Source: Planctomycetota bacterium (GTDB lineage: Bacteria; Planctomycetota; Phycisphaerae; Phycisphaerales; SM1A02). From it: DNA of 39,559 nucleotides. Location: positions 1,437-40,995 of the forward strand of contig QWPV01000013.1 in assembly GCA_003671055.1 (NCBI GenBank), in the 5' to 3' direction. A program made the translations under genes and the position numbers. Positions 1 to 39,559 of the stretch are shown here, piece after piece. Below the pieces are notes generated by a model. The model was not told the DNA's origin and did not search any database. It saw only the letters and a list, made by a program, of their open reading frames with translations. The first letter of the stretch is position 1. Each line of letters starts with the position of its first letter.

Positions 1-13
1 CGCGAGTTTCACC

Positions 14-904
14 ATGATTCGATCGATGACAGGTTTCGGAGCAGCAGCGGCCGAAGCCGAAGGTTGTCGCTTTTCGGTTGAAGTGAAGTCAGTCAACAAT
101 CGCTTCTTCAAATGCAGCGTGCGACTTCCTGATGAACTCGCCGCGCTTGAATCGGAAATTGAAGCACTTGTTGCGAAGCGATTAACGCGCGGAAGCGTGA
201 CGGTTTCCGTGCGATTCGTGCCAGGTGGTCGAGTCGCTGGTGTGGAGATCAATCCTGCTGCAGTGCGCGCGTTGCTCTCGCAGTTGATGGACGCACTTCC
301 CGCTGAACTTCGCGATCGCGCGACTGTTGATCTTGCGTCATTGCTTGCAGCACCAGGCATCGCGCACATGGAGGGCGGCGAAACGCTGCTCGCACTCGCG
401 CGACCAGTGCTTGCGAAACTTGTTGATGAAGCGGTTGCCGCTGCGCTCGTTGCGAAGGCGCGTGAAGGTGCTGAACTCTCGAAGGAATTGGTTCGCTTTG
501 GTGAACTCATCGCGAGCGCGCTAGACGCGGTGCGCCTCCTCGCACCTGCTGCGGTGAAGGCGTACGAAGATCGATTGCGGACACGCATGATCACGATGCT
601 CGCAGACGCTGGCGCAAACATCGACGAGGGCATGATCTTGCGCGAGGTTGCGGTGTTTGCGGAACGCAGCGACATCGCAGAAGAAATCACGCGACTGAGT
701 GGGCATCTCACGCAGTACACGCACGTCATCTCGCCGACGCATGCAGAAGCCGCGGGACGCACACTCGATTTTCTCGCGCAGGAGATGTTGCGCGAAGCGA
801 ACACGATCGCAAGCAAGTCACAGGAAGTGGAGATCGCTCGGCGAGTGGTCGAAATGAAGACCGCGATAGATCGCATCAAGGAGCAGAGTCAGAACGCCGA
901 ATGA
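14..904 (+). CDS. yicC: YicC/YloC-family endoribonuclease
   Basis: A 296-residue protein with the family's hallmark N-terminus MIRSMTGFGAA, followed by the stretch EVKSVNNRFFK seen in YicC/YloC proteins. The C-terminal third (about residues 210-296) matches the DUF1732 part, with RLSGHLTQ and the end motif EVEIARRVVEMKTAIDRIKEQ. Length is normal for the family. Characterised members are endoribonucleases involved in RNA turnover in the cytoplasm; that role is family knowledge, not visible here. The start lies only 13 nt from the window edge but matches the family start exactly, so the gene looks complete. The kinase-like gene follows after 10 nt and is probably co-transcribed. Confidence 0.95.
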   Translation: MIRSMTGFGAAAAEAEGCRFSVEVKSVNNRFFKCSVRLPDELAALESEIEALVAKRLTRGSVTVSVRFVPGGRVAGVEINPAAVRALLSQLMDALPAELRDRATVDLASLLAAPGIAHMEGGETLLALARPVLAKLVDEAVAAALVAKAREGAELSKELVRFGELIASALDAVRLLAPAAVKAYEDRLRTRMITMLADAGANIDEGMILREVAVFAERSDIAEEITRLSGHLTQYTHVISPTHAEAAGRTLDFLAQEMLREANTIASKSQEVEIARRVVEMKTAIDRIKEQSQNAE

Positions 905-914
905 AAGGTTTGCG

Positions 915-1979
915 ATGGGCGCTCCTACCGGCGAATTCAGTCAACCTGCAGCAGGATGGGATCGATTTCATTCCAAGGAAATCGCGAAGGTGTTGTCACA
1001 CTTTGACCTCGGCGTGATTGCGACAATTCGTGAATACCACCGAGGATCACGGCGCGCGCCGAAACTTCGCATTCGCTCTGATCGCGGTGAGTTCTTGCTG
1101 AAGCGACGTTCGACGGAACGTGACTCCGCTGAACGCGTGCGCTTCTGTCAGTCGATTCAAAAGCATGTCGCGAGTTGCGGCGTTTCCACAGCAGAGTTGA
1201 TTCCCACGCGCGGCAATGCGGACACGCTGCTCGAACTCGATGGACGTCGCTATGAGTTGTTCCGATTCGTCGAGGGTGTTCGTTACACGCGCACGGAAGC
1301 GCAGGCGCAAGAGGCGGGCTTCGCGCTCGCGCAACTGCACGCGGCGCTGACGACATGTCGAGCCGTCGGTCAAATGCCTGATGCACGCATCCATCACAAC
1401 CAGCACGCGCACGCAGCGTTGTCACGCATTCCAGAAGCGGTCGCGTACGCGAATCCAAACTTCGACCGCACGATGCTCATGCAAGCCCTCGACCGATTGC
1501 GTGGACGATTGGAGATGGCGGAGCACAAGGCAGCGAAGTGCGGCTACGACTCGCTTGCGCAGCAACCCATTCATGGCGATTGGCATCCCGGCAACACGAT
1601 CTTTCGGGCGACGGATCCAGTGACGGTCATCGACTTCGACAGTGCACGACAAGAGCCGCGCGCGGTAGACATCGCAAATGGTTTCGTGCAGTTCACACTG
1701 CGAAGTCGTGCAGCAGCAGATCCGCTTGAGTGGCCGGTCGGTCTCGATCCCGAACGCATACAGGCTTTCGCGCGAGGCTATACAGCGCACACGCGGTGGA
1801 CAGCCGAGGAGGCTGCGATCATTCCGTGGCTCATGATTGAAGCGATCGTCGGTGAGGCATCCGTGCCGATCGCGCGCGAAGGCAGTTTCGCAGGGATTTC
1901 TGCGGAACGCGTGCTTGTCGCGGTGGCAAATCTGCTCGACTGGATCGGCGATCGATCGCGCGCGATCGCTGGAATCTAA
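915..1979 (+). CDS. APH-family phosphotransferase (kinase-like)
   Basis: A 354-residue protein of the aminoglycoside phosphotransferase/homoserine kinase II (CotS-like) fold. The catalytic loop is visible as IHGDWHPGNTIF (about residue 220) and the metal-binding motif as VIDFDSARQEPRAVDIANG about 20 residues later. The N-lobe contains EFLLKRRS, with a lysine suited to ATP binding. It should phosphorylate a small molecule in the cytoplasm, but the substrate cannot be told from sequence; CotS/SrkA-like stress kinases and choline or homoserine kinases are all possible. AAAGG lies 6 nt before the ATG and supports the start. It directly follows yicC. Confidence 0.85.
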   Translation: MGAPTGEFSQPAAGWDRFHSKEIAKVLSHFDLGVIATIREYHRGSRRAPKLRIRSDRGEFLLKRRSTERDSAERVRFCQSIQKHVASCGVSTAELIPTRGNADTLLELDGRRYELFRFVEGVRYTRTEAQAQEAGFALAQLHAALTTCRAVGQMPDARIHHNQHAHAALSRIPEAVAYANPNFDRTMLMQALDRLRGRLEMAEHKAAKCGYDSLAQQPIHGDWHPGNTIFRATDPVTVIDFDSARQEPRAVDIANGFVQFTLRSRAAADPLEWPVGLDPERIQAFARGYTAHTRWTAEEAAIIPWLMIEAIVGEASVPIAREGSFAGISAERVLVAVANLLDWIGDRSRAIAGI

Positions 1980-1992
1980 GAAGTCCGAGTCG

Positions 1993-1998
1993 TACACT
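1993..1998 (+). promoter_or_regulatory. -10-like hexamer TACACT, 7 nt before ATG
   Basis: TACACT ends 7 nt before the ATG of the secreted PDZ gene, with no Shine-Dalgarno sequence between them. Transcription starting the usual 6-8 nt after a -10 box would begin at or next to the start codon, giving a leaderless mRNA. The same hexamer and spacing occur before the gene at 13516. No clear -35 box is visible. Confidence 0.4.
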
Positions 1999-2005
1999 GT
2001 TTTCT

Positions 2006-3145
2006 ATGCAACGCCGCGTGTTCGCATCATCCATCTCGATTGCAGCGCTTGCGATCTGCGTGCTCGCAACGTGTGTCAACGCGCAAGTGCCGGCGGGGCC
2101 TCCAGGCGCGAAGCCGCTCGGGCTACCAGCGCAAGGTCCCGGCTTTGGTCAGGCGCTACCGAGAAAACTAGACGCAGTGGGCGGCATCGTGATTGGTGGT
2201 CCTGTCGCAACGCCGCCATTGCCAACGGATGTTGAACTGAACGCAGTCGCAATCGATGCGTGGCTTGAAGCACTCGTCAGTGAACTTTCCTCGAACTCGT
2301 TTGAGACGCGCGTTGCAGCAAGCGCGATGTTGCTTGAGAAGCGCGCCGATCAGCGGCAGCTCATGTCGTTGCTTGCACGAACGAACATTGATCGCGAAGC
2401 GCGCGCGCGTTTAATCTTCGCGTTGCAGCAGCGCATTCTCAAGGCACCTCGAGGTGCGCTTGGTGTGCGAATGGAATCGATGCGTGATGACCTCGGCGTG
2501 CGCGTCACGGGACTCATTCCAGGAATGCCAGGCGAGAAGTTGTTGCGCCTTCATGATGTGGTCTACGCGATCGACGGCGCGCCACTTGCGCTACGCGAAG
2601 ATCTCATCCGCAACGTGCAGTCGAAGGAGCCAGGGCGCGTCGTGACGCTCTCGGTGTATCGACAGCAACGCGACGCGAAAGGCAAGGGGCTTTTCGATGC
2701 GAACGGTCAGCCATTACTCGACAAGCATGATTTCGAGATCGAACTCGCAAGCACTGACACTCTTGAAGTCAAAGGCGGTCCGGAGCAAGTGAACTTATTG
2801 CCGAGTCCGATTTCACTTGAACGCGAGGCACTTGCTGAAGCTGTCGCCACTCGATTTGGCGAAACGGCGCGAGTACTCACGCTTCCCGAACGCGAAGTAG
2901 AAGCACGCAAGGGACAAGCGCTCGACGCGCATCCGGTGGTGCGAGAAGCACTCGCGAGTCTTGAACTCTTGCGTAAAGTTGGCGGCGCCGATGCTGCAAC
3001 AATGAAGCTTCTGCTCATCGAGGCGACGAAGTTGCGTCAAAAGGCGGAGAGTGATGGCATCAGCGATGCTGAACGCGAGCACCTTCTCGCACTCGCCGAT
3101 CGAGTGGATGCGATCGTTCTTGAGATCAGTCGGCTCGGTAAGTAA
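2006..3145 (+). CDS. Secreted PDZ-domain protein
   Basis: A 379-residue protein with a signal peptide (MQRRVFASSISIAALAICVL, cleavage likely after VNA near residue 26) and a Pro/Gly-rich linker. Residues 150-220 form one PDZ domain: LGVRMESMRDDLGVRVTGL, then LRLHDVVYAIDG and GRVVTLSVYR. The region before it (about 75-145) is helical and HEAT-like, and the C-terminal 100 residues are charged helices. No protease triad is present, so it is probably a periplasmic binding or scaffold protein rather than a DegP-type protease. It follows the APH-type gene by 26 nt, but a -10-like box suggests its own promoter. Function unknown. Confidence 0.8.
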   Translation: MQRRVFASSISIAALAICVLATCVNAQVPAGPPGAKPLGLPAQGPGFGQALPRKLDAVGGIVIGGPVATPPLPTDVELNAVAIDAWLEALVSELSSNSFETRVAASAMLLEKRADQRQLMSLLARTNIDREARARLIFALQQRILKAPRGALGVRMESMRDDLGVRVTGLIPGMPGEKLLRLHDVVYAIDGAPLALREDLIRNVQSKEPGRVVTLSVYRQQRDAKGKGLFDANGQPLLDKHDFEIELASTDTLEVKGGPEQVNLLPSPISLEREALAEAVATRFGETARVLTLPEREVEARKGQALDAHPVVREALASLELLRKVGGADAATMKLLLIEATKLRQKAESDGISDAEREHLLALADRVDAIVLEISRLGK

Positions 3146-3168
3146 GCGCGCAACAACCGCCGCGTGCC

Positions 3169-3786
3169 TCAACTACTCAGGGGATTACGGAAGTGCTTGT
3201 TCTGCACAGGCACGACGACTTCAAGCACATGCTGCAGCACTTCGGACGGTGAACCCATCGCGTTGACTTCGCGGATGATTTCTTTCGGATAGCAGTTGAG
3301 CACAGGCTTGGTCTCCTGGTCATACACATCGAAGCGCTTGCGAATGACTTTCTCATCCGCGTCATCGATGCGATTCTCCTTCAGCGCACGGCGACGCATG
3401 CGCTGCACCATCGCTTCCTTGTCAGGACAAACGAGGTGCAGGACTTCAAGCACTTCAAGGTGTTGTTCAAGATGCTTCGCTTGATTCACATTGCGGGGAA
3501 TGCCATCGAGCACAAGGATGTCAACGTTGGGCTTGTAGATGCTCAGCACGGTTTGTGCGTGCATGTTCTGTCGCCACATCTCGATCGTGAGTTCGTCAGG
3601 GACAAGTTCGCCGCGCGAGGAGTACGCGATGAATTGTTTGCCGAGGTCGCTCCCCATATCGAGTGAGCGAAACACATCACCACACGCAAGATGGAAGAAG
3701 CCTGGCACTTTGCCGAGGATCTTGCCTTGCGTGCCTTTGCCTGCGCCGGGAGTGCCGAAGAGGAGAATCGTTTTGAATTTCTGCAT
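3169..3786 (-). CDS. adk: Adenylate kinase (nucleoside monophosphate kinase)
   Basis: About 205 residues with the P-loop GTPGAGKGTQ right after the start, the NMP-binding segment HLACGDVFRSL, and LVLDGIPRNVNQAKHLE, the family's DG-x-PR motif. RMRRRALKENRIDDADE corresponds to the lid region; the four-cysteine zinc lid is absent, so this is the short-lid form. It catalyses ATP + AMP to 2 ADP in the cytoplasm. I chose the ATG at 3786 because GGAG lies 9 nt upstream; another ATG at 3801 would add five residues. It is divergent from recJ and convergent with the PDZ gene, which ends 23 nt away. Confidence 0.9.
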   Translation of the reverse strand: MQKFKTILLFGTPGAGKGTQGKILGKVPGFFHLACGDVFRSLDMGSDLGKQFIAYSSRGELVPDELTIEMWRQNMHAQTVLSIYKPNVDILVLDGIPRNVNQAKHLEQHLEVLEVLHLVCPDKEAMVQRMRRRALKENRIDDADEKVIRKRFDVYDQETKPVLNCYPKEIIREVNAMGSPSEVLQHVLEVVVPVQNKHFRNPLSS

Positions 3787-3988
3787 GGTGGAAGGCTCCA
3801 TCGGTGAAGTGAGGCGCGCGAAGTATCGTCAGAACGGCGGCGGTTGGAAAGTGATGTTGGCGGGAATCGGCAGGATTTTTCACAGGAGTGCTGCGGAGGG
3901 TTTGGCAGCGATGGAGAGCTACACTCGCAGCGTGGGAGGCAATTTCTGCCTCTCAAAAAGCCCTACGCAGACCAAGGACGGGATTTCT

Positions 3989-5734
3989 ATGCGGCAAACT
4001 CAAGACCCTCTCAGCATCTCGGGGAACCACTGGCTTGTGCGTGAGCCGAACGGGAGCTGTCTTCGCGAGCCAAGCCAAGTGCTCGATGCGGTGCTCGCGG
4101 TCCGGGGTATTGGAGAGGGCGAGCAGCGGAAGGCGTTCCTCAATCCGTCGTTGGTTCAGATGCAGCATCCGCGGGAGTTCTCGAATGCGGTGTTTGCGTC
4201 GAAGGAGATTCTTGCGGCGCTGCATGCGAAGAAGTCCATCGTCGTCTTCGGCGACTACGACGTGGACGGCATCATGGCGACCGCGATTATGTGGCACATG
4301 CTGCGCGCGATTGATCCGAACGCAAACGTTCGCACGTATGTTCCTCATCGCATCGAAGAAGGCTATGGGCTGAAGATCGAGGCACTCACGAAGTTGCGCG
4401 AAGAGGGCGCGGATCTCGTCATCACTGTTGACTGCGGCGTGAGTGCGGTAGAAGCAGCAGCGCACGCGGCGAAGGTCGGACTCCAACTCGTCATCACGGA
4501 TCATCATCCGGTTCGAGCGGATGGGAAGTTGCCGGAGGCGCTTGCGATTGTGCATCCAGAGGTCAAGAATTCTTGCGAAGCATCGGCGATTCTTTCGGGT
4601 GCAGGCGTGGCATGGAAAGTTGCGTGGATGCTGGCGGTGGAGCACTGCGGGAGTGATCGCGTTTCAGAAAAGTTGCGCATTGTTCTCCAGCAACTGCTCC
4701 CGCTCGCTGCGCTCGGAACGATTGCGGACGTCGTTCCGTTGCTTGGCGAGAATCGCCTCATCACGTTCGCTGGTTTGGATCGGATTCGAGAGAGCGGAGT
4801 TGTTGGACTTGATGCGTTGCTCGCGTTACCCGACCTCAAGGGAGCCATCGATAGCGAGGTTGTCGGGTATCGCATTGGGCCGAGGTTGAATGCGTGTGGA
4901 AGACTTGGTCACGCAGAAGATGCCATTGAGCTCATGACGACTGCGGACAGTACTCGCGCGAAGGAAATCGTCGCACTGCTGGAGAAACTCAACAAGGAGC
5001 GAAAACAGGTTGATCGCGCGCTGTTTGAGAGCGTGCTCGCGAAGTGCGGCGAGACGACTGAGGATTGTGTGATCGTGCTTGCCGATGACTCATGGCATCC
5101 AGGGGTGGTGGGCATCGTGTGTAACAAAGTTGTCGACAAGTTTGGAAAACCCTGCATCTTGCTCGGCGGCGATGGCGCGTTGTTGAAGGGTTCGGGACGG
5201 TCAGTCAAGGGATTCCCGCTGCACGCAGCGCTCGACGCCGCGGCTGCACATCTCGCGACGCACGGCGGTCACGCGATGGCGGTGGGGTTGAGTTGCGTGC
5301 GGGAGAATGTGAAGGCGGTACGCGAGGCAATGAATGCATACGCCCGCGAGCACCTCGGTGATGCGCCGAGTGTGTCCACGCTCGAGATTGATTGCGAGTG
5401 TGCGATCGAGGCGCTCGACGAACACCTTGTGAAAGAACTCTCGCAACTCGCGCCTTTCGGCCGCGACAATGCGCGACCGTGCGTCGTTGTGCGAAATGTC
5501 GAACTCTCAGGACCGCCAACGTTTCTCGGCAAGGACCAGAAAAATCTCGCGCTTCAATTGAAGTGTGGAACGACATTCATGCGTGCAATCTGGTGGAGAT
5601 CGGGAGAGCACTTCGAGAAACTCAAGCACGTGAGGCGCGTGGACATTGTGCTCTCACCGAAGTTGAACACGTTTGGCGGGAGCACCAAAGTCGAGCCTGA
5701 AGTGCACGACTTGCGCATTCACGATTCTGCGTGA
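3989..5734 (+). CDS. recJ: Single-stranded-DNA-specific exonuclease RecJ
   Basis: A 581-residue DHH-family 5'-3' exonuclease for single-stranded DNA, acting in recombination and mismatch or base-excision repair. The DHH phosphoesterase motifs are all present: VVFGDYDVDGIMATA (motif I), VITVDCGVSA (II), VITDHHPV (III), and GPRLNACGRLGHAEDA (IV). The DHHA1 part has GRSVKGFPLHAA and ATHGGHAMAVGLS. Length is normal. The open frame extends upstream to 3539 across the antisense strand of adk, but homology begins at MRQTQDPLS, so I place the start at 3989, with AAGGA 10 nt upstream. Confidence 0.95.
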   Translation: MRQTQDPLSISGNHWLVREPNGSCLREPSQVLDAVLAVRGIGEGEQRKAFLNPSLVQMQHPREFSNAVFASKEILAALHAKKSIVVFGDYDVDGIMATAIMWHMLRAIDPNANVRTYVPHRIEEGYGLKIEALTKLREEGADLVITVDCGVSAVEAAAHAAKVGLQLVITDHHPVRADGKLPEALAIVHPEVKNSCEASAILSGAGVAWKVAWMLAVEHCGSDRVSEKLRIVLQQLLPLAALGTIADVVPLLGENRLITFAGLDRIRESGVVGLDALLALPDLKGAIDSEVVGYRIGPRLNACGRLGHAEDAIELMTTADSTRAKEIVALLEKLNKERKQVDRALFESVLAKCGETTEDCVIVLADDSWHPGVVGIVCNKVVDKFGKPCILLGGDGALLKGSGRSVKGFPLHAALDAAAAHLATHGGHAMAVGLSCVRENVKAVREAMNAYAREHLGDAPSVSTLEIDCECAIEALDEHLVKELSQLAPFGRDNARPCVVVRNVELSGPPTFLGKDQKNLALQLKCGTTFMRAIWWRSGEHFEKLKHVRRVDIVLSPKLNTFGGSTKVEPEVHDLRIHDSA

Positions 5735-5839
5735 GTTACTTCGCGCCTCAGCATGCGCCCTAAGATGAAAAAGAGAAGTCTGCCGACGATTGCTGTGATG
5801 AACACGTTCTTGCAACGGCTCATGTGGAGACTCCATCAA

Positions 5840-5915
5840 GTGGCCGGGAACAAAGAGCACGCATGCTGTCGCAGCATCCGTTCTTTGGTCGTGAAAACTT
5901 CAGAGTTTCAGACGA
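5840..5915. terminator. Two stem-loops between convergent genes
   Basis: The 173-nt gap between recJ (+) and the pyrophosphorylase gene (-) holds two imperfect hairpins. One pairs CAAAGA with TCTTTG around an inner ATGCTG/CAGCAT stem (about 5848-5887). The other pairs GTCGT with ACGAC and a run around AAACT/AGTTT (about 5888-5915), overlapping the stop codon of the minus-strand gene. U-tracts are short, so a bidirectional terminator is likely but not certain. Confidence 0.35.
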
Positions 5916-7323
5916 CAGCGTCGGTGTCAGCTGCGATTCGCTTCGGCAGTTGACCTGCAGCAGCGAGTCCAGCCAGATCATCCTCAAAGAGCGCGGTCGC
6001 AGCGGAAATCTCGATGCGCGCGTCGACATCGCCGTTTGCGCGACGCGGAATCTGCGTGCCGAAACGCTCGAGCCACGCGCCGTTGCGATTGGATTGCGTC
6101 TGGTGGCTCGAACTTGGACTGTCTTCGCCGGTGGAGTTCTTGATGGGCGCGAACTCTTCCACCCGACTTGTTTCGAGCAGCAATGATTTCGATGCGAGGA
6201 CGAGCGCGTCAAAGATGAATGCTTCAAACTTGATTGCGTTGGGCGCATCAGGCTCGATCGTGCAGCGCGCAGTGTCACAGTAGTAAGGAACCTTCTTCTT
6301 CGCGCGATGGAAGGGCAGTGCGAAATCGCCTTGCGTGAGTCGATCGACGAACGCAACCGAGATTGCATGGATCGCGACGCTGCCCGCAGCAAATCGCAGC
6401 ATGCCACTCGTATCTGTTGCTTCGGAGAGCGACTTCGGTAGATCGCTGTACTCGAGCACGATGGTCTTGCCCGCGTGATGGCAGAAGACGCCGACCTTCT
6501 CCGCCGCATCTCGCTTGCGCACCATCTTGCTCGACATCTCACCGGAGGAATCCGCCGCAGTTGCGTGGAGGCCAATGAATGCGGGGTCGATGATCTTCAC
6601 GAGCGGGTTGTCAACTTGGAAGTAACTGATCTGCTCGATACCGCGCCCCTTCATGTCTTCGACAGCACCACTTGCAGCAAGCGCGCGCAGCGATCCACCG
6701 TGACCATCAGGGTTGACCGCGAGCATGCTGGGCGTTTCGAGCATCAGTTTGCCATCGAAGGTGATCGACGGCATTGTGCCTTGCGGAAAAAGCAGCGTGT
6801 CGCGCGGTGATCGACCGAACCAGTTGTTGTCTTGGAAGAACGATCGCGTGTCGTGATCGTTGATCGGACTCGTCATGATGTACCACGGGATCACGCGACC
6901 GAAGCGTTTCTCGGCGGCAGCGATCTGTTCAGCAAACACACGAAACAAAGGCTTTCCAGTCACCACCGTGGCTGGGTAACTTCCTTTGGGACCGCGCCAA
7001 CCGAGTCGTGTGCCTTGTCCGCCTGCGACAGTGAATGCGGCAACGCGACCACCGCGCAACAATTCTTCGCCTGCAGCTCGGAAGGACGGAAGTGTTGCGT
7101 CACCAATCGCGCGGAACGGCGCAGGCTCAATCGTGGCGAAGTCAACTTTCGCGCCATCGTCTGCTTGTGATGCGAGGCGAGTCACCATGGCTAAATCGAG
7201 TTCCTCGATCTGCGAGAGCAAGTCCGTACGCTGGCTCGATTGCAATGATCCCCAGTGGCGAAGAATGTGCGTCTGACCAATAGCATCAAGAGCCTGACGG
7301 ATGGATTCATAGCGGTCGTGCAT
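5908..7323 (-). CDS. UTP--hexose-1-phosphate uridylyltransferase (UAP1/UDPGP family)
   Basis: A 471-residue enzyme of the eukaryotic-like UDP-N-acetylglucosamine/UDP-glucose pyrophosphorylase family. Key motifs are the nucleotide-binding loop AGGQGTRLGWRGPKGSYP (about residue 105), FFQDNNWFG with the QGTMP block, NPDGHGGSLRAL, the sugar-binding QVDNPLVKIIDP, VLEYSDLP, PNAIKFEAFIFDAL, and EEFAPIKNSTG near the C-terminus. It makes a UDP-sugar from UTP and a sugar-1-phosphate, supplying cell-envelope polymers. GlcNAc versus glucose or galactose preference cannot be decided here. The gene lies 36 nt after phoU on the same strand. Confidence 0.9.
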   Translation of the reverse strand: MHDRYESIRQALDAIGQTHILRHWGSLQSSQRTDLLSQIEELDLAMVTRLASQADDGAKVDFATIEPAPFRAIGDATLPSFRAAGEELLRGGRVAAFTVAGGQGTRLGWRGPKGSYPATVVTGKPLFRVFAEQIAAAEKRFGRVIPWYIMTSPINDHDTRSFFQDNNWFGRSPRDTLLFPQGTMPSITFDGKLMLETPSMLAVNPDGHGGSLRALAASGAVEDMKGRGIEQISYFQVDNPLVKIIDPAFIGLHATAADSSGEMSSKMVRKRDAAEKVGVFCHHAGKTIVLEYSDLPKSLSEATDTSGMLRFAAGSVAIHAISVAFVDRLTQGDFALPFHRAKKKVPYYCDTARCTIEPDAPNAIKFEAFIFDALVLASKSLLLETSRVEEFAPIKNSTGEDSPSSSHQTQSNRNGAWLERFGTQIPRRANGDVDARIEISAATALFEDDLAGLAAAGQLPKRIAADTDAVV

Positions 7324-7359
7324 GGGCTTTTCTCGTCTCGTCTCGAGCGTGCTGGTTGG

Positions 7360-8040
7360 TTACGGCGTTGGAGGAAGTGGTGCGGACCAACCTTCGGGGC
7401 GATGCCGAACGATGAGACCAGCTTGGAGGTAGATCACTTGCTCACAGATGTTGGTGGCATGGTCAGCGATGCGCTCGATTGATTTCGTAATGCCGAGTAA
7501 TCGGAAGGCGAATTCGACTGTGATCGTGCCATCTTCCACATCTGTCTGCGCGGTCTTCAGGAGTTCAGTCTTAAACTGCGCGACGGTGTCATCGAAGAGG
7601 AGCACTTGTTGTGCGAGATTCGCATTGCCCGTCGCGAGGGCACGGTTCGCGTCGCGGAGCATGCCGATGACGCTGTTCGCCATCACGCGAAACACTGCAG
7701 GCACGCGCGTCGTGCATGGTTGATCCTTCAACACGTGTTCCGCAATCTCCACCGCGCAGTCGGCGATGCGCTCGAGTTCGTTGTTCACCTTCACGATGGT
7801 GAGTACGGAGCGAATCCGAAACTCATCGTTCATGCCTAAACCTAAGAGCGGCACGGAACTTCGCTCGATTTCCACATCGACGCGGTCGACTTCTTCGTCA
7901 CCCGCGATCACCGCAAGCGCTTTCGTGCGGTCGCCGTCGAAGTAACTCTCGACTGCGGAAAGCGTGAGCGAGAGGACGCGTTCGCCCTGAGCGTTGATGG
8001 ACTGTCGAAGGACTTTGAGGCTTTCGTCGAATGTGGGCAC
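7360..8040 (-). CDS. phoU: Phosphate-signalling regulator PhoU
   Basis: A 226-residue PhoU with two tandem three-helix repeats. The paired metal-binding motifs are visible as ELERIADCAVEIAE and SIERIADHATNICE. PhoU links the Pst phosphate transporter to the PhoR/PhoB sensor system and dampens both; neither partner is in this window. I place the start at the GTG at 8040 (protein start VPTFDESLK), because AAGGA lies 9 nt upstream and a TATACT box lies 23 nt upstream. The open frame runs further to 8154, but that extension crosses the promoter. The C-terminal tail is Pro-rich (APLPPTP). Confidence 0.9.
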   Translation of the reverse strand: MPTFDESLKVLRQSINAQGERVLSLTLSAVESYFDGDRTKALAVIAGDEEVDRVDVEIERSSVPLLGLGMNDEFRIRSVLTIVKVNNELERIADCAVEIAEHVLKDQPCTTRVPAVFRVMANSVIGMLRDANRALATGNANLAQQVLLFDDTVAQFKTELLKTAQTDVEDGTITVEFAFRLLGITKSIERIADHATNICEQVIYLQAGLIVRHRPEGWSAPLPPTP

Positions 8041-8063
8041 GGCGCGTATTCCTTGGGGGAACG

Positions 8064-8069
8064 AGTATA
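8064..8069 (-). promoter_or_regulatory. -10 box TATACT for phoU
   Basis: Reading on the minus strand, TATACT is a near-consensus -10 box 23 nt before the GTG of phoU. The expected transcript would carry a leader of about 16 nt containing the AAGGA ribosome binding site (minus strand of 8050-8054). No convincing -35 box is seen. Confidence 0.45.
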
Positions 8070-8102
8070 CGCCCGTCTCGGATGCAGAGCAGCGATCGGC
8101 TC

Positions 8103-8108
8103 TATCCT
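8103..8108 (+). promoter_or_regulatory. -10-like hexamer TATCCT, 6 nt before pdxJ ATG
   Basis: TATCCT ends 6 nt before the ATG of pdxJ, and no ribosome binding site separates them, consistent with a leaderless transcript. It lies in the 74-nt divergent gap shared with phoU. Confidence 0.35.
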
Positions 8109-8114
8109 TGCGGA

Positions 8115-8882
8115 ATGCAGCCAACAAATGCGGACGCCACGTGTGCTTCCCCACGCCTTTGCGTCAATATCGATCACGTCGCCACGATTCGGCAGGCGCG
8201 GAAGTCGCACGAGCCAGACATCGTCGACGCAGCAAGAGCCGCTGAAGCGGGCGGGGCGGATGGCATCACGGTGCACTTACGCGAAGATCGACGTCACATT
8301 CAAGACGCAGATCTTCCGCGATTGAAAGAGATCGTCCGCACGCGACTCAACTTCGAAATGGCAGCAACAGATGAGATGGTTCGCATCGCGATACAACTGA
8401 AGCCGCATTTAGCGATGTTCGTTCCGGAGAAGCGACTTGAAGTGACGACCGAAGGCGGGCTCAATGTTGTGTCGCAAGAGGCGCACATTCGCGTGTGCGT
8501 GCAGCGACTTGTCGACGCGGGCATTCCCGTGAGCGCGTTCATCGATGCGTCGATCGCGCAAGTGGATGCAGCGTCGCGCGTGGGATTCACCCATTGCGAG
8601 ATCCACACTGGTCCCTACGCGCATGCGGCATTCAGTGGGAAGGATTCGCCAGCAGTCGCAGCAGAACTTGAGAAGGTGCGGTGCGCAGTGGAGCACGCGC
8701 AACGATGCGGTATGCGTGTGAACGCTGGTCACGCGTTGAACTACAACAATGTTCGGGCAATCGCGGTGTTGCCAAGCGTGCAGGAACTCCATATTGGGCA
8801 CGCGATCGTGAGTCGAGCGGTGTTCGTAGGGCTCCGCGAAGCAGTCGTGGAGATGAAGCGATCCATGCGCGGCGATTCGTGA
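8115..8882 (+). CDS. pdxJ: Pyridoxine 5'-phosphate synthase
   Basis: A 255-residue TIM-barrel enzyme condensing 3-amino-1-hydroxyacetone phosphate with 1-deoxyxylulose 5-phosphate to give pyridoxine 5'-phosphate in the DXP-dependent vitamin B6 pathway. Family motifs in order: LCVNIDHVATIRQARK, ITVHLREDRRHIQD, VTTEGGLNV, EIHTGPYAHA, NAGHALNYNNV, and LHIGHAIVSRAVFVGL. I chose the ATG at 8115 (MQPTNADAT), which gives the normal length; an upstream in-frame start at 8031 would overlap phoU. dapA follows after 70 nt. Confidence 0.95.
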   Translation: MQPTNADATCASPRLCVNIDHVATIRQARKSHEPDIVDAARAAEAGGADGITVHLREDRRHIQDADLPRLKEIVRTRLNFEMAATDEMVRIAIQLKPHLAMFVPEKRLEVTTEGGLNVVSQEAHIRVCVQRLVDAGIPVSAFIDASIAQVDAASRVGFTHCEIHTGPYAHAAFSGKDSPAVAAELEKVRCAVEHAQRCGMRVNAGHALNYNNVRAIAVLPSVQELHIGHAIVSRAVFVGLREAVVEMKRSMRGDS

Positions 8883-8940
8883 GACTCGGCGAATCCATTG
8901 GAAAAAAGGTGACCTCCAAGTGATTGCCCGTTGCAACGGA

Positions 8941-8946
8941 TAACAT
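8941..8946 (+). promoter_or_regulatory. -10-like hexamer TAACAT, 6 nt before dapA ATG
   Basis: TAACAT ends 6 nt before the dapA start, with no Shine-Dalgarno sequence in between. Spacing fits a leaderless transcript. A -35 box at standard spacing is not evident. Confidence 0.35.
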
Positions 8947-8952
8947 CACAAA

Positions 8953-9861
8953 ATGACCACTCTTCGAGGCTGCTACACCGCAATCGTCACGCCGTTCTCT
9001 GCCGATGGCGCAACTGTTGACTTCGATTTGCTCGAAGAGCAGATTGCGTTTCAGGCTGCGGGTGGTGTGTCAGGGATCGTTCCTTGTGGAACGACTGGCG
9101 AAGCGCCAACGCTTGAGTTCGATGAGCATCGTGAAGTTGTGACGCGCGCGGTCGAGGTTGGTCATCATCATGGCCTGACGGTCATTGCAGGTGCGGGCTC
9201 GAATTGCACGGCGCACGCAGTGAAGTATCAGAAGCTGGCGCATGAACTCGGCGCAGATGCGGGACTTCAAGTGACGCCGTACTACAACAAGCCATCGCAG
9301 GAAGGTATCTACCGCCACTTCATGACGGTGGCTGATGCGGTCGATCTTCCGATCGTGCTCTACAACATCCCAGGTCGTTGCGGCGTGGCGATTCTTCCGG
9401 AGACTGTTGCGCGACTTGCGCGGCACACCAACATTATCGCGATCAAAGAGGCAACGGGTTCGATGGACTCTGCGACGGAGATTCATCAGCGATGCGACAT
9501 TACGATTCTCTCGGGAGATGATTCGCTCACGCTTCCATTCGCAGCGTGTGGAAGTTCAGGCGTCGTGAGTGTCGTGTCGAATCTTCTTCCCGCACGAGTG
9601 CAAGCGCTGTGCAACGCGTTCCTCGACGGTGACTTGGAAGGTGCGAAGCGGATCCACATGGAACTCTTCCCGATTTCGAGGGGCTTGCTCTCGATTGATG
9701 TCAATCCTGTGCCGCTCAAGGCCGCGATGAGATTGCTTGGACGCGACCGTGGCAACGTGCGACTTCCGCTCGCAGAAGCATCGAAAGACGCGAACACGAA
9801 AATCTCTACATTGCTCGCGGAGTTTGGGCTCGCACGGCTTGAGCGTGTGGCGGGAGCCTGA
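8953..9861 (+). CDS. dapA: 4-hydroxy-tetrahydrodipicolinate synthase
   Basis: A 302-residue class I aldolase-fold enzyme that condenses pyruvate with aspartate semialdehyde in lysine and diaminopimelate synthesis. The Schiff-base lysine is K165 in IIAIKEATG, the catalytic tyrosine is Y137 in VLYNIPGRCG, and the GTTGEAPTL and VTPYYNKPSQEG loops are intact. It begins the packed set dapA-NUDIX-dus: the NUDIX gene starts 2 nt after the stop, so these are very likely translated from one mRNA. Confidence 0.95.
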   Translation: MTTLRGCYTAIVTPFSADGATVDFDLLEEQIAFQAAGGVSGIVPCGTTGEAPTLEFDEHREVVTRAVEVGHHHGLTVIAGAGSNCTAHAVKYQKLAHELGADAGLQVTPYYNKPSQEGIYRHFMTVADAVDLPIVLYNIPGRCGVAILPETVARLARHTNIIAIKEATGSMDSATEIHQRCDITILSGDDSLTLPFAACGSSGVVSVVSNLLPARVQALCNAFLDGDLEGAKRIHMELFPISRGLLSIDVNPVPLKAAMRLLGRDRGNVRLPLAEASKDANTKISTLLAEFGLARLERVAGA

Positions 9862-9863
9862 CG

Positions 9864-10400
9864 GTGGCGCAGTCGCATGACGTTCGAGCGTTTCCGTACA
9901 AGATTGCAGTGCTCTGCTATCTCTACGATCCGCAGGGAAGGCTGTTGCTCCTCCATCGACGCAAGCCGCCGAACTCAGACAAGTACTCACCCATCGGCGG
10001 AAAGCTCGAAATCTCGGAGGGCGAATCACCGCACGATTGCGCGCGACGCGAAGTGTGGGAAGAGGCGGGCGTTCGACTTGAGCCGAACGAGATTCGGCTC
10101 CTCGGACTCGTGAGCGAAGCGGCGTTCGAGGGTGAAGAGCACTGGTTGATCTTTTTGTTTGAAGTGACGCGCGCGATTCGTCCTGAGGAGCTCGCCCATT
10201 CTGAGTTCGATGAAGGTCGATTGGAGTGGCACGCGATTGAAGATGTCGCGCGCTTGCCGATTCCAGAAACGGATCAGCGCATCCTGTGGCCGGCGGTGCA
10301 GAAACACAAGGATGGATTCTTCGCGCTGCACATCGATTGTCGTGTAACGCCGCACACCTCGCAGATGCACGAGTCATGGACCCATGTCAGTCGAGCTTGA
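9864..10400 (+). CDS. NUDIX hydrolase
   Basis: A 178-residue protein with a NUDIX box at about residues 47-72, GGKLEISEGESPHDCARREV followed by WEEAGV. The glycine-rich start carries two extra residues compared with the common GG-x-x-E-x-GE spacing, but REV-x-EE-x-GV is intact. These enzymes hydrolyse nucleoside diphosphates linked to another group; the substrate is not predictable. It starts at a GTG 2 nt after the dapA stop, indicating translational coupling, and overlaps the next gene by 17 nt. The tail after residue 130 (ADQ-free, HIDCRVTPH) shows no known motif. Confidence 0.85.
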   Translation: MAQSHDVRAFPYKIAVLCYLYDPQGRLLLLHRRKPPNSDKYSPIGGKLEISEGESPHDCARREVWEEAGVRLEPNEIRLLGLVSEAAFEGEEHWLIFLFEVTRAIRPEELAHSEFDEGRLEWHAIEDVARLPIPETDQRILWPAVQKHKDGFFALHIDCRVTPHTSQMHESWTHVSRA

Positions 10401-11508
10401 ATCTTCAGGACCGTCGAAGTACGAAATCTCGCGCGAGGTTTCGGACATCGCACGCACATGGGTCATCGATCCGAGGATCCCGGCCACGGTTCCTGGCTTT
10501 GATGCGCCGTTTTTTCAAGCGGGACTCGCTGGCTACTCCGATGGTGCGATGCGATTGATCGCGCGTCGACACGGATCACCATTCTGTGTGACGGAAGCAC
10601 TGCTCGATCGCACACTCATCAACGGTGGACGCGGGCGTCGCAAAGAGGATCCCGATTTACTCGCGACCGAATGCGGGATGGGTGACCTTGAAGACAACAT
10701 TGCCGCTGGACTCGATGACCACCCGATTGCGGGCCAGATCATGGGAACGCTTCCCGAAGAGATGGCGCGCGCGGCAGAGTTGATCGTGGGTATGAAGTAT
10801 GACGTGGTGGATGTGAACCTCGCATGCCCCGTAAAGAAGGTGAAGAAAAGCAATCGCGGCGGACATTTTCTCGCGCATCCAAACGACGCGATCGATGTGC
10901 TGCGAGCGGTGCGCGCGGCAGTTCCCGCGAACATTCCCTGCACCGTGAAGCTCCGACGAAGTTTCGACGACACGCCTGAGATGGAACGCGCGTTCGAAGT
11001 AATCTTTGACGCCGCGTATGACATGGGTTACGCGTGGGCAGTTGTCCACTGCAGAACCGTCGAACAAAAATACCTCGGTCCCGCAAAGTGGGAGTTCTTG
11101 CGCGACCTCGTCGCACGACGAAGTGATCGAGTGATCTTCGGCTCCGGCGACATCTGGACCGTGGATGACATTTTCAGGATGCACGCATTCACCGGCGTCC
11201 ATGGTGTCTCCGTCGCACGCGGATGTATCGGCAATCCGTGGATCTTCCGACAAGCCCGTCAACTCATGCGCGGCGAACCAGCGACCTTGCCAACACTCGC
11301 CGAGCAGCGCACCGCACTACTCGAGCACTTCGAACTCGCGCATCGTCTGCACGGCGAAATCGTCGCCGGCCGACGCATGCGAAAGTTCGGCATCAAGTTC
11401 TCGCAGCATCACCCCGACAGCGAAGCCGTCAAGTCCGCGTTCATCCGCTGTGAAACGACCGTGGAGTGGGAAGCAGTACTCCAGCGGCATTATGCGTGCA
11501 TATCTTGA
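10384..11508 (+). CDS. dus: tRNA-dihydrouridine synthase
   Basis: A 374-residue FMN-dependent TIM-barrel enzyme that reduces uridines in tRNA D-loops. Visible motifs are FFQAGLAGYSDGAMR (FMN-binding start of the barrel), PIAGQIMGTLPEEM, the active-site cysteine in VDVNLACPVKKVKK, VKLRRSFDD, VVHCRTVEQKY and VSVARGCIGNPWIFRQ. About 40 residues precede the barrel. The DusA/B/C subtype is not assigned. It overlaps the NUDIX gene by 17 nt. Its last four residues and the stop codon lie inside a 121-bp dispersed element, so the present C-terminus may have been created by that element. Confidence 0.9.
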   Translation: MSVELESSGPSKYEISREVSDIARTWVIDPRIPATVPGFDAPFFQAGLAGYSDGAMRLIARRHGSPFCVTEALLDRTLINGGRGRRKEDPDLLATECGMGDLEDNIAAGLDDHPIAGQIMGTLPEEMARAAELIVGMKYDVVDVNLACPVKKVKKSNRGGHFLAHPNDAIDVLRAVRAAVPANIPCTVKLRRSFDDTPEMERAFEVIFDAAYDMGYAWAVVHCRTVEQKYLGPAKWEFLRDLVARRSDRVIFGSGDIWTVDDIFRMHAFTGVHGVSVARGCIGNPWIFRQARQLMRGEPATLPTLAEQRTALLEHFELAHRLHGEIVAGRRMRKFGIKFSQHHPDSEAVKSAFIRCETTVEWEAVLQRHYACIS

Positions 11509-11614
11509 GCGTTCGCGACTGACCGCGCGTTGAGTCGCATCCGTTTCACCGCATGGATCGCGCGCGGTTTCGCTCACTCTGGTACGGCTCGGCGAGTGAA
11601 TCGCCTTCGCCTGA
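11494..11614 (+). repeat. 121-bp structured dispersed element, copy A
   Basis: This copy matches the reverse complement of 20337-20457 over 121 aligned positions with 15 differences and no gaps (about 88%). It can fold into TGAGCG/CGCTCA and ACCGCGCG/CGCGCGGT outer stems around a variable inner stem, followed by a hairpin GGCGA-GTGAA-TCGCC. In the other copy the last hairpin is GCGGA-GTGAA-TCCGC: two base pairs have flipped on both arms, which is compensatory change. The copy begins in the last codons of dus and runs on the same strand. No coding potential is convincing. Confidence 0.8.
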
Positions 11615-11639
11615 GGCGTAGTTGAGCGCTTCTGATGAT

Positions 11640-11665
11640 TGGACTTCCCCAGATTTGGTGGACAC
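11640..11665 (+). mobile_element. Possible solo IS3-type terminal inverted repeat
   Basis: The 26 nt from TGGACTTCCCCAG to GTGGACAC align without gaps to the terminal repeat of IS3 as I remember it, with 19 of 26 matches including CTT, CCCAG and GTGGACAC. No transposase or matching second end is present in the window, so at most this is a relic. Confidence 0.3.
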
Positions 11666-11701
11666 TGCTTACCGGCGAGTTTGATCTCGCCAGAAGCAGT
11701 G
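11663..11701. terminator. Hairpin between convergent dus and FG-GAP genes
   Basis: CACTGCTT pairs with AAGCAGTG (8 bp) and, inside it, GGCGAG pairs with CTCGCC (6 bp) around TTTGAT. TTTCT follows on the plus strand. It lies 4 nt past the stop of the minus-strand FG-GAP gene and about 155 nt past dus, so it probably ends transcription from one or both sides. Confidence 0.5.
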
Positions 11702-11705
11702 TTTC

Positions 11706-13298
11706 TCATGGGTCACTCGCGTTCCGAGCTTGCGGATCCGCGCGCCAGGCTTCGGTTGCGGTGTGTGCCGCGATGGCCGTCGAATCAAGTCCAAAAACGT
11801 GGACGCTGCCGCGCGGACGTCCGCTCTCCTCATCGTTGAAGCGACCCACGATTGCGAGGTTAGGTAGTAGCGCCGCCGAACTTCCGAGAAGGAACATCTC
11901 GCCAGCAGCTTGAGCGCGCAGTCGAGCTATTGGCGTGAATGCTGCATCTCTCTCGCGTCGCATGAATTGCCACGCAGCACCGCTCGACTGACCCGTGTCG
12001 CTTGCGCCAGGAGCACCCACGAGAAGATGACCTTTCGACAACGCGAGCGAGAGCCCGAAGAATGTGCTCGCGCCGGCATCAGGAGCAAATATCGATTGCG
12101 TCAACTCGACAGTCGCTGTGGAGAGTCGATACACGAACGCGGCTCCAATCGCAGACGACTCCTCGCGCAGCTCCGATGGCACGGTGTAACCAGGCGCGCC
12201 GATCACGAGCGTCTCTCCATCGATCGCGAGTGCACTTCCAAACGATGCGAACTGCGGACGTTGCGGTGGGCGTAGTGTGGTGTGGAGTTTCCACGCGCCC
12301 TCAGCGTTGCGATGAAACATCGTCACTTCGCCAACGCTCATCGCGGTTGGATGCGCTCCGCTCTCATCCGGAACGTCCGACCCAGGTGCCCCGATCGCGA
12401 TCCAATCGCCACTCACAGCGACCGCATTCCCAAACCACGCGCTTGATTCTGGCGTCTCTCGTTCGAGTGACGCCGTCACGTGCCATGCGCCGCTCTGCAC
12501 GCTGCGCGTGAAGACATAGACGCGTCCGGAGTCATAGAAATGCCGTGCGTTGGGCTCGCCATTCGCGTCTTCGCCAACAACAACGACGTCACTCCGCGGC
12601 GCGCCGACAACAATCGTGCTCTCGCTCGCTGCGAGTGCGTGTCCAAATGCTTCGTCAGGTTCTGGTCGAGGCGAGAAGAGCATCGCGCCGGCCTGCAGCG
12701 TTGAAGATTCAAGTCGAAAGAGACGAACGCAGCCCGCGTCTTGCAGCAACTCATCCGACGTGTCGCAGCCAATGATGACTTCCGGTTCGGCTGTGTCAGC
12801 AAAGCGAAGCGCTACCGCGATGCCGAAGCGGTCTCCGCCCGTGGGAGAGTCGGTATGCGCCACCTCGTGTAAGTGCGCGACCAACGGCGCACGATCTTCA
12901 GCGGAATACAAATGCACCGTTCCCGGAAGATTTCCGTCATCATGATCCATCGGCGCTCCAACGGCGAGCCAACGCGCCGACGCCGCTAAAGACGCACCGA
13001 ACCGAGGTTCATACGCGCGAAGCTCTGGCGACAGCACCACTTCATCGATGCCAGTGCGGGGCTCAATCCGAGCACTCCAAAGAGAGGCGATCCGCACGCC
13101 GTTGGGACGCGCGTGCGGATCGTAACTCCACGGTGACGCGGCGAACGTCACGCTTCCTGAAACGAGCGCGCCGAGTGTCATGCACGCCCATGCGCGCTTC
13201 GCGATTGCGCGAGGTCGAACGCGAACTCTTGAACAACCTCGTTTCGCCCACACGCTTCGCTCACTATGACACTGCTGACCCTGTTGACAATGCTGCAT
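11706..13298 (-). CDS. Secreted FG-GAP beta-propeller protein
   Basis: A 530-residue protein with seven FG-GAP/integrin-alpha-like repeats, each of the form FG-x-A/S-LA followed by VGAP and a VY-F strand: RFGASLAASARWLAVGAP, DRFGIAVAL, AFGHALAASESTIVVGAP, WFGNAVAVSGDWIAIGAP, SFGSALAIDGETLVIGAP, FFGLSLALSKGHLLVGAP and LLGSSAALLPNLAIVGR. Seven blades fit one closed propeller. A hydrophobic export segment MTLGALVSGSVTFA follows a basic stretch of about 39 residues. The ATG at 13298 has AAAGGGG 6 nt upstream; an ATG at 13181 would give a shorter signal peptide. Likely extracellular, function unknown; no enzymatic domain seen. Confidence 0.8.
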   Translation of the reverse strand: MQHCQQGQQCHSERSVWAKRGCSRVRVRPRAIAKRAWACMTLGALVSGSVTFAASPWSYDPHARPNGVRIASLWSARIEPRTGIDEVVLSPELRAYEPRFGASLAASARWLAVGAPMDHDDGNLPGTVHLYSAEDRAPLVAHLHEVAHTDSPTGGDRFGIAVALRFADTAEPEVIIGCDTSDELLQDAGCVRLFRLESSTLQAGAMLFSPRPEPDEAFGHALAASESTIVVGAPRSDVVVVGEDANGEPNARHFYDSGRVYVFTRSVQSGAWHVTASLERETPESSAWFGNAVAVSGDWIAIGAPGSDVPDESGAHPTAMSVGEVTMFHRNAEGAWKLHTTLRPPQRPQFASFGSALAIDGETLVIGAPGYTVPSELREESSAIGAAFVYRLSTATVELTQSIFAPDAGASTFFGLSLALSKGHLLVGAPGASDTGQSSGAAWQFMRRERDAAFTPIARLRAQAAGEMFLLGSSAALLPNLAIVGRFNDEESGRPRGSVHVFGLDSTAIAAHTATEAWRADPQARNASDP

Positions 13299-13502
13299 CT
13301 GAATCCCCTTTGAGTCTTATGACTCCGTTCCACTCCAACCGCCCGTCGCTTGTCGAGTGCGCAGCCAATCCGCGCACGCTTCAACTTCATCCTTGTACTA
13401 CGACTTCAGAGTGGTTTCGAAAAACACTGCCTTTTTTCCCGACACATTCCTGAGAAATTGTTGCGTCGGAGTTTGAGCCTCCGTCCGCGGCAGATGCGTC
13501 TG

Positions 13503-13508
13503 TACACT
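13503..13508 (+). promoter_or_regulatory. -10-like hexamer TACACT, 7 nt before ATG
   Basis: Same hexamer and same 7-nt spacing to the ATG as at 1993. There is no Shine-Dalgarno sequence, which points to leaderless transcription of the hydrolase gene. It lies in a 217-nt divergent gap with the FG-GAP gene in which I see nothing else. Confidence 0.4.
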
Positions 13509-13515
13509 CTGCCGC

Positions 13516-14244
13516 ATGTCGATAGAGCTTCGAAGAGAGACTGTGCAGTACCGAGATGGCGCGAACGAACTTGAAGGGTTCGTCGTGACACCGCAGAGCA
13601 ATGCGCTGCGTCCAGTTGTGCTGATCTGTCATGCATGGCGCGGCACGGAGGAGTTCGATCGTGAACGCGCAGAGTGGATCGCAAGTCTCGGCTACATCGG
13701 CTTCGCAATCGACGTGTACGGCAAGGGTCGTCGCGGAACTGACAATTCGTCATGCGCAGCGTTGATGAATCCATTCATCGAAGATCGCGCGTTCCTCCGT
13801 CGCCGACTCCTCGCAAGCATCGCGTACGCATCGACGATGCAGGGCGCGGATCCAACTCGCATCTGTGCGATCGGATTCTGTTTTGGCGGTCTCTGTGCGC
13901 TCGACCTCGCACGAGCGAATGCTCCAGGCTTCGTCGGCGCGATCGCGTACCACGGATTGTTCACGCCTCCAAATCTCGGTGTGCAATCACCCATCCAGTC
14001 GAAGGTCATCGCGTACCACGGCTGGGATGATCCGATGGCAACGCCCGATGCAGTGCTCGCGTTCGGTACCGAGATGACGGCCGCGCGCGCAGATTGGCAA
14101 CTCCACGCATTCGGCGGAACGCTGCACGCATTCACAAATCCACAAGCGAACGATCCGAGTTTCGGCGTGCAATATCGCGCGATCGCTGCGCAGCGCGCCT
14201 ACCAAGGATCTGAAGCGTTCTTCCGTGAAGTGTTCGGCGAATAG
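13516..14244 (+). CDS. Dienelactone hydrolase-family protein
   Basis: A 242-residue alpha/beta hydrolase. The nucleophile elbow GFCFGG puts the catalytic cysteine at about residue 122. The acid is an aspartate in YHGWDDPM (171/172) and the histidine is in GTLHAFT (204), giving the Cys-Asp-His triad of dienelactone hydrolases. LICHAWRGTEEFDRERAEW and GFAIDVYGKGRRG are also typical. The true substrate is probably not a dienelactone, as the family is used widely for esters and lactones. No signal peptide, so cytoplasmic. The SNF2 gene follows after 15 nt. Confidence 0.9.
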   Translation: MSIELRRETVQYRDGANELEGFVVTPQSNALRPVVLICHAWRGTEEFDRERAEWIASLGYIGFAIDVYGKGRRGTDNSSCAALMNPFIEDRAFLRRRLLASIAYASTMQGADPTRICAIGFCFGGLCALDLARANAPGFVGAIAYHGLFTPPNLGVQSPIQSKVIAYHGWDDPMATPDAVLAFGTEMTAARADWQLHAFGGTLHAFTNPQANDPSFGVQYRAIAAQRAYQGSEAFFREVFGE

Positions 14245-14259
14245 GAATTGTTGATCTCG

Positions 14260-16257
14260 ATGCCTGAGCCCAATCCACAGTACGCACGAACGGATGAGCA
14301 GGAACTTCTTCCTGCGACAAGTGCACTGCATTGGGATCTCCATGTCGCGGCGCATGAATGGGACCTTGCGGAACCGATTGTCATGGAGAGCGCGGAGGAC
14401 TTTCGTTCCACCGCATCTTGGCGAGAACGCGTGCAACCGTACGCACACCAAGTGCAGAACCTCATCACGTTCTGTCGCAGACTGCCGGTGACTTTGCTTG
14501 CTGATGATGTCGGATTGGGCAAGACGATTTCCGCAGGACTCATTCTCTCGGAACTCATCGCGCGAAAGCGAGTGACGCGCGCGCTGGTGCTTGCGCCGAA
14601 GTTGCTGCTTCCGCAGTGGGATGAGGAGATGACGACGAAGTTTGGGTTGCGCACCATCGCGGGATCCGCAAGCGAGTTTGATGATGCACTCGAGAGCGAT
14701 GCGCAGGTTGTGGTGACGACATATGAGACGGCGCGCAATCGGTTCGAAGATGGCGCGAATCCAAATGCGATCGCGGCGCTGGCGTCGTTTGACATGCTCA
14801 TTCTCGATGAAGCACATCGATTGCGAAACCTCTACCCCGATGGCGATGTGCGATTCGCGCAAGTCGTGCGTCGCCTTCTCGAAGAGCGACGATTTCGTTT
14901 CGTGTTGATGCTGACTGCAACGCCGATGCAGAACCGACTTTGGGATCTCTACAGCCTCATCGATTGCATGACCGTCGCGCGTGGCCACAAGAATCCGTTC
15001 GGCACACCTGCGCAGTTCGAGCGCACCTACTGCGTCGATCACAGCGGCCGTTCGATTCGACCAGGCACGGAGAAGCGTTTCCGCGAAATTCTCGCGCAGT
15101 ATGTGGCGCGCACGCGACGAGATGATGCGAAGCTCGTCTTCCCTGAACGCACTGTTCGACTTGAAAAGGCAGATCTCACGCCGTTTGAACGCGATGTCTA
15201 CGCGAAGACGGAGCGGTTGATCGGATCGAAGAAGATTCCCAAACTCGCGGCGATCTCGGTCTTGCAGGCGATGTGTAGTTCGGTGGACGCGTTGCACGAG
15301 CAACTCGGAAACATGACCGCGAAGAATCCAGCGTGTGGTGCGCTGCGGACGGAGATTGAGCGCAGCTTGCCAACACAAAGCGCAGGAGGTGCTGTTCGAT
15401 TTCCACTTGGTGGCAAGATCGAGGCGCTTCGCCAACTCATCAAGAAACTCAGTGCAGCGCGAAGTGATTGGCGCGTAGTCGTGTTCACGGGTCGTCGCGT
15501 CACACAAGCGCGGATCGTCGAGGAACTGCTCGCCGATGGCTACACGGTCGGCACGATTCGCGGTGGGGATCCGAAAGGAAATCAGGAATCACTCGAGGGC
15601 TTTCGCGAAAATCCGCCAACGGTGCGCGTGATCGTCTCCACCGATGCGGGCGCTGAGGGCGTGAACTTACAGTCGGCGAATGTGCTTGTGAACATCGATC
15701 TTCCGTGGAATCCGATGAAGGTCGAGCAGCGCATCGGACGCATTCAGCGATTGGGAAGCAAGCACGGTGCGGTCGAGATTCTCAACATCGTCGCGAAGGG
15801 AACTTTCGACGAGCACCTCGTCGGCAGTCTCATGGTGAAGTTGCAAACGATCGCGCAGACTGTTGGTGACATTGAAGCAGTGCTGGAGTCGACGAATCTC
15901 GATGACGAAGATTCGTTTGAGACGTCCATCTTCAACCTCATCATGCGATCGCTGCTCGGTCAGGATGCGGAAGCCGCGCGCACACAGATGGAGTCGAGTT
16001 GGTCAGAAGCAAAGTCAACACTCGCGCAGCAAGAGCGATCCATTGACGAGACGCTCGGCAGACTCGACGCGCTGCATTCAGTCGGCGCACGGTTGCCGGA
16101 TCTCGCGCGTTCGCCGCCCACCATGACTGCGCGTGCGTTCGTGGAAGGCGCGCTCCGTGCGGAGCGGTGCAAGGTTGTCGCAGTAGAAGGAGACGCTGAT
16201 CGGTTCGATTACGTCACTTCTGCGGGCGCTCTCATTCGCGCGACCTGGAGACGCTGA
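14260..16257 (+). pseudogene. SNF2/RapA-like ATPase, N-terminal part (frameshifted)
   Basis: About 665 residues carrying a complete superfamily 2 helicase-type motor: Walker A LLADDVGLGKTISAGLIL (residues 79-96), DEAH box LILDEAHRLRN, motif III LMLTATPMQNRLWDLYSL, and the C-terminal lobe with VVVFTGRRVTQARIVEELL, STDAGAEGVNLQSANVLVN and QRIGRIQRLGSKHGAVEIL. Such ATPases remodel protein-DNA or RNA polymerase complexes. The frame ends early (ATWRR) in the second copy of a 58-bp tandem duplication; without it, translation would continue into the ORF ending at 17857, giving about 1,180 residues. The motor half could still be made. I prefer the ATG at 14260 over the TTG at 14248. Confidence 0.85.
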
Positions 16258-16304
16258 TCGGTTCGATTACGTCACTTCTGCAGGCGCTCTCATTCGCGCG
16301 ACCT
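16189..16304 (+). repeat. 58-bp direct tandem duplication causing a frameshift
   Basis: Copies 16189-16246 and 16247-16304 abut exactly and differ at one base (GCGGGCGCT versus GCAGGCGCT). Because 58 is not a multiple of three, the second copy moves the reading frame and meets TGA at 16255. Removing one copy joins GALIRAT to YSDAPAPGVRSF in one open frame across the whole SNF2 gene. Confidence 0.95.
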
Positions 16305-16327
16305 ACAGCGATGCACCAGCGCCCGGC

Positions 16328-17857
16328 GTGCGTTCCTTCGCTCCGATGCATGCGGAGTTCGAACGATTGTGCGAGCGATGGATTGCACGTTCGCACGCAC
16401 GCCTTCATATCGCGCATGCGTGCAGTGAGACGGATGCGCGCACCGCGGTGGAAACATGGGCTCGACAACTTCCACTCGCAGCAGAGCTTGTTCTCGAAAC
16501 GATCGACGCTCCTCAATCCAACGATGCGTTCCATGGAACGGCGGTCGTGCGCTGGCGTGGTTCGAATCGACACGATGCGTATGAGTCTGTGGTCTGCGCA
16601 AAAGTTGGCGCGGGTGAACGTGTGGGCGACCATATCGCGCTGACAGATGCGGCGCCGATTCCTGCGCGCGAAATTCCGACTGCCGTCGTGCGTGCCGTGT
16701 CAGAGGCAATCGCGCAGGACAAGAGCATCGCTGAGTTTCTTCGCTTCTACACCGAGCGTGCGGTCGAGGAAGCAGCGCGTGCAGACAAAGCCCGAGCGCG
16801 AGTTGTTCGTGAAGAGTACGAACCAGTGGTCGAGCAGGAAATCGTCGCGCTCGATGGAATGCTCTTCAAGCAGTTCGACGTGCGCGCGGGGTTTCGCGCG
16901 CGGGGAAGTCTCTTGCAGGCGACATTTCAAGTTGCGTCGGCGGATGAGCGTGGAGCGTGCGTGCATTCGGCATCTGGTGTTGCGATGGAGCACTGCGTGA
17001 TTTCAGGCGCGTGCGTGCCGAGCGAGTGGCTCTCGGCGTCGATCGTGAGTGGACTTCGTGCACTGACACATCTCTTCAAGCGCTGCGAAGTCGTCGGCGG
17101 ATGCATTCTCGCGTCCGAAGGCGAAGTGAGCGCCGCGAGCGGCAAGTTCGTGTGCTCGCGTGATTGTGCAGCGAGTGCGGTGAGTGGATTGCGTGCGCAT
17201 CGCAAGGAGTTTGTTAAAGACCACGCGACACGCGAGCTTCTCTTGCCGACGGAATTCGAAGTGAGCGACTTCAGCACGCAGCGCTATCGACGCGGAACAC
17301 TGCGCGCGAGTGTTGTGGATTCGACGAAGCGTGGCGGCAGCGACGAACTCGTAGCGTGCGAAGTGAGTGGCATTCCATTGTTTTTAAGCGAGGGCGCGCG
17401 CTGCGCGGTGACGAACAATTTTGTCGATCGTCGAATACTGCTCCATGAAGAGCGCGATCATCGGTTGTGTCTCGCGTCGTTGATCGCGAAATGTCCGTGG
17501 ACGGCTCGCGCGCTTCTGAAAACTGAACTTCGACCATGCGCGCTGCTCGGTCTCTCGTTTGACCCCAATGCGCTTGATCAGCAGGGAGTACTGCGCGCGA
17601 TCAGTGCGCTTCGCGATGGTCGTGTGGGGCAAGCACGTGTAGGCGCGGAAGCATTCTTTGCTGCACGCGATCCAGTGCGATTCAAGAACATCAAACAGTG
17701 CACGATGGTGGACGCGCCAGCGACGGAAACGTTTCTCATCCAGCTCTCTACGGCTGGATTCCTCGGGTTCCGGCCTCGCCTGCACTACGCGCTCGTCTCG
17801 CAGCGAGCATCTGGGGAGCTCACACTCCTTGCGCTTTCCGAGCCGCAGAAGGCGTGA
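16328..17857 (+). pseudogene. SNF2-like protein, C-terminal part with CxVSG repeats
   Basis: This is the displaced C-terminal third of the SNF2 gene; the frame is open from within the duplication and the GTG at 16328 is only the first available start. After a helical charged part (about residues 125-165 of this ORF, EEAARADKARARVVREEYE) come many short units of the form C-x-V/I-S/T-G followed by a hydrophobic strand: HCVISGACV, ASIVSGLRAL, CEVVGGCIL, VSAASGKFVC, ASAVSGLRAH, CEVSGIPLF, CAVTNNFVD. Similar repeats follow the motor in planctomycete SNF2 proteins as I recall. The end (about 470-509) is a compact beta-rich piece. Alone it has no catalytic domain. Confidence 0.75.
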
Positions 17858-17937
17858 TTTCACGGCGGATGAAGCGCGTCCTCGACGTGTGTGACGTTTA
17901 TTCCATTTGAGATCGCACGAATCCCGAGTCACGCGAG

Positions 17938-17965
17938 TTGCGGCTCGCCGCGGACGGGCTATGTT
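17938..17965 (+). promoter_or_regulatory. Candidate promoter TTGCGG-16-TATGTT
   Basis: TTGCGG and TATGTT are separated by 16 nt, and the -10 box ends 6 nt before the ATG at 17972. This is the best -35/-10 pair among the start-proximal boxes and would give a leaderless mRNA for the secreted protein-metalloprotease pair. Confidence 0.45.
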
Positions 17966-17971
17966 CAATAG

Positions 17972-18790
17972 ATGCGAATGACGAATTTGTTTCGGGGAAC
18001 TCTACGCCGTGCGCGCTTTCTTACGAGCGCGTGTTTGCTCGCGCTGTGGAGTACTTCGCCAGCGATTGCCACGAGTGTGAAGCCGATGTCAATGCGCGAG
18101 ATCGCGGATCACTCCGCGCAGGTGTGTTGGGCAACAGTCGAGTCCACGACATCGCGTTGGAGTAAAGGACATCGTGCGATTGAAACAGTGATTCATCTTC
18201 GTGACGTGCAGTACCTGAAGGGCAGTGGGGAACGCGAATTCGATTGGGTTGTGCCCGGCGGTTCGATAGACGGTTTCACGATGCGACTTGCTGGCGCGCC
18301 TGTGTTTGCGGTGGGCGAGCGATGGATGTTGTGTCTTCTACCGGAGTGGAAGACGCATCCGTGCGCGGGTATTTGGCAAGGAGCGTTTCGCGCGGAGCAA
18401 GGTCCAACGGAAACAGTCGTGCGGAGTGCGGATGGAATGGTGAGTGGACTGCATCCAGATTCTTTCGTGCGCTGTGCGATGAGCAGCACGAAACACACTT
18501 GTTTCGAAGATGCGTGCAAGGGTGCGCATGTTCCCGTTGTTTCACACACGACGCCCGAGCCCTCGATCACAGTGGAAGAGTGGAACGCGTTATTGCAACC
18601 GATTCTTGACGCGAGCGCATCGCATACACAGCCGAAGGGCAGCGTCGTCGGCACGCGCATCATCACAACGCAACGCGCGGTTCCATTTCAGAATGCCTCA
18701 CACGAACCGAGTCATCGTCCCGCCGCGCGAGCGAAGGACAACGCATTGCGTCCAAAGGTTCGACTGATCGAAGTTGGAGGTTCGCGATGA
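17972..18790 (+). CDS. Secreted protein coupled to the metalloprotease
   Basis: A 272-residue protein not matched to a named family. It has a signal peptide with arginines then FLTSACLLALWSTSPAIA, cleavage near residue 33. The next part, AQVCWATVESTTSRW, IETVIHLRDVQYLKGSG, FDWVVPGGSIDG and VFAVGERWMLCLLP, is a beta-rich pattern I recall in secreted proteins encoded beside matrixin-like proteases, but that link is from memory. Two cysteines (about 165 and 172) could form a disulfide. The C-terminal 60 residues look disordered. Its stop overlaps the protease start (ATGA), so both are made together; a companion or inhibitor role is a guess. Confidence 0.7.
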   Translation: MRMTNLFRGTLRRARFLTSACLLALWSTSPAIATSVKPMSMREIADHSAQVCWATVESTTSRWSKGHRAIETVIHLRDVQYLKGSGEREFDWVVPGGSIDGFTMRLAGAPVFAVGERWMLCLLPEWKTHPCAGIWQGAFRAEQGPTETVVRSADGMVSGLHPDSFVRCAMSSTKHTCFEDACKGAHVPVVSHTTPEPSITVEEWNALLQPILDASASHTQPKGSVVGTRIITTQRAVPFQNASHEPSHRPAARAKDNALRPKVRLIEVGGSR

Positions 18791-20322
18791 ATGTTTCGCG
18801 ACCTTCAATGACCGCGCGAATCGCCGCGTTTTTCGGCTTACTCACGCTGTGCGCTCTCGCCGGTGGTTGGAACGCGTGGGCGTACAAGGGTCAAACAGTT
18901 GTGTGGCCGAACGCGCGCTGCACGCGTTACCTGATGCCGAGTTCGTTTCCGACTGGCGCGATTCAAACGCAGCAATTTGTGGGCGCGATGGTCGATTGGT
19001 CTTCCATCGACGCGTGCGCGTTTCGCTTCCAATACGCCGTGCTTCCGCAGGATTATCCCGTCGATCATTTCGATGGCTACAGCGACACGCTGGCAGTCGC
19101 GCCCGAGGAGCTTGATCCTGGTGTCCTTGCTGTGACCTACGCGGTGAATAGTGGCGCGAGTTGGTACGACATGGATATGGAGTTCAACAATGAGCCACTT
19201 GTGGTTGGTTGGAACTTTGTCGCGCAGCCAACCTGTATCGATGAAGCGATGCCGGGGCTCAATGGATTCTGCTTCAGCCTTGTCGCATTGCATGAATGCG
19301 GCCATTCCATTGGGCTCGCGCACGAACCCACTGGATCAGAAACGCCTGGCGCGCCGTGGATTGTCTGCACGATGAATCCGAACTATGCGCATGGCGGTTC
19401 GAACGGCGTCGCGCGTGTGTTCGAAACACACACCGATGATCGTGTCGGTGCACGAACTTTGTATCCCGGGACATCTGCAGGCATCGTCGATCTTGCCACG
19501 ATGAATTTCTCGTGGAGCCCGTATGTGGGAACGCCGTTCACTGTGCATTCGTCGCCGAGTTCGCTCTTACCAGGCGCGGAGTTCACGGTGCGCAGCGCGA
19601 TTGAGAATCTCGGTTCGATTGATGTGTACGGCGTGACGCAAAAGATGTGGCTTTCCGCCGACGAATTGATTGATCCAGGTGATGTGCTGCTCGCAGATTT
19701 ACTCTGGGATCTTCCTGGCGGCGAGTTGATCGATTTCGATCTTGTCACCAATCTTCCCTACGACATTGCATCACGCGATTGGCATGTACTCACGGTGCTC
19801 GATCCGCAACAAGTGATCCCTGAGCAGTTCGAAGACAACAACGACGCCGCGTATTGTGTGCCCGCGCACGTTTCCCAGTTCGCGCCGGAAATCATCGCGC
19901 CCTTGGGTCAGTACTTCGGCACAGCAGGTGAATTGTGGACGAGCCCAACGCCGCAGTTGACGCGCCCCATCAACATGGGTCCGACCGTGTGGTCGCTCAT
20001 CGCTTCGCCACCCGCGGGCATCGTGATTCATCCGCAGACTGGCGTGATCTCATGGGCGAATCCCATCGCGAACCAGTTCCAATACATGCTCTTTGTTCGC
20101 GCAACGAACGCTGCAGGGACCGACACCGAAATTCTCTACCTCGGCATCGCAGACTCCGCATGCATCGCCGACGTGAACGAAGACGGCGTCGTCAGCGCGC
20201 AAGACATCTCTTTTATCCTCGCCTATTGGGGAAGCACTTCAACAATCGCGGACCTCGACAACGACGGTCTCGTCGGCGCAGGCGATCTCGCAATCGTCCT
20301 CAACGCGTGGGGCGGCTGCTGA
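18787..20322 (+). CDS. Secreted matrixin-like zinc metalloprotease with dockerin-like tail
   Basis: A 511-residue exported protein. The signal segment is IAAFFGLLTLCALAGGWNAWA. The catalytic motif HECGHSIGLAH gives zinc ligands H169, H173 and H179 and the base E170; CTMNPNY supplies the Met-turn of metzincins. Residues about 245-365 resemble a CARDB adhesion domain (SSLLPGAEFTVRSAIENLG, EDNNDAAY). Residues 368-455 resemble a putative Ig domain (GPTVWSL, PQTGVISW). The C-terminus has two calcium-loop repeats, DVNEDGVVSAQD and DLDNDGLVGAGD, each ending in a -WG motif, dockerin-like. It degrades proteins outside the cytoplasm; the tail may anchor or sort it. Confidence 0.85.
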   Translation: MNVSRPSMTARIAAFFGLLTLCALAGGWNAWAYKGQTVVWPNARCTRYLMPSSFPTGAIQTQQFVGAMVDWSSIDACAFRFQYAVLPQDYPVDHFDGYSDTLAVAPEELDPGVLAVTYAVNSGASWYDMDMEFNNEPLVVGWNFVAQPTCIDEAMPGLNGFCFSLVALHECGHSIGLAHEPTGSETPGAPWIVCTMNPNYAHGGSNGVARVFETHTDDRVGARTLYPGTSAGIVDLATMNFSWSPYVGTPFTVHSSPSSLLPGAEFTVRSAIENLGSIDVYGVTQKMWLSADELIDPGDVLLADLLWDLPGGELIDFDLVTNLPYDIASRDWHVLTVLDPQQVIPEQFEDNNDAAYCVPAHVSQFAPEIIAPLGQYFGTAGELWTSPTPQLTRPINMGPTVWSLIASPPAGIVIHPQTGVISWANPIANQFQYMLFVRATNAAGTDTEILYLGIADSACIADVNEDGVVSAQDISFILAYWGSTSTIADLDNDGLVGAGDLAIVLNAWGGC

Positions 20323-20336
20323 AAGGATGCGCGCGG

Positions 20337-20457
20337 TCAGGCGAAGCGGATTCACTCCGCGAGCCGTACCAGAGTGAGCGAAACCGCGCGCGCACATCGC
20401 GATGAAACGAGTGTGACGCAACGCGCGGTCAGTCGCGAACGCTCAAGACATGCACGC
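20337..20457 (-). repeat. 121-bp structured dispersed element, copy B
   Basis: Inverted copy of 11494-11614. Read on the minus strand it keeps the outer ACCGCGCG/CGCGCGGT stem and has GCGGA-GTGAA-TCCGC where copy A has GGCGA-GTGAA-TCGCC. The inner variable stem also differs on both arms (CACA/TGTG here). It starts 15 nt past the metalloprotease stop and lies downstream of the minus-strand secreted gene, just beyond that gene's terminator. Confidence 0.8.
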
Positions 20458-20473
20458 GAACGCTACAACATGC

Positions 20474-20510
20474 AAAACAGCCCATTCGCAAACATAAGCG
20501 AATGGGCTGC
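20474..20510 (-). terminator. Intrinsic terminator of the small secreted gene
   Basis: CAGCCCATTCGC pairs perfectly with GCGAATGGGCTG (12 bp) around an 8-nt loop. On the minus strand it is followed at once by TTTT and then GCATGTT. It lies about 90 nt past the stop at 20600. Confidence 0.8.
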
Positions 20511-20599
20511 AGGTGAGGAGCGTGTGGAAATGGCGTTCGGAGCGGCTTCGGAATTCATACGAACGAGGTGCGTGGCTTGTTCGTACGAATCACGCGTCA

Positions 20600-21229
20600 T
20601 CAGTAGATACGGTCAGTGTCGAGACTGAACCGGAGGTAGTTGTTCGGAACGAATGGCACGGAGAACCTCAGGCGGAGCTTCATGTAGGTGTCGTTCATCG
20701 CAACGCCACCGATGGTGACGCGGTTGCTGTACTCCGGTCCAACCATCCACGCACCTGCACCGCCGAGGTACGCGATGTCAGCGCCTGTGAGGCTTCCCGC
20801 AGTGCCGGGGTTTGGCAGCGTGCGATCGAAGCAGTACTTCTTGGCGCTGGTCACGCTAAGACCGATGAGGCGGACTTCGGTGAGGTCGAATCCGGCCTGA
20901 CCCGAGTGTGTAAGTGTGAAGACTGGAGTTGCGCCTGCGTGATCGCAAGTCAACCGGAATCCAGGACCGGTCAGTGTTGTGGATGTTCCCATCGCTGCGG
21001 GGAAGAACCCGATGAACGCTGGCGCGGCGGCGTAACTCACTTCCACACGACTTCCAACGATATTGGCGACAGCCGTCACCTGCGCGGTGCCCTGGACGGC
21101 GTATGAAACGCCTGGGCTCGCGGCGACGACGCCGATACCTGCCGCGAGCACGGTTCCGACGACGAGAAGATTCGCAGTTGCAGTTGCGGCGACGGTAAGC
21201 GACGAACGAAGATGACGATTGAGCTTCAT
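20600..21229 (-). CDS. Small secreted protein of unknown function
   Basis: A 209-residue protein starting MKLNRHLRSSLTVAATATAN, with a basic start and a long hydrophobic Ala/Val/Gly export segment, cleavage perhaps near residue 37. The mature part is small-residue and beta-rich (TAQVTAVANIVGSRVEVSY, PGFRLTCDHAGATPVFTL) with two cysteines that could pair, and ends LRFSLDTDRIY. No domain, sorting tail or anchor is recognised. AGGAG 6 nt before the ATG fixes the start, although the frame is open to 21391. A strong terminator follows, so this is a single-gene unit, perhaps well expressed. Neighbouring exported proteins suggest an envelope or surface role. Confidence 0.7.
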   Translation of the reverse strand: MKLNRHLRSSLTVAATATANLLVVGTVLAAGIGVVAASPGVSYAVQGTAQVTAVANIVGSRVEVSYAAAPAFIGFFPAAMGTSTTLTGPGFRLTCDHAGATPVFTLTHSGQAGFDLTEVRLIGLSVTSAKKYCFDRTLPNPGTAGSLTGADIAYLGGAGAWMVGPEYSNRVTIGGVAMNDTYMKLRLRFSVPFVPNNYLRFSLDTDRIY

Positions 21230-21390
21230 GGCGGACTCCTCTATGGAAAGATGGTTTCTGACCTCTGAGCCGTGCGGCAGACGTTGCCTCACGCGCTCCT
21301 GTTGATTCCTTCCGCGCTTGCGCGCACGACCTTGCAGGAGTGGGCGAATATTTCTCAATCTTCCGGTGAAGAGCCGCGAATCCTGCGGCA

Positions 21391-21396
21391 TACTTC
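21391..21396 (+). promoter_or_regulatory. Weak -10-like TACTTC, 6 nt before ATG
   Basis: TACTTC ends 6 nt before the ATG of the DUF1549/DUF1553 gene and no ribosome binding site is seen. It fits the position of the other start-proximal boxes but is the weakest match. Confidence 0.2.
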
Positions 21397-21402
21397 ACAT
21401 CG

Positions 21403-24153
21403 ATGGTGCTCCGTACATCAATCGCCGCATTGCTTGTCTTGATGACCTTTGGGTCGAGTGGTGCATTCGGTTTCGCGGAAATCAACTTCGATCGCGAGGT
21501 TCGACCGATCTTGGTCGCGCGATGTTTTCAGTGTCATGGTCCTGATGTCTCGAGTCGGAAGGCAGGACTGCGCCTCGATGACTTCGAGCATGCGACTGCT
21601 GCGCGACGAGATGATGGTCACGCGATTGTTCCGTTCGACGCAGCTTCAAGCATGCTGCTTGTGCGTGCTCGACATGCAGATGTCGACGAACGCATGCCGC
21701 CACTCGGTCATGAGCCGTTGAGCGCGAACGAGATTGAAACACTCACGCAGTGGATTGAAGAGGGCGCGCGATACACGCCGCCGTGGGCATTCAGTCCAAT
21801 GACGCAGCCAGCGGTTCCACGCGTAAAGGATGTTTCGTGGCCGCGCGGTGCGCTTGATCGCTTCGTGCTCGCGAAGATGGAGGCGAGTGCGCTGCGTCCA
21901 TCGCCTGATGCGGATCCTGAGATCTTGCTGAGACGATTGACATTCGATCTCACCGGCCTTCCGCCTAGTGCGGCGTTGCGTGCGCGTTTCGTGGCCGATC
22001 ACACTGACGCATCTCTCGCGCTCATTGTGGAGGAGTTACTCGCGAGTCCCGCATTTGGCGAACGATGGGCGCGGCATTGGCTCGATTGCGTGCGGTACTC
22101 GGAGACGCTCGGGCATGAGTTTGATTACGGGATTCCAAACGCGTGGCGCTATCGCGATTGGGTGATCGACGCGTTCAATCGAGATCTTCCTGTGTCGAGT
22201 TTCGTCGCGGAGCAAGTTGCGGGCGATTGCATCGCGCCTCGAAGCGTCGATGGCATGGCGACAAATGCTGCGCCGATTGCAACGGCGTTCTGGTGGATGG
22301 GACAAGCGACGCACGCTCCCACGGATGCGCGGCAGGATGAGGCGGATCGACACGCGAACTCGATCGAAGTGTTTGGGAAAGCGTTCCTCGGCCTCACGGT
22401 TTCATGTGCGCGTTGTCATGATCACAAGTTCGATCCAATTCCAACGACGGATTTTTACTCGTTGCTCGGTGCGCTTCGTTCTACGCAGCGAGTAGTTGGA
22501 TTCACGGAGCGTGATGCGTCGAGAAGTGATGCCGTTGCTGCGGCGGAGCGAGAGCTTGCGCAACTTGCGAGTGGTGCTGGCGTCACTGTGCCTCCACAAG
22601 CGCAGGCTCAGTTGTACGAAGCGTTCGCGCCCACGCGCACGCAAGAGTGGTCCTACGCAGGTTGGGCGTTTTCGCCGACGCAATCAATCCTGCGTCAGGA
22701 TGGCATCGCCGACGCAGACTCGCTCGACAGTGGTCGGTTGAGTGCGAAGTTGCAGGGGAGCGCGCGTTCGAATCTATTCATCATTGATGCGCGATTCGTC
22801 TACGCGCGGTTTCGCGGCACTGGTGGGCATCTGCGTGTTGTCGTCGACAACTACTGGCTCGATGAAGCGAACGCACTATTGTTTGAGTCGTGCATCCAGC
22901 GACCGAGCGTGGAATGGCGCACTGCGACGATTGATCTCAGGCGATTTCAAGGCGAACGCGCGTACATCGAAATCGTCGACGATGGCGATGGAGTCATCGA
23001 GGTGGATTGGATTGCGCGTTCGAACGATGCGGCGCCGACGGATGACGTCGCGCCGTTGATCGCGGCATCGCTGGATGAAGCAGGCGTGTCGAGTGTGCGT
23101 GCCATTCACGAGTCACTCATGCAATCGCTTGAGCGCGCGCCTCCGATTGAACGCACGCTGGAGGCGCGCGATGCATTTGATGGATTTGACGAGTCCGTGC
23201 ATCTGCGCGGGAAGTCGGCGAACTACGGAGCGATCGTCCCGCGCGCGGCGCTCTCGTTCTTTGCGCAGAGTGAAAGCGAAGCGGCAGTGTCGGGCTCTGG
23301 TCGTGAAGCACTCGCGCGACGCATGCTCGAGCCAGAGCAACCGTATGTCTGGCGCACGCTCGCGAATCGGATTGCACATCACTTACTTGGGCGCGGCATC
23401 GTTCGCACGACCGACGACTTCGGCCAACTCGGCCGACCTCCTTCGCACCCCGAACTTCTCGACACGCTCGCACTTCAACTGCAAGTGCACGGCTCGATGA
23501 AGTCGCTCATCCGTGAAGTTGTGCTGAGTCGAACGTATCGACAGTCGAGCGATGTCTCGGTGGATGCGCTTCGCATCGATCCTGAGAACGAGCTCTTCTC
23601 TCGCGCGATGGTGCGCCGACTCGATGGCGAAGCGATCCGCGATGCAATGCTCTTCGCGAGTGGCTCACTCGATACGCGACTCGGTGGACCAAGCGTCCCT
23701 GTATATCTCGATGAATTCATGACAGGTCGCGGTCGACCCGGAGCATCAGGACCACTTGATGGCGCGAGTCGCCGCAGTGTGTATCTCGAAGTGCGCCGCA
23801 ACTTTCTCGATCCCTTCATGCAAGCCTTTGATGCGCCAGTTCCATCCACCACCGTTGGATGTCGCAATCGATCGAATGTCCCCGCGCAAGCACTCGCAAT
23901 GCTCAACGATCCACTTGTGCATGAACTCGCACGACGATTCGCAGCGCATGTCCTCTCCGAAAACGCGAGTGCAGCTGATGCGATCGACAGCGCATGCGTC
24001 GCCGCATACGGACGACGCGCGACGGACGCAGATCAAGCCGATATCGTTGCATTCCTCGAACAAGAGCAAGCAGCGGGGCGTTCCTATGACGATGCCTGGA
24101 TTTCTCTCTGTCACGTGTTGTTCAATGCGAAGGAGTTGACGCACCTTCGATGA
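21403..24153 (+). CDS. PSCyt1/DUF1549/DUF1553 cytochrome-type protein
   Basis: A 916-residue planctomycete-specific architecture. After a signal peptide (residues 1-25) comes a cytochrome c-like PSCyt1 domain with haem motif CFQCH at 41-45 and MPP at 98-100 as a possible axial methionine. DUF1549 spans about 148-350 (DRFVLAKMEA, LRRLTFDLTGLPPS, FGERWARHWLD) and holds a second CARCH motif at 335-339. A carbohydrate-binding-like beta domain sits in the middle (about 410-530). DUF1553 forms the end (VWRTLANRIAHHLLGRGIV, QSSDVSVDALRIDPEN). The role is unknown, probably periplasmic redox chemistry or polysaccharide use. Its stop overlaps the DUF1501 start. Confidence 0.9.
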   Translation: MVLRTSIAALLVLMTFGSSGAFGFAEINFDREVRPILVARCFQCHGPDVSSRKAGLRLDDFEHATAARRDDGHAIVPFDAASSMLLVRARHADVDERMPPLGHEPLSANEIETLTQWIEEGARYTPPWAFSPMTQPAVPRVKDVSWPRGALDRFVLAKMEASALRPSPDADPEILLRRLTFDLTGLPPSAALRARFVADHTDASLALIVEELLASPAFGERWARHWLDCVRYSETLGHEFDYGIPNAWRYRDWVIDAFNRDLPVSSFVAEQVAGDCIAPRSVDGMATNAAPIATAFWWMGQATHAPTDARQDEADRHANSIEVFGKAFLGLTVSCARCHDHKFDPIPTTDFYSLLGALRSTQRVVGFTERDASRSDAVAAAERELAQLASGAGVTVPPQAQAQLYEAFAPTRTQEWSYAGWAFSPTQSILRQDGIADADSLDSGRLSAKLQGSARSNLFIIDARFVYARFRGTGGHLRVVVDNYWLDEANALLFESCIQRPSVEWRTATIDLRRFQGERAYIEIVDDGDGVIEVDWIARSNDAAPTDDVAPLIAASLDEAGVSSVRAIHESLMQSLERAPPIERTLEARDAFDGFDESVHLRGKSANYGAIVPRAALSFFAQSESEAAVSGSGREALARRMLEPEQPYVWRTLANRIAHHLLGRGIVRTTDDFGQLGRPPSHPELLDTLALQLQVHGSMKSLIREVVLSRTYRQSSDVSVDALRIDPENELFSRAMVRRLDGEAIRDAMLFASGSLDTRLGGPSVPVYLDEFMTGRGRPGASGPLDGASRRSVYLEVRRNFLDPFMQAFDAPVPSTTVGCRNRSNVPAQALAMLNDPLVHELARRFAAHVLSENASAADAIDSACVAAYGRRATDADQADIVAFLEQEQAAGRSYDDAWISLCHVLFNAKELTHLR

Positions 24154-25583
24154 ACGGTCACTGCGGACAATTTCAGCCTGCACCGCTCTCGCGCCGAGCA
24201 ATGCTCTCGCAGTTGTCATGTGGATTCGGCGCGCTCGCCCTCGGCGGACTCTTCGCGAACCAAGCGCAAGCCGAGCTGCTTTCGCGTATCGGTACAGGCG
24301 GCTCGCTCCCTGCAGGTCATCTTCCAGCACGTGTGCGCAGCGTGATTTTTCTCTATCAAGACGGTGGACCATCGCAAGTCGATACGTTCGATCCGAAGCC
24401 GCGACTCTCTCGCGAGAACGGAAAGCCGGTTCCATTCTTGAGGGCACAGACGCAGTTCAACGACGACGGGAATCTGTTGGGTTCACCATGGAAGTTCGCG
24501 CGCCACGGTGAGTGCGGCATGGAGATCTCCGAACTCTTCCCGCACATCGCGACGATGGCAGATGAGTTGTGCGTCGTGCGCTCCATGACAAGTGAGTTCA
24601 GCGAACACACGAACGCAAACTATTTCTTGCACACGGGCGCGGGACTTGCGGGCCGTCCGTCGATGGGCGCGTGGTGCTCGTACGGCCTCGGTTGCGAAAG
24701 CGCGAACCTGCCAGGATTTGTCGTGCTCGATGGCGGACTCACGCCTCCCGGCGGGCTCGATTGCTTCTCGAATGGATTCCTTCCCGCGACGCATCAAGCA
24801 TCGCGCATGAAGCCACGAGCGCAGCCGATCGCGAATCTTGCATCGCAAGAACGCGAGTTGAGCGAGGCAGTGCGAAAGCGCGCGTTGCTCACACGACTCG
24901 ATGGACGCTTTCAAGCGGATGCGACGTGTGACGCGGTGGAGAGTGCGATCGTGAATCAAGAACTCGCGTTCGCCATGCAAGCAAGCGTGCCTGAACTCGC
25001 AGCCATTGACGGCGAAAGCGAAGCGGTGCGCACGCTGTACGGCTTCGACGCGAAAGATGAAGCGACGCGAATTTATGCGCATGAGTGTTTACTCGCGCGC
25101 CGGCTCGTTGAGCGCGGCGTTCGATTTGTGGAACTTACTATTCCACGCACATCGAACGATCGTTGGGATCAACACGCCGATCTTCGCAAGGGTCACGAAG
25201 ACAACGCGCGCGCGATCGATCAACCGACCGCGGCGCTTCTCTTCGATCTCAAGCGCCTCGGACTTCTCGAATCCACGCTCGTCGTGTGGGCTGGCGAATT
25301 CGGACGAACGCCCTTCGCGCAAGGAAGCAATGGCCGCGATCACAATCCATTCGGATACTCCATCTTCCTCGCTGGCGGCGGTGTGAAGAAAGGCTTGGTT
25401 TACGGCGCAACTGATGAGTACGGTTACAAAGCCGTCGACAAACCAGTCTCGATGCACGACCTCCACGCAACGATGCTGCATCTCCTCGGCGTCGATCACC
25501 GACGACTGACATGGCGATTCGGTGGACGCGATATGCGCCTCACCGACGTGCATGGCGAAGTCGTCACCGCGTTGCTGACGTGA
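24150..25583 (+). CDS. DUF1501 protein, Tat-type signal
   Basis: A 477-residue protein with a twin-arginine-like leader (LSRRAMLSQLSCGFGALALG) and the DUF1501 pattern, a fold related to sulfatases and alkaline phosphatases: FLYQDGGPSQVDTFDPKP, FSEHTNANYFLHTGAG, WDQHADLRKGHEDNARAID, VVWAGEFGRTPFAQGSNGRD, and DLHATMLHLLGVDHRRLTWR ending in GRDMRLTDVHGEV. The conserved Asp/His residues suggest metal binding. It is translationally coupled (ATGA) to the cytochrome-type gene, the usual planctomycete pairing, and probably acts with it outside the cytoplasm. Its 3' end overlaps the convergent GYF gene by 20 nt. Confidence 0.9.
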   Translation: MNGHCGQFQPAPLSRRAMLSQLSCGFGALALGGLFANQAQAELLSRIGTGGSLPAGHLPARVRSVIFLYQDGGPSQVDTFDPKPRLSRENGKPVPFLRAQTQFNDDGNLLGSPWKFARHGECGMEISELFPHIATMADELCVVRSMTSEFSEHTNANYFLHTGAGLAGRPSMGAWCSYGLGCESANLPGFVVLDGGLTPPGGLDCFSNGFLPATHQASRMKPRAQPIANLASQERELSEAVRKRALLTRLDGRFQADATCDAVESAIVNQELAFAMQASVPELAAIDGESEAVRTLYGFDAKDEATRIYAHECLLARRLVERGVRFVELTIPRTSNDRWDQHADLRKGHEDNARAIDQPTAALLFDLKRLGLLESTLVVWAGEFGRTPFAQGSNGRDHNPFGYSIFLAGGGVKKGLVYGATDEYGYKAVDKPVSMHDLHATMLHLLGVDHRRLTWRFGGRDMRLTDVHGEVVTALLT

Positions 25584-26253
25584 GCCGAGTATTGCGCTCG
25601 ATTTGAATCAGCAAGAGGATCGGGAGCGACGCGAGGAGTCCGAGGACCGCAGACATGAACAGACTCGCGTTCATTCCTCCGAGGAGCATGGACGCCGCGA
25701 GCGGCTGATCTTTCATGGTCAGCGTGATGGCCATGTAGATCGATGCAAGAACGCTGAAGATCAGTGCGAGCACGCAAAGGACGATCAGTAGCACGAAGAG
25801 CATTCGCGATGCACGAAAGGCCTGATGCAATATCCAATCGTCGAACGAATTTGTCGCGGGCGCGTGTGTCGGCTGTTGCATCGTGCGCGGATTCGCGTGA
25901 CTTGGTGCGACAGTGGGCGGGGGCGCAACGTCGTAGGACGAGTGTCGCCCCGGAGCTTCATGGACGAGATCGATTGTCGCCTGCTCGAGGCTCACGCCAT
26001 CGAGCGGTGAGGGATCGGGTTGGCGATCGCGTTGCGCATCCGCTGTGTTCGACGGTGTTGACTCTCCAGCCGCAAATGCAATCAGCTCGCGAAGCCCGCG
26101 CACTTTGTTTGCCACCACCCAATTCGCGCCCGAGTCTATGGACACGCAGTCCATCGCGCGAAGGTGACCATTGGATGCCATCTCGCGCAACCGAGTGCTC
26201 GTGAATGGGCCTGTGACCGCGCCGTTGCCTTGCCGTAGAAAATAGTCTGACAT
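25564..26253 (-). CDS. GYF-domain membrane protein
   Basis: A 229-residue protein. Residues 1-57 form a GYF_2 domain (SDYFLRQGNGAVTGPFTSTR, then NWVVANKVRGLRELI), a small fold that binds proline-rich peptides in eukaryotes and is common in planctomycete membrane proteins. A disordered Pro-rich linker follows (about 60-145), then two transmembrane helices: MLFVLLIVLCVLALIFSVLA and a second near AVLGLLASLPILLLI. The GYF domain is probably cytoplasmic. GGAGA 7 nt before the ATG fixes the start, although the frame is open to 26283. It lies 81 nt after rnr on the same strand. Function unknown. Confidence 0.75.
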   Translation of the reverse strand: MSDYFLRQGNGAVTGPFTSTRLREMASNGHLRAMDCVSIDSGANWVVANKVRGLRELIAFAAGESTPSNTADAQRDRQPDPSPLDGVSLEQATIDLVHEAPGRHSSYDVAPPPTVAPSHANPRTMQQPTHAPATNSFDDWILHQAFRASRMLFVLLIVLCVLALIFSVLASIYMAITLTMKDQPLAASMLLGGMNASLFMSAVLGLLASLPILLLIQIERNTRLTSATR

Positions 26254-26334
26254 GCGAGAATCTCCAGTTGAGTGACCGATCAAGAGTCAATGCAGTGAGC
26301 TGCAGGGATTCTAGAGTCATTCAACGGAATTCGC

Positions 26335-28857
26335 TTAGAAGCTCTTCTTGCCTCGGCGGCCCTTTTTGAAGCCGGCGCGTTTGCCGTCCTTCATGCGTCC
26401 GCGTGGAATGATCTCGCGGCCGCCTGGAACATCGGGTGCGGAGTGCTTCTCTGTTGGCGTCGTCGCAGGCGCTTCTTCGGTTGCGTTCGGCATCCATCGA
26501 TGTCGTGGCTTGCCAGCGTCTGGTGCTGTCGACTTCGCTGCCCACACGGGTTTCTCTTCGAGTGAACCATCGTCCTTCATCGAGACGCGCGCGAATGCGG
26601 TGATGTCGAGATCAAGCGAGCGACTCGCGAGATCGACGCGAACGATCTTCACTTTGATGCGATCACCGAGACCAATGGATGCGCCTGATCGTTGCGCGAC
26701 GAGTCGTCCGCTTCGACCATCCGTGCCCCAACGATCTGCGCGGTGATCACCGCCTGGCATGTCGCGCGTCTTCACAACACCGTCGACGAGCCATGGTTCG
26801 ACCGACACGAACACGCCAGTGTTCTGCATGATTCCGGTCACAAGTCCAACGCATTCTTCGCCGAGGTGATTGTCTTGCAAAAGCTTCAGCACGAGGAAGG
26901 TGCGCAGATCGCGTTCGGCTTCTTCTGCAGTGACTTCGCGATCGGAGCAATGTGCGCCGAGTTCGATGAGTGCACCTTCATCAGGGACGCGCGGATCTTC
27001 GCGGAGATCTTCGATCATGGTCGCGCGCTTGCGTCCGCCCATCGGAGAACTTCCGTTGTCCGTGAGATCAAGGTACGCATGCACGACGCGATGCACAGTG
27101 AGATCGGGATAGCGTCGGATAGGACTTGTGAAGTGCGCGTAGTGCTCACTTGCAAGTGCGTAGTGACCAACAAGCGCTGGCGAATACGTCGCCTTCGACA
27201 TCGTGCGCAACACAGCGAAGTGGATTGCACGCGCGGCAGGTGATGCTTTCGCTGCTTCGAGCAACGCTTGCAAGTCTTCACGCGCAGGTTCATCAGGGAG
27301 TCGCCACTGCGCGAGTCGTGCGTAGATGCGCAACTCTTCGATATCCGCAAAGCCAGGCTCGGGGTGAATGCGGCGCAGCAGTGGAATCGTGAGATCCGCG
27401 AAGGTGCGTGCGAGCGCTTCGTTCGCTTCCACCATGAACATTTCGATGAGCGTGTGCGTGAACGCGTCATCTTCTTTCACCGCATCGACGACATTGCCGT
27501 TCTCGTCAAACACGAGTTCGACTTCAGGAAGATCGAGATGAATGAGTCCATCTTTCTGCCGACGCTTGCGCAGAAGTTTCGCGAGTTGATCCGCGAGCAG
27601 CAGCGAGGTGGTGAGTTCTTCGGTGTAGACAGGCTCAGTCTTCGCGTGCGCGCGTGCCTCGTCGACTTTTCCGTCGATGAGTCCTTGCGCTTCGAGATAC
27701 GTGAGTCGCTTCGCGCTCTTGATCACGCTGCGGCGCAATCGATGCGAGGTCGGGCGACCTCGATCATCAAAGTCGATGAAGACGCTGAGCGTGAAGCGTT
27801 CAACGCGCTCTTGCAGCGAGCAGACGCCGTTGCTGAGTTGCTCGGGCAACATCGGAATCACGAGGCGCGGGAGATACACGCTTGTCGCGCGTGCCTTCGC
27901 TTCAATATCGAGTGCGGAGCCTGGTTCAACGAAGAATGCAACATCCGCGATGTGCACACCGAGCGTCCACGTGCAGAGCGTTGCGTCGCGTGTGATGGAA
28001 ATCGCGTCGTCGTAGTCCTTCGCGTCTGGCGGATCGATGGTGAAGATGAAGGAGTTCGTGAGATCTTCGCGATCACCGAAGTCGCGCGTCGCAGAACACG
28101 CATCGAACTTGCTCGCAGCAGCGCGCGCGGCTTCAATCGTTTCGTCCTTGAATGGACCAGGAAGATCAAACGCCGCGATGCACGCACGCGTCTCGACATC
28201 AGGGCGACCAGCTTCACCGAGCACTTCAGTGATAACGCCCTCGGCGAGATATCCACCCACAGGCCACTTCACGACTTCGACGATGACCTTGTCATCCTCT
28301 TTCGCGTTCTTCGCGTGCGGATCGCGAACGATGATCGGTTCGCGAATCGAACGACCATCAGCTATCACGATCCATTCACGACCTTGCTTGGCGAGCTTGC
28401 CCGCAAAGCGCACTTGCTTTCGCTCCATCACTTCAACAACGACGCCAACGCGACCGTAGTCCTTCGCGCCGCCGACCGTGCTTCCCCGTCCGGTGCGTTG
28501 TCCGCGACGAATGACTTTGCACCGCACGATGTCGCCATTCACCGCATCTCTGGTTTCGCCGACGGGGACATAGAGATCGCCGCCGCGATATTTCTGTCCC
28601 GTGCGAAGGAATCCGAAGCCGCGCTGGGTGATGCGGATTTTTCCCTCGACTTCATCAGGCAACTGCGGCAATCGGATGCGGTCATCCTTCGCCATGTCGA
28701 GACTTCCCTCTTCGACGAGATCCCTAATCGCAGTTTCGAAGATCGCGCGCTCTTCAATCGTGATGCGCAATTGGCGTGCGATCTCTGCCGACTCGCTCGG
28801 CTTGTAGGTTTCGTGAGAGAGGTGATCGAGAATTCGGCCGCGGAATCGGAGAGGCAT
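26335..28857 (-). CDS. rnr: Ribonuclease R
   Basis: An 840-residue RNase II/R exoribonuclease that degrades structured RNA 3' to 5'. Order of parts: winged-helix N-terminus (RFRGRILDHLSHETYKPSES), two cold-shock-like domains (GFGFLRTGQKYRGGDLYVP), the RNB domain with catalytic aspartates in TIDPPDAKDYDDAISI, the TSPIRRYPDLTVHR motif, a C-terminal S1 domain (VGLVTGIMQNTGVFVSVEPW) and a Lys/Arg-rich tail. The tail (GRMKDGKRAGFKKGRRGKK) fits RNA binding. I chose the ATG at 28857; a TTG eight codons upstream is possible. A TACACT box lies 10 nt before it, suggesting a promoter separate from fmdB. Confidence 0.95.
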   Translation of the reverse strand: MPLRFRGRILDHLSHETYKPSESAEIARQLRITIEERAIFETAIRDLVEEGSLDMAKDDRIRLPQLPDEVEGKIRITQRGFGFLRTGQKYRGGDLYVPVGETRDAVNGDIVRCKVIRRGQRTGRGSTVGGAKDYGRVGVVVEVMERKQVRFAGKLAKQGREWIVIADGRSIREPIIVRDPHAKNAKEDDKVIVEVVKWPVGGYLAEGVITEVLGEAGRPDVETRACIAAFDLPGPFKDETIEAARAAASKFDACSATRDFGDREDLTNSFIFTIDPPDAKDYDDAISITRDATLCTWTLGVHIADVAFFVEPGSALDIEAKARATSVYLPRLVIPMLPEQLSNGVCSLQERVERFTLSVFIDFDDRGRPTSHRLRRSVIKSAKRLTYLEAQGLIDGKVDEARAHAKTEPVYTEELTTSLLLADQLAKLLRKRRQKDGLIHLDLPEVELVFDENGNVVDAVKEDDAFTHTLIEMFMVEANEALARTFADLTIPLLRRIHPEPGFADIEELRIYARLAQWRLPDEPAREDLQALLEAAKASPAARAIHFAVLRTMSKATYSPALVGHYALASEHYAHFTSPIRRYPDLTVHRVVHAYLDLTDNGSSPMGGRKRATMIEDLREDPRVPDEGALIELGAHCSDREVTAEEAERDLRTFLVLKLLQDNHLGEECVGLVTGIMQNTGVFVSVEPWLVDGVVKTRDMPGGDHRADRWGTDGRSGRLVAQRSGASIGLGDRIKVKIVRVDLASRSLDLDITAFARVSMKDDGSLEEKPVWAAKSTAPDAGKPRHRWMPNATEEAPATTPTEKHSAPDVPGGREIIPRGRMKDGKRAGFKKGRRGKKSF

Positions 28858-28867
28858 AGAGGTGCCA

Positions 28868-28873
28868 AGTGTA
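28868..28873 (-). promoter_or_regulatory. -10-like hexamer TACACT before rnr
   Basis: On the minus strand TACACT ends 10 nt before the rnr ATG, so the mRNA leader would be only a few nucleotides. No ribosome binding site is present. A perfect 7-bp hairpin CCGCGAT/ATCGCGG lies just upstream, possibly an end for the fmdB transcript but without a U-tract. Confidence 0.35.
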
Positions 28874-28940
28874 GGGTGCAACCGCGATCAATCGCGGCGG
28901 GGGGTTGCGCAGAGTCGATGGATGTGCGCGTTCAAGGCAG

Positions 28941-29462
28941 CTATCGCGACTTTTTGGCGCGTGAAGGCTTCTTCGCGTTCGCCTTGGCGGCGCTTTGCAC
29001 GATGTTTCCACGACCGCGACCTGCGCGAGATGGATGCGTCGCTCGAGAGTCACCCTGCGACTCCTTCTGAGGAGCGCTCTCTGGAGTCGGCGTCGGCTTT
29101 GATTCAACTTGAGGCTTGGTCGGCGTCGCCGCAGGAGTTTCTTTGTTCGTGGAAGCCGACGAAGTCTTCGCATCTGCTGGCTTCGCGCTCGACGACGCGT
29201 CTGCTGCCGCTGCTGCTGGCGTTGTGCTCTTTTCCTCTACAGGTTTGTTCGCCGCAGTCTCACCTTGCTTGTAGCTTTCGCTGCGATAATCGGTTTCGTA
29301 GAAGCCGCCACCTTTGAAGATCACCGCGCCACCAATGCCGAGCTTGCGTGTGACCTTTTTCTTCTTGCACTTCGGGCAGATGGAGATTGGATCTGCCTTG
29401 ATCGAGTGAAACACTTCGAACTCGTGCGTGCACGCTTTGCAGATGTATTCGTAGGTCGGCAT
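28941..29462 (-). CDS. FmdB-type zinc-ribbon protein with long low-complexity tail
   Basis: A 173-residue protein. The first 60 residues are a classic FmdB putative regulatory domain: MPTYEYICKACTHEFEVF, ICPKCKKKKVTRKLG and GGFYETDYRS, with CxxC and CPxC zinc ligands. Common FmdB proteins end near residue 70-100; here about 105 more residues of Ala/Thr/Pro/Lys follow, ending in basic KKPSRAKKSR. Role unclear; zinc-ribbon and basic tail suggest nucleic-acid or ribosome contact, which is inference. It lies 12 nt after grpE and is probably co-transcribed with the chaperone genes. Confidence 0.85.
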   Translation of the reverse strand: MPTYEYICKACTHEFEVFHSIKADPISICPKCKKKKVTRKLGIGGAVIFKGGGFYETDYRSESYKQGETAANKPVEEKSTTPAAAAADASSSAKPADAKTSSASTNKETPAATPTKPQVESKPTPTPESAPQKESQGDSRATHPSRAGRGRGNIVQSAAKANAKKPSRAKKSR

Positions 29463-29474
29463 CAGAGGTGACGT

Positions 29475-30020
29475 TTACTCAGTCGGTGTGACAGCGACCT
29501 TCGCTGGTCGAAGTACAGAGTCACCCAAACACCAACCGCATTGGAAGAGCATCGCGATTGTTCCTGGCGCTGCGCCCTCCACCAACATTTGTGTGACGGC
29601 TTCGTGTTGCATCGGATTGAACTCCGAACCAACGGCGGGATCAATCTTCGTCAGACCGTTCGACTCGAGTGCGCGCTGCATTTGTGTGCGCGTCATGTCC
29701 ACAGACTTTGCAATCTGCTCCACCGTGAGTTTCGAAAGATCTTGTGAAACCGTGAGATCGAAGTGATCAAGCACAGGCATGAGTGCGCGAGCAAGACTCG
29801 CGATACCAAAATGCCGCGCGCGCGCTTCATTCTCGATGGATCGGCGTTGGAAGTTCGCGTAGTCAGCAAGCGCGCGTTGTCGAAGTGCAATCGCATCATC
29901 GCGCTCGGTTTCAAGCCTCGCAATGAGTAACTCAACGGTGTCACTCTCGTTGACCGCAGTGGCGTCGCAAGACTCTGGCTCGGGTGTGTCGCTGGTGTTG
30001 GTTGCGTCAGTCTCAGTCAT
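29475..30020 (-). CDS. grpE: Nucleotide exchange factor GrpE
   Basis: A 181-residue GrpE. An acidic disordered N-terminus leads to the long coiled coil (TVELLIARLETERDDAIALR, DYANFQRRSIENEARARHFG), then LARALMPVLDHFDL and the C-terminal beta domain with FNPMQHEAVTQMLVEG and PGTIAMLFQCGWCLGDSVLR. It releases ADP from DnaK so that substrates are freed. AAGGAG 6 nt before the ATG is a strong ribosome binding site. It follows dnaJ by 21 nt; dnaK is not in this window. Confidence 0.95.
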   Translation of the reverse strand: MTETDATNTSDTPEPESCDATAVNESDTVELLIARLETERDDAIALRQRALADYANFQRRSIENEARARHFGIASLARALMPVLDHFDLTVSQDLSKLTVEQIAKSVDMTRTQMQRALESNGLTKIDPAVGSEFNPMQHEAVTQMLVEGAAPGTIAMLFQCGWCLGDSVLRPAKVAVTPTE

Positions 30021-30041
30021 CGTGCACTCCTTCGTCGTCGC

Positions 30042-31193
30042 TCAATCGCCCGCAATCTGATCCTTGATTTTCTTCCAGAAGCTTGACTGCTCACGTATGT
30101 CGACCTTCTCCGTCTTCGCATACTCCTCGAGAAGTTTGCGCTGTTCCACGGAGAGTTTTTTCGGCACGACGAGTTGAAGCACGACATGCATGTCCCCTCG
30201 ATCTTTCGTGCGCAAGTTCGGCATGCCTAATCCACTGATGAGTACGGGATCGCCATGTTGCGACCCTGGCGGCACATCGACCATACACACGCCACCATCA
30301 ACAGTGGGCACGGTGAGTTGCGCGCCGAGTGCTGCTTGCGCGAATGCCATCGGCGCAACGGTGACGAGATCATCGCCGCGACGCTCGAAGCGTCCGCTCT
30401 CCTCGTCATCCGAAATGCGAATGAGCACGTGCAAGTCGCCACGCGTGCCGCTGCCATCTGCGCTGGATTCAGGCGCAGGCGGTTCGCCCTCCCCACGCAC
30501 GCGAATGACAACGCCATCATCAACGCCAGGTGGAATCGCGACAGTGACTTTGCGTCGCGTTGGTACGCGACCTTTGCCGCGACACTCGCCACATTTGTCC
30601 TTCACAACCGTGCGACGCCCGCGACATTCTGGGCACGTCGTCACCATGCGGAACATGCCACCAAAGCCTGCTTGCGCAACTTGGCCGATGCCATCGCACA
30701 CCGTGCATTTCTCGGCTTTCGCGCCCTTTGCTGCGCCGCTGCCTGTGCAGGTCTTGCACACATCGACGCGTTTGAAATCCACATCGCGCTTCGTGCCCGT
30801 GACGCAATCACGCAACGACACTTCGATTTCGGTTTCGAGATCGAGTCCGCGTGCAGGACCACGACCGCGGCGACTTCCTCCGCCGCCACCACCGCCAAAG
30901 ATGTCGCCGAACATCGAGAAGATGTCCTCGACATGCATCGTGCTGAAGTCGTGGCCAGGTTGCTGACGAAGTCCCGCGTGACCATGGCGGTCATACAACT
31001 GACGACGCTCAGGGTCGGAGAGGACTTCATACGCCTCGGTACAAGATTTGAATTCAACTTCCGCTTCAGCACTTCCCGGATTTCGATCGGGATGCCACTT
31101 CATCGCCATGCGGCGATAGGCGCGCTTGACCTCATCACCGTTGGATTCACGGGTGAGGCTGAGAATTTCGTAGTAATCGCGCTGCGTGGACAA
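30042..31193 (-). CDS. dnaJ: Chaperone DnaJ
   Basis: A full DnaJ of about 383 residues. The J domain has YYEILSLTRE and the HPD motif in MKWHPDRNPG. A short Gly/Arg linker follows, then four zinc-finger repeats (CKTCTGSGAAKG, CTVCDGIGQV, CPECRGRRTV, CGECRGKGRV) and the substrate-binding C-terminal domains (VTVAIPPGVDDGVVIRVRGE). I place the start at the TTG at 31193 (STQRDYYEIL), which matches family length, has GAGAG 7 nt upstream, and lies just after a strong terminator. A gene caller would likely pick the ATG at 31241, but that lies in the terminator's loop. Confidence 0.9.
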   Translation of the reverse strand: MSTQRDYYEILSLTRESNGDEVKRAYRRMAMKWHPDRNPGSAEAEVEFKSCTEAYEVLSDPERRQLYDRHGHAGLRQQPGHDFSTMHVEDIFSMFGDIFGGGGGGGSRRGRGPARGLDLETEIEVSLRDCVTGTKRDVDFKRVDVCKTCTGSGAAKGAKAEKCTVCDGIGQVAQAGFGGMFRMVTTCPECRGRRTVVKDKCGECRGKGRVPTRRKVTVAIPPGVDDGVVIRVRGEGEPPAPESSADGSGTRGDLHVLIRISDDEESGRFERRGDDLVTVAPMAFAQAALGAQLTVPTVDGGVCMVDVPPGSQHGDPVLISGLGMPNLRTKDRGDMHVVLQLVVPKKLSVEQRKLLEEYAKTEKVDIREQSSFWKKIKDQIAGD

Positions 31194-31210
31194 CGAGGTG
31201 CTCTCGAGTG

Positions 31211-31279
31211 CTATCAAAAAGAGTCGCGAGGACTGTGGCATGCGATGCGTGAAACACGCCGCACACCACAGTCCTCGCG
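31211..31279 (-). terminator. Intrinsic terminator after the divergent groEL
   Basis: CGCGAGGACTGTGG (31225-31238) pairs perfectly over 14 bp with CCACAGTCCTCGCG (31266-31279). On the minus strand the hairpin is followed by ACTC and then TTTTT. It starts 12 nt past the groEL stop and ends just before dnaJ, so dnaJ-grpE expression depends on read-through or a local promoter. Confidence 0.75.
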
Positions 31280-31290
31280 CTCGAATCAAC

Positions 31291-32904
31291 TTAGCTGATC
31301 GCGCCTTCGACTGGCGCGGTTTCTTCCTTGAGTTCAACGATCACCACGTTCGTCGTGAGCATGAGTCCCGCAACGCTTGCGGCGTTGAGAAGCGCAGTCT
31401 TCACAACCAACGCTGGATCGATGATGCCGCTCTTCACGAGATCGGTGTACTCGCCAGTTGCTGCATCGAAGCCGAAGTTGCCCTTGCCTTCGAGCGTCTT
31501 CGCGACAACGAGGTCGCCATCGAAGCCTGCGTTCTCTGCGATTTGCGCGCAGGGACGAAGCATTGCTTCAGCCACGATGTCGTAGCCGAACTTCTCGTCG
31601 CCCTTGCCCTTGCGCTTGGCTTCAAGCACTGCAGCTTGCGCACGCACGAGTGCGACGCCGCCGCCAGCAACATAGCCTTCCTTCGCTGCAGCGCGGGTTG
31701 CGTGAAGCGCATCATCGACACGATCCTTTGCTTCCTTCATTGCAGTTTCCGTTGCGCCACCGACGCGAATGATTGCCACGCCGCCGGTGAGCTTCGCGAG
31801 TCGCTCTTGGAGCTTCTCCTTGTCGTAGTCACTGGTTGCACGCTCGATTTGCGCCTTGATCTGATCGACGCGGGTTTCGAGATCCTTCTTCTTGCCCGCG
31901 CCTTCGACGATGGTGGTGTCATCCTTAGTGATGATGACCTTGCGCGCGCTTCCGAGTTCGCGCAGTTCAATATCTTCGAGATTGCGGCCGAGATCCTCAG
32001 CGAAGAACGTCGCGCCCGTGAGGGTTGCGATATCGCCCATCATCGCCTTGCGACGATCGCCAAATCCTGGAGCCTTCACTGCGCACACATTGAGGACGCC
32101 GCGAAGTCGGTTCACGACGAGTGCTGCGAGCGCTTCGTTCTCGACTTCTTCAGCGATGATGAGCAATGGCTTGGACGCCGTTGCAATCTTGTTGAGAAGC
32201 GGAAGCAGGTCTGCAAGATTCGAAATCTTCTTCTCGTGCAGAAGGATGAGCGGATTCTCAATCACGCACTCAGCGCGCTTGGGATCAGTCATGAAGTACG
32301 GCGATAGATAGCCCTTATCGAAGGCCATACCTTCCACATAATCAAGCGTCGTGTCGGCAGTCTTGCCTTCTTCGATCTCGACAACGCCTTCCGCGCCAAC
32401 CTTGTGAATTGCTTCAGCGATGATCGAACCGATCGTCGTGTCGTGGTTAGCTGAAACGGTCGCGACCTTCTCAAGATCGCTCTTGCCCTTGCACTTCTGC
32501 GCGAGCGCATCGATGGCTGCAGAGGCCGCAATGCTCGCCGCAAGAATGCCGCGCTGTACTGCAACCGCGTTGCAACCTGCAGCGATGTGCTTGAGTCCGC
32601 CGTTGAAGATCGCACCAGCGAGGACGGTCGCACAGGTTGTGCCATCGCCCGCAACATCTGCGGTCTTCTTCGCAACTTGTTGCACCATCTTCGCACCGAT
32701 GTTTTCAAATGGTGCGGGAAGATCGACTTCCTTCGCGACGGTGACGCCGTCCTTAGTGATGACTGGTGAACCGTAGGACTTCTGCAGAAGCACATTGTGC
32801 CCAACAGGTCCCATCGTGATCGCGACAGCCGCGACGAGCTGGTCAACGCCGCGCTTGAGTTCAAGGTGCGCCGCAGAATCAAACTTCATTTGCTTAGTGG
32901 CCAT
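31291..32904 (-). CDS. groEL: Chaperonin GroEL, divergent paralogue
   Basis: A 537-residue chaperonin clearly of the GroEL family ([74 protein letters not shown]). The ATPase aspartates in TKDG, GDGTT and RVDDAL are kept. It departs from canonical GroEL in MGPVGHNVLLQKSYG, where the near-invariant GPKGRN lysine and arginine are valine and histidine, and it ends ETAPVEGAIS with no Gly-Gly-Met tail. GGAG 6 nt before the ATG supports the start. It follows groES by 50 nt and ends at a strong terminator. Probably a specialised paralogue. Confidence 0.9.
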   Translation of the reverse strand: MATKQMKFDSAAHLELKRGVDQLVAAVAITMGPVGHNVLLQKSYGSPVITKDGVTVAKEVDLPAPFENIGAKMVQQVAKKTADVAGDGTTCATVLAGAIFNGGLKHIAAGCNAVAVQRGILAASIAASAAIDALAQKCKGKSDLEKVATVSANHDTTIGSIIAEAIHKVGAEGVVEIEEGKTADTTLDYVEGMAFDKGYLSPYFMTDPKRAECVIENPLILLHEKKISNLADLLPLLNKIATASKPLLIIAEEVENEALAALVVNRLRGVLNVCAVKAPGFGDRRKAMMGDIATLTGATFFAEDLGRNLEDIELRELGSARKVIITKDDTTIVEGAGKKKDLETRVDQIKAQIERATSDYDKEKLQERLAKLTGGVAIIRVGGATETAMKEAKDRVDDALHATRAAAKEGYVAGGGVALVRAQAAVLEAKRKGKGDEKFGYDIVAEAMLRPCAQIAENAGFDGDLVVAKTLEGKGNFGFDAATGEYTDLVKSGIIDPALVVKTALLNAASVAGLMLTTNVVIVELKEETAPVEGAIS

Positions 32905-32954
32905 GGGAGGCTCCGATGTGAGTGTGGTTTGGAGGAGAAATCGCGTCGCTCGGC

Positions 32955-33248
32955 TTAGCCTTCGAGCACACCGAGGAGTTCAGACTCCCGGAGGATGACA
33001 TGCGAAATCGTTTTGATCTCGACTTCAGTGCCGGCGTACTTTCCGTACACAACGGTGTCGCCCTTTTTCACGCCAACCGCTTGTCGCGTGCCATCGTCAA
33101 GCAATCGACCTGGTCCCATCGCGACAACTTTGCCTTGCATGGGGCGTTCTTTTGCGCTCTCAGGAAGGAAGAGACCTGTGGAGGTCTTGGTGGCTGCTTC
33201 GAGGGGCTTGATGAGGATTCGGTCGTCGAGTGGTCGTACAGAAGACAT
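32955..33248 (-). CDS. groES: Co-chaperonin GroES
   Basis: A 97-residue GroES: VRPLDDRILIKPLEAATKTS, mobile-loop hydrophobic triplet LFL in TGLFLPESAKERP, MGPGRLLDDG, VKKGDTVVYGKYAGTEVEI and the end SELLGVLEG. It caps the GroEL ring during folding. GGAG 8 nt before the ATG supports the start. It sits between two groEL genes on the same strand, so it may serve both. No CIRCE operator (TTAGCACTC-N9-GAGTGCTAA) is found in the 88-nt gap upstream. Confidence 0.95.
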   Translation of the reverse strand: MSSVRPLDDRILIKPLEAATKTSTGLFLPESAKERPMQGKVVAMGPGRLLDDGTRQAVGVKKGDTVVYGKYAGTEVEIKTISHVILRESELLGVLEG

Positions 33249-33329
33249 GTTGTTTTCTCCGTGAAACTAAGAGTCGTTTGAAAGTGAGTGTTCGTGTGTG
33301 ATTGGGGGGGTGCAGTCGGTGAATGATGC

Positions 33330-35422
<2,093 letters not shown>

Positions 35423-36361
35423 TCACGGCCGTTCATGCGTGGGCGCCTCGATGATGCTGTCGAGATTGGGCGGTGGGGATGCGAGGGCGCGCCAGATCCA
35501 CCAGCAGTTGAGGGTGAGGTAGAGGAGGCCGATTTCTAGGAGCGCGAACGATGTGAGGGCGAGGATGCCGAGGGAGTATTGCCAGTCTTCGGTGTCGGGC
35601 ATGCCGATTTGCAGGAAGATTTTTGTGAGGCTTGCGCCGCCGGCAAGGGCTGCTGCGAGGATGAGGAGTTGCACGGGCTGTCGTGCGGTGGAGTTGCGAT
35701 AGATCTTTGAGCGCTCGCCTGCTTGTGTGACGAGTGGATGGAGTCCGATGAGCACCATCGTCGCGGGAATTGCGGCGTAGGTTGCGAGTGGGAGTGAGAG
35801 ACTCGCGACGGATGGCGCCATCGCGACAAGCCATAAACAGAAGCCGCCGCAGATGAAGAGTCTTGAACGCGTCATACTCGTGAAGAGCGAGCGATCGATT
35901 TTGCTGCCGCTCCAGGGAAAAGGGCCTGCTGCGAGGATGCCCACACATGCGCCGATTCGCGCAGCGTGGAGGAGCAGCATCGTGCCAATCGCAAGCACGG
36001 TGTCGATCGATGATTGCGTGGAGGTGGAGAAGGCTGCCGTCGCGTTGATCGACTCAGCGACGAAGTATGCGACCGGTCCGAGCGTTGCGCCTGTTGCGCA
36101 CAATGTGCATGCAGCGAGGATCAGCAGCATTCCTCCGACTCGTGCGCCGGATTCGAGTGGCGCAAGACGCGCGTTCACCAGATCGATACTTGATGCGAGT
36201 GTTTCAATCACACTCGTGCCGCACTCGGGGCAGCGTCCGTGTGCGCGTAAGCCTTCGAGGTTGTATTGACAGCGTATACATGCGATCGGCTTGCGAACGA
36301 CAGGGTCGTGTGACGCGGTTGTGTCGTGTTCTTCGGGCGAATGTGACGGGAAAATGCTCAT
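35423..36361 (-). CDS. Zinc-ribbon multi-pass membrane protein
   Basis: A 312-residue protein. Near residue 30 it has a zinc ribbon, CIRCQYNLEGL followed by GRCPECGTSV, of a type common in planctomycete membrane proteins. Five to seven hydrophobic segments follow, for example MLLILAACTLCATGATLG, TMLLLHAARIGACVGILAAG, LFICGGFCLWLVAMAPSVA and ILALTSFALLEIGLLYLTL. The ribbon is probably cytoplasmic. No enzyme motif is seen and the function is unknown. I set the start at MSIFPSHS (36361); the open frame continues to 37153 but there it is the antisense strand of moxR. Confidence 0.75.
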   Translation of the reverse strand: MSIFPSHSPEEHDTTASHDPVVRKPIACIRCQYNLEGLRAHGRCPECGTSVIETLASSIDLVNARLAPLESGARVGGMLLILAACTLCATGATLGPVAYFVAESINATAAFSTSTQSSIDTVLAIGTMLLLHAARIGACVGILAAGPFPWSGSKIDRSLFTSMTRSRLFICGGFCLWLVAMAPSVASLSLPLATYAAIPATMVLIGLHPLVTQAGERSKIYRNSTARQPVQLLILAAALAGGASLTKIFLQIGMPDTEDWQYSLGILALTSFALLEIGLLYLTLNCWWIWRALASPPPNLDSIIEAPTHERP

Positions 36362-36430
36362 GTCGGCGTCGCCTGTATCATCGCGGAACTCTTCGTCTTC
36401 CTCCACCTTTGCATATGGCAGTCTACTCCG

Positions 36431-37375
36431 ATGGCGATCTCCGACGCACTCGTCAAACTCGACGCGCTCCGCCAAAACATCGTCTCTGTGTACATGGGGA
36501 ACACGCAAGCGGTCGATCGACTGCTGGTCTGCCTTCTTGCGCGCGGCCATGTGCTGATCGAAGACGTTCCTGGCGTGGGAAAGACGGTGCTCGCCAACGC
36601 ACTCGCGCGCTCGATTCACTGCACCTTCAGTCGCATTCAATGCACGCCGGATCTCTTGCCGAGTGATGTCACTGGCACGAGCATCTTCAATCGTGACAAG
36701 GGAACATTCGAGTTTCGCAAGGGTCCGATCTTCGCAAACATCGTGCTCGCAGATGAAGTGAATCGCACGACGCCGCGCACGCAGTCGGCAATGCTCGAAG
36801 CGATGAGTGATGGCACTGTCTCCGCGGAAGGGCAAGTGTTGCAACTCCCGCAGCCGTTTATGGTTGTCGCGACGCAGAACCCGTATGAGTTTGAAGGCAC
36901 ATACTTCTTGCCCGAGAATCAACTCGATCGATTCTTGATGCGATTGTCGCTCGGGTATCCATCGCCTGATGATGAGAGTCGGATCCTGCGCAGGCAACCC
37001 GCGCGCACTGCGTTGCCTGAATTGAAGCCTGTCGTGACGCCGGAAGAAGTTGTCGAATTGCAACGGCTTGTCGACACGGTGAAGATCGATCAAGGCATCG
37101 TGGACTACATCATCGCGATCGCGACCGCCACGCGGCACGCGGAAGATTTGCAAGTCGGCATCTCACCTCGCGGCGCGCTTGCACTCGCAGCGGCTGCGAA
37201 ATCCACTGCAATTCTTGCGGCGCGCGAATACGTGGTGCCTGACGATGTTGTGCAGAATGTGATCCCCGTTTGCGCGCACCGCGTGATTAGTCGAACCTAC
37301 ATGCATGCGGGCGACACGCTCACCACGCGGCGCATCATGCAGCGTGTGATTGAAAGCGTCGCGAGCCCCGTCTGA
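36431..37375 (+). CDS. moxR: MoxR-family AAA+ ATPase
   Basis: A 314-residue MoxR ATPase: Walker A DVPGVGKTVLANALA (about residue 42), the IQCTPDLLPSDVTG block, FEFRKGPIFANIVLADEVNR with Walker B, sensor VVATQNPYEFEGTYFLPE, and LDRFLMRLSLGYP. The C-terminal lid has SPRGALALAAAAKSTA and DDVVQNVIPVCAHRV. MoxR proteins act as chaperones that activate or insert metal cofactors, usually with a DUF58 and von Willebrand-domain partner; none of these follows here, since queC is next after 19 nt. The cytoplasmic partner is therefore unknown. Confidence 0.92.
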   Translation: MAISDALVKLDALRQNIVSVYMGNTQAVDRLLVCLLARGHVLIEDVPGVGKTVLANALARSIHCTFSRIQCTPDLLPSDVTGTSIFNRDKGTFEFRKGPIFANIVLADEVNRTTPRTQSAMLEAMSDGTVSAEGQVLQLPQPFMVVATQNPYEFEGTYFLPENQLDRFLMRLSLGYPSPDDESRILRRQPARTALPELKPVVTPEEVVELQRLVDTVKIDQGIVDYIIAIATATRHAEDLQVGISPRGALALAAAAKSTAILAAREYVVPDDVVQNVIPVCAHRVISRTYMHAGDTLTTRRIMQRVIESVASPV

Positions 37376-37394
37376 TTTGAAAGGGCAACCGCGC

Positions 37395-38072
37395 ATGACA
37401 CGCAAGGCAGTCATTCTTCTCAGCGGTGGACTCGATAGCGCGACCGTGCTTGCGAGCATGAAGCGTGATGGATTCGCGTGCTACGCGCTGAGTTTTCGAT
37501 ACGGGCAGCGGCACCAGATTGAACTTGAGCGCGCGAATGAAATCGCGAAGCACTTCGAGGTGGTTGAGCATCGCACAGCGGAAATCGATCTGCGCGCGTT
37601 TGGCGGAAGTGCACTGACGGCGGATTTTCCAGTGCCGAAAGATCGCGATGAACAAGCGATGGGTGCTGGCGTGCCCATCACGTATGTACCAGCGCGCAAC
37701 ACGATCTTCTTGGCCTTCGCACTTGCCTACGCGGAGACGATCGGCGCGACGGATCTCGCGATCGGCGTGAATGCCATCGACTATTCCGGCTATCCCGATT
37801 GTCGACCGGAGTTCATCAGTGCGTTTGAAACGCTTGCGAATCTTGCAACGCGTTCAGGCGCGGAAGAACATTCCAAGTTCACGATTCACACGCCATTGCA
37901 AGCACTCTCGAAGGCGGGCATCGTCAAGCTTGCTGTGGAACTTGGTGTGCCTTTTGCGCGAACGCTGTCGTGCTATGACCCTTCAAATCTCGGTGCTCCT
38001 TGCGGACACTGTGATGCATGCATCCTGCGTGCGAAGGGATTTGCGCAAGCGGGCGTACTCGACGCTCACTGA
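37395..38072 (+). CDS. queC: 7-cyano-7-deazaguanine synthase
   Basis: A 225-residue QueC making preQ0 from 7-carboxy-7-deazaguanine and ammonia with ATP, in queuosine tRNA modification. The PP-loop LLSGGLDSATVLA is at the N-terminus, followed by YALSFRYGQRH, ITYVPARNTIFLAFALAYAE, GVNAIDYSGYPDCRPEFI and the zinc site with four cysteines in LSCYDPSNLGAPCGHCDACI. AAAGGG lies about 9 nt before the ATG at 37395; the frame is open from 37350 inside the moxR end. Other queuosine genes are not in the window. Its last 7 nt overlap the convergent gene. Confidence 0.95.
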   Translation: MTRKAVILLSGGLDSATVLASMKRDGFACYALSFRYGQRHQIELERANEIAKHFEVVEHRTAEIDLRAFGGSALTADFPVPKDRDEQAMGAGVPITYVPARNTIFLAFALAYAETIGATDLAIGVNAIDYSGYPDCRPEFISAFETLANLATRSGAEEHSKFTIHTPLQALSKAGIVKLAVELGVPFARTLSCYDPSNLGAPCGHCDACILRAKGFAQAGVLDAH

Positions 38073-39559
38073 CGAAGCGACTGTTCGAGCGCTTCGAATC
38101 GACGCTTTGCGCTCGCGCTTCCGAAGGTCGCGTCTGTTACGCGCAAACGTTGAATGCGTGTGAGCGCATCGCGTCGCGTTGCGTCGGTGGTTGCGGTCAT
38201 CTCGAGCATCGCAAGTTGCGCGAGCCACCAAATTTCGTCACGACTCTCTGGCGCAAGATGCAGCGGTGCGAGCGCTTTGAAACATTCGAACGCGCGCTGG
38301 CGCTCTCTTGCGTCTGTCGGTTGCGACGCGAGCAGGATCAACGCGTAGGCGAGTGTGCCGTTTCTTCCCGCGCGTCCGAGTGCAACGAGTGGCGCGAGAA
38401 GAAGGGCGGCGCGTTCAGCATCGCCCGCAGCAGCAAACGCCCGCCCTGCATCGGCGCGCATGGACTCAGAGAGTTCTGCAGAGGGAGCGCTTGCGTCAGT
38501 CACGAGAAGAAGTGCAAGCGGCGCAGCGGTTGATTTCGCTCGCGTTTTCGCAGCGTCTGTCTCTCCAGCACGTGCGCGTTGCTCGGCATCGCTTACGAGC
38601 GAAGCAACTGAGCGTGCGACATCTTCGAGGAGTGCGCGCTCGGTTGCGAGGCATTCGCGTACGGTGCTCGGCACGACGATGATGTCGCCGCGGGCGATAC
38701 TCGCTGCAAGCCACACGCGAAACGCAGCGATTTTCACACGCGCGGGGAGTGCAGCGTCACGCAACGCGATCTCGGCGCGATCCACGGCTTCCGCCCAGCG
38801 GCCGAGCGTTGTCAACGCTGCTGCGTCCACCAAAGCCAGTCGTGCGCGAAGTGGACTCTGCACAGGGAGGAGTGCTTCGGCTTGCGTCGCTTCGCGTGCG
38901 AGATTCTGTGCTTGCGATTGCAAGTCCTCGCTCGTCGAAGTTGTGAGAGCTGTTGCGAGCAGATCGATCGCGCGAGCTTCCGCGCGTCGACACGCCGCTT
39001 CTGCGCGACCATCACCGCCGAGCGCGTTCAGTAAGTCTGCGCGGCGCAACGCAATTTTAGAATCGCCTGCATCCAATGCGAGATCACATGCAAGCGCGAG
39101 CCACGTCACGCGCTCGCCTTGTGCGCCGAACGCGCGCGCGACGCCCTCAAGTTGCACTCCAAGGTTCGACAACTTCGCGTCGAGTGAGATCTCAATCGCA
39201 AGTTGCACGCCTTCGAGCGCGCGAGGACTTTGTGGAAATGTCTGCGCGAAGGCAAACAGTGCATCTGCACTCGCTTGTGCGTCGCCTGCAGCGGCCGCGA
39301 GTTGTGCGAGTAACGGAAGCGCGAGATGCAGGGCGGTGCGATCGCCTTCAATTCCGGCGAGTGCTTGAAGTGCGCGCTCATGCTCGCGGGCGCGATAGAG
39401 CGCTGCACCAGCGATTGCGCGCGCGAAGGGTGATGGCTTCTCCGCAATGAGTGAGCGAGCAAATGCACTGGAAACGCGCGAGACAATGGCGTCTTCAAGC
39501 GCGCCGCGCTGCGCGTCGGGAGCAGCGTCGAGCAGAAGTTTCCATGCATCGAGCGCGTG
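38066..39559 (-). CDS. TPR-like helical-repeat protein (5' end beyond window)
   Basis: The frame is open from the stop at 38066 to the right edge, 497 codons, with no start needed inside; the N-terminus lies outside. The visible sequence is almost entirely Ala/Leu/Arg-rich helices in pairs, like tetratricopeptide or related repeats: RAREHERALQALAGIEGD, ADALFAFAQTFPQSPRALEG, LARLALVDAAALTTLGRWAE-like units. No enzyme motif is recognised. Such proteins often act as scaffolds; the real role is unknown. An internal GTG at 39208 is unlikely to be the start because the upstream sequence keeps the same pattern. Overlaps the queC stop by 7 nt. Confidence 0.7.
   Translation of the reverse strand, partial: HALDAWKLLLDAAPDAQRGALEDAIVSRVSSAFARSLIAEKPSPFARAIAGAALYRAREHERALQALAGIEGDRTALHLALPLLAQLAAAAGDAQASADALFAFAQTFPQSPRALEGVQLAIEISLDAKLSNLGVQLEGVARAFGAQGERVTWLALACDLALDAGDSKIALRRADLLNALGGDGRAEAACRRAEARAIDLLATALTTSTSEDLQSQAQNLAREATQAEALLPVQSPLRARLALVDAAALTTLGRWAEAVDRAEIALRDAALPARVKIAAFRVWLAASIARGDIIVVPSTVRECLATERALLEDVARSVASLVSDAEQRARAGETDAAKTRAKSTAAPLALLLVTDASAPSAELSESMRADAGRAFAAAGDAERAALLLAPLVALGRAGRNGTLAYALILLASQPTDARERQRAFECFKALAPLHLAPESRDEIWWLAQLAMLEMTATTDATRRDALTRIQRLRVTDATFGSASAKRRFEALEQSLRQ

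Follow-up and report, generated by a model that had tools for sequence, protein, structure and literature searches.

A probable REP-like mobile repeat with two hairpins, settled at gene 3' ends in a freshwater planctomycete genome

In the window, the whole stretch of 39,559 nucleotides analysed here, two copies of a structured sequence lie at 11494-11614 (+) and 20337-20457 (-), raising the question of whether the sequence is a mobile repeat or an RNA module that serves its host. Alignment of the two copies gave 88% identity over 121 positions, and this alignment, together with a BLAST search of the genome, confirmed the pair that the original prediction had described. Both copies lie in convergent gaps, as it had also stated. 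Its further claim, that each copy lies 3' to a gene and shares the strand of that gene, is true at both places but trivial, because any element in a convergent gap shares its strand with one of its neighbors. The elements, their parts and the neighboring genes are as follows.

10384-11508, +: dus (dihydrouridine synthase), with its stop codon TGA (11506-11508) inside element copy 1
11494-11614, +: type A element, copy 1; model core 11505-11614, leader GCGTGCATATC at 11494-11504
11515-11573, +: head hairpin of copy 1; GCGA (11515-11518) with TCGC (11570-11573)
11521-11529 and 11561-11569, +: inner arms of this head hairpin, GACCGCGCG with CGCGCGGTT
11530-11560, +: loop of copy 1, 31 nt, near-constant in length, variable in sequence and unstructured on average
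11586-11611, +: tail hairpin of copy 1; outer GGC/GCC, inner GGCGA/TCGCC, loop GTGAA
11615-11640, +: truncated type B element as read from the sequence; linker GGCGTAG, then the B 5' end TTGAGCGCTTCTGATGATT
11706-13298, -: gene for an FG-GAP repeat protein, convergent neighbor of copy 1
18787-20322, +: gene for a protein with a dockerin domain and a weak matrixin match, neighbor of copy 2
20337-20457, -: type A element, copy 2; model core 20337-20446
20346-20360, -: inner tail hairpin of copy 2; GCGGA/TCCGC, loop GTGAA
20391-20421, -: loop of copy 2, 31 nt
20600-21391, -: gene without a Pfam match, convergent neighbor of copy 2

The A-GGCGTAG-B order of the copy 1 region was seen again on contig C24 of the host genome (L007). 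Beside each element, inspection of the letters also reveals a terminator-like hairpin followed by a short T run, at 11663-11701 (+) and 20479-20508 (-). Elsewhere in the window, a 58-bp tandem duplication (16189-16304, 98% identical) spans the end of the ORF at 14248-16257.

A BLAST search of the whole host genome (G000; 2.85 Mb, 100 contigs) with the element as the query returned 53 matches, indicating that the element is a dispersed family; these matches far exceed chance, with a best E value of 1e-37 after the self-match. Two models, R1 for type A and R2 for type B, gave 59 and 65 matches in G000, respectively, which merged into 80 distinct elements at 57 sites; within the window, only the two type A copies scored well. 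An element measures about 85-120 nt and consists of a 5' head hairpin, which exists in two interchangeable kinds, A and B, and a 3' tail hairpin, with both window copies being type A. Nearly all members start with TTnAGCG (n = G, T or A), continued in type A by.TCGCGACT, and the 3' end is CGCCTGA or CGGCTGA. The ends TTGAGCG...CGCCTGA are only imperfectly inverted. The type A head comprises GCGA-CT-GACCGCGCG, 31 variable nt and CGCGCGGTT-TCGC, and the type B head is a continuous long hairpin, GAGCGC...TGATGATTTCTGCCCCAAGCGGCAAAATCATCA...GCGCT. The tail common to both is built of TACGGCTCG, an inner hairpin and TTCGCCTGA, the inner hairpin occurring as GGCGA-GTGAA-TCGCC, GCGGA-GTGAA-TCCGC, CCGGC-AGA-GCCGG and other versions. 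Tandem and mixed A/B arrangements occur and tandem arrays are common; single dispersed copies predominate. Assembly breaks often fall within or beside elements, at contig ends of G000 (C35, C50), G002, G003, G063 and G064, and copy numbers from these draft genomes are therefore likely underestimates.

Covariation was analyzed in 33 type A elements from three species (G000, G002 and G003). In this set, 94.8% of the cells were paired and double changes occurred in 9 of 18 pairs, with 86 doubly changed cells compared to 30.6 ± 5.7 in shuffled sets and 0-18 when partners were slid. Pair A18-U64 is changed to G-C in 16 sequences, pair C20-G62 to G-C or G-U in 16, and tail pair C90-G102 to G-C or U-A in 16; within G000 alone, five copies have C-G in place of the outer tail pair G83-C108. 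Thus, covariation in the head stem and the tail hairpin is genuine. Two parts of the predicted structure were borne out, namely the alternation of the tail hairpin between GGCGA-GTGAA-TCGCC and GCGGA-GTGAA-TCCGC and the conserved outer stem ACCGCGCG/CGCGCGGT. The third, a second variable stem (CATCC/GGAT versus CACA/TGTG), failed: in 17 genomic copies neither version paired better than shuffled letters, and the two versions sit in different registers of the 31-nt loop. This inner stem was hence rejected, as the copies pair no better than chance and the loops, folded within the arms, do no better than shuffled loops (not clearly better, z -1.8 in G000 and +1.2 in G003). A genome-wide set devoid of covariation beyond the pairs first noted had been named beforehand as what would speak against selection for structure; the set contained covariation in the outer stem and tail and lacked it in the inner stem. 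When folded alone, the window copies were no better than their own shuffles (z 0.1 and -0.8), so that the evidence for structure is covariation, not stability.

The genomic context was examined over 191 kb around G000 elements, using a home-made gene caller on partial contigs and gaps near the elements as controls. The 34 element gaps with both neighbors known were convergent in 20 cases, codirectional in 13 and divergent in one, compared to 5, 28 and 20, respectively, for 53 control gaps (convergent 20/34 versus 5/53, Fisher p = 1e-6). At about 11 sites, the frame of the upstream gene runs into the element for no more than ~18 nt before it is closed by a TGA, TAG or TAA that the element carries. 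At dus, the element stands at the stop codon in both G000 (type A) and G001 (type B), and the TGA of TTGAGCG is used; in the sister species G002 and G003, dus has no element and a stop codon of its own. At 3 of 20 loci in sister genomes, the flanking genes were common to G000 element sites, and the element was in the opposite orientation in all three (3/3); the insertions at these common loci therefore look independent. No shared target-site duplication was seen when flanks were inspected by eye. Elements were also found just 3' of tRNA genes in G000, at L003 (C44), L089 (C46), L075 (C36) and L072 (C6), and at L075 the unit of tRNA-Glu and element is tandemly duplicated.

The strong preference for the 3' ends of genes and tRNAs, and arms that are conserved and covary in every copy although the loops have diverged, would suit a host 3' RNA element. 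Its hairpins, once transcribed, would terminate or protect mRNAs in the gaps of convergent genes, and selection for this function would retain each copy. We consider this explanation unlikely. Orientation in the codirectional gaps is balanced (7 same, 6 opposite), presence is patchy from species to species, with dus of G002 and G003 devoid of the element, and the terminator consensus of a GC-rich hairpin followed by a T run was found in neither window copy, while a separate terminator-like hairpin adjoins each. An Rfam scan of the window also gave no match at the gathering score. Taken together, these data disfavor both the 3' RNA element and the small RNA that had been suggested.

We instead propose, with a probability of roughly two in three, that the element is a mobile, non-autonomous palindromic repeat that behaves like a REP or REPIN, with an exchangeable head and a tail hairpin, which settles at gene 3' ends, mainly in convergent gaps. 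The earlier suggestion of a MITE-like or REP-like element selected for structure is supported by the roughly 80 copies, the covariation of stem and tail, the empty orthologous sites and the independent insertions. Such an element would spread within a genome and land at gene 3' ends, chiefly between convergent genes. A trans-acting recombinase or nuclease may recognize the folded single strand by its stems, by a tail loop of GTGAA or AGA and by the constant spacing within its head, and may then copy or move the folded element. Insertions at gene ends alone would survive, where little harm would be done and a stop codon supplied, with dus as the worked case: insertion into the last codons would be tolerated because the 5' end (TTGAGCG, TTTAGCG or TTAAGCG) brings its own stop codon.

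The loop of the type A head does not fit easily with a mobile repeat. Loop length is 31 nt in 20 of 22 distinct loops of G000 (30 nt in two) and 30 nt in 25/25 of G003, and mean loop identity is 48-50% (48% in G000) against 96-98% for the G000 arms. In three cases, tandem copies have a common loop with one difference, and the loop is therefore not re-made at each duplication. Frozen arms around a drifting loop of near-constant length are a puzzle for the mobile-repeat reading and count against it, because a common loop would be expected if the copies had recently arisen from a single master, and decayed arms if they were old and dead. The failure to find a transposase flanked by the element at the loci inspected, a target-site duplication or a precise empty site also counts against this reading. 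To account for the contrast between arms and loop, one must invoke prolonged replication under selection for the ends, arms homogenized by gene conversion, or selection of every copy by the host. Selection might act on each copy separately: a protein dedicated to the element would bind the arms and tail and co-evolve with them in each species, and the loop, fixed in length at 30-31 nt, would be deliberately left free or diversified. We judge this distinctly improbable. If true, such per-copy selection would define a new kind of structured element, moved by a non-HUH enzyme or serving the host as a gene-end module. The contrast between arms and loop makes possible a direct test of selection for spread versus selection by the host.

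Across 61 genomes, R1 matched only within the window's genus, with 59 matches in G000, 35 in G003, 9 in G002 and one in G001. Among 400 genomes of the order, the exact motif TTGAGCGNTCGCGACT was present in 16, belonging to four genera, and reached many copies only in genera g1 and g52, unevenly between g52 species; pattern matches in the 400 genomes ranged from 0 to 52 per species, with almost none for a control pattern. The carriers are scattered patchily over two genera within a single family of freshwater planctomycetes, and among the matches listed they include the freshwater planctomycete MAGs SXUI, SXUJ, JAIYCA, JAIXVI, JAJTGK and JAJTGL and the Erken lake MAG CAIWCL. Those beyond the window's genus keep the 5' lead and the GAGTGAATC tail and have a different hairpin as the head. 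Besides Planctomycetes and the Erken MAG, the named genomes of other phyla among the matches listed gave isolated 16-nt motif matches only. Apparent elements are present on contigs of the betaproteobacterial MAG 'Limnohabitans sp. MAG13' (JASGCF; L141, L142 and L166), which was rejected as a host owing to probable misbinning, as these contigs encode proteins up to 94% identical to those of planctomycete G063. The phage and plasmid collections searched contained no match to the element, and 25 single matches to the 5' motif in viral contigs, none with a convincing element behind it, were judged to be chance.

Inspection of the G000 Y1 genes, six loci outside the genus and ten neighbor proteins revealed no transposase with the element at its flanks. 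This bears on whether the element is a true RAYT-mobilized REPIN, moved by the Y1/HUH transposases of these genomes. In REPINs, too, a variable spacer lies between inverted ends that are conserved (PMC3116915), and Y1_Tnp genes are present, four in G000 and some in five of the six genomes outside the genus that bear the element. However, the element flanks 0/4 of the G000 genes, which are flanked by a different repeat (GGGACAGGCACAATT/AATGTGCCTGTCC), and 0/6 of the loci inspected outside the genus; Y1_Tnp is absent from G001, G002 and G003, although G003 has 35 copies of the element, and the element has no GTAG tag. We therefore regard this route as very doubtful. The G000 genes themselves (L031-L034, on C68, C79, C25 and C29) encode four divergent RAYT-like Y1 transposases of 386-411 aa, and the repeats flanking them are other small ones, e.g. 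GGGACAGGCACAATT / AATGTGCCTGTCC or GACAGGCAAGCC. Alternatively, another recombinase might use the element for landing or exchange, in the manner of attC or of the end of an IS, and the head would be a module that can be replaced. In favor of this, heads A, B and other g52 heads replace one another between a 5' lead and a tail that stay the same, and tandem arrays are common. Yet most copies are single and dispersed, and none of the ten proteins checked near G000 elements is a recombinase or transposase, making such a site highly improbable.

Among described families, REP elements and REPINs come closest to this element. Like REP elements of the GTAG and CGTC superfamilies, it forms dozens of short intergenic palindromes per genome with variable stems and clusters, has a patchy species range and prefers the space between genes (PMC3733652); with about 80 mainly intergenic elements, it is a short extragenic palindrome in many copies. 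Different from these REPs, which are 20-40 bp with one hairpin, it spans about 85-120 nt with two, has a type A loop fixed at 30-31 nt, bears no GTAG/CGTC tag and does not lie beside a RAYT gene (PMC3733652); no terminal unpaired GTAG or CGTC was found at a conserved place in the aligned A or B copies. It resembles Pseudomonas fluorescens REPINs in its conserved ends around an inner spacer, its near-identical tandem copies and its within-genome populations (PMC3116915). A REPIN, however, is two inverted copies of one REP, whereas here the head arms are inverted repeats around the variable 31-nt loop and the tail is a different hairpin, the spacer is nearly constant in length and no RAYT is linked (PMC3116915). 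As with bacterial MITEs, the element is small, non-autonomous, dispersed and intergenic, but no clear terminal inverted repeats, target duplications or parent insertion sequence were found for it (PMC2229807). We do not file the element as a REP or REPIN, because the tag and the RAYT link, which are the defining features, were looked for and not found, yet it works like one. REP-like families that lack a tag, and CGTC repeats that have no transposase dedicated to them, are also noted in the survey of GTAG/CGTC REPs (PMC3733652). The literature searched held no untagged REP-like family from this planctomycete group, and a genome paper on freshwater Planctomycetes does not mention palindromes, hairpins or repetitive elements (PMC6461901). 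The element looks like a new REP-like jumping repeat, not a regulatory RNA.

A standing question concerns REP-like repeats that have no transposase linked to them. In the present case, several sister species, one of them with many copies, carry the element without any Y1 transposase, which points to another mobilizer, or to spread without one.
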